This document shows, piece by piece, positions 1 to 64,000 of a stretch of 64,000 bases of DNA. The position numbers and the translations under genes were made by a program. The notes beneath the pieces are model-generated. The model was not told the origin of the DNA. It worked only from the letters and a program-made list of their open reading frames with translations, and made no database searches. The number at the start of each line of letters is the position of its first letter. Positions within the stretch are counted from its first letter, which is position 1. The DNA is from Acidimicrobiales bacterium (GTDB lineage: Bacteria; Actinomycetota; Acidimicrobiia; Acidimicrobiales; Bog-793): positions 1 through 64,000 of the forward strand of contig DATLTN010000025.1 of assembly GCA_035533595.1 (NCBI GenBank), in the 5' to 3' direction.

Positions 1-270
1 GCAGCGCAGCCCGCACTCTTCGTTTCTCCCGTAGAAGAGGGGCGCGAGGCGGTGCGCGCAGTAGGCGGCGACGAGGCCGACCTCGCCGGAGGAGTCTCTG
101 AAGGCGACGAGGTCCTCGCCGAGGATGCGCACGCGGATCGGCGGGCTGTCCGGCTCGGCGATCTCCTCGGAGAGGCAGGCCGGGATCCAGTAGCGACGGA
201 AGACCTCTCCCATCGGGGTCCCCGGTCCGACGCGGACGAGCCGCTCGTTCATCTCAGGTGTGATGTGCAC
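1..270 (-). CDS. Rieske [2Fe-2S] ring-hydroxylating oxygenase alpha subunit, N-terminal part
   Basis: Only the first 90 codons lie in the window; the gene runs off the left edge. The translation has the Rieske ligand pair C71-A-H73, and the last visible residue, C90, is the first Cys of the second pair. These proteins are terminal oxygenases that take electrons from a reductase and hydroxylate or demethylate aromatic or related substrates. The N-terminus (residues 15-21 GPGTPMG, then YWIPACL) closely resembles the second Rieske protein at 12331-13575, so the two are paralogues. I chose the GTG at 270 because GGGAG lies about 6 nt upstream; an ATG at 252 is in frame. The substrate cannot be read from this fragment. 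Confidence 0.85.
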   Translation of the reverse strand, partial: MHITPEMNERLVRVGPGTPMGEVFRRYWIPACLSEEIAEPDSPPIRVRILGEDLVAFRDSSGEVGLVAAYCAHRLAPLFYGRNEECGLRC

Positions 271-345
271 GACGCACTCCCTTCGACACCGGAGCGAGCA
301 GAAAGGTCCCCCGGGCTTTAACCAGCGATTCTAGCGGCGGGGGTC

Positions 346-359
346 GTCCGCCAGCGGAC
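346..359. promoter_or_regulatory. 14-bp inverted repeat between the Rieske and ABC exporter genes
   Basis: GTCCGC-CA-GCGGAC is a perfect inverted repeat. It lies 29 bp past the stop of the ABC exporter and upstream of the Rieske gene; both genes are on the minus strand. A TAGAAT hexamer (328-333, minus strand) follows it and could be the -10 of the Rieske promoter. It could therefore be an operator for the oxygenase gene or a terminator hairpin without a T-tract for the exporter. The sequence alone does not decide. Confidence 0.35.
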
Positions 360-387
360 CCGGCGCACGGGCGGGCGGGGGCGCCAC

Positions 388-3300
388 TCAGCTGGCGAGG
401 TCGAAGGCCCGCCAGAGGGTGGCGTAGAAGCCGCCCATCGCCACGAGCTCGTCGTGGTTCCCCGACTCGACCACCTGGCCGGCGTCGACGACGAAGATGC
501 GGTCGGCACGGCGCGCCGTCTGCAGGCGGTGGGCGATGATCACCGTCGTCCGCCCGCTCGCGACGACCGCCATCGCGCGGTTGACCTTCGCCTCGCTCGC
601 GAGGTCGAGGTTCGAGGTCGCCTCGTCGAGGAGGAGGATCGCCGGGTTGACGAGGAGCGCGCGGGCGAAGCAGAGGAGCTGGCGCTGGCCGATCGAGAGC
701 GAGCGGCCCCCCTCGCGCACCGGTGAGAGGTAGCCGCCTGCGGCGACGATGAAGTCGTGCGCACCGACGCCCCTCGCCGCCGCCTCCACCTCCGCCTCGG
801 TGGCATCCGGCCGCCCGTAGGCGATGTTGTCGCGGATCGTCGCGCTGAACAGGAACGGCTCCTGCGGCACGTAACCGAGGCGCTGGCGGTAGCCGGCGAG
901 CTCGAGGGTGGTGAGCGGAGCGCCGTCGATCAGGATCTCCCCCGCCGTCGGGTCGTAGAAGCGGGCGAGCAGCTTCACCACCGTCGATTTCCCCGCCCCC
1001 GTCTCGCCGACGAGAGCGACGGTCTCCCCGGCGGCGATGTGCAGGTCGACCCCGGAGAGTGCCTCGGCGGCCTGGCCGGGGTAGGCGAAGTGGACGTCCA
1101 CGAAGTCGATCGCCCCCGCCATCGCCTGCGGCACGACCGCCGAGGAAGCAGAGGCGACGCTCACCGGCGTCTCGAGGAGGCCGCCGAGCCGCCGCAGCCC
1201 CGCGGAGGCCTGCTGATAGGTGTCGAAGACCTGCGAGAGCTGCTGGATCGGCGCGAACAGCTGGGTGAGGTAGAGCAGGAAGGCGACGAGCGCGCCGACG
1301 GTGAGCACCCCCGAGTGCACGAGGTGGTAGCCGAAGCCGAGGACGAGGAGGATCGCGACGTTGCCGGCGAGCTCCGCGTAGGGGAAGTAGAGCGCCTGCA
1401 GGAACTGCGAGCGGATCCCGGCGTCGCGGTACTGGCCGGTGAGGGCACGGAAGTTCTCGGTACTGCGCGCCTCACGGCGGAAGGCCTGCGTGACGCGCAC
1501 CCCCGACACGCTCTCCTGGAGGTCGGCGTTGACCGCGGCGATGCGGTCCCGCTGGCGGTCGTAGGCGACGCGCGAGCGGGCCCGGTACCAGAAGGTGCCG
1601 AAGAGCAGCGGCGGGATGACGATGAAGACGATGAGCGCGAGGTGCGGGTTCATCGCGATGAGGACGAAGCCGACGCCGAGGAAGCTCGCCCCGTTTACGA
1701 GCGCGTTCACGAGGCCCGACTGCAGGAGCTGGGAGAGGGTGTCGACGTCCGAGCCCATGCGGGTGAGGACCCGCCCGCCCATCTCCCGGTCGTAGTAGTC
1801 GAGGCCGAGCCGCTGCAGGTGGGCGAAGACCTTGGCGCGCATCCCGTAGAGGAGGCGCTCACCCGTCCGCCCGGTGATGAAGATCTCGCGCCACATGAAC
1901 CACCAGTCGATGGTGTTCACCGCGAGGTAGAGGCCGGCGAGCGCGAAGAGCACTCGCTCACGGTGGCCGGTGATCCCCGAGTCGATCGTGTGGCGGACGA
2001 TCTGCGGGCCAACGAGGCCGCAGAGGGCGTCGAGCATCACGAAGAGCGTCCCGAAGGCGAGCTGGGGATAGAAGGGGCGCAGGTAGCGGGCGAAGTGGAA
2101 GCGTCCTGCGACCTGCTCGGTCTCGCGCGCGTTGTCGAGGTCGGGGACGTCGCGCACCGGTGGGAGCTTGCCGATCTGCTCGAGCAGCTCTGGGGTGGGC
2201 GGCCCTCCGAGGCCGCGCCGGGTGGCGCGGCTGCTCACGAGGTCGAAGCGGACCCCTTCGAAGCCGGCGAGCTCGTCGGCGGGCGGCTCCCAGGCCTCCG
2301 GGCTCGCGGGGGCGTCGGCGGCGGCGGTGCCCCCCTCGGCGCTCTCTCCGGGGCCAGAGATCAGCTCCCGGTACGAGTCGCAGCGCGCCATCAGCTCCTC
2401 GTGGCTCCCCGAGTCGAGGACCGAGCCCCCTTCGAGCACGACGATGCGGCTCGCGAGGCGCAGCGTCGAGCGGCGGTGGGCGATGAGGATCGTCGTCCGC
2501 CCGACCATGAGGCGCCGCAGGGTGTGGTGGATCTCCTCCTCGACCCGACTGTCGATCGAGGAGGTGGCGTCGTCGAGGAGGAGGATCTTCGGGTCGGTGA
2601 GGAGCGCCCGCGCGAGGGTGATGCGCTGCCGCTGGCCCCCCGAGAGGAGCAGGCCCCGCTCGCCGACGACGGTGTCGTAGCCCTGGGGGAGGTTGCTGAT
2701 GAAGCGGTGCGCCTCGGCGGCGCGCGCCGCGGCCTCGATCTGCTCCTCGGTCGCATCGGGGCGGCCGAAGGCGATGTTCGAGCGGATCGAGTCGGAGAAG
2801 AGGAAGGCGTCCTCGAAGACCACGCCGATCTGGCGGCGGAGGCTGCCGAGGGTGAGGTCGCGCACGTCGACCCCCTCGATGCGCACCCGCCCCTGCTGGA
2901 CGTCGTAGAAGCGCGGCAGGAGGAGGCCGATCGTCGACTTCCCCGAGCCGGAGGTGCCGACGATGGCGATCGTCTCGCCTGGGGCGACCTTCAGGTGCAG
3001 GTTGGAGAGCACCGGCTCGGAGCGGTGGTAGCCGAAGGAGACCCCCTCGAAGGCGATCGCGCCGTGCTCGACGACCAGCGTCGAGGCGCCCTCGCGCTCG
3101 GTGACGTCCGGCAGCGAGTCGAGGAGCTCGAGCACGCGCTCCGCCCCGGCGCGCGCCTGCTGCGCGGAGACGATCACGCTCGCCATCTGGCGGGCCGGGG
3201 AGGCGAGCTGCGCGAGGTAGGTCATGAAGGCGACGAGCGTCCCGACCGAGAGGTGGCCCCGGAAGGCGAGATAGGCGCCGAGGGTGAAGACCCCGACCTG

Positions 3301-4152
3301 TGCGAACTGCGGGATCGCCTGCAGGGTCGAACTGCGCCGGGCGCGCAGCCGCAGGTTGCGCATCCGCGAGCCGAACAGCTTGACGAGCGCGGCGAGGAGG
3401 CGGTGCAGCTCGCGGCGCTCCTGGCCGAAGCCCTTCACGACCCGCACCCCCGAGACGGCGTCGTCGACGACGCCCATCATCTCGGCCATGCGGGCCTGGG
3501 CTTCCCACTGCGAGGGGTAGACGACCTTGCGCATCCGCAGCGAGAAGTAGAAGAGGATCGGGATCTCGGGCAGCACCGCGGCGGCGAGTGGGGCGTCGAG
3601 GAAGAACATGATCACCAGCGCGAAGAGGAACTGCAGCAGGTTCGTCAGCAGGTTCGGCACCTGGTTAAGGAGCTGGCGGACGAGGTTGAGGTCGGAGTTG
3701 GTCCGCGAGGTCAGCTGACCCGTCTGCAGCTCGTCGTGGCGGGCGAAGTCGAGCGACTGCAGGTGCGAGTAGACGGCGTTGCGGAGGTCGCAGTCGACCT
3801 CCCAGCTGATCCGCCCTCCGTGGAAGCGCCGCACCCAGCCGGCGGCGAAGCGCAGCGCGAAGAGGCCGCCCATCACGATGAGGTAGGGCGCCATCGGCTG
3901 ACGTTTGTAGAGCGAGTCGTCGATGATGTGCCGCTGCACGAGGGGCGTCGCCGCCTGGGCGAGGACCGCGAAGATCGAGCCGACGAGGGCGACCGCGATG
4001 ACGCGCCGGTGCGAGGCGAAGATCGGCCACAGGCGGCGGACCCAACCACCTGCCGAGGCGGGCGCGGGCTGCGGGCCGGCGGGGGGCGGCGGGGGTCCCT
4101 CGGGCGTCCAGCTCGACGGTGGGGGTGCGGTCGTGGTGCGGGGCGCCCTCAT
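388..4152 (-). CDS. Fused heterodimer-type ABC exporter, TMD-NBD-TMD-NBD
   Basis: At 1254 residues this is twice the usual half-exporter length: two complete type IV ABC exporter halves in one chain. The first half has six TM helices and then an ATPase with Walker A GTSGSGKST (about residue 400), signature LSGGQRQ and Walker B ILLLDDATSSID. A linker of about 80 residues leads to the second TMD and an ATPase with Walker A GETGAGKST (about 1049), signature LSIGQRQ and Walker B ILLLDEATSNLD. NBD1 has Asp at the catalytic Glu position and NBD2 has a deviant signature. Together these form one degenerate ATP site, as in heterodimeric multidrug or lipid exporters. It is an inner-membrane protein, probably exporting a hydrophobic compound. 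The N-terminal 30 residues are Pro-rich. No neighbour indicates a substrate. Confidence 0.93.
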   Translation of the reverse strand: MRAPRTTTAPPPSSWTPEGPPPPPAGPQPAPASAGGWVRRLWPIFASHRRVIAVALVGSIFAVLAQAATPLVQRHIIDDSLYKRQPMAPYLIVMGGLFALRFAAGWVRRFHGGRISWEVDCDLRNAVYSHLQSLDFARHDELQTGQLTSRTNSDLNLVRQLLNQVPNLLTNLLQFLFALVIMFFLDAPLAAAVLPEIPILFYFSLRMRKVVYPSQWEAQARMAEMMGVVDDAVSGVRVVKGFGQERRELHRLLAALVKLFGSRMRNLRLRARRSSTLQAIPQFAQVGVFTLGAYLAFRGHLSVGTLVAFMTYLAQLASPARQMASVIVSAQQARAGAERVLELLDSLPDVTEREGASTLVVEHGAIAFEGVSFGYHRSEPVLSNLHLKVAPGETIAIVGTSGSGKSTIGLLLPRFYDVQQGRVRIEGVDVRDLTLGSLRRQIGVVFEDAFLFSDSIRSNIAFGRPDATEEQIEAAARAAEAHRFISNLPQGYDTVVGERGLLLSGGQRQRITLARALLTDPKILLLDDATSSIDSRVEEEIHHTLRRLMVGRTTILIAHRRSTLRLASRIVVLEGGSVLDSGSHEELMARCDSYRELISGPGESAEGGTAAADAPASPEAWEPPADELAGFEGVRFDLVSSRATRRGLGGPPTPELLEQIGKLPPVRDVPDLDNARETEQVAGRFHFARYLRPFYPQLAFGTLFVMLDALCGLVGPQIVRHTIDSGITGHRERVLFALAGLYLAVNTIDWWFMWREIFITGRTGERLLYGMRAKVFAHLQRLGLDYYDREMGGRVLTRMGSDVDTLSQLLQSGLVNALVNGASFLGVGFVLIAMNPHLALIVFIVIPPLLFGTFWYRARSRVAYDRQRDRIAAVNADLQESVSGVRVTQAFRREARSTENFRALTGQYRDAGIRSQFLQALYFPYAELAGNVAILLVLGFGYHLVHSGVLTVGALVAFLLYLTQLFAPIQQLSQVFDTYQQASAGLRRLGGLLETPVSVASASSAVVPQAMAGAIDFVDVHFAYPGQAAEALSGVDLHIAAGETVALVGETGAGKSTVVKLLARFYDPTAGEILIDGAPLTTLELAGYRQRLGYVPQEPFLFSATIRDNIAYGRPDATEAEVEAAARGVGAHDFIVAAGGYLSPVREGGRSLSIGQRQLLCFARALLVNPAILLLDEATSNLDLASEAKVNRAMAVVASGRTTVIIAHRLQTARRADRIFVVDAGQVVESGNHDELVAMGGFYATLWRAFDLAS

Positions 4153-4290
4153 CGGCTCCTCGGCGATCGGTGGGTCATCTCGTCCTCGGGCGGACCGCCG
4201 GTGGCGGGCGGCAAAACCAGTAGGTAATCGAACTGTTTAACACACCAACTAAGTGGTGACGTGTCCACCGTTCGGGGGTACCTTCCTTCT

Positions 4291-4304
4291 GTCAGAGATC
4301 TGAC
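4291..4304. promoter_or_regulatory. Short inverted repeat GTCAGA-GA-TCTGAC
   Basis: Six-base perfect arms around a 2-nt centre, directly before the large hairpin at 4307-4354 and in the AT-richer gap between two divergent genes. It has the size of a dimeric repressor site, but no regulator gene is adjacent. Confidence 0.25.
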
Positions 4305-4306
4305 TA

Positions 4307-4354
4307 AAAGACCCCCTCTTACTGTCCACTAGCTGACGATAAGAGGGGGTCTTT
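4307..4354. terminator. Long hairpin (15-bp perfect arms) 25 bp upstream of the ATPase gene
   Basis: The arms 4307-4321 (AAAGACCCCCTCTTA) and 4340-4354 are perfect reverse complements separated by 18 nt. Read rightwards it ends in TCTTT; read leftwards it ends in TCTTTT. It resembles a bidirectional intrinsic terminator. Its position is odd: it separates two divergent genes and stands just before the ATG at 4380, so a transcript starting upstream must cross it. It may act as an attenuator, or mark the boundary of a transferred segment. Confidence 0.6.
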
Positions 4355-4379
4355 CCGGCAGACTTGCCACACTGCGCTC

Positions 4380-5840
4380 ATGTTGCACGACGACGAAATC
4401 GTCGAGATGAACCCGTGGTGGACAGATCCCGCTTGGACCGCGAGAGACCCGGAACTTAGACGTCTCGCGAGTCAACCGACCCGACTGCCGACTCCACAGA
4501 TTGCCCGCATCGACCTTCGGGACGTCGGCACCTACGTCATCCGAGGGCCTCGCCAAGTCGGAAAGTCGACGGACTTGAAGCTCCTCGCCACCCAGGCGCT
4601 CGCAGACGGACGCAAACCCACCGATGTCGTCTATCTCGCCCTGGACACGCGGGAGGACCAATCCTCCGAGCAGGTGACTCGCAGCGTCCGCCGAGCGTTC
4701 GAACTTTCTCGGTCCGCCCCTGACGGACTCCTCCTTCTCGACGAGGTCACTTATGTAAAGCGATGGGCGAACGCCGTCAAGGCTCTCTTCGAGGGCGGGA
4801 TCACCGACAGAGCGACCCTTGTATGCACCGGATCCTCCGCGACCGACCTCGCCCTCGCGGAATCCGAGGGCTTACCGGGTCGGCGCGGAACGGGCGACGA
4901 CATCCTCGTACTTCCACAGGACTTCGGAGCATTCGCCCGCGCCGTCGACCCATCACTGCCGGAGCCGCCCGGCATGACAATCGGTGCCCTCCTGAGCGAC
5001 GACGGTAAGGATCTCATGATGCAGACGAGACTGCATCTGCCCCGTCTCCAGCAGGCGTTCGAGCGCTACCTCGTCTTCGGCGGCCTACCGGCCGCGGTCG
5101 CCGAGGCGGTGGAGGGGGCACCGCGGCCGAGCGAGGCGACGAAGCGGGTGCTCACCGATGCGCTCATGAGGGACCTCCGTAAGAAAGGGGGGACGGTCCC
5201 GGCAATCGAGGCGCTCCTGGAACGGGTGCTGCGTTCGCTCTCATCAAGGGTCAGCTGGCAACACATGGCCTCGGAGGTGGATGTTCCGCTCGGCGGACGC
5301 GGCCCGACTCCATCGAGGACGGATCGGAGGACTCTCCAGGACTACATCGAGTTCATGGCAGCCGGATACTTCGCCCTCGTTCTCTACTTCTGGAAAACCG
5401 ACCTCGGCACGTCCGACCTGTCGAAGGATAAGAAGATCTACTTCGGCGACCCCCTTCTCCACACCGTCACCATTGATCGCATCGGCTCAACTCCTGACAT
5501 GCACGCGCTGGTCGAGAATGCGGTCGGAATCCATCTCTATCGGCGCTACGAGCCGAGCGCCAGGCAACCGGAGACCTTCGTCGCTCCGGATTGTCTTCAC
5601 GTCTGGGGCACCAGGAGCGGCGGCGAGATCGACTTCGTCTGCGGACCGCGAGACGGCATTGACGCGGTTGAGGTGGCCGACTGGGTGAAGGTGAACCGGC
5701 AGAAGGCGACGGCTCCGATGCGAGCGCTTCCGGATCGTCTGAGTCTTGTGGCAACTCGTACGGAGCTGGAGTTCGGCTCCGGGGTGAACTTGGTGCCCGC
5801 TGCGATGCTCGCTTGGGCCGTAAGCAGCCCCGCACGCTAA
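4380..5840 (+). CDS. AAA_14/DUF4143-family ATPase
   Basis: 486 residues. Walker A GPRQVGKST lies at about residues 56-64 and Walker B LLLLDEV at about 117-123, followed by a CTGSSATDL sensor-like motif near 149. The C-terminal half has the layout of DUF4143 proteins (an all-helical part, then a nuclease-like alpha/beta domain with GGEIDFV near residue 416). Family members are widespread accessory ATPases of poorly defined function, often horizontally transferred. The gene looks less GC-extreme than its neighbours, sits alone between a long hairpin and a small one, and has no visible Shine-Dalgarno before its ATG. All this fits acquired DNA. Assignment to the ATPase family is firm; the biological role is unknown. 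Confidence 0.85.
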   Translation: MLHDDEIVEMNPWWTDPAWTARDPELRRLASQPTRLPTPQIARIDLRDVGTYVIRGPRQVGKSTDLKLLATQALADGRKPTDVVYLALDTREDQSSEQVTRSVRRAFELSRSAPDGLLLLDEVTYVKRWANAVKALFEGGITDRATLVCTGSSATDLALAESEGLPGRRGTGDDILVLPQDFGAFARAVDPSLPEPPGMTIGALLSDDGKDLMMQTRLHLPRLQQAFERYLVFGGLPAAVAEAVEGAPRPSEATKRVLTDALMRDLRKKGGTVPAIEALLERVLRSLSSRVSWQHMASEVDVPLGGRGPTPSRTDRRTLQDYIEFMAAGYFALVLYFWKTDLGTSDLSKDKKIYFGDPLLHTVTIDRIGSTPDMHALVENAVGIHLYRRYEPSARQPETFVAPDCLHVWGTRSGGEIDFVCGPRDGIDAVEVADWVKVNRQKATAPMRALPDRLSLVATRTELEFGSGVNLVPAAMLAWAVSSPAR

Positions 5841-5843
5841 GCA

Positions 5844-5860
5844 GGATGCCAACGGCATCC
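5844..5860 (+). terminator. Small hairpin after the ATPase gene
   Basis: GGATGCC-AAC-GGCATCC, 7-bp perfect arms with a 3-nt loop, starts 3 nt after the TAA stop. There is no T-tract, so termination here would be weak or factor-assisted. Confidence 0.4.
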
Positions 5861-5922
5861 GGCTTGGGTTCGCCAACGGACACGCCGCCAACCAAGTCAT
5901 GGGATCGTAAGTCCTGGTGATC

Positions 5923-5941
5923 GCGGTCCGGCGCGGACCGC
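5923..5941. promoter_or_regulatory. Inverted repeat upstream of the RraA-like gene
   Basis: GCGGTCC-N5-GGACCGC, 7-bp perfect arms ending 19 bp before the ATG at 5961. It is a possible operator or 5' UTR hairpin. No partner regulator is obvious. Confidence 0.3.
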
Positions 5942-5960
5942 GCCGCTGTACGCTCGGCCG

Positions 5961-6671
5961 ATGGCGGGCGGGCAGCACGACGAGCAGCTCTTCGCCGAGC
6001 TGCGTGCCGTCGCCACGGCGACCCTCGCGGCGCAGCTCCGCCGCCACGAGCTCGATGCCGCGGTCCTCTCCGGCCTCACCCCGCTCGCCCCCGGCCAGAA
6101 GCTCGTCGGCCGGGCACGCACGCTGCGCTACCTGCCCTTCCGCGAGGACCTCGCCGCCGCCAAGGGGATGGGGGTGCAGCGCAGCCTGATCGAGTCGCTC
6201 GCGCCCGGCGACGTGCTCGTGATCGAGGCGCGCGGCGTCACCGACGCGGGGACGATCGGCGACATCTCGGCGCTGCGGGCCCGCGAACGGGGCGCCGCGG
6301 GGATCGTCACCGACGGCGCGCTGCGCGACGCGGCGGTGATCGCCTCGTTCGGCCTGCCCGTCTACTTCTCCGGGACCAACCCCGCGCAGCCGAGCCGCCG
6401 CCACGTGCCCTTCGAGTCCGACGTCGCGGTGGCGTGCGCGGGTGTCCTCGTCGAGCCGGGCGATGTGCTCGTCGGCGACGACGACGGCGTCGTCCTGCTG
6501 CCCGCTGCGGCAGCTGCGGCGATCGCCGCCGACGCCCTCGCGCAGGAGGAAGAGGAGCGCTTCGTCGCGGCGCGCGTCGCCGAGGGGGAGTCGCTCCTCG
6601 GCCTGTTCCCGATGGGTCCCGAATGGCGCGCCCGCTACGAGGCCTCCAAGGAGCGCCCGCCGGCCCGATGA
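5961..6671 (+). CDS. RraA-like / HMG aldolase family protein
   Basis: 236 residues, matching the RraA fold (once annotated as demethylmenaquinone methyltransferase). The family core GTIGD (97-101) and AGIVTDGALRD (113-123) is present, including the R122-D123 pair that binds pyruvate/metal in the aldolase members. Proteins of this type in actinobacterial catabolic regions are usually class II pyruvate aldolases or oxaloacetate decarboxylases; true RraA binds RNase E. With 236 residues and a long acidic C-terminal helix, an aldolase or decarboxylase role is more likely than RNase regulation, but the sequence does not prove it. It is transcribed alone and faces the minus-strand gene at 6706. Confidence 0.85.
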   Translation: MAGGQHDEQLFAELRAVATATLAAQLRRHELDAAVLSGLTPLAPGQKLVGRARTLRYLPFREDLAAAKGMGVQRSLIESLAPGDVLVIEARGVTDAGTIGDISALRARERGAAGIVTDGALRDAAVIASFGLPVYFSGTNPAQPSRRHVPFESDVAVACAGVLVEPGDVLVGDDDGVVLLPAAAAAAIAADALAQEEEERFVAARVAEGESLLGLFPMGPEWRARYEASKERPPAR

Positions 6672-6705
6672 GGCGCGCCAGCGGCGGCCGCGGGAGCGCG
6701 GCCGC

Positions 6706-7230
6706 TCAGTGCGCGGCGACGAGCGCCCGGATGCGGTCGGGGTCGATACCCCAGCGCGGCACCTCGGTGAGGTAGCGCGCGTAGTCCTCGCCGAAGCGCT
6801 CGAGGAGGTTCGCCTCGTCGCCCTTCACCCGCTCGTTGAACCACGGCACGTTGCCGAGCGCGAAGCAGAGCGCGAGCGGGGAGGAGGTGAGCACCGCCAG
6901 CCCGAAGAGGTAGAGCAGGTGGCCCGTGTACATCGGGTTGCGGGTCAGCGAGTAGATCCCGGTGGTCACGAGCTGTTCGGGGGGTGGCCCGGAGAGCCCC
7001 GAGCCACCGCCGGCGATGCCCTGCCGGTAGGGGCCGCACAGGCGGTAGAGGGCGAAGCCGGCGGCCATCGGCACGAGGCCGATGAAGCGCAGCTTGCGGC
7101 GGCGGAACGGCTGGCCGAGGAGGACGACCGCGGGGGCCACCGCGAAGTCGCGCTTCGAGGTGGAGCGGCACCAGCGCCACGCCACCTGGAAGAGCTCGTC
7201 GAGCCGCGAGGTGGTCGGCTCCTCGCTCAC
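6706..7230 (-). CDS. Isoprenylcysteine carboxyl methyltransferase (ICMT/PEMT)-family membrane protein
   Basis: 174 residues with three or four hydrophobic segments. The C-terminal signature (TTGIYSLTRNPMYTGHLL) is the SAM-binding region typical of ICMT and phospholipid methyltransferase relatives. It would be an inner-membrane methyltransferase acting on a lipid or small thiol. The ATG overlaps the stop codon of the FKBP gene (ATGA, 7227-7230), so the two are translationally coupled. Bacterial members are rarely characterised, so the substrate is unknown. Confidence 0.8.
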   Translation of the reverse strand: MSEEPTTSRLDELFQVAWRWCRSTSKRDFAVAPAVVLLGQPFRRRKLRFIGLVPMAAGFALYRLCGPYRQGIAGGGSGLSGPPPEQLVTTGIYSLTRNPMYTGHLLYLFGLAVLTSSPLALCFALGNVPWFNERVKGDEANLLERFGEDYARYLTEVPRWGIDPDRIRALVAAH

Positions 7231-8141
7231 TTGGACCTCGGTTCGGTCGGCTGGCCGATGATGTCGATCGCGACCGCGTAGGGGCCGCCCTGGGAGGTCT
7301 TCGGTATCTCGAGCAGCACCCGGCTGCCGACGGGGAGGCCGATCAGCGGGTCGTAGTAGCTCGGCGACTGCGGGTTGCCGACCGGATCGCCCTCGGGATC
7401 ACCGCTCGCCCAGGTCGAGCCGAGCACCTGGCCGCTCCAGGCCGCCGCGACGTACTGCAGCACCACGAGGCCGGCCCTCACCTTCGGCCCGTCGCCCTTG
7501 GCGACGAGGAAGGCAGCGAGCGAGGAGGGGAGAGCGGCGGTCTTCGCGATCTGGATCTTCGGGACGCCGCCGAGCGCGCCGGTGACCTGGACGCCGTGCA
7601 CGGTCGAGTGCAGCCCGCTCGCGTGCGCGTCACCGCCCTCGGTCGTCGGATAGTCGGCGACGACGTCGACCACGAAGACGAGGTCGTCGGTGCCGGTGAT
7701 CCCGGCCCCGGTGTTGCCCTTCGCGCCGTAGCCGTCTGCGGGCGGGATGACGAGCAGCAGCCGTGAACCCACGCGAGCGCCGGTGAGGCCGGTGTCCCAC
7801 CCCTTGATCACCTGGCCACGCCCGACGGCGAAGTCGAAGAGCTCGTGGTGCTTGAACGAGCTGTCGAAGTTGGTGTCGAAGACCTTCCCTCGCCAGATCT
7901 GGCCGAGATAGTTGACGACGACGAGGTCGTGGTTCTTCACGACCGGGCCGCTGCCGCGCGAGAGCACCTTCTCCTCGAAGGCGGTGGGCGCCTTGGAGGA
8001 GGGGAAGTCGAGCTTCGGCACGCTCCCGAAGCCGTCGCTCACGTGCGGGTAGACCGGCGCGCTCGCCGCGACGGCCGCCCCCGCCGTGAGGAGCGCGAGC
8101 AGCGGCAGAAAGACGAGCAGGACAGCGAGGGCGCGGCGCAC
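7227..8141 (-). CDS. Secreted double FKBP-type peptidyl-prolyl isomerase
   Basis: It begins with a signal peptide (VRRALAVLLVFLPLLALL, cleavage near AVAAS). The first FKBP domain has the classic elements VVNYLGQIWRGKVFDTNFD and GQVIKGWDTGLTGARVGSR plus IPPADGYG. A second, more divergent domain follows, with VVLQYVAAAWSG, IGLPVGSRVLLEIP and a terminal VAIDIIG. It should catalyse Xaa-Pro isomerisation or act as a chaperone outside the membrane. The GTG at 8141 is preceded by GGAG at a good distance; a GTG at 8198 would give a longer N-terminus that hides the signal peptide. The second domain seems to lack several FKBP active-site aromatics and may be structural. Confidence 0.85.
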   Translation of the reverse strand: MRRALAVLLVFLPLLALLTAGAAVAASAPVYPHVSDGFGSVPKLDFPSSKAPTAFEEKVLSRGSGPVVKNHDLVVVNYLGQIWRGKVFDTNFDSSFKHHELFDFAVGRGQVIKGWDTGLTGARVGSRLLLVIPPADGYGAKGNTGAGITGTDDLVFVVDVVADYPTTEGGDAHASGLHSTVHGVQVTGALGGVPKIQIAKTAALPSSLAAFLVAKGDGPKVRAGLVVLQYVAAAWSGQVLGSTWASGDPEGDPVGNPQSPSYYDPLIGLPVGSRVLLEIPKTSQGGPYAVAIDIIGQPTEPRSK

Positions 8142-8217
8142 GGGCACTCCGGAGAAGAGGTGGTCGAAAGGGCGGTGCGCGCCGAGCCTACCCCGCACCC
8201 GCCGAGCGGCGGCCGGC

Positions 8218-8257
8218 GGTAGTGGGTCAGTTTGACGATTGAAACTGACCCACTACC
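8218..8257. repeat. Perfect palindrome with 16-bp arms at the PrpD 3' end (IS-end-like)
   Basis: Arms 8218-8233 (GGTAGTGGGTCAGTTT) and 8242-8257 are exact reverse complements around an 8-nt loop. The last codons and TGA stop of the PrpD-like gene lie inside it. The inner sequence GTGGGTCAGT/ACTGACCCAC also forms the ends of the 145-bp element at 62795-62939, so this looks like two abutting ends of a related mobile element. It may also terminate transcription. Confidence 0.7.
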
Positions 8258-9651
8258 CGGCCGGTGGGGGGCGTCGCGAACAGGCCACGGACGTCGGGGA
8301 GCGCGTCCAGCCCCTCGACCGCGGCGACGAGGCGGTCGAGCTCGCCCGCCGGCCGCGGTGCGACTGACGCCGCGTTGGCGGCGGTGAGCTTGTCCGCGAG
8401 CGCCTCGCCGTCGAGGCGCTCCTCGTTGCGCGGCGCGAGCGGCTCCCGGTGGGCCGCACCCGCGGCGGTGACGACCTCGACAGCGGGCTCGCCGTCGAAG
8501 GTGTGGGCGGTCGCCGCGAGGAGCGCCGCGACCTCGGCTCCGCCGAGCGGCCCCGCCCCGGCGCGCAGGTCCGCGATCCGCAGCGCTCCGTGGGCGAGGG
8601 CGCAGGCGACCCCGAAGGCGATGCTGTTCGCCGCCGCCGAGGCGTTCTGTGGTTGGCGGCGGGCCGCTGCGGGCTCGAGCCAGTCCCGCTCGGCGGGCGC
8701 CGCGGTGATCCGCACCGCCGAGAGCTCGCTGGCGGAGAGAGCGGCACGCCCAGCTAGACGGAGCGCGGCGTCGACGTAGGGCTGCACGACGCCGCTCGCC
8801 GGCCACCGCTTGAGGGCCGCGCTTCCCGCCGACCACTCCTCCCCGAAGCCGTCGAGGGCCCCCGCGAGGGCCTCCTCCCCGAGCTCGAAGAAGACGGGCA
8901 TCAGCCCCGCGTCGCCCTCGAGGGCGCTCATCCGCGCGTCGACCCCGCCGGCGGCGAGGGTCGCCGCGAGCACCCCGCCGAGGCAGGCGAAGGCACCGTA
9001 GAGGCCCTTCGCGGGTGCGTCCCCCTCGATCATCACCTGCTTGGTCCCCGCCGTCTGCATCAGCGCGAGGCCGAGCGCCGAGAGCGTCGCCTCGGGGTCG
9101 AGGCAAAGGACGCGGGCCGCACCGCAGGCGGCCGCCAGGTAGCCGATCACCTGGCCGAGGAGCCACCCGCCGTCGCGCCGGCCGTGGATCTCGCCGCCCC
9201 CCGAGCGCGCCGCCCTCGCGAGGCGCTCGGCCACCTCGCCGGCGAGGAGCGAGGCCGTGAGCAGCTCGGCACCGCTCACGGCGATGCTCCGGCTCTCGGC
9301 CGCGGCGAGGACGGGGGCGAGCGCGACGAGGCCGACGTGGCCACCCGAGGCGCCGTTGGCGTCGAAGTTCAGCGCGTGCACGTGGCCGCCGTTCACGAAT
9401 GCGGCGTGCGCCGGGGCGGTCCGCTGCCCGCTCGCCAGCAGGGTCGCGGCTCCGGCGCCGGCGAGCGCCGGGGCGGAGGCCGCCTCGGCGAGGGTGCCGA
9501 CGTCGACCTCGCTGCCGGCGAGGGCACAGGCAAAGGCGTCGAGGATCACCCGCCGCCCGGCGGCGCGCGTCTCCTCGGAGAGGGCGTCCGCAGGCAGCGT
9601 CGCGACGCTGCGCGCCAACCCCACGCTGAACCGCCCGAAGCCCTCGGCCAT
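8227..9651 (-). CDS. MmgE/PrpD-family protein
   Basis: 474 residues from the ATG at 9651, chosen because GGGGAGG precedes it; an ATG at 9669 is also in frame. The MmgE/PrpD family includes 2-methylcitrate dehydratase and cis-aconitate decarboxylase. The all-helical N-terminal domain has the family feature AFVNGGHVHALNFDANGASGG with its conserved Asn/His/Asp residues, and ALKRWPASGVVQPYVDA starts the second domain. Substrate unknown. The C-terminal residues VVGQFQSSN are encoded by the palindrome at 8218-8257, so the natural C-terminus was probably replaced when that sequence arrived. Confidence 0.88.
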   Translation of the reverse strand: MAEGFGRFSVGLARSVATLPADALSEETRAAGRRVILDAFACALAGSEVDVGTLAEAASAPALAGAGAATLLASGQRTAPAHAAFVNGGHVHALNFDANGASGGHVGLVALAPVLAAAESRSIAVSGAELLTASLLAGEVAERLARAARSGGGEIHGRRDGGWLLGQVIGYLAAACGAARVLCLDPEATLSALGLALMQTAGTKQVMIEGDAPAKGLYGAFACLGGVLAATLAAGGVDARMSALEGDAGLMPVFFELGEEALAGALDGFGEEWSAGSAALKRWPASGVVQPYVDAALRLAGRAALSASELSAVRITAAPAERDWLEPAAARRQPQNASAAANSIAFGVACALAHGALRIADLRAGAGPLGGAEVAALLAATAHTFDGEPAVEVVTAAGAAHREPLAPRNEERLDGEALADKLTAANAASVAPRPAGELDRLVAAVEGLDALPDVRGLFATPPTGRVVGQFQSSN

Positions 9652-9761
9652 CGTCTCCTCCCCGCCCATGATCGCCGACGACGGGCGCCGCCGCCCGCGT
9701 GCGGGGCGGCCCCGCCGCGAGCGGCGGTAGCTTCGGGCTCGCCGACGAGCAAGGGAGCCCG

Positions 9762-9983
9762 ATGCCAGAGCTAACGATCCGCCAGGCCGTGGACAGCGTC
9801 CTCGCCCAGGCGCACGCCGACACTCCGATGGGACAGGCCATCGCGAGCAGCCAGGTGCGGGTCACCGACGACATCGACGGGCACACCGAGATCCTCCGCC
9901 ACCTCCTCTCGATGGGCGAGGCGACCGAGGCGCTGCTGCGCATCCTCGCCCTCGAGCTCGACGACCTGAAGGCCGCGCGCTGA
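9762..9983 (+). CDS. Small conserved-looking protein upstream of maf
   Basis: 73 residues, start ATG with GGGAG 4-5 nt upstream. It is rich in Ala, Asp and Leu, apparently all helical, with no Cys and no membrane segment. I do not recognise the family. Its stop codon TGA overlaps the probable CTG start of maf (CTGA), so the two are cotranscribed and probably translationally coupled. In other actinobacteria maf often follows a small acyl-CoA carboxylase epsilon subunit, but this sequence does not look like one. Confidence 0.65.
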   Translation: MPELTIRQAVDSVLAQAHADTPMGQAIASSQVRVTDDIDGHTEILRHLLSMGEATEALLRILALELDDLKAAR

Positions 9984-10594
9984 ACGACGCGCGGCGGCGC
10001 CTCGTCCTCGCCTCGGCCTCCCCCGCCCGCCTCCGGCTGCTGCGCGCCGCGGGGCTGGACCCGGAAGTGATCGTGAGCGCAGCCGACGAGCAGTGGGAGG
10101 GGCGGCGCCCGACCGCTGCGGTCGTGCAGCTCCTCGCCCGACGCAAGGCGGAGGCCGTCGCCGTGGCGGCCGGGGACGCGCTCGTCATCGCCGCAGACTC
10201 CCTCCTCGACCTCGGCGGCGAGGCGCTCGGCAAGCCCGGCAGCGCCGAGGTCGCCCGCGAGCGCTGGATCCGCCTCAGCGGCGCGCGGGGAACGCTCTGC
10301 ACCGGCCAGTACCTCCTCGACGCGGCGACCGGCCGCGCCGCCGTCCACCTCAGTGAGACGGCGGTGCACTTCGCCTCGCCGAGCGACGAGGAGATCGCCG
10401 CCTACGTGGGGAGCGGCGAGCCGATCGAGGTCGCCGGCGCCTTCACCATCGACGGCCTCGGCTCCGCCTTCGTCACCCGCGTCGAGGGGGACGCGAGCGC
10501 CGTCGTCGGCCTCTCGATCGCCGGCCTGCGCCTGCAGCTCGCCGAGCTCGGCGTCGGCCTCACCGAGCTCTGGCGGGGCGCCCGCCGGGGCTGA
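9980..10594 (+). CDS. maf: Maf-family nucleotide pyrophosphatase (CTG start)
   Basis: Maf proteins hydrolyse non-canonical or pyrimidine nucleoside triphosphates to monophosphates. The N-terminal signature RRLVLASASPARLRLLRAAG is intact, followed by VIAADSLLDLGGEALGKPG (the catalytic Asp region), GARGTLCTGQYLL and AGAFTIDGLGSAFV. About 204 residues is normal. The signature lies upstream of the first GTG (10067), so that GTG cannot be the true start. The only initiator-like codon before the signature is CTG at 9980, which overlaps the stop of the preceding gene and has AAGG 7 nt upstream. The gene converges with the ThDP enzyme at 10613. Confidence 0.9.
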   Translation: MNDARRRLVLASASPARLRLLRAAGLDPEVIVSAADEQWEGRRPTAAVVQLLARRKAEAVAVAAGDALVIAADSLLDLGGEALGKPGSAEVARERWIRLSGARGTLCTGQYLLDAATGRAAVHLSETAVHFASPSDEEIAAYVGSGEPIEVAGAFTIDGLGSAFVTRVEGDASAVVGLSIAGLRLQLAELGVGLTELWRGARRG

Positions 10595-10612
10595 CGGCGG
10601 CGCCGAGCAGCG

Positions 10613-12319
10613 TCAGTTCTGCTGCACCGCCACGACGACGAGCGCCGCCCTGCCCCCCTCGACCGCCGCCAGCCCTCGCCGCAGCGCACCGTCGAGCTCG
10701 CGGTGGTGCTCGACCCGCTCGCCGTGCGCGTGGCAGGCGGCGGCCAGCGCGACGAAATCGGGGGTCCCCTCGAAGCGGGTCCCGACCGCGTCGGCCGCGA
10801 GCGCCGAGGCGCCCTCGGGGAAGAGCTCGTAGACCGGGAGGCGGCTCGCCCGGTAGCCGCCGTTGTCGAGCACGACGGCGAGGAAGGGGGCGCCGAGGGC
10901 GGCGGCCATCATCCACGCCGAGGTGGGCACGCCGAACAGCAGGCTCCCGTCGCCGCAGACGGCGACGACCCGCCGATCCGGGCGGGCGAGCTTCACGCCG
11001 ACGGCACCACCGAGCGCCCAGCCGAGGCCGGGAGCGAAGGGGCCGGCGACTGTCCCCGGCTCGCTGCGCACGAGGTGCTCGTAGAGCAGGCCAGAGTTCG
11101 TCACCGCCTCCTCGATCACCACGTCCTCGGGGCGCAGGACGGCGTTCATCGCCGCGAAGACGTCGCGCGGGACGAGGTGCTCGGGGTCGGCGGGGGCCGC
11201 CTCCGGCGGCGGGTCGGGGACCGCCGCGGCGGCGCGCGCCGCCCACCTCTCGGCGAGGTCGGGATCGTCGGCGGCGCGGCGCGCCAGCGCCTCGACGAGC
11301 TGGGTGACGGCCGTCGGGCCGTCGGCGCGCACCGAGTGGTCGACCGGGAAGGCCCACAGCGGCATGGTCTCGTGCAGCGGCTCGGGGTCGACGTACACGA
11401 CGGTCGCGGCCGCGGCGGGCTGCACGAAGCGGGGGATCCAGGGGACGTCGCACTCGACGACGAGCACGACGTCGGCGGTACGCAGGGCGGCCGCCTTGGC
11501 TGCAGGTGAGCGGCGGTGCAGCGGGTGCAGGGTGGCGATCGACAGCGGCCCGGTGTCGGCGCCGCGCACCACCTCCATGCCGAGCAGCTCGACGAGGCGG
11601 GTCGCCGCCGCGAAGCCCTCGGCGCTGCGTCCGAGGCGGGAGGTGACGAGGAGCGGGCGCTCGGCCCCGGCGAGCAGCCCGCTCAAATGAGCGAGCGTCG
11701 CGGCGTCGACTGCCGCGGGGCTCGGCACGGCGTAGCCGGCGCTGCGCGGCGCGGGCGCCGGGGCGTCCATCAACACGTCGCGCGAGACCGTCACGTACAC
11801 CGGCCCCGCCGGGTAGCTCGTCGCGAGCTGCACCGCACGGCCGATGGCGCGGCCGAGCATCTCCGGGCGGGTGATCTCGAGACAGGCCTTGGTGTAGGGG
11901 CGGACGATCGAAGCCTGGTCGGGCACGTCCTGCAGCCACTGGATGTAACCGCTCCGCCCGCCGGGGGCCGTGGCGTCCTCCCCGTAGGGGGTGCGGCCGG
12001 CGAGGATCACCACGCCGGCGCGGTCACGGAAGGCGTCGTGCATCATCGCCCCGAGGTTCTGGGTGCCGGCGTCGACGTGGACGAAGAGGCACTGCGGCCG
12101 TCCGGTCGCCTGGTAGTAGGCGTGCGCCGCGGCGAGCGAGACTGCCTCGAAGGTCGAGGGGTGGACGGCGGGGATCGCCACTCCCCGCTCGGGGAGGGTG
12201 CGCATCGCCTCCTGCAGCGGTGCCGAGTCGGTGCCCGGGTTGAGGAAGAAGTGCTCGACGCCGTGCTCGGCGAGGAGCGCGAGCAGCTGCTCGGCGACCG
12301 TGGCGTAGGCGGCGCCCAA
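10613..12319 (-). CDS. Thiamine-diphosphate enzyme of the acetolactate synthase/benzoylformate decarboxylase family
   Basis: 568 residues in the usual PYR, central and PP order. The ThDP-binding motif begins GDGSLLFGVPTSAWMM and ends VVLDNGGY. The PYR-domain catalytic Glu is in STFEAVSLAAAHAYYQATG. Family members decarboxylate or ligate 2-oxo acids. The start is TTG with GGGAGG 5 nt upstream. It is the last gene of a three-gene minus-strand operon (MetE-like, Rieske, this gene), 11 bp after the Rieske stop. A 2-oxo-acid decarboxylase downstream of an oxygenase would fit degradation of an aromatic or hydroxylated acid. The substrate is not evident. Confidence 0.88.
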   Translation of the reverse strand: MGAAYATVAEQLLALLAEHGVEHFFLNPGTDSAPLQEAMRTLPERGVAIPAVHPSTFEAVSLAAAHAYYQATGRPQCLFVHVDAGTQNLGAMMHDAFRDRAGVVILAGRTPYGEDATAPGGRSGYIQWLQDVPDQASIVRPYTKACLEITRPEMLGRAIGRAVQLATSYPAGPVYVTVSRDVLMDAPAPAPRSAGYAVPSPAAVDAATLAHLSGLLAGAERPLLVTSRLGRSAEGFAAATRLVELLGMEVVRGADTGPLSIATLHPLHRRSPAAKAAALRTADVVLVVECDVPWIPRFVQPAAAATVVYVDPEPLHETMPLWAFPVDHSVRADGPTAVTQLVEALARRAADDPDLAERWAARAAAAVPDPPPEAAPADPEHLVPRDVFAAMNAVLRPEDVVIEEAVTNSGLLYEHLVRSEPGTVAGPFAPGLGWALGGAVGVKLARPDRRVVAVCGDGSLLFGVPTSAWMMAAALGAPFLAVVLDNGGYRASRLPVYELFPEGASALAADAVGTRFEGTPDFVALAAACHAHGERVEHHRELDGALRRGLAAVEGGRAALVVVAVQQN

Positions 12320-12330
12320 GGGGGCCTCCC

Positions 12331-13575
12331 TCAGCGGCCGATGAGGTCGGCGGTGGCCGCGAGCCAGTCGGCGCCCTCGGGGAGGATGACGCCCCCCGAG
12401 CGCACCCGGTAGACCTCGGGTTCGTCGACCCCGGGCGGAGCGACGCCCTCCTCGGCGAGCGCGCGCGCCGCCACGGCGAGGCGCTTCCTTAGGAGGATGA
12501 CCATCACGTCCGAGCTCGCGAGGTGCTCGCGCTCGCGGTGCAGGAGCGGCCCCATCGACTCGGTGATCGCCTTGTCCTGCATGTGGATGCCGGGGATCCC
12601 CGTGTAGGAGTCGCGGCGCTGGGCGGCGCGGTCCATGCGGTAGTCGTTCCCGAAGACGGCGAGCGGCCGGAAACGGTCGAACCAGCCGCTGCCGTTCGGC
12701 TGCAGCTCGGCGTCGGAGACGACCGGCACGGTGCCCCCCTTCTCCCCCATCGAGAAGAACAGCACGTGCTCGTCGTCCATCGGCACCCAGGCGCGGGTGA
12801 GCACCTGCTCACCGAGGACGCCGGTCGGGATGTGCGAGAAGACGGGGAAGAGGAACTGCGCGATCCGCCAGTAGGTCTCCCCGCTCCCGGCCGGGCGGTA
12901 GGCCCCGTACATCGCCCCGTAGGGGGTGTCGAGCGCCGCATAGCGGGGGGCGCGGTCGCGGACCGTGTAGTAGTTGAAGGAGCCCTCCTCGAAGTCCTCC
13001 GGCTGCTGGGCGCCCATGTGCAAAAAGCCGAGGTGGCTCGTGTCGAGCTCGCCCTCGATCGCCTGCAGCCAGTTGCACTCGCGCGAGACGGCGTAGACCT
13101 GGCGCTCCGCCTCGCCGAGCTCTGCAGCCTCGAGGGCGGGCGGCGCGGGCGGGACCTCGCGTGGGCCGAGATAGGCCCAGATCACGCCGCCCCGCTCGGT
13201 GACGGGGTAGGCGCGCGCCGCAACGTGCTGCTTGAAGCGCGAGTTCGGCGGCTCGTTCGGCATGTCGACGCAGCGACCGCGGGCGTCGAACTTCCAGCCG
13301 TGGTAGACGCAGCGGAGGCCGTCGTGCTCGTTGCGGCCGAAGTAGAGGCTCGCGCCCCGGTGCGGGCAGCCGTGGTCGAGAAGGCCGACCTCGCCCGCCG
13401 AGTCCCGGAAGGCGACGAGCGCCTCGCCCAAGAGCATCACCCGCACGGGGTCACAGTCCGGCGCGGGCAGCTCGCTCGACAGGAGTGCGGGCAGCCAGTA
13501 CTGGCGCATGAGCTCGCCCATCGGCGTGCCCGGCCCCGTCTCGGTGAGGAAGCGGTTCTCCTCGACGTCAAGCAC
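12331..13575 (-). CDS. Rieske non-heme iron oxygenase, phthalate 4,5-dioxygenase-like
   Basis: 414 residues. Rieske ligands are C70-P-H72 and C89-x2-H92. The mononuclear iron motif is DTSHLGFLH with H181 and H186, so both metal sites look complete. This is an oxygenase alpha subunit of the class that hydroxylates or demethylates aromatic acids; it needs a ferredoxin or reductase, none of which is adjacent. The start is GTG at 13575. It lies in an operon between a MetE-like protein (72 bp upstream) and a ThDP enzyme (11 bp downstream). The N-terminus resembles the partial Rieske protein at 1-270. Confidence 0.93.
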   Translation of the reverse strand: MLDVEENRFLTETGPGTPMGELMRQYWLPALLSSELPAPDCDPVRVMLLGEALVAFRDSAGEVGLLDHGCPHRGASLYFGRNEHDGLRCVYHGWKFDARGRCVDMPNEPPNSRFKQHVAARAYPVTERGGVIWAYLGPREVPPAPPALEAAELGEAERQVYAVSRECNWLQAIEGELDTSHLGFLHMGAQQPEDFEEGSFNYYTVRDRAPRYAALDTPYGAMYGAYRPAGSGETYWRIAQFLFPVFSHIPTGVLGEQVLTRAWVPMDDEHVLFFSMGEKGGTVPVVSDAELQPNGSGWFDRFRPLAVFGNDYRMDRAAQRRDSYTGIPGIHMQDKAITESMGPLLHREREHLASSDVMVILLRKRLAVAARALAEEGVAPPGVDEPEVYRVRSGGVILPEGADWLAATADLIGR

Positions 13576-13647
13576 CGGGATCCATCCTTTCCTCGCGCGC
13601 GCGGCCGGCGGCCACCTCGCTCGTTGCTGCGCCGGAGGTCGCGGCGC

Positions 13648-14808
13648 TCACCACAGCGCCTCGCTCGCCAGCCGGGCCCCGGCGGCGAGCGCCTCGAGCT
13701 TGGCCCAGGTGATCTCGGGGTGGCCGACGCGCGCCGCGAGGCCGCAGTCGGTGCCGGCGATGACGTTCTCCCGCCCGAGCAGGCCGGCGAAGCGCAGCAG
13801 CCGCTGGCAAACGAGCTCGGGGTGCTCGATGAGGTCGCTCGCGTGGCCGACAGCGCCCGGCATGAGGATCCGCCCCTCGGGGAGCTTCACCTCCTCCCAG
13901 AGCCGCCACTCGTGCTCGTGCGTCGGGTTCGCCGCCTCGACCGAGAGGCACTGCGCAGGGACGCGCAGCACGATGTCGATAATGTCGCGCAGCGCGATGT
14001 CGTCCCGGTGGGGGCCATGCTGGCTCCCCCAGCAGACGTGCAGCCGGACCTTCTCCTCGGGGATGCCGCGCAGCGCGTGCAGGAGGGCCTCGACGCGCAG
14101 CGTCGCGTAGTCCCGGTACTCGGCAACGGTCATCTCCGGGTACATCTGCCAGCCGTCGGGGAGGTCGGGGTCGTCGAGCTGCAGGATGAGGCCGGCATCG
14201 GTGATCGCCAGGTACTCCTCGCGCATCGCCTCGGCGATCGCGAAGAGCAGCGCCTCGTCGTCGGGGTAGTGCTCGTTGAAGAGCCAGTGCTCGACCGTCC
14301 CCGGGGTGATCGCGGGGAGGTAGGCCTCGACGTCGAGGCCGGCCGTCGCCTGCTGCAGGCGGGCGATGTCGGCCTGCACCGCCTCGGCGCCGATGTAGGC
14401 GAGGGGGGCGGTGCAGAAGTAAGGATCGTTGTTGGTGCTCGCCCGGTTGGCGTTCACCCCCCGCCCGACGCCGCCGAGGCCCGCCGCGTAGAAACCGGGG
14501 AAGTCGCGCTGGTCCCGCAGGTTGGGGCTGCGCGTCCGCAGCCCGTCGGGGAGCGGCCGCTGCTCGATGCCGGAGAGGCGCTCGCGGACGTAGCCGGAGA
14601 AGCCGCCGCGCTTCGCGACCTCGCCGTCGTTCACGACGTCGATCCCGATGTCGGCCTGGTGGCGCACGACCTCGGCGACCGCGCTCTCGAGGCGGGCGTC
14701 GAAGGCGGCGCGCGATCCCTCACCGGCGAGGAGCAGCTGCTGCAGGTCGTCGGGGCGAGGCAGCACACCGGCGTGTGAGACGCGGATCCGCCCTTCGCTG
14801 CGCTGCAT
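13648..14808 (-). CDS. MetE C-terminal-like (cobalamin-independent methionine synthase family) protein
   Basis: 386 residues, matching the catalytic C-terminal domain of MetE only. The zinc-ligand motifs are visible: LHVCWGSQHG (His and Cys) and GTDCGL (the third ligand Cys), plus an acidic residue in between. True MetE is about 750 residues with an N-terminal domain. Stand-alone versions transfer methyl groups between unknown donors and thiols, or act in demethylation and epoxide/thiol chemistry. As first gene of an operon with a Rieske oxygenase and a ThDP enzyme, a catabolic methyl-transfer or thiol-adduct role is more likely than methionine synthesis. That role is inferred from context. 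Confidence 0.88.
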   Translation of the reverse strand: MQRSEGRIRVSHAGVLPRPDDLQQLLLAGEGSRAAFDARLESAVAEVVRHQADIGIDVVNDGEVAKRGGFSGYVRERLSGIEQRPLPDGLRTRSPNLRDQRDFPGFYAAGLGGVGRGVNANRASTNNDPYFCTAPLAYIGAEAVQADIARLQQATAGLDVEAYLPAITPGTVEHWLFNEHYPDDEALLFAIAEAMREEYLAITDAGLILQLDDPDLPDGWQMYPEMTVAEYRDYATLRVEALLHALRGIPEEKVRLHVCWGSQHGPHRDDIALRDIIDIVLRVPAQCLSVEAANPTHEHEWRLWEEVKLPEGRILMPGAVGHASDLIEHPELVCQRLLRFAGLLGRENVIAGTDCGLAARVGHPEITWAKLEALAAGARLASEALW

Positions 14809-14854
14809 CGGCCCCCCTCGCTCGGCTCGCGGCAGTGTAGGCCGAGGCGCGGGC

Positions 14855-14904
14855 CGCGCCACAGTGGCAGGGTAAGGAGCGCGCCACAGTGGCAGGGTAA
14901 GGAG
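14855..14904. repeat. Perfect tandem duplication of a 25-bp unit
   Basis: Units 14855-14879 and 14880-14904 are identical (CGCGCCACAGTGGCAGGGTA, then AGGAG). Each contains CCAC-A-GTGG and an AGGAG. The second copy lies just upstream of the ATG at 14917, so the duplication supplies a second ribosome-binding-like sequence and a second possible operator half-site in the divergent promoter region. Confidence 0.8.
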
Positions 14905-14916
14905 AAGGAGGCGACG

Positions 14917-15336
14917 ATGGCGGAGCAGAACGAGCGCAACCGGTTGCTCGCCGAGGAGTACCGGCGCAACGGCGGGTGGGTGGCGGAGGAGAAGTTCAAG
15001 GACGCTCCCCTGCTGCTGCTCACGACCGAGGGGCGCCGCAGCGGGCGCCGCTACGTCAACCCCCTCATGTACCTCCCCGACGGGGAGCGCTACGTGATCT
15101 TCGCCTCCCACCAGGGGGCGCCCGAGGACCCCGACTGGTACAAGAACCTCGTCGCCGCCGGTGAGGCGACGATCGAGGTCGGTCGCGAGGAGATCCCCGT
15201 CGCCGTCGTCGTCACCTCCGGGGAGGAGCGCGACGAGCTCTACCGCCGCCACGCCGGTCTCCATCCGCGCTTCGCGGCCTACGAGGACAACACCTCGCGC
15301 CTCATCCCCGTCGTCGCCCTCGCCCCGCGGCGCTGA
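14917..15336 (+). CDS. Deazaflavin (F420)-dependent nitroreductase-family protein
   Basis: 139 residues of the DDN-type split beta-barrel family. It has LLLLTTEGRRSGRRYVNPLMY, a match to the family's phosphate-binding TxGRKSGxxR region, and GAPEDPDWYKNLVAAGEATI, the most conserved stretch. Members use reduced F420 to reduce quinones, nitro compounds or other acceptors. A GGAG-rich ribosome binding site precedes the ATG, partly created by the tandem repeat. It is divergent from the MetE-like operon. A second family member is at 42702-43148. Confidence 0.9.
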   Translation: MAEQNERNRLLAEEYRRNGGWVAEEKFKDAPLLLLTTEGRRSGRRYVNPLMYLPDGERYVIFASHQGAPEDPDWYKNLVAAGEATIEVGREEIPVAVVVTSGEERDELYRRHAGLHPRFAAYEDNTSRLIPVVALAPRR

Positions 15337-15393
15337 ACCGCCTGCCGCGGGCCGGCCCCGCCGTCAGGGCGCCGAGCCCCCCCCCGAGAGCGG

Positions 15394-16074
15394 TCAGACG
15401 CTTCCTCGCGGCGAGATGGCCGGCGCCCCGCCGCTGAAATGGCCGGAGGTCGGCGCGACGTCGGCGTAGCCGCGACCGACGGCGACCGTCAGGTAGCCGT
15501 CGCGGGTCGGACGGCCGTGCCTGGGGTTGAGCGCGAGCACCTCGCCGCCCCCGCGAGCACCTCCACCCAGGCGTGCGAGCCGCCTTGGCCGATCAGGTGG
15601 CCCGAGACGTAGCGGGCGCCGATCCCCGCGGCGCGACAGAGGGCGCGTAGCCCTGACAGACGCCGCGCCCACCGGCGAGCTCCGCGGCGGCGAGGCGGGC
15701 GTCGGCAGCGGTGAGCGGCGCCGGGCGGGCGAGGAGCCGGCGCGCCGGTCCGGCGGGCGCCGCGGGGCGGCCTCCCGCGCCACCGGCGACGCGCCCTTCC
15801 ACGACAGCCCACGCGGCGAACGTGATCCCGCTCGTCACCTCGGCCGCCTCGACGTCGAGGACGTCGTTGCCGAAGCGTCGGTCGCCCAGCGCGAGCGCAC
15901 CTCGGCACCGGAGATCTCGACGCCGAAGGCGGTGCGGCGGCGGCGGCCGTGGCGGGCGCGGGGGACGACGATCAGCCGGTGGCGCAGCCCGCGGATCGGG
16001 GGTTCGTTCTAGTAGCGGTACTCCTGCTCGAGGAGCAGCGCCTCGCCTTCGAGGAGCGGCGCCTCAGTGCGCAC
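15394..16074 (-). pseudogene. Transglutaminase-like protein, broken by three frameshifts and a nonsense codon
   Basis: Reading leftwards from GTG 16074 the pieces are: an N-terminal fragment ending in a TAG (after LLLEQEYRY); then RGLRHRLIVVPRARHG; then in a second frame FGNDVLDVEAAEVTSG and GVCQGYA (the catalytic Cys region); in a third frame GARYVSGHLIGQGGSHAWVEVL (catalytic His); and in the first frame again GYLTVAVGRGYADVAPTSG. Each shift is consistent with loss of one base. Intact, it would be a bacterial transglutaminase with N-terminal beta domain and Cys-His-Asp core. Its start overlaps the stop of the intact relative upstream, so the pair formed an operon. Sequencing error is the alternative. 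Confidence 0.8.
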
Positions 16075-16867
16075 CGGCGACCTCGTCGGCCCACACCGTC
16101 ATCCGCACCAGCTCTGCCGCACCCCAGGTCGTGACCATCGCCGCGTCCGACGCGTCGCGGCCGTAGGCGACGACCACGCGACCGGCGCGCGGCTCGTTGT
16201 TGCGCGGGTCGAAGGTCCACCAGCGATCGCCCAGCCAGACCTCGAGCCAGGAGCAGAAGTCCATCGGCAGGGGCGCCTCGACACCGATGTCGGGCAGGTA
16301 GCCGGCGACGTAGCGGGCCGGCAGGTTGAGCGCGCGACAGAGCGTCACGCCGAGGTGGGTGAAGTCGCGGCAGACCCCCGAGCGCGACCGCCACACGTCG
16401 ACGGCTGTCGTCCACGGATCGCTCGCGCCGATCTCGTAGCGGAGCTGGTCGTGCACCCAGTCACAGATCGCCACCACCTGCAGATAGCCGGGAGCGACCT
16501 CGCCGAAGAGCTCCCACGCCTCGTCGTGGAGCGCGTCCGGCCAGCAGAAGCGGCTCGCCAGCAGGTAGAGGAGGGCCTCGTCGGGGAGCGCCTCGAGCGG
16601 CCCCTGCTCCGCCGTCGGGTCGCTTTCGTCGGCGCCGTCGGCCACCTCCACGAGGGCGTCGTAGCGGAGCCGCGAGGGCCCCTCTGGAAGGACGAGGCGG
16701 TCGCAGTAGTTGCCGTAGGAGTCGAGGTAGGCCGCCGCCGGGGCCGGTGGCTCCCAGCGCTCGTACACGATGCGGTGGGCTCCGTCGAGGCGCGGCCGCA
16801 CCTGCCAGAGGGCGGGCACCCGCCCGGCGCAGAGGTAGTCGAACTCGCAACCGAGGCGTACCAGCAC
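16064..16867 (-). CDS. Transglutaminase-like superfamily protein with a substituted catalytic His
   Basis: 267 residues from GTG 16867; a GTG at 16930 adds 21 residues without family character. The core has SGVCRDFTHLGVTLCRALN with the catalytic Cys and MDFCSWLEVWLGDRWWTFDP. In active transglutaminases the second motif is DFHAW; here a Cys stands where His should be. A known subgroup has Ser at this place (DFSAW), so this is a family trait rather than a mutation, and such proteins may not be peptidases. A C-terminal GRDASDAAMVTTWG stretch also belongs to that subgroup. It is cotranscribed with the broken transglutaminase at 15394-16074. Confidence 0.87.
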   Translation of the reverse strand: MLVRLGCEFDYLCAGRVPALWQVRPRLDGAHRIVYERWEPPAPAAAYLDSYGNYCDRLVLPEGPSRLRYDALVEVADGADESDPTAEQGPLEALPDEALLYLLASRFCWPDALHDEAWELFGEVAPGYLQVVAICDWVHDQLRYEIGASDPWTTAVDVWRSRSGVCRDFTHLGVTLCRALNLPARYVAGYLPDIGVEAPLPMDFCSWLEVWLGDRWWTFDPRNNEPRAGRVVVAYGRDASDAAMVTTWGAAELVRMTVWADEVAGAH

Positions 16868-16938
16868 GGGGTGATCTTGGCCGCGAACGGCGCGTGGGGC
16901 GGGACTTGTCCGTGACGGGCGGGTGAACACGCCCGCCG

Positions 16939-17274
16939 CTACAGCGTCGCGTCGCCGATCTCGAGCGCCGTGCTCACCCTCGTGAGCAGGTCCTCGATGG
17001 CCGCCTCGTCCTCGCCGAGGGCCTCACGGACCATCGCCGTGGCGATGCGCATCGCGTACGCGAGGTAGGCCTGCAGGTAGGCCGGGCCGGTGACCCCGGT
17101 GGCGTCGGGGGCGATCTCGATCCCCGCGAAGGTCTCGATCACGACCTCGTTGGCGAGGGTGATGAAGGAGAGAACGTCGTGCACCGCGGCGGCACGCACG
17201 AGCTCGCGGGCGTGCGCGCCGATGCGCAGGCGCAGCTCCCGGTCCTCGGGGGGGAAGGGCCGCTCCTCGCTCAC
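16939..17274 (-). CDS. Helical protein of unknown function
   Basis: 111 residues, start GTG at 17274 with GGGGAGG about 5 nt upstream. Predicted almost entirely helical and acidic, without Cys or membrane segments. Features: RELRLRIGAHARELVRAAAV near the N-terminus and an Ala-rich centre (YLQAYLAYAMRIATAM). I do not recognise the family. It is upstream of, and possibly cotranscribed with, the transglutaminase-like pair, and divergent from the MFS transporter. Confidence 0.65.
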   Translation of the reverse strand: MSEERPFPPEDRELRLRIGAHARELVRAAAVHDVLSFITLANEVVIETFAGIEIAPDATGVTGPAYLQAYLAYAMRIATAMVREALGEDEAAIEDLLTRVSTALEIGDATL

Positions 17275-17388
17275 CGCTGCCTCCCCTCGGGCGTCGCCGG
17301 AGCGTACCAATGACGGTCCCGTGCGAGGCCGGAGCGACGCCCCTCGGCGCACCGGTTTGACAGCGCGGCGGGCGACAAAGACATTGAG

Positions 17389-18555
17389 GTGGTGACCGGC
17401 GACCGCACGCGCGCCGCCCTCGTCACCCCTGCCTTCCTCACCGTCGTCCTCGTCGGCCTCGTCTACTGGGTCGGTTTCAACATGGTGATCCCCGAGCTGC
17501 CCCCCTTCGTCACCCGCGAGCTCGGCGGCTCGAGCCTCGCCGTCGGCCTCATCGTCGGCGCGCCCGCCCTCACCGCAGTCTTCACCCGCCCCGTCGCCGG
17601 CCGCCTCGGCAACCGCTTCGGCCGCAAGGTGCTGATGATCGGCGGCGCCGCGACCGCCGGCGGCGCGATCGCCGCCTACGGCCTCACCTCCTCGGAGGTC
17701 GCGCTCGCCGCACTACGCCTCGCGACGGGCGTCGGACAGGGGCTCTTCTTCACCGGCGCGGCGACGCTCGTGAGCGACATCGCCCCTCCGGCGCGCCGCG
17801 GCGAGGCGATGAGCTACTTCTCGATCGCCGCCTACATGGGTACCGGGCTCGGTCCCCTCACCGGCCAGCTCCTCGCCGAGCAGATCGGCCTGCACGCCGT
17901 CTTCGGAGTCGCGGGGCTGTTCTGCGTGGCCGGCGCGCTGCTCAGCCTGCGCGCCCCCAACGTGCGCATCGTCGCCGGCGCGGGGCTGTCGCGGCCGGGC
18001 CTGTTCAACAGGAAGGGGGTCGGCCCGGGCCTCGTGATGATGTTCGGCCTGATGGGCTACACCGCCTTCCAGGCCTACGCCCCCCTCTACACCGTGCGCC
18101 AGCTCCACCTTTCGGGGCCGGCGGTGGCCTTCTTGCTCTACGCCGGGATCATCCTCGTCTGCCGGCTTGCCTTCGCCCGCCTCTTCGACCGCGTCGGCGC
18201 CCGCCGCTGCGCCTCGACCGCGACGCTCACGATCGCCGCGGGCCTCGTGGTGATCGCCGCATGGCCGACCGTCACCGGCCTCTACGTGGGCGTCGCCGTC
18301 TTCAGCCTCGGCATGGCGGTGCAGTACCCGGCGCTGTTCACGATGGCGGTGAACCGCGCCAACGAGCGGGATCGGGCGCCGGTGATCGGCACCTTCACCG
18401 CCTTCCTCGACCTCGCCACCGGCCTCGGCGGCGTCACGCTCGGCGCCGTCGCCGCCCTCGCCGGCTACCGGGCGAGCTTCGTCGGGGGGGCGGTCGCGGC
18501 GCTGCTCGGCTTCGCCGTCCTGCAGCGCCTCTTCGCCTCTCCCGCCACCAGCTGA
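17389..18555 (+). CDS. MFS transporter, 12-TM drug/metabolite type
   Basis: 388 residues with 12 predicted hydrophobic segments. The family loop motif between TM2 and TM3 reads GRLGNRFGRKVL. Such transporters are proton-coupled inner-membrane antiporters or symporters; the short loops and length fit drug-efflux or sugar-efflux types. The start is one of two consecutive GTG codons (17389/17392). The 3' end is convergent with the isochorismatase-like gene, 7 bp apart. Confidence 0.9.
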   Translation: MVTGDRTRAALVTPAFLTVVLVGLVYWVGFNMVIPELPPFVTRELGGSSLAVGLIVGAPALTAVFTRPVAGRLGNRFGRKVLMIGGAATAGGAIAAYGLTSSEVALAALRLATGVGQGLFFTGAATLVSDIAPPARRGEAMSYFSIAAYMGTGLGPLTGQLLAEQIGLHAVFGVAGLFCVAGALLSLRAPNVRIVAGAGLSRPGLFNRKGVGPGLVMMFGLMGYTAFQAYAPLYTVRQLHLSGPAVAFLLYAGIILVCRLAFARLFDRVGARRCASTATLTIAAGLVVIAAWPTVTGLYVGVAVFSLGMAVQYPALFTMAVNRANERDRAPVIGTFTAFLDLATGLGGVTLGAVAALAGYRASFVGGAVAALLGFAVLQRLFASPATS

Positions 18556-18567
18556 GAGGAGCTCAGC
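18551..18567. terminator. Small shared hairpin between convergent genes
   Basis: GCTGAG-AGGAG-CTCAGC covers the stop codons of both convergent genes (MFS and isochorismatase-like). Six-base-pair arms and no T-tract make it at best a weak bidirectional terminator. Confidence 0.3.
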
Positions 18568-19171
18568 CGAGCGCCTCCAGCACGGCCGCGAGCGAGCGCA
18601 CGTGGCAGACCTGGGGGAGGATCAGCTCGAGCAGCGCCTCGCGCTCGGCCGGCTCGGCATGGCAGCCCTCGGCGACGGCGACGATCTGGTAGTCGAGGTC
18701 GCGCGCCGCGTAGATCGTGGAGGCGACCCCGATGTGGAACGAGCCGCCGACGATGAGCAGCGTGTCGACCCCGAGGCGCCGCAGCGAGAGGTCGAGCGGG
18801 GTGGCGAAGAAGGCCGACCAGCGGTGCTTGGGGATGTCGTAGTCCTCCGGCCCCACCTCGAGCTCGGCGAGGTAGGCCGTGCCCGCGGAGCCAGAGACGT
18901 AGCCGCCCGTGCCGTTCTCGGCACGCGCCGCGTAGGGGCGGTGCTCGCGGTCCATGTCGGGAACGGTGAGGGCGCGGTCGCGCCCGTCGGGGCGGTGGTC
19001 GCCGCGGCTGAAGAAGCGCGGCAACCCGGCCTCCCTGCAGGCGCGGGCGAGGGTGATGATCGGCTGCAGCGCACCGTGCGCCTCGATCGCCGCCCGGAAC
19101 TGTTCGACGGCGTCGAAGACGATGAGCGCGCTGCGGCTGCGGTCGAGCTCGATGCTCGTTGGGATGCTCAC
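18563..19171 (-). CDS. Isochorismatase-fold protein lacking the catalytic cysteine
   Basis: 202 residues. The fold's Asp (D20 in LIVFDAVEQF) and Lys (K115 in IPKHRWSAF) are present. At the nucleophile position the usual GVATNVCVEST region reads GGSFHIGVAST, with Gly148 in place of Cys. Ordinary cysteine-hydrolase chemistry (nicotinamidase, N-carbamoyl hydrolase) is therefore unlikely; a vinyl-ether hydrolase of isochorismatase type, which needs no Cys, or a binding role remains possible. The GTG start lies 5 bp after the stop of the alpha/beta hydrolase, so they form a two-gene operon. Confidence 0.85.
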   Translation of the reverse strand: MSIPTSIELDRSRSALIVFDAVEQFRAAIEAHGALQPIITLARACREAGLPRFFSRGDHRPDGRDRALTVPDMDREHRPYAARAENGTGGYVSGSAGTAYLAELEVGPEDYDIPKHRWSAFFATPLDLSLRRLGVDTLLIVGGSFHIGVASTIYAARDLDYQIVAVAEGCHAEPAEREALLELILPQVCHVRSLAAVLEALG

Positions 19172-19176
19172 CGAGC

Positions 19177-19974
19177 TCAGGCGAGGAACTCGGTGATCGT
19201 CTCCACGAGCCGTGCCGGCGCCTCGTAGGGGACGTTGTGGCCGATGCCCTCGTAGACGACGAGCTTCGCGTCGGGGATCAGCTGGGCGGTCTGCTCACCG
19301 AGCTCGAGGGCGTTGACCTTGTCCTCTGAGCCCCAGACGACGAGGGTCGGCGAGCTGATGTGCGGAAGGCGGCGCAACGTGTTGTAGCGGGTGCGCGTCT
19401 CGGGATTCGTCATGTGATCCATCAGGCGGCGGAAGGCGGCCGTCGTCTGCTCGTCGTGGAGCATCGCGAGGCGCTCCTCGAGCAGGACGTCGGAGGAGAT
19501 GTTCGAGCCGGCGTAGCGCTCGACAGCGGCGCGCACGTCCTCCTCGGGGGGAGGCTGCCAGGCGACCATCGTGGTGAGGTTGCGCGTCGCCGCGCCGCCG
19601 CCCGCGATGTCGACGAAGCGGCGGACGCGGTTCGGACTCTCGTAGGCGAGGAGGACGCCGAGCCAGCCGCCCATCGAGTGGCCGACGAGGTGGCTCGACT
19701 CGAGGCCCATGACGTCCTGGAACTCGCGCAGGTGGTCGACGAGGTAGGCGAAGGAGAACTCCTGCTCGAGGTGGTCCCCCGGCCCGAAGTTCAGGCAGTC
19801 GAGGGCGTAGACGTGGAAGCGCTCGCCGAGGCCGGGAAGCACCGGCAGCCAGCCGTCGCCACCCGAAAGGAAGCCGGCGCCGTGCACGAGCAGCACCGGC
19901 TCGCCCTCGCCCGCCTCGAAGTACCGCGTCCTACCGTGGCTCATCTCGACGAAGTCCCGCTTCACCTCGACCAT
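19177..19974 (-). CDS. Alpha/beta hydrolase
   Basis: 265 residues. Nucleophile elbow GHSMGG with S100, acid in VVWGSEDKVN (about residue 216), His in EGIGHNVPYE (about 247), and oxyanion strand LLVHGAG. All three catalytic residues are in order, so it should be an active esterase, lactonase or C-C bond hydrolase. Cytoplasmic. It is the first gene of an operon with the isochorismatase-fold protein, which suggests a joint small-molecule degradation step. Confidence 0.9.
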   Translation of the reverse strand: MVEVKRDFVEMSHGRTRYFEAGEGEPVLLVHGAGFLSGGDGWLPVLPGLGERFHVYALDCLNFGPGDHLEQEFSFAYLVDHLREFQDVMGLESSHLVGHSMGGWLGVLLAYESPNRVRRFVDIAGGGAATRNLTTMVAWQPPPEEDVRAAVERYAGSNISSDVLLEERLAMLHDEQTTAAFRRLMDHMTNPETRTRYNTLRRLPHISSPTLVVWGSEDKVNALELGEQTAQLIPDAKLVVYEGIGHNVPYEAPARLVETITEFLA

Positions 19975-20065
19975 GGCACCCCTCCTCGCCCTGGCGCCGC
20001 GGCGCCCCCGGATCGGCCCCGACCTTAGAGGCTGTCCGCTGCGGCGACACTTCCCCGGGAGCGGC

Positions 20066-21235
20066 TCAGCGGCGTTCGAGGCGGGGGAAGAGCACCTCTT
20101 CGAGGATGAGGTGCAGGGTCGCCGCAGCGGGGATCGCGATCAGCGCCCCGAGCAGGCCGAGGAGGGCGCCACCGGCGAGGGTGGCGACGATCGTCACTCC
20201 CGGCGGGAGGCTGACGGTGTGGCGCATCACCCGCGGCGTGAGGAAGTAGTCCTCGAGCAGGCGGTAGACGACGTAGAAGATGAGGGTCGCGATGCCGAGG
20301 AAGACCCCGTGGCTGAGCGCGATCATCGAGACGACGAGGCCGGCGACGGTCGAGCCGACGATCGGGATGAGGTCGAAGAGCGCGACGAACATCCCGAGCA
20401 GCACCGGGTAGGGGCCGCCCACGGCGAGCAGCCAGACGAAGGTCCCCGCACCGGCGATCGCCGAGGTGACGAGGTTGCCGAGGACGAAGCCGCCGACACG
20501 GTCGAAGACCTCGTCGGTGAGGACGGCGACCCGCTCGCGCCGTGAGCGGGGTGCGAGGCGCAGCCAGAGCGTGCGGACGCTCGGCAGCGCGATGAGGAAG
20601 TAGACGGTGAGGACCAGGACGCTCAGCGCCGCCGCGGTCGTCGTCACGACGACCTTGCCAGCCCCGAAGAGCCCGTGGCTGAGACGGGTCTTCAAGACGT
20701 CGAGGAGGCGCGGGCCGACGACGCCGGTGAGGTGCGTCACCTTCAGAGCGTGGCCGAGCGGGCCGCTGCCGGTCGTCACGTCGTGGCGGATCGTCGGCCA
20801 CTTGTGCACGAGGGCGCGGACCTCGTGCACGCTCGGCGGCACCGCCGCCACCGCGAAGGCGGCGAGCACGGCCAACAGCGCGGCGACCACGATGAGGGCG
20901 CTCGTGGCGCGGGAGAGGCCGCGCTGGGTGAGGCTCCCGATCATCGGGTTGAGGCCGATGGCGAGGAAGAGCGACAGGCCGACGATGACGAGCACCGTGC
21001 CGGCACCGGCGAGCGCGCGCACGATGAGGTAGGCGGTGGCGACGCCGAGCGCGCCGGTGAAGCCGATGTAGAAGGGGGCCCGCCGGTCCACCGGGGGGCC
21101 GCGCCTCGCGAGGCCCCGCTCGGGGGCGTCCACGTTCGGGGGCAGCAGGAGGGTGACCTCGGGGGGCGGCGGCTGGCCCCCCGCCTCCGGGTCCGGTACG
21201 GGCTCAGGCCCATCTGCCGCCGGCTCGCTCATCAT
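20066..21235 (-). CDS. AI-2E family transporter (TqsA/PerM-like)
   Basis: 389 residues. After a Pro-rich 50-residue cytoplasmic N-terminus there are about eight hydrophobic segments in the 2 + loop + 5-6 arrangement of this family. The C-terminal half has LIPIVGSTVAGLVVSMIAL and EDYFLTPRVMRH, both typical of the family. Members export autoinducer-2 or act as cation antiporters; actinobacterial members are mostly uncharacterised. Two consecutive ATGs (21235, 21232) are possible starts. Confidence 0.9.
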   Translation of the reverse strand: MMSEPAADGPEPVPDPEAGGQPPPPEVTLLLPPNVDAPERGLARRGPPVDRRAPFYIGFTGALGVATAYLIVRALAGAGTVLVIVGLSLFLAIGLNPMIGSLTQRGLSRATSALIVVAALLAVLAAFAVAAVPPSVHEVRALVHKWPTIRHDVTTGSGPLGHALKVTHLTGVVGPRLLDVLKTRLSHGLFGAGKVVVTTTAAALSVLVLTVYFLIALPSVRTLWLRLAPRSRRERVAVLTDEVFDRVGGFVLGNLVTSAIAGAGTFVWLLAVGGPYPVLLGMFVALFDLIPIVGSTVAGLVVSMIALSHGVFLGIATLIFYVVYRLLEDYFLTPRVMRHTVSLPPGVTIVATLAGGALLGLLGALIAIPAAATLHLILEEVLFPRLERR

Positions 21236-21265
21236 CTGCGGGGCACCGGAGCGAGCCGGCGGGGA

Positions 21266-21964
21266 TTACTCGGGCTCGACAGCGGGTGGGCCGTCGGCGA
21301 CGGGCACCGCGTTGGTTCGGGTCGCGGTGGGGCCGGCCGTCGTCGGGGCGTCGGTCATCGCGTTCGGCCCGGTGACATCGGCGACGGGGACGATCGCCGG
21401 CTCCTCGGCGGCCGCCAGCATCTGCACCGGGACGGTGCGTGGGTTGCCCTGCAGCGCCGCGAACTCGCAGGCGAGGCCCCCCATGATCCCGAGGAACAGC
21501 CCGGGACCGAGGGCGTAGGCGATCTCCCGCTCGAAGGTGCCATAGGCACCGACGCTGATGAAGTAGCGATGCCCCTCGAGCACCGGCCAGGCGACCGGCC
21601 CGATCGCGAACCAACACCCGGCGGCGACCGCGAGAAGCCCTGCGACCATCACGCCCATGCGGCCGAAGCCGAGGCCGGCGATGCGCCCGAGCTGCAAGAG
21701 GGCGAGCCCGGCCAGCAGCGCGCCGCCCGCCGGGACTGCGGCGAGGAGGCCCCGGGAGAGGTCCCAGTGCCAGGTCGCAAGACCGTCCGGCGAGAAGCCG
21801 AAGACCGAGCCGATGAAGGGCATCAAGCCGCCCCACAGCGCCATCAGCACGAGCAGGCCGCCCGTCATCCCGAGACTCGTCCGGTAGCTCCAGCGGACCT
21901 CGCCGCTGCGCACCGTGTCCGGCGCGTCGGTTGCTCCCCTCATGCGCAACGGATGCGTGGCCAT
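21266..21964 (-). CDS. Four-TM membrane protein of unknown function
   Basis: 232 residues from the ATG at 21964, which has GAGGGGG a few bases upstream. Four hydrophobic stretches lie at about residues 30-52, 72-95, 105-128 and 150-170. The C-terminal 60 residues are a soluble Ala/Pro/Thr-rich tail (TDAPTTAGPTATRTNAV). I do not recognise the family. It is 30 bp upstream of the AI-2E transporter gene on the same strand and probably cotranscribed. Confidence 0.7.
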   Translation of the reverse strand: MATHPLRMRGATDAPDTVRSGEVRWSYRTSLGMTGGLLVLMALWGGLMPFIGSVFGFSPDGLATWHWDLSRGLLAAVPAGGALLAGLALLQLGRIAGLGFGRMGVMVAGLLAVAAGCWFAIGPVAWPVLEGHRYFISVGAYGTFEREIAYALGPGLFLGIMGGLACEFAALQGNPRTVPVQMLAAAEEPAIVPVADVTGPNAMTDAPTTAGPTATRTNAVPVADGPPAVEPE

Positions 21965-22073
21965 AACGCCCCCTCGTGAGCTGAGACCTTGGGCGTCCCC
22001 AAGCTGGGCCGCCCACGGCCCTATACCCAGCACCAGAAGCCAGTAACGCGGGCTGCGCGACACCCGTTGCGAC

Positions 22074-22532
22074 TCAGGAGACGGTGAGCAGCCCCTCGTC
22101 GATGAGGAGGTCAACGAAGCCCTCCCGCCCTAAGCCGCCGAGGGCCTCGGGGGAGAACCACCCGAGCTCGGAGACCTCCTCTCCGTCGGCCCGCTCGCGG
22201 CCGCCGACGACGACGGCGCGGTAGACGATCGCGACGTAGACGAGCACGTCGCCGTTCGGGTACACGGTCCGGCAGCGGTCGCCGCCGAGCGCGGCGTGCA
22301 GCCCGGTGACGGCGACCTCGAGGCCGGTCTCCTCGAGCGCCTCCCGTCGGGCCGCCTCCTCGGGGCGTTCACCGGGCTCGACTGCGCCCCCCGGCACCGA
22401 CCACAGGTCGGAGTCGGCCTTGCGGACGAGCAGCAGGCGCCCCTCGGTGTCATGCACCACGACGCAGGCCGTCGGCATGTGCAGGGGCGTCGTCCCGACG
22501 AGCGCCCGCAGGCGGGCGACGTAGTCGGACAT
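22074..22532 (-). CDS. NUDIX hydrolase
   Basis: 152 residues. The Nudix box is intact at residues 49-71: GAVEPGERPEEAARREALEE then TG, with the metal-binding R63-E64 and E67-E68. It hydrolyses a nucleoside diphosphate linked to another moiety; the class cannot be told from the box. I chose the ATG at 22532 because upstream in-frame sequence runs through a strong hairpin and is not protein-like. It is the last gene before the four-TM protein on this strand. Confidence 0.9.
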   Translation of the reverse strand: MSDYVARLRALVGTTPLHMPTACVVVHDTEGRLLLVRKADSDLWSVPGGAVEPGERPEEAARREALEETGLEVAVTGLHAALGGDRCRTVYPNGDVLVYVAIVYRAVVVGGRERADGEEVSELGWFSPEALGGLGREGFVDLLIDEGLLTVS

Positions 22533-22569
22533 CGGCACGGGAAGATCTTCGCCGAACCGAGCCCGGACG

Positions 22570-22604
22570 CGGCGATTCCCCGGCACGAGGCCGGGGAATC
22601 GCCG
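22570..22604 (-). terminator. Strong GC-rich hairpin after the small hydrophobic protein gene
   Basis: Arms 22570-22584 and 22590-22604 (CGGCGATTCCCCGGC and its complement) pair perfectly around a 5-nt loop, 22 bp past the stop at 22627. No T-run follows on the minus strand, as is common for actinobacterial terminators. Confidence 0.7.
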
Positions 22605-22626
22605 AAGAATCGGTGTGACTACGCGC

Positions 22627-22782
22627 TCACCATCGGTACCAGCTGCGCTCCGCGCCGTGGGCGAGGAAGCCCACGACCCACAGGACCAGGAGGATGACGG
22701 CGAGGATCCACAAGAAGTGGACAGCGAAGCCGAAGCCTCCGAACAAAAGCACGATGAGTAGCAGCAAAAGCGCAAGACCCAT
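22627..22782 (-). CDS. Small hydrophobic membrane protein
   Basis: 51 residues, ATG at 22782 with a perfect AGGAGG upstream. Two adjacent hydrophobic helices cover almost the whole protein (GLALLLLLIVLLFGGFGFAV, then LWILAVILLVLWVVGFLA), ending in a short basic/aromatic tail ERSWYRW. It resembles the small 'hydrophobic protein' or Lmo0937-like families annotated in actinobacteria and Firmicutes, whose function is unknown. The strong ribosome binding site and terminator make it a convincing monocistronic gene. Confidence 0.8.
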   Translation of the reverse strand: MGLALLLLLIVLLFGGFGFAVHFLWILAVILLVLWVVGFLAHGAERSWYRW

Positions 22783-22848
22783 TGTGGGCGACCTCCTTGG
22801 GTGACGCTCAGGAGCTACCCGCACGCCGGTAGCAGTAAACCGCGCGGG

Positions 22849-23817
22849 TCAGCCGGGCCCGTAGACCTCGGGGTTGGCACAGTGCGGGAGGGGCTCCCCG
22901 CGCAGCCCCGCCAGGAGGTTGTCGACCGCGAGGTCCGCCATCGCGGCGCGCGACTTTTCGGTCGCAGAGCCCAGGTGCGGGATGGCGACACAGTTCGGTA
23001 GGCCGAGGAGGGGTTCATCGAGGGGCACCGGCTCGACCTCGAAGACGTCGAGGCCGGCACCGCCGAGATGGCCCGAGGCGAGCGCCTCGAAGAGCGCCCG
23101 CTGGTCGACGACCGGGCCGCGGGCGGTGTTCACGAGCAGCGCACCGCGGCGCATCCGGGAGAGCTCGGCAGCGCCGATGAGGTGGTGCGTCTCCTCACTG
23201 AGGGCCACGTGCAGGCTGACGACGTCAGACGAGCAGAGGAGCTCGTCGAGGTCGACGAAGGAGACACCTTCCGCCTCTCGGTGTGTCCGCGAGCACGCGA
23301 GGACGTGCATGCCGAAGCCGCGGGCGCGCCGGGCCACTGCCTCGCCGATGCGCCCGAGGCCGACGATGCCGAGGGTCGCACCAGAGAGCTCGAGGCCGAG
23401 GAAGCCCGACGGGCGCCACGTCGTCCATTCCCCCGCGAGGAGGGCGTCGCGCGCTTCGACCACGCGGCGGGCGACCGCGAGCAGGAGTGCGAAGGCGACA
23501 TCGGCGGTCGCCTCGGTGAGGACGCCGGGAGTGTGACCGGCCGGGATGCCCCGGCCGGTCAGCGCAGCGAGGTCGAGGTTGTCCACGCCGACCGCCATGT
23601 TCGAGACCACCCGGAGCCGTGGGGCGAGCGCCAGCAGCGGCTCGTCGATGCGGTCGGTGAGCATCGTGAGCACCCCGTCGGCACCCGCAAGGCCCTCGAC
23701 GAGCTCTTCTCGCGTCGGCGGGCGGTCCTCGGAGAAGAGGCGCACCTGCGCAAAGGACGCCAGCCGCGCGAGGCCCGCGCCCGGAAGCGCCCGCGTCACG
23801 AACGCCGTGAAGGCCAC
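22849..23817 (-). CDS. D-2-hydroxyacid dehydrogenase (glyoxylate/hydroxypyruvate reductase type)
   Basis: 322 residues. The NAD(P) motif GLGRIG is at 153-158. The catalytic triad is R233 (NTARGPVVDQ), E262 (DVFEVEP) and H281 (IPHLGSAT). The substrate loop VVSNMAVGVDNLD is typical of glyoxylate or hydroxypyruvate reductases. SRTHR follows the second beta strand (about residues 176-180), with basic residues that favour NADPH. It reduces a 2-oxo acid to the D-2-hydroxy acid in the cytoplasm. No operon partner is clear. Confidence 0.93.
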   Translation of the reverse strand: MAFTAFVTRALPGAGLARLASFAQVRLFSEDRPPTREELVEGLAGADGVLTMLTDRIDEPLLALAPRLRVVSNMAVGVDNLDLAALTGRGIPAGHTPGVLTEATADVAFALLLAVARRVVEARDALLAGEWTTWRPSGFLGLELSGATLGIVGLGRIGEAVARRARGFGMHVLACSRTHREAEGVSFVDLDELLCSSDVVSLHVALSEETHHLIGAAELSRMRRGALLVNTARGPVVDQRALFEALASGHLGGAGLDVFEVEPVPLDEPLLGLPNCVAIPHLGSATEKSRAAMADLAVDNLLAGLRGEPLPHCANPEVYGPG

Positions 23818-23867
23818 CTCTCCTCCCCTCGCGCCGCTACCGGGAGGGCCGAGGCGCTCACCCGAGG

Positions 23868-24908
23868 CTACTGATGGCCCACCTTTGCGCCCTCCGCGGC
23901 GGGCGGCCCGGGATCGGGGACCTCGGCGTCGGCCATCTTCGTCGGCTCGCCGGCGGCCGTGAAGCCGAGGACGATCTGCTGCTCGGGGCGGCGCTGCAGC
24001 GCGAGCACCTGCAGCCGCATGGCGCGCTCGTCGGCGTCGGTGAGCGGCGGCTGTACGAGCGCCCGCGGCCAGAGATGGTGATGCAGGACCGTGCTCACCT
24101 CGGCGGCGTAGAGCGTGGCGCGTGCCCCGAGGTAGAGCCAGGCGATGAGGCCGAGGACGACCCCGAACAAGCCGTAGGTGGCGCTCGCCCCCTTCAGGTC
24201 ATGACCGACGACGTAGCCGCCAACCGCCTGCAGGATCGTGAAGAAGACGCCACCGACGATGGCGCCCGGCAACAACGTCCGGATCGCCACCTGTTTGGGT
24301 GTCAGCACGCGGAAGGTGCCGATATAAAAGGCCACATTCGCGAGGCCGGCGAACAGCTCGGCGAGTACACCGAGGGCGATGTTGTGCCGGCCGAAGGTGC
24401 CGAACCCCGACAGAACTGTCGTGACGACCAGCTCGAGAGCCAGGACGACGAGAAAGAGCAGGCTCCGCGCCAGCCCGGCGAGGAAGTTCGGCTGTTTGAC
24501 GAAAGGGACGTTCCATACCTGCGACATCGCCGAGAGCCCGGTCTGCGCGAGGCTCGTGCTGCCATATATCAGACCCACGATCCCGATAATGAGGCCGATG
24601 AGCGAGCCGCGCTTCAACGCGTGGATGTTGCCGGCGAGCTGGTGGCCGACGATCGGGAACTCGCCGAATGCGGACGCGGTGATCCGCGCCCGTGCCGACG
24701 GGTCGCCTGCGAGCACGAGCCCGAGGATCGTGATGAGAAGGAGCAGCAAAGGAAAGATGGTCACGAACATCGTGTAGGTGAGCTGTGCGACAAGCGCACC
24801 CGCGTTGTCGTCCCCGTACTTCTTCTGCACCGCGTAGACGAACCCCGCGGCCCGGTGTCGCTGCTGAAAGGTGTCGACGGCACCGAGCGCCTGTTTGATC
24901 GCCTTCAT
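23868..24908 (-). CDS. YihY/BrkB-family membrane protein
   Basis: 346 residues from the ATG at 24908. The family core is clear: ALVAQLTYTMFVTIFPLLLL near residue 38, GLIYGSTSLAQTGLSAM, and LLPGAIVGGVFFTILQAVGG, with about six TM segments. Pfam groups it as virulence factor BrkB; E. coli YihY is not an RNase as once thought. Its role is probably in the envelope or in transport. A soluble C-terminal tail of about 60 residues ends in GAKVGHQ. A strong terminator separates it from the gene upstream. Confidence 0.92.
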   Translation of the reverse strand: MKAIKQALGAVDTFQQRHRAAGFVYAVQKKYGDDNAGALVAQLTYTMFVTIFPLLLLLITILGLVLAGDPSARARITASAFGEFPIVGHQLAGNIHALKRGSLIGLIIGIVGLIYGSTSLAQTGLSAMSQVWNVPFVKQPNFLAGLARSLLFLVVLALELVVTTVLSGFGTFGRHNIALGVLAELFAGLANVAFYIGTFRVLTPKQVAIRTLLPGAIVGGVFFTILQAVGGYVVGHDLKGASATYGLFGVVLGLIAWLYLGARATLYAAEVSTVLHHHLWPRALVQPPLTDADERAMRLQVLALQRRPEQQIVLGFTAAGEPTKMADAEVPDPGPPAAEGAKVGHQ

Positions 24909-24983
24909 CGGGCACTCTCCGAACCGCCACGGCCCTCGCCGCCGAAGTGCCCGCGGGCGGTCGGCGAACAGGCCTCGCGGACG

Positions 24984-25026
24984 GCACGAGAGCCGGTCCC
25001 CCCGCAGGGGGAACCGGCTCTCGTGC
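24984..25026 (-). terminator. Very strong hairpin downstream of the 137-aa gene
   Basis: 14-bp perfect outer arms (GCACGAGAGCCGGT, 24984-24997, with 25013-25026), then one mismatch, then CCCCC/GGGGG closing a GCA loop. It begins 36 bp after the stop at 25063. It is the longest near-perfect stem in the window apart from the palindromic repeats. Confidence 0.8.
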
Positions 25027-25062
25027 AGGCGTCCGTGCGCGGACGCGGTGACAACCCCGTAG

Positions 25063-25476
25063 CTACTTCGTGCCCCGCCCGATCCCGGCGCGTCGGAGCA
25101 CCTCCGCGGGGACACCGACCTCGCGCCAGCTCTCGTAGCTGATCCCCTTGCGATTGCCGTACTCCGAGGCACCCTTCACGAAGGCATCCTCGAGGACCGA
25201 GATGTCCACGGACTGCCCGGAGGAATTGAGGCGCGCCTGAAGGTCCTTGCGCTCCTGGATGAGATGCAGGCGACGGAGCGGGTCCGCGCTCGCGAGCTTG
25301 GTATCGATCTCGGTGAGCTGCTTCTCTGTCGCCTCGACACTCGGACGACGGCCACGACGAGGCTTGTTCTCCTCGAGCGCCTGCAGGTACCGACGGACCG
25401 CAAGACCTTGGGTTCTCCCGACCGCCAGTGCCGCCTTGTGGTCGGCGGTCATCGGGGCTGATTTTCTTGGTGACAT
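25063..25476 (-). CDS. Conserved actinobacterial small basic protein
   Basis: 137 residues. N-terminus MSPRKSAPMTADHKAALAVG, a Lys/Arg-rich segment NKPRRGRRPS, then an acidic/basic amphipathic region (residues 48-85) likely to form a coiled coil, and a C-terminal GISYESWREVGVPAEVLRRA that resembles the small DNA-binding-like end of Lsr2-type proteins. I recall close homologues across actinobacteria annotated only as hypothetical. A nucleoid or DNA-binding role is a guess from the basic segment and the Lsr2-like tail. It is monocistronic with a strong terminator. Confidence 0.8.
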   Translation of the reverse strand: MSPRKSAPMTADHKAALAVGRTQGLAVRRYLQALEENKPRRGRRPSVEATEKQLTEIDTKLASADPLRRLHLIQERKDLQARLNSSGQSVDISVLEDAFVKGASEYGNRKGISYESWREVGVPAEVLRRAGIGRGTK

Positions 25477-26166
25477 CGCGGAGCGACTCTCCTTCGTTCC
25501 TATGAATACGTGACCGATCCATGTGATCGCCGACGAAAGCGTAATACGTATTTCTCGCGCTCACGACACACTCAGCTCCTCGAACCATTTCCCTCAAGCA
25601 TTGAGGGCTACCGGTGCATATCCCGGGGGCCGACGCAGGACCCCTGGCCGCCATATCACACACCGGGTGCCCAGCGCGACCCCGCCCGAACCGCGGAATT
25701 TCTCGCGGCTCCGTCTCGGATTGCCGCTGCCGGAAGCGATCCGGCGGTCGCGTTGCCGAGATACCCCGACGAGCGACGCGGCGGGCGACCGCGACCCGCG
25801 TTCGCTCCATTTCTCTCGGTGGGTCCCTCGTGAGCCTCCCAGCCATCGCCGAAGCGTGCCCGGCCGGGCGCGCGGGGGCCGAAGATCGGACAGGGTCGCC
25901 GCTCATCTCGCGCCGGCATCAGGGCGTAAGAGGCGCCGGGCACCTTCCTCACGAGCTCCCGAGACCGACACTCCACGAGAGGCCTTGAGAACGCAACAAG
26001 CGGTTGCTCGGCCGATCCATTTGCCAAGACTCCCCCCGCTCGGAGCGAATAGCCGCAGGACGCGGCGCTGCAACACGGCGTCGCCCACAAGCAACGGTTG
26101 CGGCGACCTGAGCAGTGACGACCAGTTCAATGCACTAACGTTTGTTACAAATAGGAGAACGACAGC
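25477..26166. other. 690-bp stretch with no supportable gene
   Basis: Open frames exist on both strands, but none has a ribosome binding site, protein-like composition or recognisable motif, and the third-position GC bias of real genes here is missing. Base composition is mixed, with several AT-rich patches (around 25500-25600 and 26110-26160). It should hold the promoters for the divergent genes at 25476 and 26167. An AGGAG 9 nt before 26167 is the ribosome binding site of the propeller gene. The stretch could also be decayed coding DNA. Confidence 0.5.
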
Positions 26167-27879
26167 ATGCGTAGAACGCCCTGCTCAGTGTCATTCAGGT
26201 TGTCCGTCGTGGCGAGCGCTGCTGCACTCGTCCTCGGGCTCGCGGCGATCACCGCCGCTTCGGCGACGTCCACGCCGCAGACCCACATCGCGCCGTCGGT
26301 CAGTTGGCCCGGCGCCGCGTGGATCGCGCGCACGGTGACCGGCCGCAGCGCCGGTTACGTCACCCAGAGCTCGCCGACTACCGCGGTGTGGGGCAAAAAG
26401 ACCATCGTCGCGGTCGGCGCCGAGAACGGCTTCGTCTACGTCATGGACGCGGCCACCGGTAACGAGCTCCCCGGCTGGCCACACCACCTCGCGGTCACGC
26501 CCGGCCAGTCGGCCGCCATCGAGTCGAGCCCGACGATCGCCTTTCTTGACGGCCGGCGGCACGCGCCCTCGATCATCGTCGGCGCCGCTTCCACCTGGGT
26601 GCACTCGAGCGCCGCCGAGGTGGAGGCATGGCGGCTCTCCGGCGCGGAGCGCTTCGTCTTCCATGTCGGCCAGGCCACCGGGACCGCCACCGGCGTGATC
26701 TCCACGCCTGCCGTCGGTGACGTGCTCGGCAACGGCCAGGAACAGATCGTCTTCGGTTCCTGGGACCACCGGATCTACGTGCTCGACGGCGCGGGCAACC
26801 AGCTCGGCTTCGCCTACGACAACGCCGACACGATCTGGTCGTCTCCCGCCCTGTACAGGCTGCCCGGGCAGAGGGCCGACGACATCTTCCTCGGGAGCGA
26901 CGCATCGGGGCGCCCCTTCGGCAACCATCAGCGCTGCGTCGGCGGCTTCATCGCTGACTACCGCTTCTCGAGCGCGGCCCTCGACCCCGACACCTTGAAG
27001 ACCGGGCCGGGCCTCGTGCGCGAGTGGTTCCACTGCCTCAACCAATCGATCTGGTCGAGCCCCGTGGTCGGCCTCATCGGCACCTCGCATCAGCCCGTCG
27101 TGATCGTCGGGACGAGCTTCTTCGAGCAGCCCTTTCCCTCGGACACGAGCAAGCTCTTCGCCTTCGACGCGGCGAGCGGCGCACCGGTGCCCGGCTGGCC
27201 GGTGTCGACCGCGGGCCCGACCCTTGGCTCGGCGGCGATCGGCGTCATCGACTCCTCGGGCAACCCCGCGGTCGTGGCCACCTCCTGGGACTGCACCGGG
27301 CCACGCCCCTCGAACTGCTTCACCGACCTCTCCAAGGTGTACGCCTGGAACGGGAGTGGGCGCCTCATCTGGTCGGCGTCGCTACCGGGGCCGGAGAGCT
27401 TCGCGTCCCCGGTCCTCGTGCCGCTGCAGGCGAGCTCCGCGCAGCCGAGCTCCACCACCGCGGGCGTGCTGAACGACGTCCTCATCGGCTCGCCGAACGG
27501 CCTCTACCCGCTCGACGGCGCGACGGGCGCCTTCCTCTTCGGCACCAACGGGTCGAACCAGTTCGCGGCGATCAACCCTGGCTGCCGGGTCTACAACTCG
27601 GTGGCCGTGATCGACGTGCAGTCCGACAACGCGCGCGCGGGATGGCACGCGGTCGAGGCTTGCGGCGGGCCACCCACCTTCCGGACGCCGGGGACGATCC
27701 TCAGCTACCGCCTCCCGGTCCAGGACTTCGCATCGGCGGCCTGGCCGATGTTCCGGGGAAGTCCGGAGCACAGTGGCGTCGCCTTCTCGAGCCTCGCCAC
27801 CGTCCCCGCCTCGATCCCCGGGCTGCCGGTCGTCACGACGACCTCGCTCGCGCCCGTCGGCGCGGGCGGGCTGGGCTGA
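26167..27879 (+). CDS. Secreted beta-propeller protein (FG-GAP/PQQ-like repeats)
   Basis: 570 residues. A signal peptide (residues 1-33, LSVVASAAALVLGLAAITA) is followed by repeated blade-like units. They carry TIVAVGAENGFVYVMDAATG, QEQIVFGSWDHRIYVLDGAG and DVLIGSPNGLYPLDGATGAF, spaced through the protein like PQQ- or FG-GAP-type blades, with SSP at several blade starts (SSPTIAF, SSPALYR, SSPVVGL). Four or so Cys in the central part may form disulfides. Likely extracellular ligand binding or adhesion; no catalytic residues can be assigned. It starts with a good AGGAG and is followed 70 bp later by a 75-aa gene. Confidence 0.85.
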   Translation: MRRTPCSVSFRLSVVASAAALVLGLAAITAASATSTPQTHIAPSVSWPGAAWIARTVTGRSAGYVTQSSPTTAVWGKKTIVAVGAENGFVYVMDAATGNELPGWPHHLAVTPGQSAAIESSPTIAFLDGRRHAPSIIVGAASTWVHSSAAEVEAWRLSGAERFVFHVGQATGTATGVISTPAVGDVLGNGQEQIVFGSWDHRIYVLDGAGNQLGFAYDNADTIWSSPALYRLPGQRADDIFLGSDASGRPFGNHQRCVGGFIADYRFSSAALDPDTLKTGPGLVREWFHCLNQSIWSSPVVGLIGTSHQPVVIVGTSFFEQPFPSDTSKLFAFDAASGAPVPGWPVSTAGPTLGSAAIGVIDSSGNPAVVATSWDCTGPRPSNCFTDLSKVYAWNGSGRLIWSASLPGPESFASPVLVPLQASSAQPSSTTAGVLNDVLIGSPNGLYPLDGATGAFLFGTNGSNQFAAINPGCRVYNSVAVIDVQSDNARAGWHAVEACGGPPTFRTPGTILSYRLPVQDFASAAWPMFRGSPEHSGVAFSSLATVPASIPGLPVVTTTSLAPVGAGGLG

Positions 27880-27949
27880 CGCTCGCTGGCGATTGATTTC
27901 GGTGGGCGCGGGTAGAGGCGGAGTATCCGTCGCACCCGAGGAGCGCTCG

Positions 27950-28177
27950 ATGAGTCACCTGCCCGCCATTGCCGAACTGGTCGCCTTCACCGCGGCGGTG
28001 AGCGCCTTTGCTGAGTTCCTGCGGCGCGTCGCGCACCACGAGCACCCGCTCGCACTGCACAGCCATCTCCACGAGGAGAGGGACTTCCGCGCGGTCGCCG
28101 AGCTGCCCGTCCCCCGTCGGCTCACGATCACCGCGATGACCGCCCGCGAGAGCGTCGCGCACCGCCGCGCCAGCTGA
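27950..28177 (+). CDS. Small protein of unknown function
   Basis: 75 residues, ATG at 27950 with GAGGAG 6 nt upstream. The N-terminal half is an amphipathic helix (AELVAFTAAVSAFAEFLRRV), followed by a His-rich stretch HHEHPLALHSHLHEERDF with seven His in 14 residues and a basic tail. The His cluster could bind a metal. No family recognised. It lies between two envelope protein genes on the same strand. Confidence 0.55.
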   Translation: MSHLPAIAELVAFTAAVSAFAEFLRRVAHHEHPLALHSHLHEERDFRAVAELPVPRRLTITAMTARESVAHRRAS

Positions 28178-28191
28178 GCGCCGAGTCTCAG

Positions 28192-28212
28192 GTGAATCAG
28201 TACCGGATTCAC
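28192..28212. promoter_or_regulatory. Inverted repeat upstream of the PDZ protease gene
   Basis: GTGAATC-N7-GATTCAC, 7-bp perfect arms, 15 bp after the stop of the 75-aa gene and about 100 bp before the protease ATG. Either an operator for the protease or a weak terminator. Confidence 0.35.
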
Positions 28213-28308
28213 AGAGCTTCCTCAACGAGTTCTCAGGCACAGCCGGTTAACTAGAGGCCAGTTGCGGTGGCAGGGGCCACTGCTGGCGACATCTAGGAGC
28301 CAGGAAAG

Positions 28309-29754
28309 ATGGAAGGTTTCCCCGCTGAGGACCACCCGGCCACCGAGTGGTCGTTCGCTGAGCCCCTCGGCACTCCACTCCCCCGCCCCACGCGGCGGCG
28401 GAGAACCCTTTCGGGAATGTTGGCGGCCAGCCTCCTCGCGACGACCGGCGCCGGTGTCGCGATCGGACACCTCGCGTGGGGCGCCTCCGGCCCGGCGACG
28501 ACGACCACGAGCGCTGGCGGCGCACTCACCCCGAAGGTCGGCAACGGCAACGGCAACAACTGCGTCGGGACCAACGTCTCCTACTTCTGCAACTACTTCA
28601 ACGGGAACGGCAATGGCGCGGGCTCGGGCAACAGCGGCTCAGGTGGGACGGGGCCGGCGAACGCCTCGTCGATCGCGAGCGGCGTCGACCCCGGCCTCGT
28701 CGACATCAACACCACGATCTCGGGTGGCGCGGCCGCAGGCACCGGCATGGTCCTCACTTCCAACGGCGAGGTGCTGACGAACAACCACGTGATCGCCGAA
28801 GCCTCGAAGATGTCGGTCTACGACGTCGGCAACGGCAAGACCTACAACGCGCACGTCGTCGGATACGACAAGCGGGATGACGTCGCCGTCATCCAGCTGG
28901 AGAACGCCTCGGGCCTCTCCACCGTGCAGACCGCGGACTCCTCGGCAGTGAAGCAGGGGGACGAGGTCGTGGCGGTCGGGAACGCCGGCGGACGGGGCGG
29001 GACCCCCAGCTACGCCGGCGGCACCATCACCGCCAAGGACCGGTCGATCACCGCGAGCGACGGCACCTCGATCTCCCAGAGCGAGCAGCTGACCGGGTTG
29101 TTCGCGACGAACGCTGGCATCGAGCCCGGCGACTCGGGTGGCCCGCTCGTGAACAGCTCGGGCCAGGTGATCGGCATGGACACCGCCGGGTCGACGAACT
29201 CGAACTTCGGCGGCTTCGGCTCGACGATGATCACCCAGGGCTTCGCGATCCCGATCAACACCGCCGTCGCGCTCGCCGACAAGATCGTCGCCGGCAAGCG
29301 GACCGCGGCCATCCACATCGGCAAGACGGCCTTCCTCGGCGTCGAGCTCGGTGGGACGGGCACCCCCAGCGCGGGCAATGGCGGCGGCAGCGCGAACCCC
29401 TTCGGCGGCTTCGGCGGCAACGGGAGCGGCTCGGTCTGCTTCGACGGCAACTGCATCGAGGTGCCCGGGGTCGGCGGCAGCTCCATCGGGCAGGGCACCA
29501 CCACCCCGAGCGCCCCGGCGGTGAGTGGTGTGCAGATCTCCGGCGTCGTCGCCGGGGAGCCGGCCGCGAAGGCGGGCCTCACCGCCGGCGACACGATCAC
29601 CGCCATCGACGGCTCCAAGATCACCTCCGACGCCTCGCTCTCGGCTGCGCTCTTCCCGCTGCGCCCGGGCAGGACCGTCCAGGTGAGCTACGTCGACGCC
29701 AGCGGCACCGCGAAGACGGCCGCCCTCACGCTCGCCGCGGGTCCGCCGCAGTAA
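28309..29754 (+). CDS. Membrane-anchored S1C serine protease with PDZ domain (HtrA-like)
   Basis: 481 residues. A short cytoplasmic N-terminus and one TM helix (about 35-55) precede a Gly/Asn-rich linker with a C-x8-C pair. The chymotrypsin-fold domain has the full triad: H160 (LTNNHVI), D191 (RDDVAVIQ), S276 (GDSGGPL). A second Gly/Asn-rich insert with C-x4-C (CFDGNC) leads to a PDZ domain (about 390-475; GEPAAKAGLTAGDTITAIDG). It should degrade or refold proteins outside the membrane, often under envelope stress. The low-complexity inserts are unusual compared with ordinary DegP/HtrA. A GC-rich hairpin follows the gene. Confidence 0.93.
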   Translation: MEGFPAEDHPATEWSFAEPLGTPLPRPTRRRRTLSGMLAASLLATTGAGVAIGHLAWGASGPATTTTSAGGALTPKVGNGNGNNCVGTNVSYFCNYFNGNGNGAGSGNSGSGGTGPANASSIASGVDPGLVDINTTISGGAAAGTGMVLTSNGEVLTNNHVIAEASKMSVYDVGNGKTYNAHVVGYDKRDDVAVIQLENASGLSTVQTADSSAVKQGDEVVAVGNAGGRGGTPSYAGGTITAKDRSITASDGTSISQSEQLTGLFATNAGIEPGDSGGPLVNSSGQVIGMDTAGSTNSNFGGFGSTMITQGFAIPINTAVALADKIVAGKRTAAIHIGKTAFLGVELGGTGTPSAGNGGGSANPFGGFGGNGSGSVCFDGNCIEVPGVGGSSIGQGTTTPSAPAVSGVQISGVVAGEPAAKAGLTAGDTITAIDGSKITSDASLSAALFPLRPGRTVQVSYVDASGTAKTAALTLAAGPPQ

Positions 29755-29775
29755 CGGCACGCCGACCACGGTCGA

Positions 29776-29809
29776 CGACGAGGGCGCCGAGCGATCGGCG
29801 CCCTCGTCG
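29776..29809 (+). terminator. GC-rich hairpin after the PDZ protease gene
   Basis: CGACGAGGGCGCCGA and its exact complement pair around a GCGA tetraloop, 21 bp past the TAA stop. There is no T-tract. Confidence 0.75.
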
Positions 29810-29903
29810 CGCTCACCCATGGCACAGCCGATGGGTCTCTCGGCAGCGCGACCGTCGTAGGGGCGCCGCCTTGCCGCGGACGCTGCCAGCCGGGCCCCGA
29901 GGT

Positions 29904-30634
29904 TCAGAGGCGATGCCCGACCGGAGCGGTCGTCGTCGTCGTGGTGGTGCGCGGGAGCGTCGTCGTCGGAGCTTGGGTCGTCGTCGGCGGTGAAGTGCTG
30001 CTCACCGGGGGCTGGCTCGTCGTTGTCGGCCGAGCGTCGCGGTCGCAGCGGGCGCGGCCGCGCTGGTGGTGGTGCTCGTAGGGTCAGCGGGCGCGTGAGA
30101 CGCGGCTTTACTGTCGAACTCGCGCCCGGGACTTCACCACTGCCGTCTTCAGCACCGACCAGCGACCGGCCACACCTTCGCCTCCGTCGCTCCCGCCTTC
30201 CTGTCGCCCGAGTAGGTGTAGAGCGGGCTGCCGCGCCAGGTGACCTGCAGGCGGCCGCCGGGATCGCGCACCGTTCCCAGCGTGCCGACCCCACTGCCGC
30301 GGCGCGCCGTGGTGCCTCCCTTGGCAGGAGGAGTGGCGGCCCGGTCGTGGCCAAGGCACCGCGGGCTACCCCTGCCCGGCCGGTCGAGGGCGTACCGATA
30401 GAGCGTCCCTCCCGCCGGCGTGACGAGGATCGTGCCGAGCCGGCTCTTCGCGAGCACGGCCACCACCGCGGCGGACGGGGCGGCCGAGCGGCGGGCCGGT
30501 AGTGCGGCCGAGGCCCCGGCAGCGCCGGCGGCGCTACCGGCGGCAGCCGCGAGCAGCGCTGCGACGGCCCGCGTGCCACCGGTCGAGCTGTCACGTGTCC
30601 ACTCCTCCCGGGTGCCACCCGCGCGGCGCTCCAC
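29904..30634 (-). pseudogene. Secreted lipoprotein_15 ('secreted repeat') protein with Thr/Pro tail, frameshifted
   Basis: From the right, an N-terminal signal-like Ala-rich helix (AVAALLAAAAGSAAGAAG) leads to the family domain: KSRLGTILVTPAGGTLYRYA, then GTLGTVRDPGGRLQVTWRG and SPLYTYSGDRKAG. The reading frame is broken near CLGHDRAATPP (the usual CxGxCAxxWPPL motif is in another frame) and again before GVAGRWSVLKTAV. Further left a Thr/Pro-rich tail (TSPPTTTQAPTTTLPRTTTT) ends at TGA 29904-29906. At least three single-base shifts plus a stop are needed. Function of the family is unknown; members are surface lipoproteins. Sequencing error is possible. Confidence 0.7.
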
Positions 30635-30635
30635 C

Positions 30636-31856
30636 GTGAGGTACGCGCCATCCCCCCCGCGGGATCACTACGCAAGCGCGGTCCGCGGCCGCGATGATGG
30701 AAGTGGAACCGACCACAGGGGGTGCGCCATCGCCGACCCGGACGTCCGCCGCTTCCTCGACAACCGCCAAGGCGAGATCGACTCCGCCGCCGTCTACCGG
30801 GCGATGGCCGGCGCCGAGCCCAGCCCGCAGCTCGCCTCGGTCTACCGCCGCCTCGCCGACGTCGAGGAGCGTCACCTCGGCTTCTGGGAGGCAGAGCTCC
30901 GCGAGCGTGGCGTCGATGTCGGCACGCGTCGCCCTTCCTGGCGGGCGCGGGTGATGTGCCTCATCGCCCGCCGTTTCGGGGCGCACCTCGTCCTCCCGGT
31001 CGTGGCCACGCTGGAGAGCGCCAACCAGACCGAGTACGACGACCAGGAGGAGACCGAGGGCACCCCTATGCGCTCACAGGAGCGCTCGCACGCGCGGGTC
31101 CTCCGCTACGTCGCGGGCGGCTCGCCGCGAGGCGTCGCCGGGGAGACCCTCGCCCAGCTCGAAGGCCGTCACCGGGCACCGGGCGGGAACGCGCTGCGGG
31201 CCGCCGTGCTCGGCGCGAACGACGGCCTCACCTCCAATCTTGCCCTCGTGATGGGCGTCGCGGGGGCGGACCTCCGCAGGGCGGCGATCCTCGTCACGGG
31301 CCTCACCGGCCTGCTCGCCGGCTCCTGCTCGATGGCGATCGGCGAGTGGATCTCGGTGCAGAGCGCCCGTGAGCTCTACCGCCGCCAGGTGCGCACCGAG
31401 GCCGAGGAGATCCGCAGCGTCCCCGACGAGGAAGAGGAGGAGCTCGCGCTCATCTACGAGGCGAAGGGGCTCCCCCAGGACGAGGCCGAGCGGGTCGCCG
31501 CGCAGCTGATGGCCGACGAGCGCACGGCCCTCGACGCGCTCGTCCGCGAGGAGCTCGGCTTGGACCCCGACGAGCTCGGCGGCTCGCCGAACTCGGCGGC
31601 CGCTTCGTCGTTCGTGCTCTTCTCGCTCGGGGCGGTGCTGCCGATCCTGCCCTACACCTTCACGAGCGGCGGCACGGGGGTCACCCTCGCGATCGCCCTC
31701 GCGGCGCTCGGCCTCTTCGCGATCGGGGCGCTGATCAGCCTGCTCACCGGGCGGGGAGCGCTCTTCTCCGGCACCCGTCAGCTCGTCTTCGGCCTCGCCG
31801 CGGCCGGGGTGACCTACGGCCTCGGCCATCTCATCGGCCGGGCGATCGGGGCCTGA
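30636..31856 (+). CDS. VIT1/CCC1-family iron/manganese transporter with ferritin-like N-terminus
   Basis: The protein has an N-terminal half-ferritin segment (GEIDSAAVYRAMAGAEPSPQ, then RRLADVEERHLGFWEAEL) and a VIT1 membrane domain opening with LGANDGLTSNLALVMGVAGA and including LYRRQVRTEAEE. About five TM segments are seen, the last two near the C-terminus. Such rubrerythrin-VIT1 fusions sequester or export Fe2+/Mn2+. The start is unclear: no ATG, GTG or TTG lies close before the ferritin-like part. The GTG at 30636 adds about 30 doubtful residues, while AGGGGG stands 6 nt before an ATC at 30732. The true N-terminus may be disturbed. Confidence 0.83.
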   Translation: MRYAPSPPRDHYASAVRGRDDGSGTDHRGCAIADPDVRRFLDNRQGEIDSAAVYRAMAGAEPSPQLASVYRRLADVEERHLGFWEAELRERGVDVGTRRPSWRARVMCLIARRFGAHLVLPVVATLESANQTEYDDQEETEGTPMRSQERSHARVLRYVAGGSPRGVAGETLAQLEGRHRAPGGNALRAAVLGANDGLTSNLALVMGVAGADLRRAAILVTGLTGLLAGSCSMAIGEWISVQSARELYRRQVRTEAEEIRSVPDEEEEELALIYEAKGLPQDEAERVAAQLMADERTALDALVREELGLDPDELGGSPNSAAASSFVLFSLGAVLPILPYTFTSGGTGVTLAIALAALGLFAIGALISLLTGRGALFSGTRQLVFGLAAAGVTYGLGHLIGRAIGA

Positions 31857-31863
31857 GGGACCG

Positions 31864-32289
31864 TCATCGCGAGACGACGACCTCGGTCCTCCACAGCAGG
31901 ATGTACTGCGGACAGGCGGTGCCCGGCGGGCAGTACGGGCGCTCGGTTGCCTGGATCGTCGCTGTCCCGTCTTCCGTCGCCCGGTAGTGAGCGACGTAGC
32001 CGCGCCCGAGGCGCGCCGGCTCACCGACGGCGGCGAGCCCTCTCCCGCCGAGCAGCGGCGGGCCCCAGAGGTTCGTGCCGTTGCCGAGCGTGAGGGTCAC
32101 CTGCACGCCGCGGCGGACGTGCTCGACACGACCGCCCGCCGCCCTCGTGAGGCAGACGGTCGTCCCCGCCGGGACGCACGTACCACCGGTGGCCGGCGAG
32201 CCGCGCCCGAGAGCGAGGAGGGAGACGCCGACCAGCAGTGCGACGGCGAGGCCGGCGGCGGCGAGTCCGCGACGTGCGACGGGGCTCAT
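31864..32289 (-). CDS. Secreted or membrane-anchored beta-sandwich-like protein, unknown function
   Basis: 141 residues. An N-terminal hydrophobic segment (AAAGLAVALLVGVSLLAL) looks like an anchor or signal peptide. The mature part has a Cys pair early (CVPAGTTVC) and one late (CPPGTAC), probably disulfides, and strands VQVTLTLGNGTNLWGPPLL and YILLWRTEVVV. This layout is reminiscent of chagasin-like or other immunoglobulin-type inhibitors, but the diagnostic motif is not convincing. It converges with the VIT1 gene (7 bp) and is divergent from the RNA methyltransferase. Confidence 0.6.
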   Translation of the reverse strand: MSPVARRGLAAAGLAVALLVGVSLLALGRGSPATGGTCVPAGTTVCLTRAAGGRVEHVRRGVQVTLTLGNGTNLWGPPLLGGRGLAAVGEPARLGRGYVAHYRATEDGTATIQATERPYCPPGTACPQYILLWRTEVVVSR

Positions 32290-32366
32290 GAGGCCTCTCT
32301 ACCCGGTCAGGGCGACGTCGAGCCGCCCGTGCGAGCGGCCGGCGCGCGTGGCGCGACACTGCGGGG

Positions 32367-33680
32367 GTGCCACCTCCCGCGGCGAATCCACCCACAGAGA
32401 CCGCCACGGCGGCACCGAGCGCCTTCTCCGTCGGCGACCAGCTCGAGCTCGACACCGGCGCGATCGCGAGCGGCGGGGGCTGTGTCGGGCGCGCCCCCGA
32501 CGGTCGGGTGGTCTTCGTCCGCCACGCGCTTCCGGGTGAGCGGGTGCGCGCCGTGGTCACTGCGGTCACCACGAACTTCCTCCGCGCCGACGCTGAGGAG
32601 GTGCTCACCGCCTCGGCCGCGCGCGTCACGCCGCCCTGTCCGCACGCCGGGCCGGGGCGCTGCGGCGGCTGCGACTGGCAGCACATCGACCTCGCTCACC
32701 AGCGGGAGCTGAAGAGTCGACTGATCGCCGAGCAGCTCCTGCGCGTCGCCCGTGTCGAGCACCCGGTCGTCGTCGAGGCCCTCCCCGGCGGGGCCGACGG
32801 TCTCGGCTGGCGGAGCCGGGTGCGCTTCGCGGTCGATTCCTCGGGCGCCGTGGGCCTCCGCCGGCACCGCTCGCACGACGTGGAGGTGCTCACGCGTTGC
32901 CCCGTGGCGACGCCCGAGCTCGAGGCGCTCGGGATCGAGGCGGCGCGCTGGAGGGGCGCGGCGGAGGTGGAGGGCTTCGCCGCCGGCGACGGCAACGGCG
33001 CGACCGTCCTCGTCGTGCCGGGGCGGGAGGGGGTGCGTGTCGGCGACCTCCCCGCTGACCTCGGAGGGGCCGGTCTCGTCGTCGAGGACCGTGTCCTGCG
33101 CGAGCCGCGCGCGGGCCACCCCGAGGTGCTCGGCCGGCGCTTCCGGGTGAGCGCCGGGGCCTTCTGGCAGGTGCACACCGCCGCCCCTGCCGTGCTCGCG
33201 CAGGCCGTGATCGACGCCCTCGAGCCGCGCCGGGGCGAGTCCGTCGTCGATCTGTACGCCGGTGTCGGCCTCTTCTCCCTGCTCCTCGCGGACGCGGTCG
33301 GCCCCGAGGGGCGCGTCGTCGCGGTCGAGCGCAGCCGTGCCGCCGCAGGCGACGCCCGACGCAACGCGGCGGGGGTCGCGCAGGTCGAGGTCTGGGCGCG
33401 TCCGGTCGATGCTGCTCTCGCCGGCGCGCTCGCGGGGAGCGACCTCGTCGTCCTCGACCCGCCCCGTGAGGGCGCCGGCAAGGCGCTCACTGCGGCTCTC
33501 GTCGCGCTCGACCCGCCGCCGCGGCGGATCGCCTATCTCTCCTGCGACGCTGCCTCCTTCGCCCGCGACCTGCGGGTCGCTCTCGACGCCGGCTGGGCGA
33601 TGACCTCGCTGCGTGCCTTTGACGTGTTCCCGATGACCGAGCACGTCGAGTTGCTGGCGGTGCTCGAACCGGCTGTGTGA
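32367..33680 (+). CDS. TRAM-domain 23S rRNA/tRNA (uracil-5-)-methyltransferase (RumA/TrmA family)
   Basis: 437 residues. TRAM domain at about 20-80, then Fe-S cysteines C91, C99, C102 (CPHAGPGRCGGCDW) and C179 (TRCPVA). The SAM domain has VVDLYAGVGLFSLLLADAVG and VVLDPPREGAGK, and the catalytic Cys lies in AYLSCDAASFARDL at about 393. It transfers a methyl group from SAM to C5 of a uridine in rRNA or tRNA; which site cannot be told. Start GTG. In actinobacteria this gene often lies alone, as here. Confidence 0.93.
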   Translation: MPPPAANPPTETATAAPSAFSVGDQLELDTGAIASGGGCVGRAPDGRVVFVRHALPGERVRAVVTAVTTNFLRADAEEVLTASAARVTPPCPHAGPGRCGGCDWQHIDLAHQRELKSRLIAEQLLRVARVEHPVVVEALPGGADGLGWRSRVRFAVDSSGAVGLRRHRSHDVEVLTRCPVATPELEALGIEAARWRGAAEVEGFAAGDGNGATVLVVPGREGVRVGDLPADLGGAGLVVEDRVLREPRAGHPEVLGRRFRVSAGAFWQVHTAAPAVLAQAVIDALEPRRGESVVDLYAGVGLFSLLLADAVGPEGRVVAVERSRAAAGDARRNAAGVAQVEVWARPVDAALAGALAGSDLVVLDPPREGAGKALTAALVALDPPPRRIAYLSCDAASFARDLRVALDAGWAMTSLRAFDVFPMTEHVELLAVLEPAV

Positions 33681-33761
33681 GGTCGCCGGGCCACCCGTCG
33701 GGCAGCGTGGAACAATCACCGCACCTCGCGCGGCGGCCGCCGCGCCCGTAAGGGGGTCCCC

Positions 33762-34670
33762 ATGAAGCTCGTGCTCTTCGACGACTACCGGCTCGGCATC
33801 CTGCGCGAGGACGGCGTCGTCGACGCCTCCTCGCTCCTCGACGGACCCGCCGACGCGGCGCACGTGGTCGACACCCTGATCGCGAGCTGGTCGTCGCTGC
33901 GCCCCCGCCTCGACGAGCTCGCCGTCTCTGGGACGGCGCGCCCGCTCGACGAAGTGCAGCTCCGGGCGCCGGTCCCAAATCCCGGAAAGATCATGTGCAT
34001 GGCGACGAACTTCCGTGAGGGGACCGACAAGCCACCGCTCCCGCTGAACGCCTTCCTCGCTTCGCCCGAGGCGGTGATGGACCCCGGCGGCACCACGGTC
34101 CTCACACCGCACGAGTTCAAGATCTGTCACCACGAGGCAGAGCTCGTCTGCGTGATCTCCAAGGACGGCCACGACATCGCCGAGGCCGACGCGATGGAGT
34201 ACGTGTTCGGCTACACCGCCGGCGTCGACATCTCCGAGCGGGCCTCGGACAGTCTCAACTGGGGCTTCCTCGGCAAGTCGGGAGACGGCTTCAAGCCGAT
34301 CGGCCCGTGCATCGTCACCCCCGACGAGCTCGGCGACCCGCACGCGCTGCAGGTGCGGCTCTCCGTCGACGGGGTCCTCCGTCAGGACTACAACACGAGC
34401 GACATGGGCCACTACATCGCCGAGTGCATCGCGTGGCTGTCGACGCTCATGACCCTCCGCCGCGGCGACCTGCTCTTCGTCGGCACCAACCACCAGGAGC
34501 TCGGTCCGATCCAGGACGGTGAGACCGTCGAGATGTCGATCGAGCGCATCGGGAGCTTCCAGTTCCACGTCGCCGATCCCCTGAAGCGGAGCTGGCCGAA
34601 GGGGATCGACTCGAGCGTCGGTCAGAGCGTGCGCTCCCGCCTCGAGGCACCGGCGCCGGCTGCGCCCTGA
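33762..34670 (+). CDS. Fumarylacetoacetate hydrolase (FAH)-family protein
   Basis: 302 residues. N-terminal small domain and a C-terminal FAH barrel with the metal ligands in HHEAELVCVIS and YTAGVDISERASDS, and LGKSGDGFKPIGPCIV at the active-site entry. FAH-family enzymes hydrolyse or decarboxylate ring-cleavage products such as fumarylpyruvate, acylpyruvates or 2-oxo-hept-3-ene-dioate. The next gene on the strand (95 bp) is a bicupin, then a crotonase, which fits a ring-cleavage or acid-degradation cluster. A GGGG-containing ribosome binding site precedes the ATG. Confidence 0.92.
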   Translation: MKLVLFDDYRLGILREDGVVDASSLLDGPADAAHVVDTLIASWSSLRPRLDELAVSGTARPLDEVQLRAPVPNPGKIMCMATNFREGTDKPPLPLNAFLASPEAVMDPGGTTVLTPHEFKICHHEAELVCVISKDGHDIAEADAMEYVFGYTAGVDISERASDSLNWGFLGKSGDGFKPIGPCIVTPDELGDPHALQVRLSVDGVLRQDYNTSDMGHYIAECIAWLSTLMTLRRGDLLFVGTNHQELGPIQDGETVEMSIERIGSFQFHVADPLKRSWPKGIDSSVGQSVRSRLEAPAPAAP

Positions 34671-34765
34671 GCGGCCGCTGCGGGACCTCGACGGCGCGTC
34701 GGCGAGGTGATAAGTAGAGGGTCGAAGTAATCACGCGCCAGCGTGGACCGACGAGGGGGTACGAG

Positions 34766-35956
34766 GTGACGACCGAGCTCTTCCAGGAGCCGACGAGCGA
34801 GGAGCAGCGGGCCGGGCTACAGGAGGGCAAGGCCCAGTCGACGCGGTGGGAGAAGTTCATCGCCGCCGAGGGCGTCCCCAATTACTCGGCGATCGGCTTC
34901 CACGACGTGCGCGAGCTCGACCTCGGCCCCTGGCCGCGCCTCGGCGGCAACGGCGCCTACCTCTCGCTGTCGGGGCTCGACGGGATGAAGTCGATGTTCG
35001 TCCTCGAGATCCCGGGCGGCGGCGTCCTCAACCCCGAGCGCCACGTCTACCACGCCTTCTACCTCGTCCTCGAGGGGCGGGGCACGACCGAGACCTGGAT
35101 CCGCGAGGACCACAAGCAGGTCGTCGAATGGCAGCCGGGATCGCTCTTCTACCTGCCCCCGAACGTCATGCACCGCCTGGTGAACGCGACCAACGAGAGG
35201 GTGCTGATCATCGCCTCGACGAACGCGCCGCCGATCATGAACATGTTCCAGAACGACGACTTCATCTTCAACAACGACTTCATCTTCCCCGAGCACTACC
35301 GAGAGGACGCCGACTTCTACAAGTACGACGAGCAGATCTACGCGATCCCGACCACCAAGCGCGCGCAGGCGCGCACGAACTTCTACCCCGACATCATCAA
35401 CTCCGAGCTGCCCCTCGACAACCAGCGCACCCCCGGCTACCGGCGCGTGCAACCGGCCTGGCAGGGCTTCCAGGACGAGGCGATCGGCACGTTCATCGCG
35501 CAGTACCCACCCGGGCGCTACGCGCGGGCCCACTACCACAACGCCCAGGCGGTGCTCGTCTGCCTGCGGGGCGCGGGCTACACCTTCAACTGGCCGAAGG
35601 ACTGCGGCCAGACCCCGTGGAAAGACGGTCACGGGGACAAGGTGAACCGCCTTGACTACATCCCTGGCGGCCTCGTCTCGGCAGCGCCGGGCGGCGGTGA
35701 CTGGTTCCACCAGCACTTCGCTGTCTCGGCCGACCCCTTCCGGGTCTTCAACATGTGGGGCGGCCCGCTGCCGAAGAACTACCGCGGCTACGACAGCGAA
35801 ACGGGCGTCGCCGGGAACAGCAACATCTCGCTCGGCGGCCACAGCATCGGCTTCGCCACCGAGGATCCCTACGTGCGCGAGACCTTCGAGGAGGGACTCG
35901 CGAAGGTCGGCCTCTCCTCCTCGATGCCCGAGGAGCTGTACACCAAGGACGTCTGA
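34766..35956 (+). CDS. Bicupin protein, gentisate-dioxygenase-like layout
   Basis: 396 residues with two cupin folds. Cupin 1 centres on H93 and H96 (ERHVYHAFYLVLEG) but lacks the usual Glu ligand. Cupin 2 keeps H256-x-H258 (ARAHYHNAQAVLVC) with Gln/Ala where Glu is normal, and H315/H317 (DWFHQHF) would supply the third His. A three-His metal site without Glu matches gentisate and related ring-cleaving dioxygenases, which often have an FAH-family partner, as here. Which ring is cleaved is not visible. GTG start with GAGGGGGT upstream. Quercetin-type or non-enzymatic cupins are alternatives. Confidence 0.75.
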   Translation: MTTELFQEPTSEEQRAGLQEGKAQSTRWEKFIAAEGVPNYSAIGFHDVRELDLGPWPRLGGNGAYLSLSGLDGMKSMFVLEIPGGGVLNPERHVYHAFYLVLEGRGTTETWIREDHKQVVEWQPGSLFYLPPNVMHRLVNATNERVLIIASTNAPPIMNMFQNDDFIFNNDFIFPEHYREDADFYKYDEQIYAIPTTKRAQARTNFYPDIINSELPLDNQRTPGYRRVQPAWQGFQDEAIGTFIAQYPPGRYARAHYHNAQAVLVCLRGAGYTFNWPKDCGQTPWKDGHGDKVNRLDYIPGGLVSAAPGGGDWFHQHFAVSADPFRVFNMWGGPLPKNYRGYDSETGVAGNSNISLGGHSIGFATEDPYVRETFEEGLAKVGLSSSMPEELYTKDV

Positions 35957-35989
35957 GCCGGGACGGCCCCCGCGAGGGGGACCGGTAGC

Positions 35990-36952
35990 GTGAGCGGTGT
36001 GACGACCAGCCTCAGCAAGCGGATCGAGCCCCTCCGCCAGCGCCTCTCAGCGCTCGCGGCACGCCCGGGTGCGGCGCGTGTCCCGCACACCGCCGGGCCG
36101 ACCGAGGTCGAAGCGCGCCACCCGGCACCCGACGTCCTCGAGCTGCGCCTCGTGAACGGCGCGCGGCGCAACGTCCTCGGCCGGCACACGATCGATCGCC
36201 TCGAGCAGCTCGTCGAGTACGCGCCCGCGGCGACGGCGGTCGTGCTCTTGAGCGCCGACGGCCCGGACTTCTGCGCGGGTTACGACCTCCGCGAGGCGGC
36301 AGCCGGCGAGGCGGCGGCGCTCATCGCCCACGAGGCGAACTTCGCGCCGCTCCGCCGCAGCCCCCGCCCGGTGGTCGCCGCGCTCTCCGGGAACGTGATC
36401 GGAGGCGGTCTCGAGCTCGCCCTCGCGGCCGACGTGCGCATCGCGGCCCGCGACACCCGCTTCGCGGTGCCGGCCTGCGCCCTCGGCCTCGTCTACTCCG
36501 AGGCGGGGACCCGTCTCCTCGTCGAGGAGCTCGGCGAGAGCACGGCGCGGGCGATGCTCCTCGGCGGCCGCGCCCTCACCGCCGCCGAGGCGTTCGCGAT
36601 GGGGCTCGTCAGCGAGGTCGTGGAGCCCGCTGAGCTGCAGGCCCGCGCGGAGGAGGTGGCCGCGCAGATCGCCGCCTGGTCACCGGTCGCGACGGCCGGC
36701 AACCGACAGGTCCTCGACACCGTCACCGGCCGCGTCACCGCCGACGTGGCGGCGCTGCGCGCCGCGGCCTTCGCGCCCGCTGGCGCGCTCTCGCGGTCGA
36801 TCGCCGCCTTCGTGGCCCGCCGCCAGCAGCCCGCCCCGCTCTCGCGCGTGGAGGCCGCCCGTCGCCGCAGCGGCGAGCTCGTGCGTGCCGGGCGGCTGCG
36901 CGGCCAGGCACTCGGCAAGAGCCTCGGTCGCCGACTCCTGCCGACCCTCTGA
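35990..36952 (+). CDS. Enoyl-CoA hydratase/isomerase (crotonase) family protein
   Basis: 320 residues, longer than the usual 260 by an N-terminal 45-residue and a C-terminal 40-residue basic extension. Oxyanion-hole motifs are DFCAGYDLREAA and GNVIGGGLELALAADVRIA; the catalytic acidic residue is probably in LVYSEAGTRLL. It would hydrate or isomerise a CoA thioester. Start GTG 33 bp after the bicupin, so FAH, bicupin and crotonase form a run on one strand. The CoA chemistry does not obviously follow ring cleavage; it may serve side-chain oxidation. Confidence 0.9.
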   Translation: MSGVTTSLSKRIEPLRQRLSALAARPGAARVPHTAGPTEVEARHPAPDVLELRLVNGARRNVLGRHTIDRLEQLVEYAPAATAVVLLSADGPDFCAGYDLREAAAGEAAALIAHEANFAPLRRSPRPVVAALSGNVIGGGLELALAADVRIAARDTRFAVPACALGLVYSEAGTRLLVEELGESTARAMLLGGRALTAAEAFAMGLVSEVVEPAELQARAEEVAAQIAAWSPVATAGNRQVLDTVTGRVTADVAALRAAAFAPAGALSRSIAAFVARRQQPAPLSRVEAARRRSGELVRAGRLRGQALGKSLGRRLLPTL

Positions 36953-36969
36953 GCGCCTTCGGAGGAGAG

Positions 36970-37086
36970 TCAGGCGCGGGCGCGCGGCACGGTCGGGGCC
37001 TCGCAGGTGCAGCAGATCTCGTCGGTCGTCTCGTCGTGACAGACAAGGCAGAAACGGAGCCGCAGCAGGTGCTTCGCCGCGGCCAT
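36970..37086 (-). CDS. 38-residue four-cysteine microprotein
   Basis: MAAAKHLLRLRFCLVCHDET begins the protein, followed by a second CxxC-type pair (ICCTCEAP) and a basic end. C-x2-C...C-x2-C spacing suggests a small zinc ribbon or zinc hook. The gene is too short for most gene finders. The start is ATG with no obvious ribosome binding site, which lowers confidence. It lies between the crotonase and kinase genes, opposite to both. The remaining gap (37087-37265) should carry the kinase promoter. Confidence 0.45.
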   Translation of the reverse strand: MAAAKHLLRLRFCLVCHDETTDEICCTCEAPTVPRARA

Positions 37087-37265
37087 CGACCCGAGAGGGT
37101 CGGCACCGCTCGGTGCGGGGGGCGCGGGGACGCGGTCGGTGCCGATAGCGGGGACGTTAGGTCAACGGTCGACCGCCCGGACATCGGCTTTTGTTGCGTA
37201 GCGGGGCGCGCGACGGGGCAGAGTAAGGACGTGCGCGACGACGCGGCCGGCCGCCTCGCGGGGCC

Positions 37266-38759
37266 ATGACCTCCTCTGTGCTCCTCGACGAGCGCTACGA
37301 GCTCGGGGACGAAATCGGCCGCGGCGGGATGGGGGACGTCTACCGCGCCCGTGACCTCCGCCTCGGGCGCAACGTCGCCGTGAAGTTCCTCCGGGACGCC
37401 CCGACGGCCGACCCCCGCCGCTTCGAGGCCGAGTGGCGCACCCTCGCGAGCTTCAGCCACCCACACCTCGTCCGCCTCTACGACGCGGGCGAGAGCGAGG
37501 GCCGCGCGTTCATCGTGATGGAGCTGATCGAGGGCGAGACGCTCGCCGCCGCGCTCCTGCGCGGCCCCCTCCCCTCCGACCACGTCGCCCGCGTCGGTGA
37601 CGCCGTGGCGCGGGCGCTCGCCTATGCGCACGGCAAGGGCGTCATCCACCGCGATGTGAAGCCGAGCAACATCCTGATCGGCGAGGACGACGGGGTCTGG
37701 CTCGCGGACTTCGGCGTCGCCCGCCTCCTCGACACCACCGGCCTCACCGCCACCGGCCACGCCATCGGCACCCCCGCCTACCTCGCGCCCGAGCAGGTCG
37801 AGGGGAGCGCGGTCGGCCCGCCCGCAGACGTCTACGCGCTCGGTCTCGTCCTTTACGAAGCCCTCACCGGCAAGCGGTCGTTCGAGGGGACCCCCGCGGA
37901 GATGGCCGCCGCCCGTCTCTACCGTGGGCCACAGCTCGACGACCTCGCCCCCGAGTGGCGGGGGCTGATCGGCGAGATGACGGCCCGCGACGCGACCGAC
38001 CGCCCGCAGGCCGCGCTCGTCTCGGCACGCCTCGACGCCGAGCTGCGCGGCGGTGGTGCGACCCTCCCCGCCGGCGCGCCGGCCGACGAGGCGGCGACCG
38101 CCGTCCTCGCGCCGACCGCACTCCTCGGCGCCGAGACGCTCCCCCTCGGCGGGGACACCGTGGCCTACTCGAGCCTCCGGGAGGAGGCCGCGCCGCGCCA
38201 GCCGGTCGGCCTGCGGCGGGCAGCGGTCGTCGGGGTGCTTCTCCTCGTCGGGATCGGCGTCCTCCTCGCTTCACTGCTCGGCGGGGGCGGAAATCCACAG
38301 GCCGCCGTCGGCGCGAGCGGCGCGACGACGACCACCGGCGCGCCGACGACGACCGCGCCCTCGACGACCACCAGCGCGCCGACGACCACCGTGCCCGTCG
38401 CCTCGACCACGCCTGTCTCGAGCGCCGCGGACGCCGTGCTCGCCGCGGTGCAGGCCGGGATGGCCAACGGCAGTATCGGTAGCGACGCCGGCAAGGGGCT
38501 GCTCAACGCCCTCAACCCGCTCCTCTCGGGGGCAAACCCGCAAGCCGAGGCCGCCGCCTACCAACAGCTCCTCAGCCGGGCTGCAGCAGGAGTGCAGAGC
38601 GGCGCGATCGGCGGCACGGCGGGGGGGAGCCTCGCGATCGCCCTCGGTCAGCTCGGCGGGGCGCTCGGGCAGACCGCGACGACCACCACGACGACGCCGC
38701 CACCGCCGCCGCCACCGCCCCATCACGGCCACGGGCACGGCCCCGGGGGTGACCACTAA
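37266..38759 (+). CDS. PknB-type Ser/Thr protein kinase with one TM helix
   Basis: 497 residues. The kinase domain (10-265) has the Gly loop GRGGMG, K40, HRDVKPSN (128-135) and DFG (148-150), all intact. A TM helix (about 318-338, VGVLLLVGIGVLLASLL) leads to an extracellular part with a Thr/Pro-rich linker, a helical region of about 90 residues and a Pro8 stretch ending in a His/Gly-rich tail (HHGHGHG). There are no PASTA repeats, so the sensor part differs from PknB. It phosphorylates proteins in response to an extracytoplasmic cue; the His-rich end could sense metal ions. Confidence 0.93.
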   Translation: MTSSVLLDERYELGDEIGRGGMGDVYRARDLRLGRNVAVKFLRDAPTADPRRFEAEWRTLASFSHPHLVRLYDAGESEGRAFIVMELIEGETLAAALLRGPLPSDHVARVGDAVARALAYAHGKGVIHRDVKPSNILIGEDDGVWLADFGVARLLDTTGLTATGHAIGTPAYLAPEQVEGSAVGPPADVYALGLVLYEALTGKRSFEGTPAEMAAARLYRGPQLDDLAPEWRGLIGEMTARDATDRPQAALVSARLDAELRGGGATLPAGAPADEAATAVLAPTALLGAETLPLGGDTVAYSSLREEAAPRQPVGLRRAAVVGVLLLVGIGVLLASLLGGGGNPQAAVGASGATTTTGAPTTTAPSTTTSAPTTTVPVASTTPVSSAADAVLAAVQAGMANGSIGSDAGKGLLNALNPLLSGANPQAEAAAYQQLLSRAAAGVQSGAIGGTAGGSLAIALGQLGGALGQTATTTTTTPPPPPPPPHHGHGHGPGGDH

Positions 38760-38778
38760 CGGCGACTAGACCAGGGTG

Positions 38779-39387
38779 ATGGTCCGCTTCCTCACCGCCG
38801 ACCTGCACCTCGGCCACGCCAGGATCTGCGAGTACACGGGACGCCCCTTCACCTCGGTCGAGGAGATGAACGACTGGCTGATCGACGCCTGGAACGAGCG
38901 CGTCCGCCCGGGCGACGAGGTCTTCGTCCTCGGCGACGTGGTGCTCGGTCGGGTCACCGAGACGCTCCCGCTTGTCTCGGAGCTGCAGGGCACGCTGCAT
39001 CTCGTGGTCGGCAACCACGACCGCCCCTTCGAGGCCGGGCCGCGACGCCCCGAGTGGCAGGCGCGCTATCGCGCCGCCGGCTTCAGGAGCATCACCTACG
39101 GGAGCCGCGAGCTCGACCTCGGCCTCGAGTCGCCCGTCCTCGCCTGCCACTTCCCCTACGAGGGGGACAGCCTCGGGGAGGAGCGCTTCGAGGAGCTGCG
39201 GCCCGCGGACCTCGGCCAGCGGCTGGTACACGGCCACCTGCACGGCCAGTACCGGCGGAGGGGCCGCATGGTCGACGTCGGCGTCGACGCCTGGGCCGGC
39301 CGCCCCGTCGCCTTCGAGGAGGTGGCCGCGCTCTTCCTCGCCGACGAGGAGGCCGTCGCCCCCCTCCCCTGGCGCAGGGAAGCCTGA
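38779..39387 (+). CDS. Metallophosphoesterase, calcineurin-like
   Basis: 202 residues from ATG 38779; a GTG at 38776 directly precedes it. Metal-binding motifs in order: FLTADLHLGH (D-x-H), FVLGDVVLG (GD), GNHDRP (GNHD), ACHF and GHLHGQ (GHxH). All five motifs of a dinuclear metallophosphoesterase are present. It cleaves a phosphodiester or phosphomonoester; the short form is typical of YfcE/small nuclease-like members. It ends exactly where the convergent GNAT gene ends. Confidence 0.9.
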   Translation: MVRFLTADLHLGHARICEYTGRPFTSVEEMNDWLIDAWNERVRPGDEVFVLGDVVLGRVTETLPLVSELQGTLHLVVGNHDRPFEAGPRRPEWQARYRAAGFRSITYGSRELDLGLESPVLACHFPYEGDSLGEERFEELRPADLGQRLVHGHLHGQYRRRGRMVDVGVDAWAGRPVAFEEVAALFLADEEAVAPLPWRREA

Positions 39388-39855
39388 CTAACCGAGGCGC
39401 TCGAGCGGGGCCGTCATCAGCAGCGCCGGCGCGCCGCCCCATTCGGCGAGCCGGCACTCCCTCGTCCGCCAGAAGCCGACGGCCCGGTAGAAGGCGACGG
39501 TCTCGGCGTAGTGCGCACTCCCGGCGCTCGGGCCGAGGGTGAGCAGGCACAGCCCGGAGGCCCCGACCTCGGCGGCGGCGTCACGCGCCGCGGCGACGAG
39601 CAGGCGCCCGAGGCCCTCCCGGCGGCGCTCGCGGAGCACAGCGAGGTAGGTGATCTCGACGCTCTCCTCGAAACGCTCGGCGAGGGAGACGAAGCCGGCG
39701 ACGGCACCCGCCTCCACTGCGACCAGTCCCCGTTCGGAGCGGAGCGAGCGCTCGATCCCCTCGAGCGCGTGCGGGTAGCCGAACCACTCCGGCAGCGAGG
39801 CTGCCACGGCGAGACAGCCCGTGAGGTGGCCGGGGGCGAGCGGGAGCACCTCCAC
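39388..39855 (-). CDS. GNAT-family N-acetyltransferase
   Basis: 155 residues from the GTG at 39855. The acetyl-CoA motif is ITYLAVLRERRREGLGRLLV, i.e. the Q/RxxGxG/A pattern with V-strand before it; a terminal TVAFYRAVGFWRT is also typical. It acetylates an amine; substrate unknown. In-frame sequence continues upstream without a stop but is not protein-like, so I kept the GTG. Its TAG stop abuts the stop of the phosphoesterase gene with no gap. Confidence 0.85.
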   Translation of the reverse strand: MEVLPLAPGHLTGCLAVAASLPEWFGYPHALEGIERSLRSERGLVAVEAGAVAGFVSLAERFEESVEITYLAVLRERRREGLGRLLVAAARDAAAEVGASGLCLLTLGPSAGSAHYAETVAFYRAVGFWRTRECRLAEWGGAPALLMTAPLERLG

Positions 39856-39909
39856 TCCGCCATCATCTCCCAGTAGCCGCCGAGGTAGCGGCCATCTACC
39901 CTTCGCAGG

Positions 39910-41067
39910 ATGCGATCGGCCCCCGCACCCCTGGCGCGACCTCCCCGCCCCTCGCCCGCCGTGTACCGACGGCGGCGTGCCGTCGTCTTCGGCGGCCTCG
40001 CGACGCTGCTCGCGCTGGTCATCTATCTCCTCACGTCGACGGGCGGCGGGAAGCCACCCGTCGCTGCCCATCAGCCGCCGCCGCACCACACGCTGCACTC
40101 CGCACAGGCCTCGCGGAGCCTTGAGGTGGGGGTGCGCGACCTCTCGGTCACCGATCCGAGCCGCACCACCTACAACTACGCGACGGGCAAGAGCAGCGCC
40201 GGGCGGACCCTCGGCATCGAGGTCCGCTACCCGACCCGCTTCGGGGCAGCCGCCGCGGAGACCAAGGGCGCCAAGCCCGCCTTCTCCAAGGGCGCCCACC
40301 TCGTCGTCTTCGCCACGGGCTTCCGCCTGCAGCCGGGCGACTACGACGCGCTCCTCGACGCCTGGGTGAAGGCCGGAGACGTGGTCGCGGCCATCGACTT
40401 CCCCGACACCACCTATCCCGCGACCGAAGCGGCCTATACCGCCAACCTCCCGCACGGCTCCCCCGAGGCCGACGTCTACAACGAACCCGCCGACGTCGCC
40501 TTCGCGCTCCACCAGTTGTTCGGCCTCGAGGCGAGCACCACGAGCTGGCTGCACGGCGCCTTCGACCCGAAGGTGATCGCCCTCGCCGGCCACTCCGACG
40601 GCGCGAGCGCCGTCGCCGCCCTCGCCTACGACTCCAACTACGCGGTGAGCGGCCTGCCGGTCGGCGCGGTGCTCGCCCTGTCGGGCGGGGAGTTCGCGAT
40701 CAGCGGCCAGCACTACAGCGCGGCGACCGCCGCCGACGCCCCGCTGCTCGTTGTGCAGAGCGCGGCCGACACCTGCGCCGCGCCCTGGCAGGCGGTGCAG
40801 CTCTACGACGCGATCGCGAGCCCGAAGTACTTCCTCGAGCTGCACAGCGCGACCCACCTCGGCGCCTACAACGGGAGCGACCCCGCCGCGGCCACCGTGC
40901 AGAAGGTCACGACCGCTTTCCTCGCCGCCGCCTTCGCCGGTCAGGTCTCGGGGAACGCCGCCCTGCTGGCGGCGGGCGCGGTTTCGGGGGTCTCGTCGAT
41001 CACCGGCGCGACGCTCGCCGCGCCGATCACGACGCCTGCGGGCTCGGGGCAGTGCCCGCACGACTGA
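39910..41067 (+). CDS. Secreted/anchored alpha/beta hydrolase (chlorophyllase/PAF-hydrolase-like)
   Basis: 385 residues with one N-terminal TM or signal helix (about 22-41; VVFGGLATLLALVIYLL). The hydrolase domain has LAGHSDGASAVAAL (nucleophile Ser), VVQSAADTCAAP (Asp) and LHSATHLGAY (His). Layout and the GHSDGA elbow resemble chlorophyllase/dienelactone-type hydrolases of the extracellular space. It would hydrolyse esters outside the membrane. A Thr/Gly/Ala-rich C-terminal region follows and may be a linker. Divergent from the GNAT gene. Confidence 0.88.
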   Translation: MRSAPAPLARPPRPSPAVYRRRRAVVFGGLATLLALVIYLLTSTGGGKPPVAAHQPPPHHTLHSAQASRSLEVGVRDLSVTDPSRTTYNYATGKSSAGRTLGIEVRYPTRFGAAAAETKGAKPAFSKGAHLVVFATGFRLQPGDYDALLDAWVKAGDVVAAIDFPDTTYPATEAAYTANLPHGSPEADVYNEPADVAFALHQLFGLEASTTSWLHGAFDPKVIALAGHSDGASAVAALAYDSNYAVSGLPVGAVLALSGGEFAISGQHYSAATAADAPLLVVQSAADTCAAPWQAVQLYDAIASPKYFLELHSATHLGAYNGSDPAAATVQKVTTAFLAAAFAGQVSGNAALLAAGAVSGVSSITGATLAAPITTPAGSGQCPHD

Positions 41068-41121
41068 CAGCGAAGTGCTGCACGCCGTTTGACACCCTCC
41101 GGCGCGGGGTAGCGCGCGCGC

Positions 41122-41481
41122 ATGCGGAATTCATGGAAAGGCCTTGTCATCGGCGGCCTCACGGGCGCGAGCGTGGGGATCCTCATCGACGCCTTCGCGA
41201 AGGCGGTGCAACAGGCTGCGCACGGCGCGGAGTACGCCCGCGACCACGCGGACGAAGCGGCCGAGTGGCTGCATCACGTGACCCAGCGGGCCAACAAGTG
41301 GGCGCTCGACGCCGAGGTGCCCGATCGGGTGCGGCACGTCGCCCAGCGGATAGTGGAGTCCGACCTCGCCTCGCGCCTCGGCGAGACGGCGAGCAAGGTC
41401 GCCGAGTCGACGGTCGAGCGGGCGAGCAAGGTCGCCGAGTCGACCATCGAGCGGGCGCGCTCGATGGGCCACGGCGGATGA
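41122..41481 (+). CDS. YtxH-like helical protein with an internal repeat
   Basis: 119 residues. An N-terminal glycine-rich hydrophobic segment (GLVIGGLTGASVGILIDAFA) is followed by an amphipathic helical rest. At the end a 12-residue unit is duplicated, ASKVAESTVER and ASKVAESTIER, also nearly identical in DNA. General YtxH-like stress proteins look like this; function unknown. Its stop overlaps the start of the next small gene (ATGA), so the two are coupled. Confidence 0.75.
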   Translation: MRNSWKGLVIGGLTGASVGILIDAFAKAVQQAAHGAEYARDHADEAAEWLHHVTQRANKWALDAEVPDRVRHVAQRIVESDLASRLGETASKVAESTVERASKVAESTIERARSMGHGG

Positions 41482-41711
41482 CGCCCTGCCCCGAGTGCGG
41501 GGAGGTCTTCGACCCCGCGGCGCACCAGCAGACTGACGGCTACGCCCGCTGCCCGGCCTGCGGCCACCAGTTCCTCGCCGACATCGAGGAGCACCCTACG
41601 GTCGAGCCGCAGGGGGATCAGGTCTTCCCCGACCCCGCGGGCGAGCCCTCCTCCGGCGGGGCGCCACCGCTCCCCGACCCCGGGCCGGGAGGTGGGCCGC
41701 CACCGATGTGA
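41478..41711 (+). CDS. Small zinc-ribbon protein
   Basis: 77 residues. MTPCPECGEVFDPAAH and YARCPACGHQFLAD hold two CxxC pairs, giving a zinc ribbon of about 30 residues. The rest is acidic and then a Gly/Pro-rich tail (GGAPPLPDPGPGGGPPPM). Binding to nucleic acid or protein is possible. The ATG overlaps the stop of the preceding YtxH-like gene. Confidence 0.75.
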   Translation: MTPCPECGEVFDPAAHQQTDGYARCPACGHQFLADIEEHPTVEPQGDQVFPDPAGEPSSGGAPPLPDPGPGGGPPPM

Positions 41712-41783
41712 GCCTCCGCCCCCGGGCCGAGGTGATCGTGCCGTCGAGGTCCCGCAGGCCGCCTCGGGGGCGGTGGGGCGCCG

Positions 41784-42242
41784 TCAGGCGAGGACGCGGC
41801 CCTCGTTCTTCTTCCAGGTGACACCGGAGCTCGTCATCTCTTTGCCCGCGGCGTCGAGGCGGTAGCGGGCGCCCGGACCGCTGCCGAGGCGCATCATCAC
41901 GAGGTTGCCCTCACCGGTGTTGGTGAACCAGTAGCGCGTCCCTCTCGGCAGCAGCACCGCCTCGTTGGCGCTCACCTCGCAGGTGTTGTCGTCCCGCTCG
42001 ATGTGGAAGGTCGCCGTGCCGGCGAGGCAGGCGAAGATGTGGTCCTCGAGCGGGTGGGAGTGCATCTCGTTCTCCCCGCCCTCGATGTAGACCTTCACCC
42101 GCGCCGTGAGCTCCTCGGTCCCGGGGAGCTCGAACTCGACCCCCCGTTGACCGGGCTCGATGCCCCTCGCTTGCTCGACCTCTTCGCTCATGAAGGTGAA
42201 GACGCGCGGGCTCGTCCTCTTTGCCTCGGTTTCCACAGTCAT
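41784..42242 (-). CDS. Single-domain cupin protein
   Basis: 152 residues. The cupin motif 1 is GGENEMHSHPLEDHIFACL with H-x-H...H and a Glu-Asp pair; motif 2 is PRGTRYWFTNTGEGN. The metal site looks complete. It is similar in layout to the 158-residue cupin at 54764-55240 (VYIEGGENE vs VYFEGGENA), so they are paralogues. Function ranges from isomerase to small-molecule dioxygenase; nothing here decides. Confidence 0.87.
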   Translation of the reverse strand: MTVETEAKRTSPRVFTFMSEEVEQARGIEPGQRGVEFELPGTEELTARVKVYIEGGENEMHSHPLEDHIFACLAGTATFHIERDDNTCEVSANEAVLLPRGTRYWFTNTGEGNLVMMRLGSGPGARYRLDAAGKEMTSSGVTWKKNEGRVLA

Positions 42243-42311
42243 TGGAGACCCCTCCCTCTCGGTCGCACGATTCTCGCCGCGCCCGCCCCCGCCGTACAGC
42301 CGGGCTGCCGC

Positions 42312-42671
42312 TCAGCCCTTCGGGCCCGCCGCCGAGTCGGCGTCGGCGTAGATGTGGAAGCGCTCCGTGAGCCCCGTCATGTCGAAGACCTTCGCCACCG
42401 CGGGCGGCACCGCCACGAGCCGCAGCTCGCCACCGCGGTCCTGCATGTGGCGGTGGGCCACGACGAGCGCGCCGAGCGCGGTCGAGTCGAGGAAGGTGAC
42501 GTTCGCGAGGTCGATGAGGACGTTCGACGGCTCCTCGGCGACCACCTGCTCGAGGGCCTCGTGCAGGCGCGGGGTGGTCATCACGTCCAGCTCGCCGTAG
42601 ACGAGGAGGACCGGGTGGCCCGAGACGTCGACTCGGACGAGGTCGAACTGCGGCGCGGCGGTGTCGGTCAT
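42312..42671 (-). CDS. STAS-domain anti-anti-sigma factor
   Basis: 119 residues, complete STAS domain. The phosphorylation site is S63 in TFLDSTALGALV, preceded by NVLIDLANV. Such proteins bind an anti-sigma kinase and free a sigma factor when unphosphorylated. No kinase or sigma factor gene is adjacent, so its partner is elsewhere in the genome. Confidence 0.92.
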   Translation of the reverse strand: MTDTAAPQFDLVRVDVSGHPVLLVYGELDVMTTPRLHEALEQVVAEEPSNVLIDLANVTFLDSTALGALVVAHRHMQDRGGELRLVAVPPAVAKVFDMTGLTERFHIYADADSAAGPKG

Positions 42672-42701
42672 GGCCGCGATGCTAGGTCGCGGCGGGCGCG
42701 C

Positions 42702-43148
42702 TCAGTCGGCCGGCGTGAAGACGAAGACCGGGATCTCGCGCTCGGTGCGGGTCGCGTACTCCGCGTAGTTGGGGTAGGCGGCGACCGCCCGCTCCCACCA
42801 CTCGGCGCGCTCGGCACCGTGCGCCTCGTGCACCGCCCCCTCGACCAGCGCGGGACCGTCCTGGAGGCGGACCTCCGCGGGGTTGGTGCGCAGGTTCTGC
42901 ACCCACAACGGGTCCTCCGGGGCCCCGCCCTTCGAGCCGACGAGCGCGTACTCGCCGCCGTGCTCGACGCGCATCAGCGCGATCTTGCGGACCTTGCCGC
43001 TGCGGTGGCCGCGCATCGTCACGATGACGACGGGCAGCCCCGTCTCGCGCAGCGTGTTCGCCTCGCGCCCGCCGCTCGCCTCGTAGCGCTCCACCTGCTC
43101 GCGGACCCAGTCACGCGGACTCGGCTCGTACTCACCGTCGAGTGCCAC
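42702..43148 (-). CDS. Deazaflavin (F420)-dependent nitroreductase-family protein
   Basis: 148 residues, GTG start at 43148. Core VVIVTMRGHRSGKVRKIALMR and GGAPEDPLWVQNLRTNPAEV match the F420-binding region of DDN-type enzymes. The C-terminal PVFVFTPAD completes the barrel. It should reduce an electron acceptor with F420H2. Second member of the family in this window (see 14917-15336); it differs enough to have another substrate. Confidence 0.9.
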   Translation of the reverse strand: MALDGEYEPSPRDWVREQVERYEASGGREANTLRETGLPVVIVTMRGHRSGKVRKIALMRVEHGGEYALVGSKGGAPEDPLWVQNLRTNPAEVRLQDGPALVEGAVHEAHGAERAEWWERAVAAYPNYAEYATRTEREIPVFVFTPAD

Positions 43149-43204
43149 CCCGGCCTCCTCTCCTTCGCGCCGATGCTATTCGCAGGCGCTGCGCGCCAGC
43201 CCTC

Positions 43205-44884
<1,680 letters not shown>

Positions 44885-45221
44885 GCCTCCAGTGTGCCGC
44901 GGGCGGGCGGTGGGGCGCGCCGCAGCGCTTTCGGGCGGGCCATCGGCGGGGCGAAAGCCCACGTCGCCCACGTGATATCAGCTAATCCTGTGACAGAATC
45001 CCACCCTCTACCCGCGATGCGGCGCAACTCCATTAGAGCGCTGCCAAGGAAATGCGATGGCTCTATTAGGGGCTGGTTGAACGCAGTAATCGAACGGTAA
45101 AGAAGGATTACGGTCGCAATTGCGCTTCCGTAGCCGCGCATCATGCGCGGAGAAACCCAACCTTTGGTCGAAATAACTGGCTGGAGGGTCCTTCAACACC
45201 GAGAAATCGAGGTGGTTGCCG
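44885..45221. other. AT-richer intergenic leader before the Kelch protein
   Basis: 337 bp without a supportable gene between divergent ettA and the Kelch protein gene. It is clearly less GC-rich than its surroundings and holds several inverted repeats: GTAATC/GATTAC around 45085-45110, CGCAATTGCG near 45115-45125, and the 17-bp palindrome at 45134-45150. The 3' end provides GAGGTGG 7 nt before the ATG at 45222. It looks like a structured promoter and 5' UTR; I could not match it to a known riboswitch. Confidence 0.5.
45134..45150. promoter_or_regulatory. 17-bp palindrome CCGCGCAT-C-ATGCGCGG
   Basis: Perfect 8-bp arms around one base, 72 bp before the start of the Kelch protein gene. It has the size and symmetry of a dimeric regulator site, and could equally fold as an RNA hairpin in the leader. 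Confidence 0.4.
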
Positions 45222-47462
45222 ATGCGCGCCCGTCACGTCCGACCCGGAGCCCGACCAGTGTCGCGCTCGACCCATCGCGGGGGCCTGCGGCTCCTCCTCG
45301 GAGGGCTCGCCCTCACCTCGATCGGTGGCGCCGCAGCCCTCGCCGGCGCCGGCGCCGCCGTCGCCGCGACGGCGAACACCTGGTCCGCGACGGGCAACCT
45401 CGTCACCGGCGTCTCGCAGGCCACGGCGAGCGTCCTCAACAACGGACAGGTCCTCCTCGTCGGCGGGAAGAGCGCGAGCAGCGCGGCCGTCGACAGCGCG
45501 CAGCTCTACAGCCCCTCGAGCGGCAGCAACGGCACCTGGGCGGCGACCACCGGCGCGCCCTCGACGGCGCGAGCCGACGCCTCGAGCATCACCCTGAACA
45601 ACGGCAAGGTGCTGGTCGTCGGTGGGGTCGACGCCACGGGCGCCGCGGTGACCACCGCGGAGACCTACGACCCGAGCTCGGGGACCTTCACCACCACCGG
45701 CAGCGGCGCCCCGCCGATGTTCAACACCACCGCGGTGCTCCTTCCCGGTGGCAACGTCCTCGTCGTCGGCGGTGACACCGGCTCGCTCACCGCGGCCACG
45801 CCGACGAACGCCGTCTACCTCTACCTCGCGGCCAGCAACACCTGGACCACCGAGGACACGATGGGGTCGGCGCGGGCGAGCGCGGTGGTGACGGTGCTCC
45901 CGACGGGCAACGTCCTCGCCGCCGGCGGCACCGGGACCGGCGGCGTGATCCTCGGCACCGCCGAGGTCTTCAATCCGGGCGCGAACACCTGGACCCCGAC
46001 GCCCGCGATGCCGACTGCGGTGAGTGACGCGCAGGTGGGCGTGATCTCGAGCGGCAAGGCCCTCGTCGCCGGTGGCGTCACCACCGGGGGCGCGGCGACA
46101 AGCGCTGCCGAGCTCTACGACCCGAACGCGGGGAGCTGGACCTCGGCTGCCTCGATGAACGCCGCCCGCGACGGCGCCGCCTCGGCCGTCCTCCCGAACG
46201 GCCAGATGTTCATCGCCGGCGGCATCAACTCGAGCGGCACGCAGGCGAGCTCGGAGATGTACACCCCCAACGCGACGACCGGTACCTGGACGGCCACCAC
46301 CTCGTCGCTCGCCACGGCGCGCCACGCTGCGGCGGGGGCGCTCCTCCCGGGCGGCGTCTTCCTCGTCGCCGGTGGCCTCGACGGATCGGGGAACCCCATC
46401 TCGAACGCGGAGGACTACTTCGCCGGCCAGGCGCCCGCTTTCACCTCGGCGGCGACCGCCACCGCGACCACGGGGACGGCGTTCACCTTCACCGTGCAGA
46501 CGACGGGCACGCCCACCCCGACGGTGAGCGAGAGCGGCAACCTCCCGGCGGGGCTTTCCTTCACGGTCGGCACCAACGGGACGGCGACGATCACCGGCAC
46601 GGCGCAGAGCGCGGCGGGGACCTACCCGGTCACGCTCAGCGCGACCAACACCGTCTCGACGGTGCAGCAGAGCTTCTCGCTCGTCGTCGCGCAGCCAGCC
46701 GCGCCGGGGTACCTCGCGGTCGAGAAGAACGGCACGGTCTTCGCCTACGGCCAGGCCGTCGCGAGCACCACCACGGTGAGCGTGAACCCGAAGATCCGTC
46801 CGGTCGTCGCTGTCGGCCGTAGCCCGGGCACGACCGGCTACTACCTCGTGACGGCGCTCGGGAACGTCTACAACGAGGACGGTGCGCCCTTCTACGGCTC
46901 CAAGGCCGCCAGCAAGCTCGCCTCGCCGATCGGCGCCTTCGCGGCGACGCCCGACGGGAAGGGCTACTGGCTCGTCGGCCGGAACGGCACCGTCTACCCC
47001 TTCGGTGACGCCGTCTCGTACTCCTCGCTCGCGGTCGTCGCGAAGACCCGCCCGGTCGTCGCCATCGCCCCAACCGCCGACGGCAAGGGCTACTACCTCG
47101 TCACCAAGCTCGGGAACGTCTACAACTACGGCGACGCAGCGTTCTACGGCTCCAAAGCAAGGGGGACGCTCCCGGCGCCGATCGTCGGCTTCGGGCTGAG
47201 TGGCGACGGCAAGGGCTATGACCTCGTGAGCGCGAACGGCAACGTCTGGAACCTCGGCGACGCGCCCTTCTACGGCTCCAAGGCAAGCGTCAGGCGTCTC
47301 CCCTCCAAGGTGTCGGCCTTCGCCACGAGCCTCGACGGCAAGGGCTACTACCTCGTCACCCTGGGTGGGAACATCTACAACTACGGCGACGCCGTCTGGT
47401 TCGGCTCGCCGGTCGCCCACAAGCTGGTCCAGCCGATCGCGAGCTTCGTGATCCCCGACTGA
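45222..47462 (+). CDS. Large secreted protein: Kelch-like propeller, Ig-like domain and six YGDA repeats
   Basis: 746 residues. Signal peptide within 1-48. Residues 50-400 hold Kelch-like repeats with NNGQVLLVGG, NNGKVLVVGG, PGGNVLVVGG and TAETYDPSSGTF. At about 405-490 is an Ig-like (He_PIG type) domain. From about 495 to the end are six units of about 42 residues, each with GYYLV...GNVYNYGDA.FYGS variants and PVVA or PIVGF between them. This third part recurs in cell-surface proteins of actinobacteria and may form a second propeller. Likely a cell-wall or extracellular adhesion/carbohydrate-binding protein. No enzyme motif seen. Confidence 0.85.
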   Translation: MRARHVRPGARPVSRSTHRGGLRLLLGGLALTSIGGAAALAGAGAAVAATANTWSATGNLVTGVSQATASVLNNGQVLLVGGKSASSAAVDSAQLYSPSSGSNGTWAATTGAPSTARADASSITLNNGKVLVVGGVDATGAAVTTAETYDPSSGTFTTTGSGAPPMFNTTAVLLPGGNVLVVGGDTGSLTAATPTNAVYLYLAASNTWTTEDTMGSARASAVVTVLPTGNVLAAGGTGTGGVILGTAEVFNPGANTWTPTPAMPTAVSDAQVGVISSGKALVAGGVTTGGAATSAAELYDPNAGSWTSAASMNAARDGAASAVLPNGQMFIAGGINSSGTQASSEMYTPNATTGTWTATTSSLATARHAAAGALLPGGVFLVAGGLDGSGNPISNAEDYFAGQAPAFTSAATATATTGTAFTFTVQTTGTPTPTVSESGNLPAGLSFTVGTNGTATITGTAQSAAGTYPVTLSATNTVSTVQQSFSLVVAQPAAPGYLAVEKNGTVFAYGQAVASTTTVSVNPKIRPVVAVGRSPGTTGYYLVTALGNVYNEDGAPFYGSKAASKLASPIGAFAATPDGKGYWLVGRNGTVYPFGDAVSYSSLAVVAKTRPVVAIAPTADGKGYYLVTKLGNVYNYGDAAFYGSKARGTLPAPIVGFGLSGDGKGYDLVSANGNVWNLGDAPFYGSKASVRRLPSKVSAFATSLDGKGYYLVTLGGNIYNYGDAVWFGSPVAHKLVQPIASFVIPD

Positions 47463-47539
47463 CCAGGCCTTCCCCACGGGACCGCCGCCGGCGGTGCGCA
47501 CTCGGGCGCGCCGCCGGCGGCGTGTCGCGTCCGGACCCC

Positions 47540-48160
47540 TCAGCCCGCCTTGTCCTCGATCTCGAAGGCATGGTCGAGGGCGTGCCACGCGATGCGGCGG
47601 AGGGCATAGCGCGCCGGCCAGCCCCGCTCGAGGACCGCTCGCCCACGGGGGCGTCCGAGGAGGTCGAGCATCGCCTGACGGCGCTGCTCCGCGTCGAGGT
47701 CGCGGCCGAGGCCCAGCTTGCGGCCGTAGGCGACCTCGGCGGCGAGGACGTGGGCGACGATCGCGTCACGGTCGCGGCCACCACCCCGCGGCCCCTTGCG
47801 GAGCTTCGCCGGGGCGGCCGCGGCGGCCGTCCCGAGCGCCGCCCAGCAAGCCGCGAGGCAGCCGCACTGGCGGGTGAGCGCCGCGCGCGCCGCGGCTCGC
47901 GCCTCGGCGGCGGCGGGGCGGCTGGGGGCACCGAAATCGGTGGTCGCGTCGCCGACCAGGTGCTCGACGACGGTAAGGCCGCCGCGCGGCACGGCGGTGA
48001 CGCCGGCGACCCGCAGCACGGCGGCGTAGCGACCCCGGTAGTCCTCGAGCGCGCCGAGGGCCCCTTCCTCGTCGCGCCCCGAGCGGCTCCAGCCCGGCCA
48101 GTCGAGCGCGGAGGCGAAGGTCCTGCGCTTGCCCACCTCGACGACGACCTCCACCGCCAC
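47540..48160 (-). CDS. DinB-like / unknown helical protein
   Basis: 206 residues from GTG 48160. The C-terminal helix has RIAWHALDHAFEIED, reminiscent of the C-terminal His motif of DinB/YfiT-like four-helix bundles, and DAIVAHVLAAEVAYG fits the first helices of such a bundle. The N-terminal 60 residues (VEVVVEVGKRRTFASALDWP) are a distinct small domain found with actinobacterial relatives. A thiol-dependent transferase role is typical of the superfamily but unproven here. Divergent from the alpha/beta hydrolase. Confidence 0.65.
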   Translation of the reverse strand: MAVEVVVEVGKRRTFASALDWPGWSRSGRDEEGALGALEDYRGRYAAVLRVAGVTAVPRGGLTVVEHLVGDATTDFGAPSRPAAAEARAAARAALTRQCGCLAACWAALGTAAAAAPAKLRKGPRGGGRDRDAIVAHVLAAEVAYGRKLGLGRDLDAEQRRQAMLDLLGRPRGRAVLERGWPARYALRRIAWHALDHAFEIEDKAG

Positions 48161-48205
48161 GGGGGCAGTACAGCACGGCAGGCCCGGCTGTGCTTCGATC
48201 CGGGG

Positions 48206-49009
48206 ATGGCCTCCCCCGAGCAGCGCGCCCCGATCCGCGGCGCCGAGATCGCGTTCCACGTCTCGGGGACCGGCCCGGACTTCATCTTCGGCCACGGCCT
48301 CACCGGCTCGCGGGCGAACGACGACGAGATGTCGCCGATCGACTGGCGCGAGGTCCCGGCGCGCCTCGTCCGCTACGACGCCCGCGGCCACGGCCGCTCC
48401 TCCTCGGGGCACACCGCCACGAGCTACAGCTGGGAGCAGCTCGCCCACGACCAGCTCGCGCTCGCGGACCACTGCGGGATCGGCCGCTACGTGGCGGGCG
48501 GGGCCTCGATGGGCTGCGGCACCGCCTTGCACGCCGCGGTGATCGCCCCGGAGCGCATCCGCGGCCTCGTGCTCGTCATCCCCCCGACGGCGTGGGAGAG
48601 CCGCGCCGAAAGGGCGGCGCTGTGGGCCGAGACCGGTGCGGCAGTCGAGGAGCACGGCGTCGAAGCGCTGGTGCGCCTACGCGCGCTGCAGCCCCTCCCC
48701 GACCCCTACGCCGACGACCCGACGCGACGCGCGCGCACGCTCGCGGCGACGCGCGCCTGGGAGGCGCGCCGCCTCGCAGAGGTGCTGCGCGGCGCGGCGT
48801 TCGCCGACCTGCCGAGCCGCGAGGAGGTCGCGACGATCACCGCGCCGAGCCTCATCCTCGCCTGGAGCGGCGACCCCGCCCACCCGCTCACGACGGCCGA
48901 GGCGCTCGCCGGCCTCATCGGGCCGAGCGAGCTCTCGGTCGCCTCGAGCCCCGACGAGCTCGCCGGCTGGACCCAGCGCGTCGCCGCCTTCGTGGCCGCC
49001 CTCTTCTGA
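48206..49009 (+). CDS. Alpha/beta hydrolase without an obvious catalytic His
   Basis: 267 residues from the ATG at 48206. Oxyanion strand FIFGHGLTG, nucleophile elbow GGASMGCG, possible acid in AWSGDPAHPLTTAE. The usual terminal His motif (GH near the end) reads SVASSPDELAGW, so either the histidine of GDPAHP serves or the enzyme is altered. A GGGG ribosome binding site directly precedes the ATG. The next gene on the strand is an MFS exporter 37 bp on; the pair may act on one compound. Confidence 0.8.
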   Translation: MASPEQRAPIRGAEIAFHVSGTGPDFIFGHGLTGSRANDDEMSPIDWREVPARLVRYDARGHGRSSSGHTATSYSWEQLAHDQLALADHCGIGRYVAGGASMGCGTALHAAVIAPERIRGLVLVIPPTAWESRAERAALWAETGAAVEEHGVEALVRLRALQPLPDPYADDPTRRARTLAATRAWEARRLAEVLRGAAFADLPSREEVATITAPSLILAWSGDPAHPLTTAEALAGLIGPSELSVASSPDELAGWTQRVAAFVAALF

Positions 49010-49046
49010 GGAGAGCCGCCAAAACATCGTTGGTAGCGTGACGGTG

Positions 49047-50522
49047 ATGGGCCGCGCGGAACGCTCCAATCTCCGCGCCGCGCCCGGGCGCGGCCCACTG
49101 CTGCCGGCAGGGGACTCCGGCGAGGTGCCGATCGCCCCCCACGAGCCACCGGACTGGCGGACCGTCGAGCCCCTGCCGCGGCGGCGGCTCATCTTCTTCA
49201 TCTGCGCGATCGCGCTGTTCATGGCGTCGGTCGACTCGACGATCGTCGCCACGGCGTTGCCGAGGATCGGCTCCGCGCTGCACTCCCGCCTCAACTGGCT
49301 CGGCTGGACGATCACCATCTACAGCCTCGGCCAGATCGTGATGCTCCCCCTCGCAGGGCGGATCAGCGACCAGTTCGGCCGCAAGCGCCTCTTCGTCGCC
49401 TGCGCGGTCGTCTTCACCGTCTCCTCGGTCGCCTGCGGCCTGGCGACGAGCATCTACGTGCTCATCCCCCTCCGCCTCGTGCAATCCCTCGGCGGCGGTG
49501 GCTTCCTCCCCTCGGCGAGCGGCATCGTCGCCGACCACTTCGGCCGCAACCGCGACCGGGCGCTCGGGATGTTCTCCTCGATCTTCCCGATCGGCGGTGT
49601 CGCCGGCCCGATCTTCGGCGGCATCATCACCCAGTACTGGGACTGGCGGGGGATCTTCTTCGTGAACCTCCCGATCGGGGCGGCGCTCATCGTGCTCATC
49701 GTGCGCTACGTCCCGCACAGCGCGAAGGGCAGCCCCGAGCCGCTCGACGTCCGCGGGATCGCCCTCCTCGCCTGCACGATCGTCACGGGGATGCTCTCGA
49801 TCACCACCCTCGGCGGGGCCTCGGCCTCGCCGACGAGCCCCGGGGTCCTCGTGCCCGGGCTCGCGGCGATCGCCCTCGGGGCGCTGTTCATCCGCCACAT
49901 CGGGCGGGTTCCGCACCCGATCATCCCCCTCCGTCTCATCAAGGGGAAGAACTTCGGGGCAATGAACGTCCTGAACGTCCTGTTCGGCGGGGCGGGCTTC
50001 GGCTTCGGGGTGCTGATCCCGCTGTACGCCGAGAACCGTTACGGGATCCGCTCGGCCTCGGCGGGGACCGTCCTCAGCGCGCAGGCGGTCGGGATGGTGC
50101 TCTTCGCCGCCCTCGCCTCCTACAACCTCCGCCGCACCGGCTACCGGCTACCGATGGTGCTCGGCTTCGGCGTCGCCTCGGTGAGCCTTGTCTTCTTGTC
50201 GATCGGCGCCCGCGGCCTCTCCGGCTACCTCTGGCTCAGCCTCTTCGCGATGACCTCCGGCATCGGCCTCGGCACGGTCGCGCCGGCGGCGAACAACGCC
50301 ACCCTCGCCCTCGCCCCCAACCAGGTGGCCGCCATCTCGGGGCTGCGCGCCACCTTCCGCCAGACCGGCTCGATCCTCTGCGTCTCGACCGTGACGGCGA
50401 TCCTCGCCCGCAGCAGCGACAAGGGCATCGCGCAGGCGCACATCTTCTGGGTGCTCGCGCTCTTCCTGTGCGCGACGATCGCCCTCACCTTCGCGATCCC
50501 CGATCAGCGCGAGAGCTGGTAG
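49047..50522 (+). CDS. MFS exporter, DHA2 (EmrB/QacA) family
   Basis: 491 residues, 12-14 hydrophobic segments. Motif A GRISDQFGRKRLF, and the exporter-specific motif C region GGVAGPIFGGIITQYWDWRG with FFVNLPIGAA. Family members are proton-driven exporters of drugs or lipophilic compounds. The ATG at 49047 follows GTGACG; a GTG at 49044 is an alternative start. Likely cotranscribed with the preceding hydrolase. Confidence 0.92.
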   Translation: MGRAERSNLRAAPGRGPLLPAGDSGEVPIAPHEPPDWRTVEPLPRRRLIFFICAIALFMASVDSTIVATALPRIGSALHSRLNWLGWTITIYSLGQIVMLPLAGRISDQFGRKRLFVACAVVFTVSSVACGLATSIYVLIPLRLVQSLGGGGFLPSASGIVADHFGRNRDRALGMFSSIFPIGGVAGPIFGGIITQYWDWRGIFFVNLPIGAALIVLIVRYVPHSAKGSPEPLDVRGIALLACTIVTGMLSITTLGGASASPTSPGVLVPGLAAIALGALFIRHIGRVPHPIIPLRLIKGKNFGAMNVLNVLFGGAGFGFGVLIPLYAENRYGIRSASAGTVLSAQAVGMVLFAALASYNLRRTGYRLPMVLGFGVASVSLVFLSIGARGLSGYLWLSLFAMTSGIGLGTVAPAANNATLALAPNQVAAISGLRATFRQTGSILCVSTVTAILARSSDKGIAQAHIFWVLALFLCATIALTFAIPDQRESW

Positions 50523-50643
50523 CGGGAGCTCCCCGTCCAGCTCAACGGACTCTCCGTGCACGGATCGTTGGCGCGAGCCAAGATTGGCCACCGAGCGGCG
50601 CCGACCTAGCAGGGTCGCGCCCGGACCTCCGAGGAGACAGGCA

Positions 50644-52236
50644 ATGGCACAGCGCTACCAGGTGATCATCGTCGGCGGGGGGCCCGTGGGAATGGCGCTC
50701 GCCGTCGAGCTCGGCCAGCGCGGGCTCTCCGTCGCCGTCGTCGAGCGCGGTCGCGAGGTCGGTCGGTTGCCGAAGGGGCAAGGGCTCACCCACCGCTCGC
50801 TCGAGCACTTCTACTTCTGGAACTGCCTCGAGGAGATCCGCACCATCCGGCTCCTGCCGCCGGGCTACCCGATCGGCGGGATCAACGCCTACCCCAACCT
50901 CGTGAGCGACTGGTGGTACCCGAGCGGCGAGGCCCGCAACAAGCTCGGCCCCTACTACTTCCAGCGCAACGATCGCCTCCCCCAGTACCTCACCGAGGAG
51001 GTGCTGCGCGGCCGCGTCGAGCAGCTCGACAACGTCACCGTCCTGTTCGAGCGCACGGCCAAGGGCATCTCCCAGGACGCCGAGGGCGTGCAGGTGCAGA
51101 TGACCTCCTCGGTCTGGCCCTACGAGGACGAGACCCTCGAGGGCGAGTACCTCGTCGGCTGCGACGGGACGGGCTCGATCGTGCTGCGCGAGCTCGGCAT
51201 CGAGCGCCGCGGCGTCGACTTCGAGACCCGCATGGCGCTCGCGGTGATCCATTCCCCCGAGTTCCACGAGGGGACCAAGCGCTTCGGTGAACGGACGACC
51301 TTCCACGTGATCAACCCGGAGATGCACGGCGCCTGGCAGTTCTGGGGGCGGGTGGAGGCCGAGAACACCTTCTTCTTCCACGGCCCAGTGAAGGCCGACG
51401 CCACCTCCGACGACAAGGACTACGTCCTCAAGGTGATGCAGGAGGCCGCCGGCTTCGAGTTCGACGCGGAGTTCCAGCACCTCGGCTTTTGGAACCTGCG
51501 GATCTCCGTCGCCGACAGGTACCGCGACCGACGGGTCTTCATCGCCGGCGACGCCGCGCACGCCCACCCCCCCTACGGCGGCCAAGGGCTGAACAACGGC
51601 CTCGAGGACGTCACCAACCTCGGCTGGAAGCTCGCCGCGGTCCTCGACGGCTGGGGCGCGGACGGCCTCCTCGACTCCTACGACGCCGAGCGCCAGGCGG
51701 TCTTCACCGAGATCGGCCGGGACATGATCGCCCAGGGGATCATCGACGAGGACGAGTGGCTGAAGCTGCACAACGCCGAGCGCGACCTCGCCGACTTCGA
51801 GGCGGCCTGGAAGGAGCGCAGCTCGGAGTCTGCGGCCCCCCAGGACTTCGTGCAGAACTACGACGGCTCCCCCGTCGTCGAGGGCACCCCCGGCGCGACG
51901 CCCGGCATCCACGCCTCGCACTCGCTGCTCGCGCGAGCGGGCTTCCACCTCGCGCCGCAGCCCCTCAGCTCGGGCGAGAACGTCTTTGAGGCGCTCGGGA
52001 CCGGCTTCACCCTCCTCGCCTTCGGCGTCGAGGAGGCGGCCACCAAGGGGATCGAGGAAGCGGCAGCGGCCCACAAGGTGCCGCTCACCGTCGTGCGCGA
52101 CTCCTATGACGGCGGGCGCGAGGAGTACGGCAGGCACCTCGTCCTCGTGCGCCCCGACCAGTTCGTCTCCTGGGTCGGCGACGAGCCGCCCGCCGACGCC
52201 GAGGCCCTCGTGCGCAAGGTCGCCGTCGGCGGCTGA
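50644..52236 (+). CDS. FAD-dependent aromatic hydroxylase (class A monooxygenase)
   Basis: 530 residues. FAD motifs: VIIVGGGPVGMALAVELG at the N-terminus, GCDGTGSIVLREL (DG motif, about 173-185) and FIAGDAAHAHPPYGGQGLNN (GD motif, about 300-320). The C-terminal thioredoxin-like domain of the phenol/PheA-type subfamily is present. It inserts one oxygen atom into an aromatic ring using NAD(P)H. GAGGAG stands 7 nt before the ATG. It is monocistronic and could feed the ring-cleavage genes at 33-37 kb, though this is only a suggestion. Confidence 0.92.
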   Translation: MAQRYQVIIVGGGPVGMALAVELGQRGLSVAVVERGREVGRLPKGQGLTHRSLEHFYFWNCLEEIRTIRLLPPGYPIGGINAYPNLVSDWWYPSGEARNKLGPYYFQRNDRLPQYLTEEVLRGRVEQLDNVTVLFERTAKGISQDAEGVQVQMTSSVWPYEDETLEGEYLVGCDGTGSIVLRELGIERRGVDFETRMALAVIHSPEFHEGTKRFGERTTFHVINPEMHGAWQFWGRVEAENTFFFHGPVKADATSDDKDYVLKVMQEAAGFEFDAEFQHLGFWNLRISVADRYRDRRVFIAGDAAHAHPPYGGQGLNNGLEDVTNLGWKLAAVLDGWGADGLLDSYDAERQAVFTEIGRDMIAQGIIDEDEWLKLHNAERDLADFEAAWKERSSESAAPQDFVQNYDGSPVVEGTPGATPGIHASHSLLARAGFHLAPQPLSSGENVFEALGTGFTLLAFGVEEAATKGIEEAAAAHKVPLTVVRDSYDGGREEYGRHLVLVRPDQFVSWVGDEPPADAEALVRKVAVGG

Positions 52237-52248
52237 GCGATACGGGGC

Positions 52249-53652
52249 TCAGGTGAGCTCGCCGGCTCCCCAGAAGCCGGGTAGCGGCTCGGCTCCCTGG
52301 CCGCCCTTCGCGTAGCGAGCCAGCCGCTCGCGCGCGGCCGGGTCGAGCAGGTCGACGAGGTCGAAGACGACCGACGGCCCGGCGCTGCGCAGCGCGGCGT
52401 CCCCCGGTCCGGGGCGCTTCGGCAGTTCGGTGGTGAGGAGGACGAGCGGCGCCTCGCTGCGGCCGCGCACCGCCGCCGCCCGACCGAGGGCGCGCCAGAC
52501 CGCGTCGTTGCGGGCCAGGCCGCCACGGTGGCTCACGAACGCGCCGACGACGTCGAAGAGGAACTCCTCGCCTGCCGCGTCGCGCGCCGCGAAGGAGATC
52601 CGCACCCCGCTCTTCGCCACGAGGTGGTCTGTCGCGGTGACGGTGAAACCCGCACCGTCGAGGACCGCGGCGGCGAGCTGCTCGGCCGAGCGCCCCTCGC
52701 GGCGTGCCTCGGCCGCGAGCCCGTCCGCACTCCCGCCTGCTGCGGCGAGGGCCGCGACGCGCCTCCGGGCGGTCTCGACGTAGGAGGCGTCGGTGTCGTA
52801 GCCCACGTAGCGGCGGCGGAGGCGGGCCGCGGCGACGAGGGTCGACCCGGCGCCCATGAAGGGGTCGAGGACGAGGTCGCCCGCGAAGGTGTAGAGGCGG
52901 ATCAGCTGCTCGGGCAGCTCGACGGGGAAGGGTGCGGGATGGCCGACGCGCCGCGCCGACTCAGGGGGGATGCTCCACAGGTCGAGGGTGAGGGCCATGA
53001 AGTCCTCGGCCATCAGCGTGCTCTCCGAGGGGAGGCCCTGCTCGCGGCGCCGCTTGCCGCCGAGCGCCCGATCGAAGCGGCCCTTGCTCGCGACCACGAC
53101 CCGTTCGGTGATGTCGCGGAGCACCGGGTTGCTGGCGCTGCGGAACGACCCCCACGCGCAGTTGCCGCTCGCCCCCTCGCCCTTCTGCCAGATGAGCTCG
53201 CCGCGCAGGAGGAGGCCGAGGTCGTCCTGCAGGATGCGGATCACGTCCGCCGAGAGGCTGCGGTAGGGCTTGCGCCCGAGATTGGCGACGTTGACGGCGA
53301 TCCGCCCCCCGGGCTCGAGGACACGGGCGCACTCGGTGAAGACCGCGCCGAGGAGCGCGAGGTACTCGAGATAGGAGGCGGGGACCCCCTCGCGCTCCAC
53401 CTCCTCCTCGTAGGTCTTGCCGGCGAAGTAGGGCGGTGAGGTGACGACGAGGGCGACGGAGTTGTCGGCGACCTCGGCCATCGTCCGCGCGTCGGCGCAG
53501 AGGAAGGGCTCGGCGACGGGGAGCGGCGGCGCGACCTGCTCGTCGGAGGAGAGCAGCGGTGGCCGGAAGCGGTCATAGAAGGCCGCGGCGTCGTGGTTCT
53601 CGCGCCGGCTCACCCCGAAATTCGATGTTGCGGTACGTCGACGCGCCGACAT
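52249..53652 (-). CDS. Orphan site-specific DNA methyltransferase with C-terminal extra domain
   Basis: 467 residues. Catalytic motif IV TSPPY at 71-75 precedes the SAM motif DPFMGAGST at 263-271, the order of the beta group. TSPPY suggests N4-cytosine, though N6-adenine cannot be excluded. Residues about 320-450 form an additional domain with GVRISFAARDAAGEEFLFDV, a conserved AFVSHRGGLARNDAVWRALG and VFDLVDLLDP. Nothing like a restriction endonuclease gene is adjacent. The extra domain has the alternating strand-and-acidic pattern of PD-(D/E)XK-like folds, but that is only my reading. ATG at 53652. Confidence 0.9.
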   Translation of the reverse strand: MSARRRTATSNFGVSRRENHDAAAFYDRFRPPLLSSDEQVAPPLPVAEPFLCADARTMAEVADNSVALVVTSPPYFAGKTYEEEVEREGVPASYLEYLALLGAVFTECARVLEPGGRIAVNVANLGRKPYRSLSADVIRILQDDLGLLLRGELIWQKGEGASGNCAWGSFRSASNPVLRDITERVVVASKGRFDRALGGKRRREQGLPSESTLMAEDFMALTLDLWSIPPESARRVGHPAPFPVELPEQLIRLYTFAGDLVLDPFMGAGSTLVAAARLRRRYVGYDTDASYVETARRRVAALAAAGGSADGLAAEARREGRSAEQLAAAVLDGAGFTVTATDHLVAKSGVRISFAARDAAGEEFLFDVVGAFVSHRGGLARNDAVWRALGRAAAVRGRSEAPLVLLTTELPKRPGPGDAALRSAGPSVVFDLVDLLDPAARERLARYAKGGQGAEPLPGFWGAGELT

Positions 53653-53742
53653 GGGCCCTCCGCCCGCGCAATCTACCGGCGCCCCCGCCGTAAAGGAGGG
53701 ATGGGGGGCGGCACGTGCCGCCGCGACCTATCGTCCGAGGTG

Positions 53743-54711
53743 ATGGAGTACCGGGACTTCGGGAAGACGGGGCTGCAGGTGAGCCTCTGCGGCCTCGGCT
53801 CGGGGGGCGCGAGCCGCCTCGGCCTCGCCTACGGCTCGACCGAGGAGCAGGCGATCGCCGTCATCCACCGCGCGCTCGAGCTCGGCATCAACTACTTCGA
53901 CACCGCCGAGAACTACGCGAACGAGGCGGTCGTCGGGCGCGGCCTCGCGGGCCACCGCGACGAGGTCGTCCTCTCGACCAAGGTCGGGCCGCGCACCGCT
54001 GACGACGTGCTCCTCACCGCGAAGGAGCTACGTGCCGCCGTCGAGCTCGCGCTCGAGAAGCTCGGCACCGACCGCGTCGACGTCTTCCACCTGCACCGCC
54101 TGCGCGCCTCGGACTTCGACTACTTCACCGCCGAGCTCGCACCCGAGCTCGAGTGCCTGCGCGACGCGGGCAAGCTCCGCTTCACGGGGGTCTCGGAGAG
54201 CACGGGCGACGACCCCGAGCACCTGATGCTGCAGCGCGCCGTCGCCGAGGACCTCTTCGACGTGGTGATGGTGGGCTTCACCTTCTTCAACCAGTCGGCG
54301 CGCGACAAGGTCTTCCCGGCGGCGATCGCGCACGGCACCGCCGTAGAGATCATGGCCTCGGCGCGCACCCAGTTCTCCCAGGCCGAGCTGCTCGCGAAGG
54401 AGATCACCGAGCGCATCGCCTCGGGCGAGGTCGATGCCGACGGGATCGACCTCGCCGCGCCGCTCGACTTCCTGATCGGCCCGGGCAGGGCCACCTCGGT
54501 CGCCGAGGCCTCCTACCGCTTCGCCGCGCACGAGCCGGGCGTGCACACCGTGCTCGTCGGGACCGGGAAGATCGACCACCTCGAGGAGAACGTCGTCTCG
54601 CTGAACGCGGGGCCCCTCCCCGGCGACGTCACCGAGGTGCTCGTCGAGGCCTTCGGCCACCTCGCCTCTGCCGTCTTCGTGCCCGGCCGACCGGTCGCGA
54701 AGTGGGCCTGA
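53743..54711 (+). CDS. Aldo/keto reductase family oxidoreductase
   Basis: 322 residues from ATG 53743, with GAGG close upstream. The family core is GINYFDTAENYANEAVVGRG (Asp and Tyr of the tetrad), DEVVLSTKVG (Lys), and DVFHLHRLRASDF (His). It reduces an aldehyde or ketone with NAD(P)H. It is adjacent to a cupin gene (53 bp) on the same strand, and a second, only moderately similar family member lies at 57703-58671. Divergent from the DNA methyltransferase. Confidence 0.92.
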   Translation: MEYRDFGKTGLQVSLCGLGSGGASRLGLAYGSTEEQAIAVIHRALELGINYFDTAENYANEAVVGRGLAGHRDEVVLSTKVGPRTADDVLLTAKELRAAVELALEKLGTDRVDVFHLHRLRASDFDYFTAELAPELECLRDAGKLRFTGVSESTGDDPEHLMLQRAVAEDLFDVVMVGFTFFNQSARDKVFPAAIAHGTAVEIMASARTQFSQAELLAKEITERIASGEVDADGIDLAAPLDFLIGPGRATSVAEASYRFAAHEPGVHTVLVGTGKIDHLEENVVSLNAGPLPGDVTEVLVEAFGHLASAVFVPGRPVAKWA

Positions 54712-54763
54712 GCCCGTCCGCCATCCGAACAGCTCTCCGCAGCACCTCACAGAGGGGGAACCG

Positions 54764-55240
54764 ATGACCACCACCGAGACCGAGACCGCGATCACCACCG
54801 ACCCCGAGGCGGCGACCTTCACCCTCGCGGGCACCCCGGTGCTCTCCGCCGGCCGCTACGACGAGGTGCTCGCCGCCGCAAACGGCTTCGGCGCGCGGGT
54901 GAAGGTCTACTTCGAAGGGGGCGAGAACGCGACCCACACCCATCTCGCGGAGGAGCACCTCTTCTTCGTCCTCGCCGGGCAGGCGACCTTCCACCTCGGC
55001 CGCGAGGGCGAGGAGGAGCGGGTCGTGGACGTCCACGAGGGGGTGCTCATTCCGCACGGCGCCTACTACCGCTTCCAGAGCTCGGGCGAGGAGAACCTCG
55101 TGATGCTGCGCGTCGGCGCCTCGAGCGGGGACGACCGCGGGCGCGTCGGCGCGGACGGCAAGCCCCTGCCGGGCCACAGCGCGGCGAACAACCACGTCGA
55201 GGGCGTCCCCTTCCCCGGCGCCTTCTTCAAGGCTCCCTGA
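54764..55240 (+). CDS. Single-domain cupin protein
   Basis: 158 residues. Cupin motif GGENATHTHLAEEHLFFVL with H-x-H and Glu-Glu-His, and motif 2 PHGAYYRFQSSGEENL, so the metal site is complete. Paralogue of the 152-residue cupin at 41784-42242. Probably cotranscribed with the upstream aldo/keto reductase. Substrate unknown. It converges with the regulator gene at 55264. Confidence 0.87.
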   Translation: MTTTETETAITTDPEAATFTLAGTPVLSAGRYDEVLAAANGFGARVKVYFEGGENATHTHLAEEHLFFVLAGQATFHLGREGEEERVVDVHEGVLIPHGAYYRFQSSGEENLVMLRVGASSGDDRGRVGADGKPLPGHSAANNHVEGVPFPGAFFKAP

Positions 55241-55263
55241 AGCCCGCGTCGCTGGCCGGCGGG

Positions 55264-55929
55264 TCAGCCCGCGGCGACGCGCGGCGTGACCTCGTAGGCG
55301 CACTGCCGGGCCCCGGCGACGAGGTGGGCGACGCGCCGCACCTCCGCCTCGGGGAGGGCGGCCTGGATGAACTCGAGCTCGCTCACGCAGGCGTGCCCGT
55401 AGCGCTGGGCGACCGCCCAGATCGCACAGTTCCGCTCGACGATCAGGTAGCCCCCGGCGATCTCCTCCACGCCGGCGAGGTAGCCGTCGGCGTCGAGGAT
55501 GCGCGCCAGCTCGGCGACGCGCGCGCCGAGGCCGTCGAGGGGCTCGAGGTGCGCCCGCGCGCCCGCGATCCGGTGCTCGCGGCGCCGCTCGAAGAGCGAG
55601 GCGAGGAGGGTGGGGTCGGCGTCGTCGAGGTAGCCGAGGAGCTCGTTGGTGAGCTCGCCGTAGGCCTTCGGGAAGAGGTGGTCGGCCTCGGGGGTGACGC
55701 TGTAGCGGAGCGTCCTGCGCCCCCGCCGCGGGCTCGGCGGATCCTCCTCGACCGCCTCCACGAGGCCTTCCTCGCTCAGCACGTTGAGGTGCTGGCGGAC
55801 GCCGCTGTGCGTCATCTGCAGCTGCTCGGCGAGCTCTTCGACGCCCGCCTCGCCGCGGCGGCGGAGCGCGTAGAGGACGGCCCGGCGCCCCGGGGGGAGG
55901 GTCACGCGGCCAGCCGGGGAGAGGGTCAC
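55264..55929 (-). CDS. SufR-like helix-turn-helix repressor with three of four cluster cysteines
   Basis: 221 residues, GTG at 55929 overlapping the stop of the QueA-like gene (GTGA). A DeoR/ArsR-type winged helix (20-60; GVEELAEQLQMTHSGVRQHL) precedes a C-terminal domain. Cysteines C168, C181 and C210 match the spacing of the cyanobacterial SufR cluster motif C-x12-C-x13-C-x14-C, as I recall it, except that the third Cys is Ala195. SufR represses Fe-S assembly genes; this relative may sense Fe-S, metal or redox state with a three-Cys site. As last gene of the SDR/QueA-like operon it probably regulates that operon. Confidence 0.85.
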   Translation of the reverse strand: MTLSPAGRVTLPPGRRAVLYALRRRGEAGVEELAEQLQMTHSGVRQHLNVLSEEGLVEAVEEDPPSPRRGRRTLRYSVTPEADHLFPKAYGELTNELLGYLDDADPTLLASLFERRREHRIAGARAHLEPLDGLGARVAELARILDADGYLAGVEEIAGGYLIVERNCAIWAVAQRYGHACVSELEFIQAALPEAEVRRVAHLVAGARQCAYEVTPRVAAG

Positions 55930-56987
55930 CGGGACGCCCCGTCGGGGAGCAGCAGGTGGCTGTCCCCGAACTCGTGCCAGCGGTAGCCGGCGGCGATCGC
56001 GTGACGGTAGGCGGCCCCGAGGGCGGGGCGGGAGAGCACCGACTCGAGCAGCAGCAGGTGCGTCGAGGCGGGCTCGTGCCAGCCGGTGAGGAGGCCGTCC
56101 AGGGAGGCGACGGGGTGCTCGGCGGTGACGAGCGCCTCCGAGAAGCCCTCGCCGGGGTGAACGACGGCGCGCTCGTCGGTGACGCTCGCGAGCGCCCGCA
56201 CGACGGTCGTCCCGACCGCAAGCACCCGTGCGCCGCGCCGGCGGGCACTGTTCAACGCCGAGGCCGCGCTCGCGGAGACCCGGAAGTACTCGGGGTAGGG
56301 GCGCTCGGCGCCCTCGAGCGAGGAGACCCCGGTGTGCAGGAGGATCGGCACGACCCCGATGCCTCGGGCGACGAGGTCGGTGACAAGCTCGTGGCTGAAG
56401 GGCCGGCCGGCGCTCGGCATCTCGGCGCTGCCGGACTCGCGGCCGAAGATCGTCTGGTAGGCCGCGAGGGGGAAGGGGCCGGGGGCGTGGCGGTAGCTGA
56501 TCGGGTGCCCGTGCGCGGCCGCGTAGCGCGCCCACTCCCCCGCGCCCGGGACCGCGGCCAGCCACAGCCGCCGCGAGTCGCCGAAGGGCGTGAGGAGCGA
56601 GACCGAGGCGCCGCCGGCGAGGGCGACGGTGAGCGGCGCGTCGAGGGTCAGCGGACGGGTGCTCGGGCCGTCGGGGAGGCGGGGCTCGACGAGGTGGAGG
56701 CCGCCCGGGAGGATGCCTGAGTGGTGGAGGACCAGCGCGCGACCGTCGGGGAGGTGCGCGGCGAAGGCGGCGTTCACCGTCGCCGAGGTGTTGACGACGA
56801 CGACGTCGCCGGGGGCGAGGAACGCGCCAAGGTCGCCGAAGGAGGCGTCGAGCGGCTCGTCCTCGCCGCGGCTCACGAGCAGGCGGACGGCGTCGCGCCT
56901 GCGCCCCCGCAGCTCGGGCGGCTCGTGCGCCTCGTTCTCGGGGGGGAGTGTGAAGGAGAACGGCACCTCGACGAGGGCGGTGGTCAT
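55926..56987 (-). CDS. QueA-like S-adenosylmethionine:tRNA ribosyltransferase-isomerase
   Basis: 353 residues in the QueA fold. Matching regions: DVVVVNTSATVNAAFAAHLP near residue 60, AAYQTIFGRE, SAGRPFSHELV, GTTVVRALASV (QueA: GTTxxRxLE), STHLLLLESVL and a terminal EFGDSHLLL. Classical QueA adds an epoxycyclopentane group from SAM to preQ1-tRNA during queuosine synthesis. Several QueA-specific motifs are altered here, and no other queuosine gene is in the window. Its neighbours, an SDR enzyme and a SufR-like repressor, are unusual for queA. It may modify tRNA differently. Start overlaps the SDR stop (ATGA). Confidence 0.83.
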   Translation of the reverse strand: MTTALVEVPFSFTLPPENEAHEPPELRGRRRDAVRLLVSRGEDEPLDASFGDLGAFLAPGDVVVVNTSATVNAAFAAHLPDGRALVLHHSGILPGGLHLVEPRLPDGPSTRPLTLDAPLTVALAGGASVSLLTPFGDSRRLWLAAVPGAGEWARYAAAHGHPISYRHAPGPFPLAAYQTIFGRESGSAEMPSAGRPFSHELVTDLVARGIGVVPILLHTGVSSLEGAERPYPEYFRVSASAASALNSARRRGARVLAVGTTVVRALASVTDERAVVHPGEGFSEALVTAEHPVASLDGLLTGWHEPASTHLLLLESVLSRPALGAAYRHAIAAGYRWHEFGDSHLLLPDGASR

Positions 56988-57688
56988 CGCGTCGCCTCCC
57001 TTTGCTCCTCGAGGAGCGTGCTCGCGAGATAGCGGCCGCTCGGTTGGCCACCTTCGATGAGCGCCAGCAACGCCGGGACCACCGACGCCGCCTCCGGCCG
57101 GTCCGAGATGTCCTCGCCGGGGAAGGCCGCGGCGTGCATCTCGGTGCGCATGTCCCCCGGGTCGACGACGAGCACCCGCAGCGCCGGTTCCTCGAGCGCG
57201 AGCACCGCGCTCGCGTGCTCGAGGGCCGCCTTCGAGGAGCCGTAGCCGCCCCAGCCGGCGTAGGGCTCCGCGCCGGCGTCAGAGGTGATGTTCAGCACCG
57301 TGGCGCCCTCGGCGAGGTCCCCCCGCAGCGCGGCGACGAGCGCGAGCGGGGCGACGGTGTTCACGTTGTAGATCTCGAGGAGGTGCCCGGCGCCGAGCTC
57401 CAAAAGTTCCCGCAGCGGGGTCGGGCCGAGGGTGCTCGCGTTGTTGACGACGAGCGAGACCCGGCCGAGGCGGCGCGCCGCAGCGACCAGTTCCTCACGA
57501 TGGTGGGGGTTCGCGACATCGCCCGGCACCGCGAGCACCTCGCTCCCACCGCCGAGCGCCTTCGTCGCCGCCTCCAGCCGCTCGCCTCTCCGGGCGTCGA
57601 TGACGAGCGCCCACCCCTCCTCGTGGAGGCGGCGGGCGAGCTCGAGGCCGAGCCCCTGAGAGGCACCCGTCACCACTGCGATGCGCAC
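56984..57688 (-). CDS. Short-chain dehydrogenase/reductase
   Basis: 234 residues from GTG 57688. Cofactor motif VVTGASQGLGLELARRL, NNAS at the NNAG position, catalytic Ser in NITSDAG and YGSSK with Tyr and Lys. A basic residue pair (DARRGERL) after the second strand favours NADPH. First gene of the overlapping operon with the QueA-like enzyme and the SufR-like regulator; all joints overlap by 4 nt. It may reduce a carbonyl in a tRNA-modification or redox pathway. The oxidoreductase identity is sure; the pathway is inferred. Confidence 0.92.
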   Translation of the reverse strand: MRIAVVTGASQGLGLELARRLHEEGWALVIDARRGERLEAATKALGGGSEVLAVPGDVANPHHREELVAAARRLGRVSLVVNNASTLGPTPLRELLELGAGHLLEIYNVNTVAPLALVAALRGDLAEGATVLNITSDAGAEPYAGWGGYGSSKAALEHASAVLALEEPALRVLVVDPGDMRTEMHAAAFPGEDISDRPEAASVVPALLALIEGGQPSGRYLASTLLEEQREATR

Positions 57689-57702
57689 TGTCCGCCACGG
57701 GC

Positions 57703-58671
57703 TCAGTGACCGGCGATGCCGTGCGGCTCGTAGGGCTCCTCGAGCTGCGCGACCTCCTCCTCGGAGAGCGTGAGCCCGACCGCGCCGAGCGCCTCTTCGA
57801 GCTGGGAGAGCTTGGTGACGCCGATGATCGGCGCCGCCACGACCGGCTTGGAGAGGATCCACGCGAGTGCCACCTGGGCCCGGCTGACCTCGCGCTTGGC
57901 GGCGATCTCGGCGACCCGCTCGACGATCGTGCGGTCGTCCTCCGAGTACAGGCGCCTGCCGAAGTCGTCGGTCTCGCTGCGCGCCGTGGCGGCGTCCCAG
58001 TCACGGGTGAGGCGCCCCCGTGCGAGCGGGCTCCAGGGGATCGAGGCGACTCCCTCGGCGAGGCAGAGCGGGAGCATCTCGCGCTCCTCCTCGCGGTAGA
58101 GGAGGTTGTAGTGGTCCTGCATCGTGACGAAGCGAGCCAAGCCGTGCCGCTCGGAGGCGTGCAGCATCTTCGCGAACTGCCAGGCGTACATCGACGAGGC
58201 GCCGATGTAGCGCGCCTTCCCGGCCTTCACGACGGCGTCGAGGGCCTCGAGGGTCTCCTCGACGGGCGTCGTCGGGTCAAAGCGGTGGATCTGGTAGAGG
58301 TCGACGTAGTCGGTGCCGAGGCGACGGAGGCTGTGGTCGATCTCGGAGAGGATCGCCTTTCTCGAGAGGCCCGCGCCGTTCGGCCCCTCGTGCATGCGGC
58401 CGTGCACCTTGGTGGCGAGGACGACCTCATCGCGGTCGGCGAACTCGCGCAGCGCCCTGCCGACGATCTCCTCGCTGCTGCCTGCTGAATAGACGTTGGC
58501 GGTGTCGAAGAAGTTCACGCCACCCTCGATCGCGGCGCGGATGATCACGCGGGAGTCGGCCTCCGAGAGGCTCCACGGGTGGCCGCCCCGGTCGGGCTCG
58601 CCGAAGCTCATGCAACCGAGGCAGATCTTCGAGACGTCGAGCCCCGTCGCACCGAGCTTGCGGTATTCCAT
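57703..58671 (-). CDS. Aldo/keto reductase family oxidoreductase
   Basis: 322 residues. Tetrad: D in NFFDTANVYSAGSSEE, Y in the same segment, K in EVVLATKVHG, H in DLYQIHRFDPTTP. The C-terminal NADP site (AWILSKPVVAAPIIGVT) is typical of AKR7/AKR11-like Gfo-independent reductases such as YghZ/YdhF types. It reduces aldehydes or ketones. The 14-bp gap to the SDR gene (57688 to 57703) suggests that it is the first gene of the same operon. Confidence 0.94.
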   Translation of the reverse strand: MEYRKLGATGLDVSKICLGCMSFGEPDRGGHPWSLSEADSRVIIRAAIEGGVNFFDTANVYSAGSSEEIVGRALREFADRDEVVLATKVHGRMHEGPNGAGLSRKAILSEIDHSLRRLGTDYVDLYQIHRFDPTTPVEETLEALDAVVKAGKARYIGASSMYAWQFAKMLHASERHGLARFVTMQDHYNLLYREEEREMLPLCLAEGVASIPWSPLARGRLTRDWDAATARSETDDFGRRLYSEDDRTIVERVAEIAAKREVSRAQVALAWILSKPVVAAPIIGVTKLSQLEEALGAVGLTLSEEEVAQLEEPYEPHGIAGH

Positions 58672-58767
58672 GTCGCCTCCTGGGTCGGCCCCCTCGCCAC
58701 CCTAGGTCGCGCCCCGGCCTCAGTCGGCGGGCGGGCCCCGTCGCTCGGAGCGCGCTGCCGGACTATT

Positions 58768-58789
58768 TGACACAGTAAGATCTGTGGCA
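58768..58789. promoter_or_regulatory. Inverted repeat TGACACAG-N6-CTGTGGCA in the divergent promoter region
   Basis: 8-bp arms with one mismatch (A/G) around a 6-nt spacer, between the divergent aldo/keto reductase and PadR genes. It overlaps a TTGACA hexamer (58767-58772) that could be a -35 box for the rightward transcript. A plausible repressor site for one or both genes. Confidence 0.4.
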
Positions 58790-58795
58790 AAATAC

Positions 58796-58831
58796 GGGAG
58801 GTCGGTGATGACGGACTCGCGCGCTCCTTGA
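58796..58831 (+). other. Possible leader peptide MTDSRAP with its own ribosome binding site
   Basis: GGGAGG (58796-58801), 6 nt, then ATG at 58808 and a TGA seven codons later. It is followed at once by the TTGACT-type promoter of padR. It is too short to be sure; the good Shine-Dalgarno is the only argument, and the peptide may never be made. Confidence 0.25.
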
Positions 58832-58862
58832 CTTTGTACGTGGAACGTAATTACGTTTACGT
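58828..58862 (+). promoter_or_regulatory. Leaderless-type promoter and operator of the PadR gene
   Basis: TTGACT (58828-58833), 18 nt, then TACGTT (58852-58857), so transcription would start at or beside the ATG at 58863; there is no ribosome binding site. The -10 region overlaps a perfect 14-bp palindrome AACGTAATTACGTT (58844-58857), flanked by TACGT copies (GTACGTGG and TTTACGTATG). This fits autoregulation by PadR binding over the promoter. Confidence 0.6.
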
Positions 58863-59213
58863 ATGCCACGCAAGCAGCGCATCCGTGAGGCGGGCCTTCG
58901 TCGCGAGAACGACCCGCCGCTCCTCGTCCTCATGAGTCTCGCCGCAGGGCCGAAGCACGGACGGGCGCTGATGGAGGACATCGCCGAGTTCGGGGGCGTC
59001 CGCCTCGGCCCGGGCACCCTCTACGGCGCGATCACCCGCCTCGAGGCGGAGGCCCTGATCGAGGCGCTCCCCGTCGAGGGCAATCGCCGCCCCTACCGGC
59101 TCACCGAGCGCGGCGCCGAGTCGCTCGCCGCGATGGTGAACGACCTCCAACGCTTCGCCGAAGTCGGCCGCAGGCGCCTCATCGCCCTCCACCCGGCGGC
59201 CGGTCTCCACTGA
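58863..59213 (+). CDS. PadR-family transcriptional regulator
   Basis: 116 residues. Winged-helix core: LLVLMSLAAGPKHGRALME, then GGVRLGPGTLYGAITRLEAE and RPYRLTERGAESLAAM, all characteristic of PadR proteins, with a C-terminal dimerisation helix. Such regulators repress genes for drug efflux or phenolic acid metabolism and often themselves. The stop TGA overlaps the start of a following small gene by one base, the usual arrangement for padR with a membrane or anti-sigma-like partner. Confidence 0.92.
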   Translation: MPRKQRIREAGLRRENDPPLLVLMSLAAGPKHGRALMEDIAEFGGVRLGPGTLYGAITRLEAEALIEALPVEGNRRPYRLTERGAESLAAMVNDLQRFAEVGRRRLIALHPAAGLH

Positions 59214-59611
59214 TGGCCCGCCCGGGGCGCTGGTACCCCAAGCGCTGGAGGGAACGCTGCGGCGACGAGCTCGAGGAGGAGGAGGGGCTGCTGCACCTGC
59301 GCGACCGCCTCGACGTCCGACGCGCCGCGCTGGCCGAGCGCCACCGCGCGAGCGGCCCCCGCCAGCGCCTCGGGGTGGCCGCGGCGCTCAACGGTCGGCC
59401 ACTGAGGGGCCGTAATTCCCGGCGGGACCCCTCCGCGCGCCGTCCCGGCGGACGGCGGAGAGCACCGCGAACGAGGAGCGGGGATGGCAATATCGGTGAC
59501 CACGGTGACCGACGACGATCGGCTCGCGAGCCTCACCCTCGCGTACCAGCTCATTCACGACCTCCAGGCCGGCGTGCCCGGCGCGAGCGAAGAGCTCGCG
59601 CTGCTCGCTGA
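59213..59611 (+). CDS. Remnant of the small protein that usually follows padR
   Basis: The first 48 codons (GRWYPKRWRERCGDELEEEE, then LRDRLDVRRAALAERH) match the common 'YPRxWRERYGDE...LRDxLDLVRGALDARL' protein found after padR in actinobacteria. After about residue 50 the composition becomes Arg/Pro-rich and unlike a protein, and the frame then overlaps the diguanylate cyclase gene by 128 bp. It is probably a truncated or decayed gene; the 3' part of the frame is unlikely to be meaningful. Confidence 0.4.
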   Translation: MARPGRWYPKRWRERCGDELEEEEGLLHLRDRLDVRRAALAERHRASGPRQRLGVAAALNGRPLRGRNSRRDPSARRPGGRRRAPRTRSGDGNIGDHGDRRRSAREPHPRVPAHSRPPGRRARRERRARAAR

Positions 59612-61088
59612 GCGCGCCCGCCGCCGCGGCTGGGGCGAGGTCGCCCGCAGCTGCCTGTTCGGCGAGGCCGTGCGCGCCTGGATCGTCGGCGACGGCCGCA
59701 GTCCCGAGGCGGTCGGCAAGCTGATCGCCGCGAGCGAGGAGTCCGCCGACGAGGTGATGCTCGCGCTCGGCCTCGCGATGCGCTCGGACCAGGGCTTCTC
59801 CGGCGACGACCTCACCACTTCGGCGTCGCGCGACGCCGACCTCGCGCACGCGATCGTGCTGCTCGAGCAGTCGAGCGGCCACCCCCTCGAACGGATCAGC
59901 GCGCACACCGCCTGCGCGATCGCGCTCGGCAACCGCTGGCTGTTCGAGCTCTCCCACGAGCAGTACGAGAAGGCGCTCGCCGTCGGCGCCGCCGAGCCGC
60001 CCGGCAGCCTCGACTTCCTCCTCGCGCCGATCCTGTTCAACCTCGCCGAGGAGGAGGTCTCGTGGTCGGGCGTCCTCCGCCAGCTCGACGACGCCCCCGG
60101 GGTGGCCGAGCGCTTCAAGGGCTGGGAGACGACCCTCGCCACGGCCGGCACCTACCCGATGGCCGACAGCTGGCGCCTCGAGCTCGACGCCCTCGGCCTG
60201 CTGCTCGGCGCGATCGCCGGCCACGACACCGCGGAGGAGGCCCGCGACGTGCTCGCCCGCGTCGGCACCCCGGACGAGGGCGAGCCGCGCGCCGTCGGCC
60301 TCTGCCGTCTCGCCATCGCCCTCAGCGACGCCGACGCCGGCCGCCCCGGCGCCGCGGGGGCGGCCGAGGCCGCCGTCAGCTGCCTCTCGCCGGAGATCCA
60401 CCCCTTCCCCTACGACCTCGCCCTCTTCCTCGCGGCGACGATCGAGGCCCGCGGCGGCTCGGGGGCGGGACTGCGCTACGCGAGGCGGGCGGTCGAGGAG
60501 CAGTGGGCGCGCCGCCAGGCCTCCCTCGCGTCAATGCGCGCGCACATCGAAGCCGAACGCCACGCGAGCGAGCGAGAGCTCCTCACCCGCCACGCCCGCC
60601 TCGACGACCTCACCGGCATCGGCAATCGCCGTGCACTCGAGGAGTACGTCGGCCGCCTCGCGGAGCGCTCGAGCGCGACCGCTGCGCTCATCCTCTTCGA
60701 CGTCGACGCCTTCAAGGCGATCAACGACAACTTCGGCCACCTCGCCGGCGACGCCGTGCTGGTGCGCATCGGCCGCGTCCTCGAGCGGGGCGTCCGACCG
60801 CTCGACCTCGCCGTCCGTCTCGGCGGCGACGAGTTCGTGGTCGTGCTCGCCGAGACCGACCTCCCGGCGGCGGCCACCCGCGCCGAGGCGCTGCTCGCGA
60901 CGCTCGACGCGCAGCCGATGGCCGACCTCGGCGAGGGGCTCGTGCTGCGGGTGAGCGCGGGGGTCGCCGCCGGCCCGCCGGCGCGAATGATCGAGGTGCG
61001 CGCCGCCGCCGACGCCGCCCTCTACTGCGCGAAGGGCGCGGGCGGCCACCGCGTCGCGATCGGCGAGGGGCCGACCGGCCGACCCTGA
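59484..61088 (+). CDS. Diguanylate cyclase (GGDEF) with N-terminal helical-repeat sensor
   Basis: 534 residues, ATG with GGAGCGGGG upstream. Residues 1-330 are helical and Ala/Leu-rich, resembling TPR-like repeats seen before GGDEF in actinobacteria. A short coiled coil (AHIEAERHASERELLTRH) leads to the GGDEF domain: DLTGIGNRRALEEYV, DVDAFKAINDNFGHLAGD, and the signature GGDEF itself at about 447. An I-site RPLD lies five residues before it, so product inhibition by c-di-GMP is expected. Makes c-di-GMP in the cytoplasm. Confidence 0.93.
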   Translation: MAISVTTVTDDDRLASLTLAYQLIHDLQAGVPGASEELALLAERARRRGWGEVARSCLFGEAVRAWIVGDGRSPEAVGKLIAASEESADEVMLALGLAMRSDQGFSGDDLTTSASRDADLAHAIVLLEQSSGHPLERISAHTACAIALGNRWLFELSHEQYEKALAVGAAEPPGSLDFLLAPILFNLAEEEVSWSGVLRQLDDAPGVAERFKGWETTLATAGTYPMADSWRLELDALGLLLGAIAGHDTAEEARDVLARVGTPDEGEPRAVGLCRLAIALSDADAGRPGAAGAAEAAVSCLSPEIHPFPYDLALFLAATIEARGGSGAGLRYARRAVEEQWARRQASLASMRAHIEAERHASERELLTRHARLDDLTGIGNRRALEEYVGRLAERSSATAALILFDVDAFKAINDNFGHLAGDAVLVRIGRVLERGVRPLDLAVRLGGDEFVVVLAETDLPAAATRAEALLATLDAQPMADLGEGLVLRVSAGVAAGPPARMIEVRAAADAALYCAKGAGGHRVAIGEGPTGRP

Positions 61089-61182
61089 GCGACGCGGTTG
61101 GCGGCTCGGTCACCGCCCGCGCATCGGTAGATTTCCGCTCCGGCGTGGCGCCCGTCGGGTGCCGCTCGGGCGGGGGGAAGCG

Positions 61183-62724
61183 ATGACGATCGTCGACGGC
61201 CGATGGGTGCCCGAGCGCGACACCGGGGATGACCGGCATTACCCGAACCACCTCCACCTGGACGAGCTCGTGGACGAGGAGTTCGACCTCATCGTCGTCG
61301 GAGGTGGCGGCTCGGGCGCGGTCGCCGCTATCGAGGCTCACGACCTCGGCGCCTCCGTCGTCGTCCTCGAGAAGACCGAGTCCCCCGGCGGCAGCACGCA
61401 GGCCTCCGGAGGGACGATCCGCACCGTCACCGACCGCGCCGGGACGGCGAGCCACTTCTTCGCGCTCGCGCAGGGCGCGACCCCGCGCCCGGTGATCGAC
61501 GCCTTCGTCGAGGGCCTCGCGGAGCTCCCCGACTGGCTCGCCGCGCACGGTGGCGAGCTCGAGATCCGCGACGAGGCCGAGCGCGCGCACGGCGACCCCC
61601 GCTACTTCCCGATCAGCCGCGGCGGCTCGTCGTTCCCGAACTTCCCCGACTCGGCCGCGCTCGCGCCGCGCGCGCTCCTCCGCCCGGTCGAGGCCGGGCG
61701 CAAGACGGGCCCGGCCCTGTGGGACCTGCTCGCCCACAACCTCGCCGAGCGCGAGGTCCCGCTCGTCCTCGGCGCGCGCGTCGTCCACCTGGTGCGCGAC
61801 GGGGCGCGCGGCAGGGTGCACGGCGTCGAGGTCGCGGCCCCCGGCGGCAACGTCGTGCTGCGCGCCCGCAGGGGTGTCGTCCTCTGCAGCGGCGGCTTCG
61901 CCTACGACGACGAGACGATGACCCAGTACTACGGCCTCCCCCTCCCGACGGTGTGCCCGGTGGGGCGGGCGACCGGCGACGGCATCCGCCTCGCCCAGGA
62001 GGCCGGTGCCGACCTCTGGCACATGAACGCCGTCGCCGCCTCGGTCGGCTACCGCCTCCCGGACCTCGAGGCCGGCATCCAGGCCAAGATGCCGGCGCAC
62101 GGCTTCGTGATGGTCGACCAGCACGCCCGCCGCTACGTGAACGAGACGGCGCTCGAGAACCACAGCGCGGTGCACGCCATGCTCGTCCAGGACACGACGA
62201 CCGGCGAGTACCTGCGGGTGCCCTCGTACGTGATCCTCGACGAGACGACCCGCCTCGCCGGAAGGCTCGCCCATCTCCCGCACGGGGAGAACCGCCACTA
62301 CCCCTGGAGCGCCGACAACTTGGCCGAGATCGGTCGCGGCTGGATCTCGCGCGCCGACGACCTCGACGGCCTCGCCGGCGCGCTCGGCCTCCCCGCCGAG
62401 CGCCTCGGCGCCGTCGTCGGGCGCTTCAACGCCGTCGCACGGGGCAAGGGAGTTGACGAGTTCGAGCGACCGGCCGACGAGATGGCCCCGATCGCGACAC
62501 CGCCGTTCTACGGAGCCGCGGTCTACCCGATCATCGTGAACACCCAGGGCGGTCCGCGCCGCGACGCCGACGGGCGCATCGTCTCCGCCGACGGCAGCCC
62601 GGTGCCCGGCCTCTTCGGGGCGGGCGAGCTCGGCTCGATCTGGAACCGCCTCTACCCGGGGGCGGGCAACATCTGCGAGTGCATCATCTCCGGGCGCCTC
62701 GCCGCACGGGCTGCGCTCCGCTGA
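61183..62724 (+). CDS. FAD-binding dehydrogenase, fumarate reductase/ketosteroid-dehydrogenase-like
   Basis: 513 residues from ATG 61183 with GGGGGGAAG upstream. The FAD motif is FDLIVVGGGGSGAVAAIEA, then GGSTQASGG, a second flavin contact GVVLCSGGFAYDDETM, and the C-terminal AGELGSIWNRLYPGAGN of the family. Relatives dehydrogenate or reduce C=C bonds in steroids, fumarate or urocanate. Cytoplasmic; no heme motif and no signal peptide, so not a periplasmic flavocytochrome. It stands alone. Confidence 0.92.
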   Translation: MTIVDGRWVPERDTGDDRHYPNHLHLDELVDEEFDLIVVGGGGSGAVAAIEAHDLGASVVVLEKTESPGGSTQASGGTIRTVTDRAGTASHFFALAQGATPRPVIDAFVEGLAELPDWLAAHGGELEIRDEAERAHGDPRYFPISRGGSSFPNFPDSAALAPRALLRPVEAGRKTGPALWDLLAHNLAEREVPLVLGARVVHLVRDGARGRVHGVEVAAPGGNVVLRARRGVVLCSGGFAYDDETMTQYYGLPLPTVCPVGRATGDGIRLAQEAGADLWHMNAVAASVGYRLPDLEAGIQAKMPAHGFVMVDQHARRYVNETALENHSAVHAMLVQDTTTGEYLRVPSYVILDETTRLAGRLAHLPHGENRHYPWSADNLAEIGRGWISRADDLDGLAGALGLPAERLGAVVGRFNAVARGKGVDEFERPADEMAPIATPPFYGAAVYPIIVNTQGGPRRDADGRIVSADGSPVPGLFGAGELGSIWNRLYPGAGNICECIISGRLAARAALR

Positions 62725-62794
62725 CGGTCAGCCACGGGTCGACATCGGGTGACGCCTGGCGTGGCGAGGGCGAGCCGGGGCTCCGGATCGCCGA

Positions 62795-62939
62795 CTAGGA
62801 GCGTGGGTCAGTAACCCGAAATCCCGCGTAACGATGCAGAATCTTGGGAAGGCATTCGTTTTACTAGGACCTGTGTTGGCTAGACAGCAGTTTGTGCATG
62901 AGTATGCAGCTGATCGCCATTACTGACCCACGCTCCTAG
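62795..62939. mobile_element. 145-bp MITE-like element with 20-bp perfect terminal inverted repeats
   Basis: Left end 62795-62814 CTAGGAGCGTGGGTCAGTAA, right end 62920-62939 its exact reverse complement. The interior (105 bp) is much less GC-rich than the flanks and has no gene. CTAG at both outer ends could be a 4-bp target duplication, as made by some IS5-like transposases, leaving 16-bp repeats. The core GTGGGTCAGT also occurs at 8218-8257. A non-autonomous element mobilised elsewhere is the likeliest reading; a structured terminator is the alternative. Confidence 0.65.
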
Positions 62940-63246
62940 GACGGCTGCAAGGAGATCGCGAGGCTCCGAACGAAGAGGGAGGCGACGTACGTCGGCCAGA
63001 TCCTTGCGCCGTGGCACAGGAACTCGACGACGGCGCCCTCGGCTGCGTCGAAAGTCCGCGTCCGACTCGAGTAGCGCCCTTTTCGCAGCCGCAGGCTGTG
63101 GCCCCCCGGTTCCACGGCGCTCTCGAAGGTGTCGTGATGGTGAGCGAGCCGATGCTCGTTCCGTCGAGCTCGACCTCGAACCGGCCGCGGCGGAGCTCGA
63201 TCGCGTGGCCGGCGTCGCGCGCCACCCTGAGCGTCGCTGATGCCAT
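62936..63246 (-). pseudogene. Small PEGA-like/beta protein gene with one frameshift, ending at the MITE
   Basis: From the ATG at 63246 the protein starts MASATLRVARDAGHAIEL and has VELDGTSIGSLT; one base later the reading continues in another frame as HHDTFESAVEPGGHSLRLRK, then EGAVVEFLCHGARIWPTYVA and ends LQPS with TAG at 62936-62938. That stop lies within the CTAG end of the MITE. The pattern of a PEGA or carboxypeptidase-regulatory-like beta domain is recognisable (LDG, PGGHSLRLRKGRY). Losing one C (ACCCAT to ACCAT near 63140) would explain the break. Function unknown. Confidence 0.55.
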
Positions 63247-63357
63247 CGTTCGCCCCGATCGGTGCGGGCAGAGTGCCGCACGCGCAAAGGTGAGGGCGCC
63301 GAGGTCGCGCCGTCGTGACGCCCTCCGAGTAATCGCGCGGCTGGCCATACTGGGGCG

Positions 63358-64000
63358 ATGTACGCGGCCGTGAACGGCCTGCAGCTGTACTACGAGACGC
63401 TCGGCACCGGCCGCCCCGCTCGTGCTGCTGCACGGCGGGCTGATGACCATCGCCCTCAATTTCGGCCCGCTGCTCGGACCGCTCGCGGCGGGCCGGCAGG
63501 TGATCGCGGTCGAGCTGCAGGGCCACGGGCACACCGCCGACAGCGGGCGCGCGATGACGATCGACGCGCTGGCCGGCGACGTCCTCGGGCTGCTCGACCA
63601 TCTCGGGGTCGCCGAGACCGACCTCTTCGGCTTCAGCCTCGGAGGGCTCGTCGCCTACGCGCTCGCCCTCGCGGCACCCAGCCGGGTCGGCAAGCTGATC
63701 GTCGCCTCCGCGGACGCGCACCGCCCTCCCGGCCGGGAGAGCGCGCCGCTCGACGCCGATCGCCTGCCGACGGCGGGGGACTTCCAGGCGATGCGCGACG
63801 CCTATCAGGCGGTCGCACCCGATCCCGCACACTTCGAGGAGCTCGTGGCCAGGACCAGGCCGATGGTGCAGGAGCTTCCGGGGTGGGGTGACGAGCTGGG
63901 ATCACTGCGCATGCCCGTGCTCCTGCTCTTCGGCGACCGCGACTTCTCGCCGCTCGCCGACGTGGCGGAGCTGTTCGCGCTGCTGCCGACCGCACAGCTC
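63358..64000 (+). pseudogene. Alpha/beta hydrolase, frameshifted near its start and cut by the window edge
   Basis: It starts MYAAVNGLQLYYETLGTGRP; the following bases continue in the next frame as LVLLHGGLMTIALNFGPLLG, with AVELQGHGHT, GFSLGGLVAY (nucleophile), and LLLFGDRDFSPLADV (acid). A run of four C at 63414-63417 where three would restore GTGRPLVLLHGG explains the shift, so this is one inserted base, possibly a sequencing error. Intact, it would be an ordinary hydrolase of the epoxide-hydrolase/lactonase type. It continues beyond 64000. Confidence 0.7.

Follow-up and report, generated by a model that had tools for sequence, protein, structure and literature searches.

The window, that is, the whole 64,000-nucleotide stretch of Acidimicrobiales DNA analysed here, carries three adjacent, intact enzyme genes on its minus strand, and the open reading frames lie exactly where a first-pass annotation of the sequence had placed them (10613-14808). 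In the direction of transcription, these genes encode a single-domain, MetE-like zinc methyltransferase of the Meth_synt_2 family (13648-14808, minus strand; ATG at 14808, 386 aa, PF01717), a Rieske non-haem-iron oxygenase of the phthalate 4,5-dioxygenase/LigXa class (12331-13575, minus strand; GTG start, 414 aa, PF00355 and PF19301) and a benzoylformate-decarboxylase-like, ThDP-dependent enzyme of the PRK08327 family (10613-12319, minus strand; TTG start, 568 aa, PF02775/PF02776). The gaps between them measure 72 bp (Rieske/MetE-like) and 11 bp (ThDP/Rieske), matching the earlier values to the base, and such short distances suggest one transcript. The three genes thus probably form an operon, with co-transcription predicted from their spacing. 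No aldehyde dehydrogenase, ring-cleavage or transporter gene lies inside it.

Plus-strand genes flank the unit on both sides, at the limits originally drawn: a Maf gene beyond the ThDP end (10067-10594) and, divergently oriented and outside the operon, a gene of the F420H2-dependent quinone reductase family (14917-15336; PF04075, 5e-29). Another Rieske gene of the same genome (locus L174) also has a divergent neighbour of this reductase family. Separately, an MmgE/PrpD gene is located 0.9 kb downstream of the ThDP gene. The divergent promoter region contains a perfect tandem 25-bp repeat (14855-14904) with the palindrome GCCACAGTGGC in each copy, which represents a candidate operator. Perfect copies of its 15-base core occur in the genome only at these two positions; allowing up to one mismatch, we counted five genome matches versus seven for a reversed control pattern, ruling out a common operator for the genome's Rieske genes. 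A scan for sigma-70-type promoters, the consensus of which may not suit the host organism, found no site.

Enzyme families and active sites

All three family assignments of the first-pass annotation hold in Pfam (Meth_synt_2; Rieske plus LigXa_C; TPP enzyme N and C domains), and the catalytic motifs examined are intact in all three enzymes. The MetE-like protein matches PF01717 with an E value of 1e-12. It is not a canonical MetE, as it consists of a single 386-aa domain and reaches only 28.2 bits against the curated two-domain model TIGR01371 (cut-off 929.95). Membership in the core methionine synthases of the MesD type was likewise rejected. According to PMC7857596, MesD-type proteins are some 55% identical to MesD and have a DUF1852 (MesX) gene as neighbour, and the structure 3RPD is MesD; the window protein is 22% identical to 3RPD and scores 56.7 bits against PRK09121 (cut-off 392), and none of the adjacent genes scanned matches DUF1852. 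Its AlphaFold model is a confident single domain (pLDDT 92.4), for which 3RPD, a B12-independent methionine synthase, is the nearest solved fold (Foldseek 2e-17; VIA Z 35.6, rmsd 2.4, 321 residues). Both Foldseek and VIA rank MetE/Mes folds first, followed by uroporphyrinogen decarboxylases and one methyltransferase, and this comparison, made with a predicted structure, does not decide the substrate.

The zinc ligands are H257, C259, E291 and C355 in the window protein, and the positions H641, C643, E665 and C726 (E. coli numbering) are invariant in all 103 rows of the alignment, the window protein included, placing it in the MetE/Mes superfamily. The homocysteine contacts E484 and D599 (E. 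coli MetE reference) are conserved in 103 of 103 rows as well, and E63 and D212 of the window protein are conserved. The position of S433, in turn, is Val15 in the window protein but Ser in 86 of the 103 rows. These residue roles are those given in PMC7857596. Compared with the core methionine synthases MesA-MesD, as described there, the window protein thus has in common the single Meth_synt_2 domain, the His-Cys-Glu-Cys zinc set and the equivalents of E484 and D599, but it falls far below the curated cut-offs and carries Val at the equivalent of S433. Behind the zinc-binding Glu, the window family has an N-x2-H-x-H-E stretch of its own (N294, H297, H299 and E300); across 36 rows, N294, H297 and E300 do not vary and H299 hardly does. 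By profile alignment, 3RPD and 1YPX do not have this stretch in common with it.

The Rieske protein matches PF00355 (6e-18) and the LigXa_C domain PF19301 (3.5e-29), and its best PDB hits are 7FHR (E 5.7e-90; deposited as a putative phthalate 4,5-dioxygenase), 9INA (1.6e-85) and 7FJL (2.9e-70). With these phthalate 4,5-dioxygenase/LigXa-type proteins it has both domains in common as well as both metal-binding motifs, that is, the [2Fe-2S] motif C-x-H-x17-C-x2-H at residue 70 and the mononuclear iron motif D-x2-H-x4-H at residue 178. It thereby combines the [2Fe-2S] motif with the 2-His-1-carboxylate site of Rieske ring-hydroxylating or O-demethylating oxygenases. LigXa itself O-demethylates 5,5'-dehydrodivanillate, a methoxylated biaryl, and the tie of the window protein to this enzyme is its LigXa_C match. 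The first-pass annotation had pointed out the lack of a dedicated ferredoxin or reductase, and indeed none adjoins the three-gene set; two plasmid-borne Rieske relatives (44-45% identical), in contrast, adjoin a PDR/VanB reductase. The 2.8-Mb genome has 20 matches to the Rieske domain, not all of them complete, yet one full PDR-type reductase, located beside another Rieske oxygenase gene on contig C6, and one further partial match to the C-terminal ferredoxin part of this reductase. Given this ratio, the missing local reductase is no puzzle, and the economical explanation would be that the single PDR-type reductase also serves the window oxygenase.

The ThDP protein shows TPP enzyme N and C domains (7e-20 and 3e-20) and passes the NCBIfam model PRK08327 (NF006203; 521.6 bits, cut-off 456), a model that has no assigned reaction. 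A GDG...N motif at 456 and the sequence FEAVS at 57, the Glu of which we take to be the catalytic Glu of ThDP enzymes, mark it as ThDP dependent. Its best PDB matches are benzoylformate decarboxylases, to which it is only remotely similar (E about 1e-28). With these and with PRK08327 proteins it has in common the ThDP domains, the cofactor motif, the region around the catalytic Glu and the H-x2-AGT His. In benzoylformate decarboxylase, the active site comprises Ser26, His70 and His281. The H-x2-AGT His aligns between the two; at the Ser position, both the window protein and 4JUD (one solved chain, perhaps a variant) have Thr, and no His of the window protein aligns in the His281 region.

Conservation and descent of the gene set

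The first-pass annotation had treated the three genes as a unit whose conservation could be judged from relatives, and held that finding each gene mostly in unrelated contexts would speak against it. This is largely what we observed, as the triple is absent from the MetE-like loci and the pairs are absent from the loci read in the own phylum. Scanning one genome per species, we used the best 80 of 548 MetE-like relatives and labelled partners by phmmer (E 1e-4 or better). The triple was found in none of these 80 loci within the contig DNA around each gene; as many of the loci are short contigs, a partner located past the end of one could have escaped notice. Within the own phylum, 12 MetE-like loci held no Rieske or ThDP relative, nine Rieske and three ThDP loci held neither partner, and both partners were also absent from a fourth ThDP locus (L070); the loci read make up a minority of the Rieske matches listed, and L166 is not among the ThDP loci. 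Among 60 relatives, own genome included, MetE-like matches (E 0.001) occur in 13 genomes, Rieske matches (E 1e-40) in eight and ThDP matches (E 1e-30) in five. A conserved three-gene pathway operon is therefore rejected on the basis of the 80 MetE-like loci (best 80 of 548) and the phylum loci read; none of the relatives examined has retained the arrangement. Our literature searches for the three-gene combination found no paper on it.

The chief alternative to a functional unit is that three unrelated catabolic genes became neighbours on one strand by chance and have no pathway in common. The lack of any retained pair in the phylum loci read and of the triple in the 80 loci speaks for it, as does the genome content: beside the many Rieske matches, the genome has four single-domain MetE paralogues, that is, three in addition to the window gene, so that chance proximity is not improbable. 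Partner frequencies pull in both directions. A Rieske gene lies within 1.5 kb of the MetE-like gene in five of the 80 loci (L130, L079, L074, L073 and L115; six genes), and two further loci have one at a greater distance. For ThDP genes, two of the 80 loci have one within 1.5 kb and another two have one beyond it. The 1.5-kb zone contains six of the eight Rieske genes but 394 of all 1,157 genes (nominal binomial p 0.022), or five of seven when counted by locus (nominal p 0.05), where genes are taken as independent and the 1.5-kb bin was fixed alongside the list itself. Rieske genes are thus mildly, and nominally, over-represented near MetE-like genes, which argues against pure chance, as do the 11- and 72-bp gaps with their hint of a single transcript. 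When mapped on the tree, however, the label 'Rieske within 1.5 kb' changes six times, equal to shuffled labels (mean 5.9), so the pairing is not an inherited unit. Taken together, we regard chance adjacency as somewhat unlikely.

The tree itself, a maximum-likelihood reconstruction of MetE-like proteins with 103 rows, pairs the window protein with that of a Chloroflexota genome (L071; 63% identity, support 99/93), and the two sit in a 12-row clade of mixed phyla together with Rokubacteria and Alphaproteobacteria. A paralogue from the own genome and the copies of the own family fall into a different clade. As the window gene groups with other phyla and away from its own family's copies, the tree suggests that it was acquired laterally.

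Neighbourhoods of relatives

The genes next to the MetE-like relatives are diverse. From 62 entries at most 150 bp away (two listed twice), we scanned 49 same-strand partners; the majority of the other entries overlap the MetE-like reading frame and seem to be spurious. No Pfam family appears in more than three of the 49, with solute-binding proteins being the commonest, and UbiD, VanA_C, 3-HAO, TPP enzyme and F420H2_quin_red occur once each. The UbiD decarboxylase gene adjoins the MetE-like gene of the closest relative, the Chloroflexota genome, and a VanA-type Rieske gene lies 70 bp from that of L130; 3-hydroxyanthranilate dioxygenase and solute-binding proteins are found among the neighbours as well. 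Two of seven plasmid loci (Croceicoccus marinus and Novosphingobium pentaromativorans US6-1) combine the MetE-like gene with an aminomethyltransferase-family gene, metF and purU; one adjoins a hydroxycinnamoyl-CoA hydratase/lyase gene; one has a hydrolase and then an RraA-family gene downstream; in Rhodococcus sp. PD04, which has a methylcitrate cluster at this site, a 45%-identical MetE-like gene is preceded by a canonical metE at a distance of 30 bp; and the remaining two of the seven have other neighbours. The first two resemble sphingomonad folate O-demethylation clusters (aminomethyltransferase-family gene, metF, purU and folD), in which, judging from LigM/DesA work, the aminomethyltransferase-family gene presumably encodes the O-demethylase. 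Both clusters encode a protein of the MetE-like family in its wider sense. Folate genes are lacking from the window operon, and in the tree the Croceicoccus protein falls into a different clade.

For the ThDP gene, the nearest relative (L167, 60% identity) follows permeases read as a branched-chain amino acid-type transporter, with an alcohol dehydrogenase and a cupin gene also present, and the next one (L168, 53%) has a different context. An aldehyde or semialdehyde dehydrogenase gene lies near the PRK08327-type gene in six of 13 plasmid loci, and one of the 13 has an MmgE/PrpD gene directly upstream; the annotation shown around these loci contains no Rieske gene.

These contexts also bear on a second alternative, according to which the MetE-like gene encodes a biosynthetic, folate-independent core methionine synthase and the two downstream catabolic genes merely use its promoter. 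Its zinc ligands, two of three homocysteine-contact residues, the nearest solved fold and the Rhodococcus arrangement behind metE would all fit such an enzyme, but the scores far below the curated models, the Val in place of the homocysteine-binding Ser and the catabolic neighbours of several relatives do not. In addition, the genome has a MetH match above cut-off and three other MetE paralogues, so the window protein is probably not its sole methionine synthase; the one in-frame TGA in the genome's only MetH activation-domain match weakens this point. In Phaeobacter inhibens, according to PMC12366255, DMSP-dependent lag shortening persists without the gene its authors call 'Mes-like', which would bear on the synthase role if that gene belongs to this family. 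We consider this alternative improbable.

A putative catabolic operon

We favour, with a probability of roughly 0.42, a catabolic operon specific to this lineage, put together from mobile enzyme genes and directed at an organic acid, probably an aromatic or methoxylated one. The tight spacing on one strand between opposite-strand genes, the intact motifs, the absence of the set from the relatives' loci, the placement of the MetE-like protein in the tree, the catabolic neighbours of MetE-like relatives, the dehydrogenases near PRK08327-type genes and the single full PDR-type reductase beside 20 Rieske matches support this reading. The lack of an aldehyde dehydrogenase, ring-cleavage or transporter gene in the operon, the promoter scan and the very mixed MetE-like neighbourhoods, one of them behind a canonical metE, speak against it. 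Substrate and reaction order we infer from the enzyme families. The Rieske oxygenase would hydroxylate or O-demethylate the acid, with electrons from the PDR-type reductase encoded elsewhere in the genome, and the ThDP enzyme would decarboxylate a 2-oxo acid formed en route, yielding an aldehyde. The zinc of the MetE-like protein could activate a thiol, homocysteine or another small one, to take up a methyl group, and this transfer would dispose of or assimilate the methyl group of the substrate. Oxidation or demethylation followed by decarboxylation, as initially proposed, would be a chemically reasonable route. Rather than a new conserved pathway, the operon seems to be known parts combined locally, one more such catabolic combination in a lineage that is uncultured, high in GC and well supplied with Rieske oxygenases.

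Rieske O-demethylases release formaldehyde and ThDP enzymes of this superfamily can carry out carboligation, but a one-carbon salvage operon, in which the ThDP enzyme captures this formaldehyde and the MetE-like enzyme also handles the C1 unit, is very improbable: two MetE-like relatives do reside in tetrahydrofolate C1 clusters, yet the genes near PRK08327 relatives encode aldehyde dehydrogenases and transporters rather than C1 enzymes, and no such carboligase operon was seen among the loci read.

A broader and improbable proposal is that the MetE-like family comprises unrecognised, zinc-dependent and corrinoid-free catabolic demethylases with the N-x2-H-x-H-E stretch as donor site, recruited repeatedly beside genes for Rieske O-demethylases, UbiD decarboxylases and folate O-demethylation, and that the window operon is one such case, in which the ThDP decarboxylase completes the route. 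If true, these enzymes would transfer methyl groups to a thiol, taking them from (aromatic) substrates or from the C1 carriers of these. As the stretch is missing from two solved single-domain relatives and several neighbourhoods are catabolic, many single-domain members may be misnamed by the automatic label 'methionine synthase', and the family deserves biochemical study. Any wider importance of the locus may lie here, with a single-domain family that spans many bacterial phyla and keeps its full zinc site. For core-MetE homologues in aerobic marine bacteria, PMC12478193 already calls the function questionable.

Rieske genes and reductase supply

The 2.8-Mb genome of the window organism was found to contain 20 Rieske-domain matches but only a single full PDR-type reductase. 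One Rieske domain lies at the very edge of the window (1-189, minus strand), where it is truncated by the contig start. Counting homologues of the operon's Rieske protein at a threshold of E 1e-40 yielded six to nine in each of four relatives (genomes G303, G310, G321 and G327). Another Rieske gene of the organism's own genome, at locus L174 (7673-9525), likewise has a divergent neighbor of the F420H2-dependent quinone reductase family.

A tandem repeat between the divergent genes

The 108-bp divergent promoter region, which separates the minus-strand MetE-like gene from the plus-strand F420H2-dependent quinone reductase family gene (14917-15336), harbors a perfect tandem 25-bp repeat (14855-14904), both copies of which carry the palindrome GCCACAGTGGC. 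Searching the organism's own genome with the 15-base repeat core revealed no further perfect copies.

MetE-like and MetH genes

The same genome encodes four single-domain MetE paralogues (on contigs C25, C5, C60 and C51), which represent different subfamilies. Its MetH activation-domain match (contig C61, 73863-74600) contains one in-frame TGA, indicating either a sequencing error or a broken gene. At three loci of MetE-like relatives (L076, 209-3825; L109, 4888-7645; L121, 4984-7308), two or three such genes stand head to tail.

Other genes of the window

The Maf-like protein (10067-10594) matched its Pfam profile from position 25 onward only, and its ATG/GTG/TTG reading frame lacks the N-terminus. 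Genes for a 396-aa cupin protein (34766-35956) and an FAD-dependent aromatic-ring hydroxylase family protein (50584-52236) are possible additional catabolic genes.
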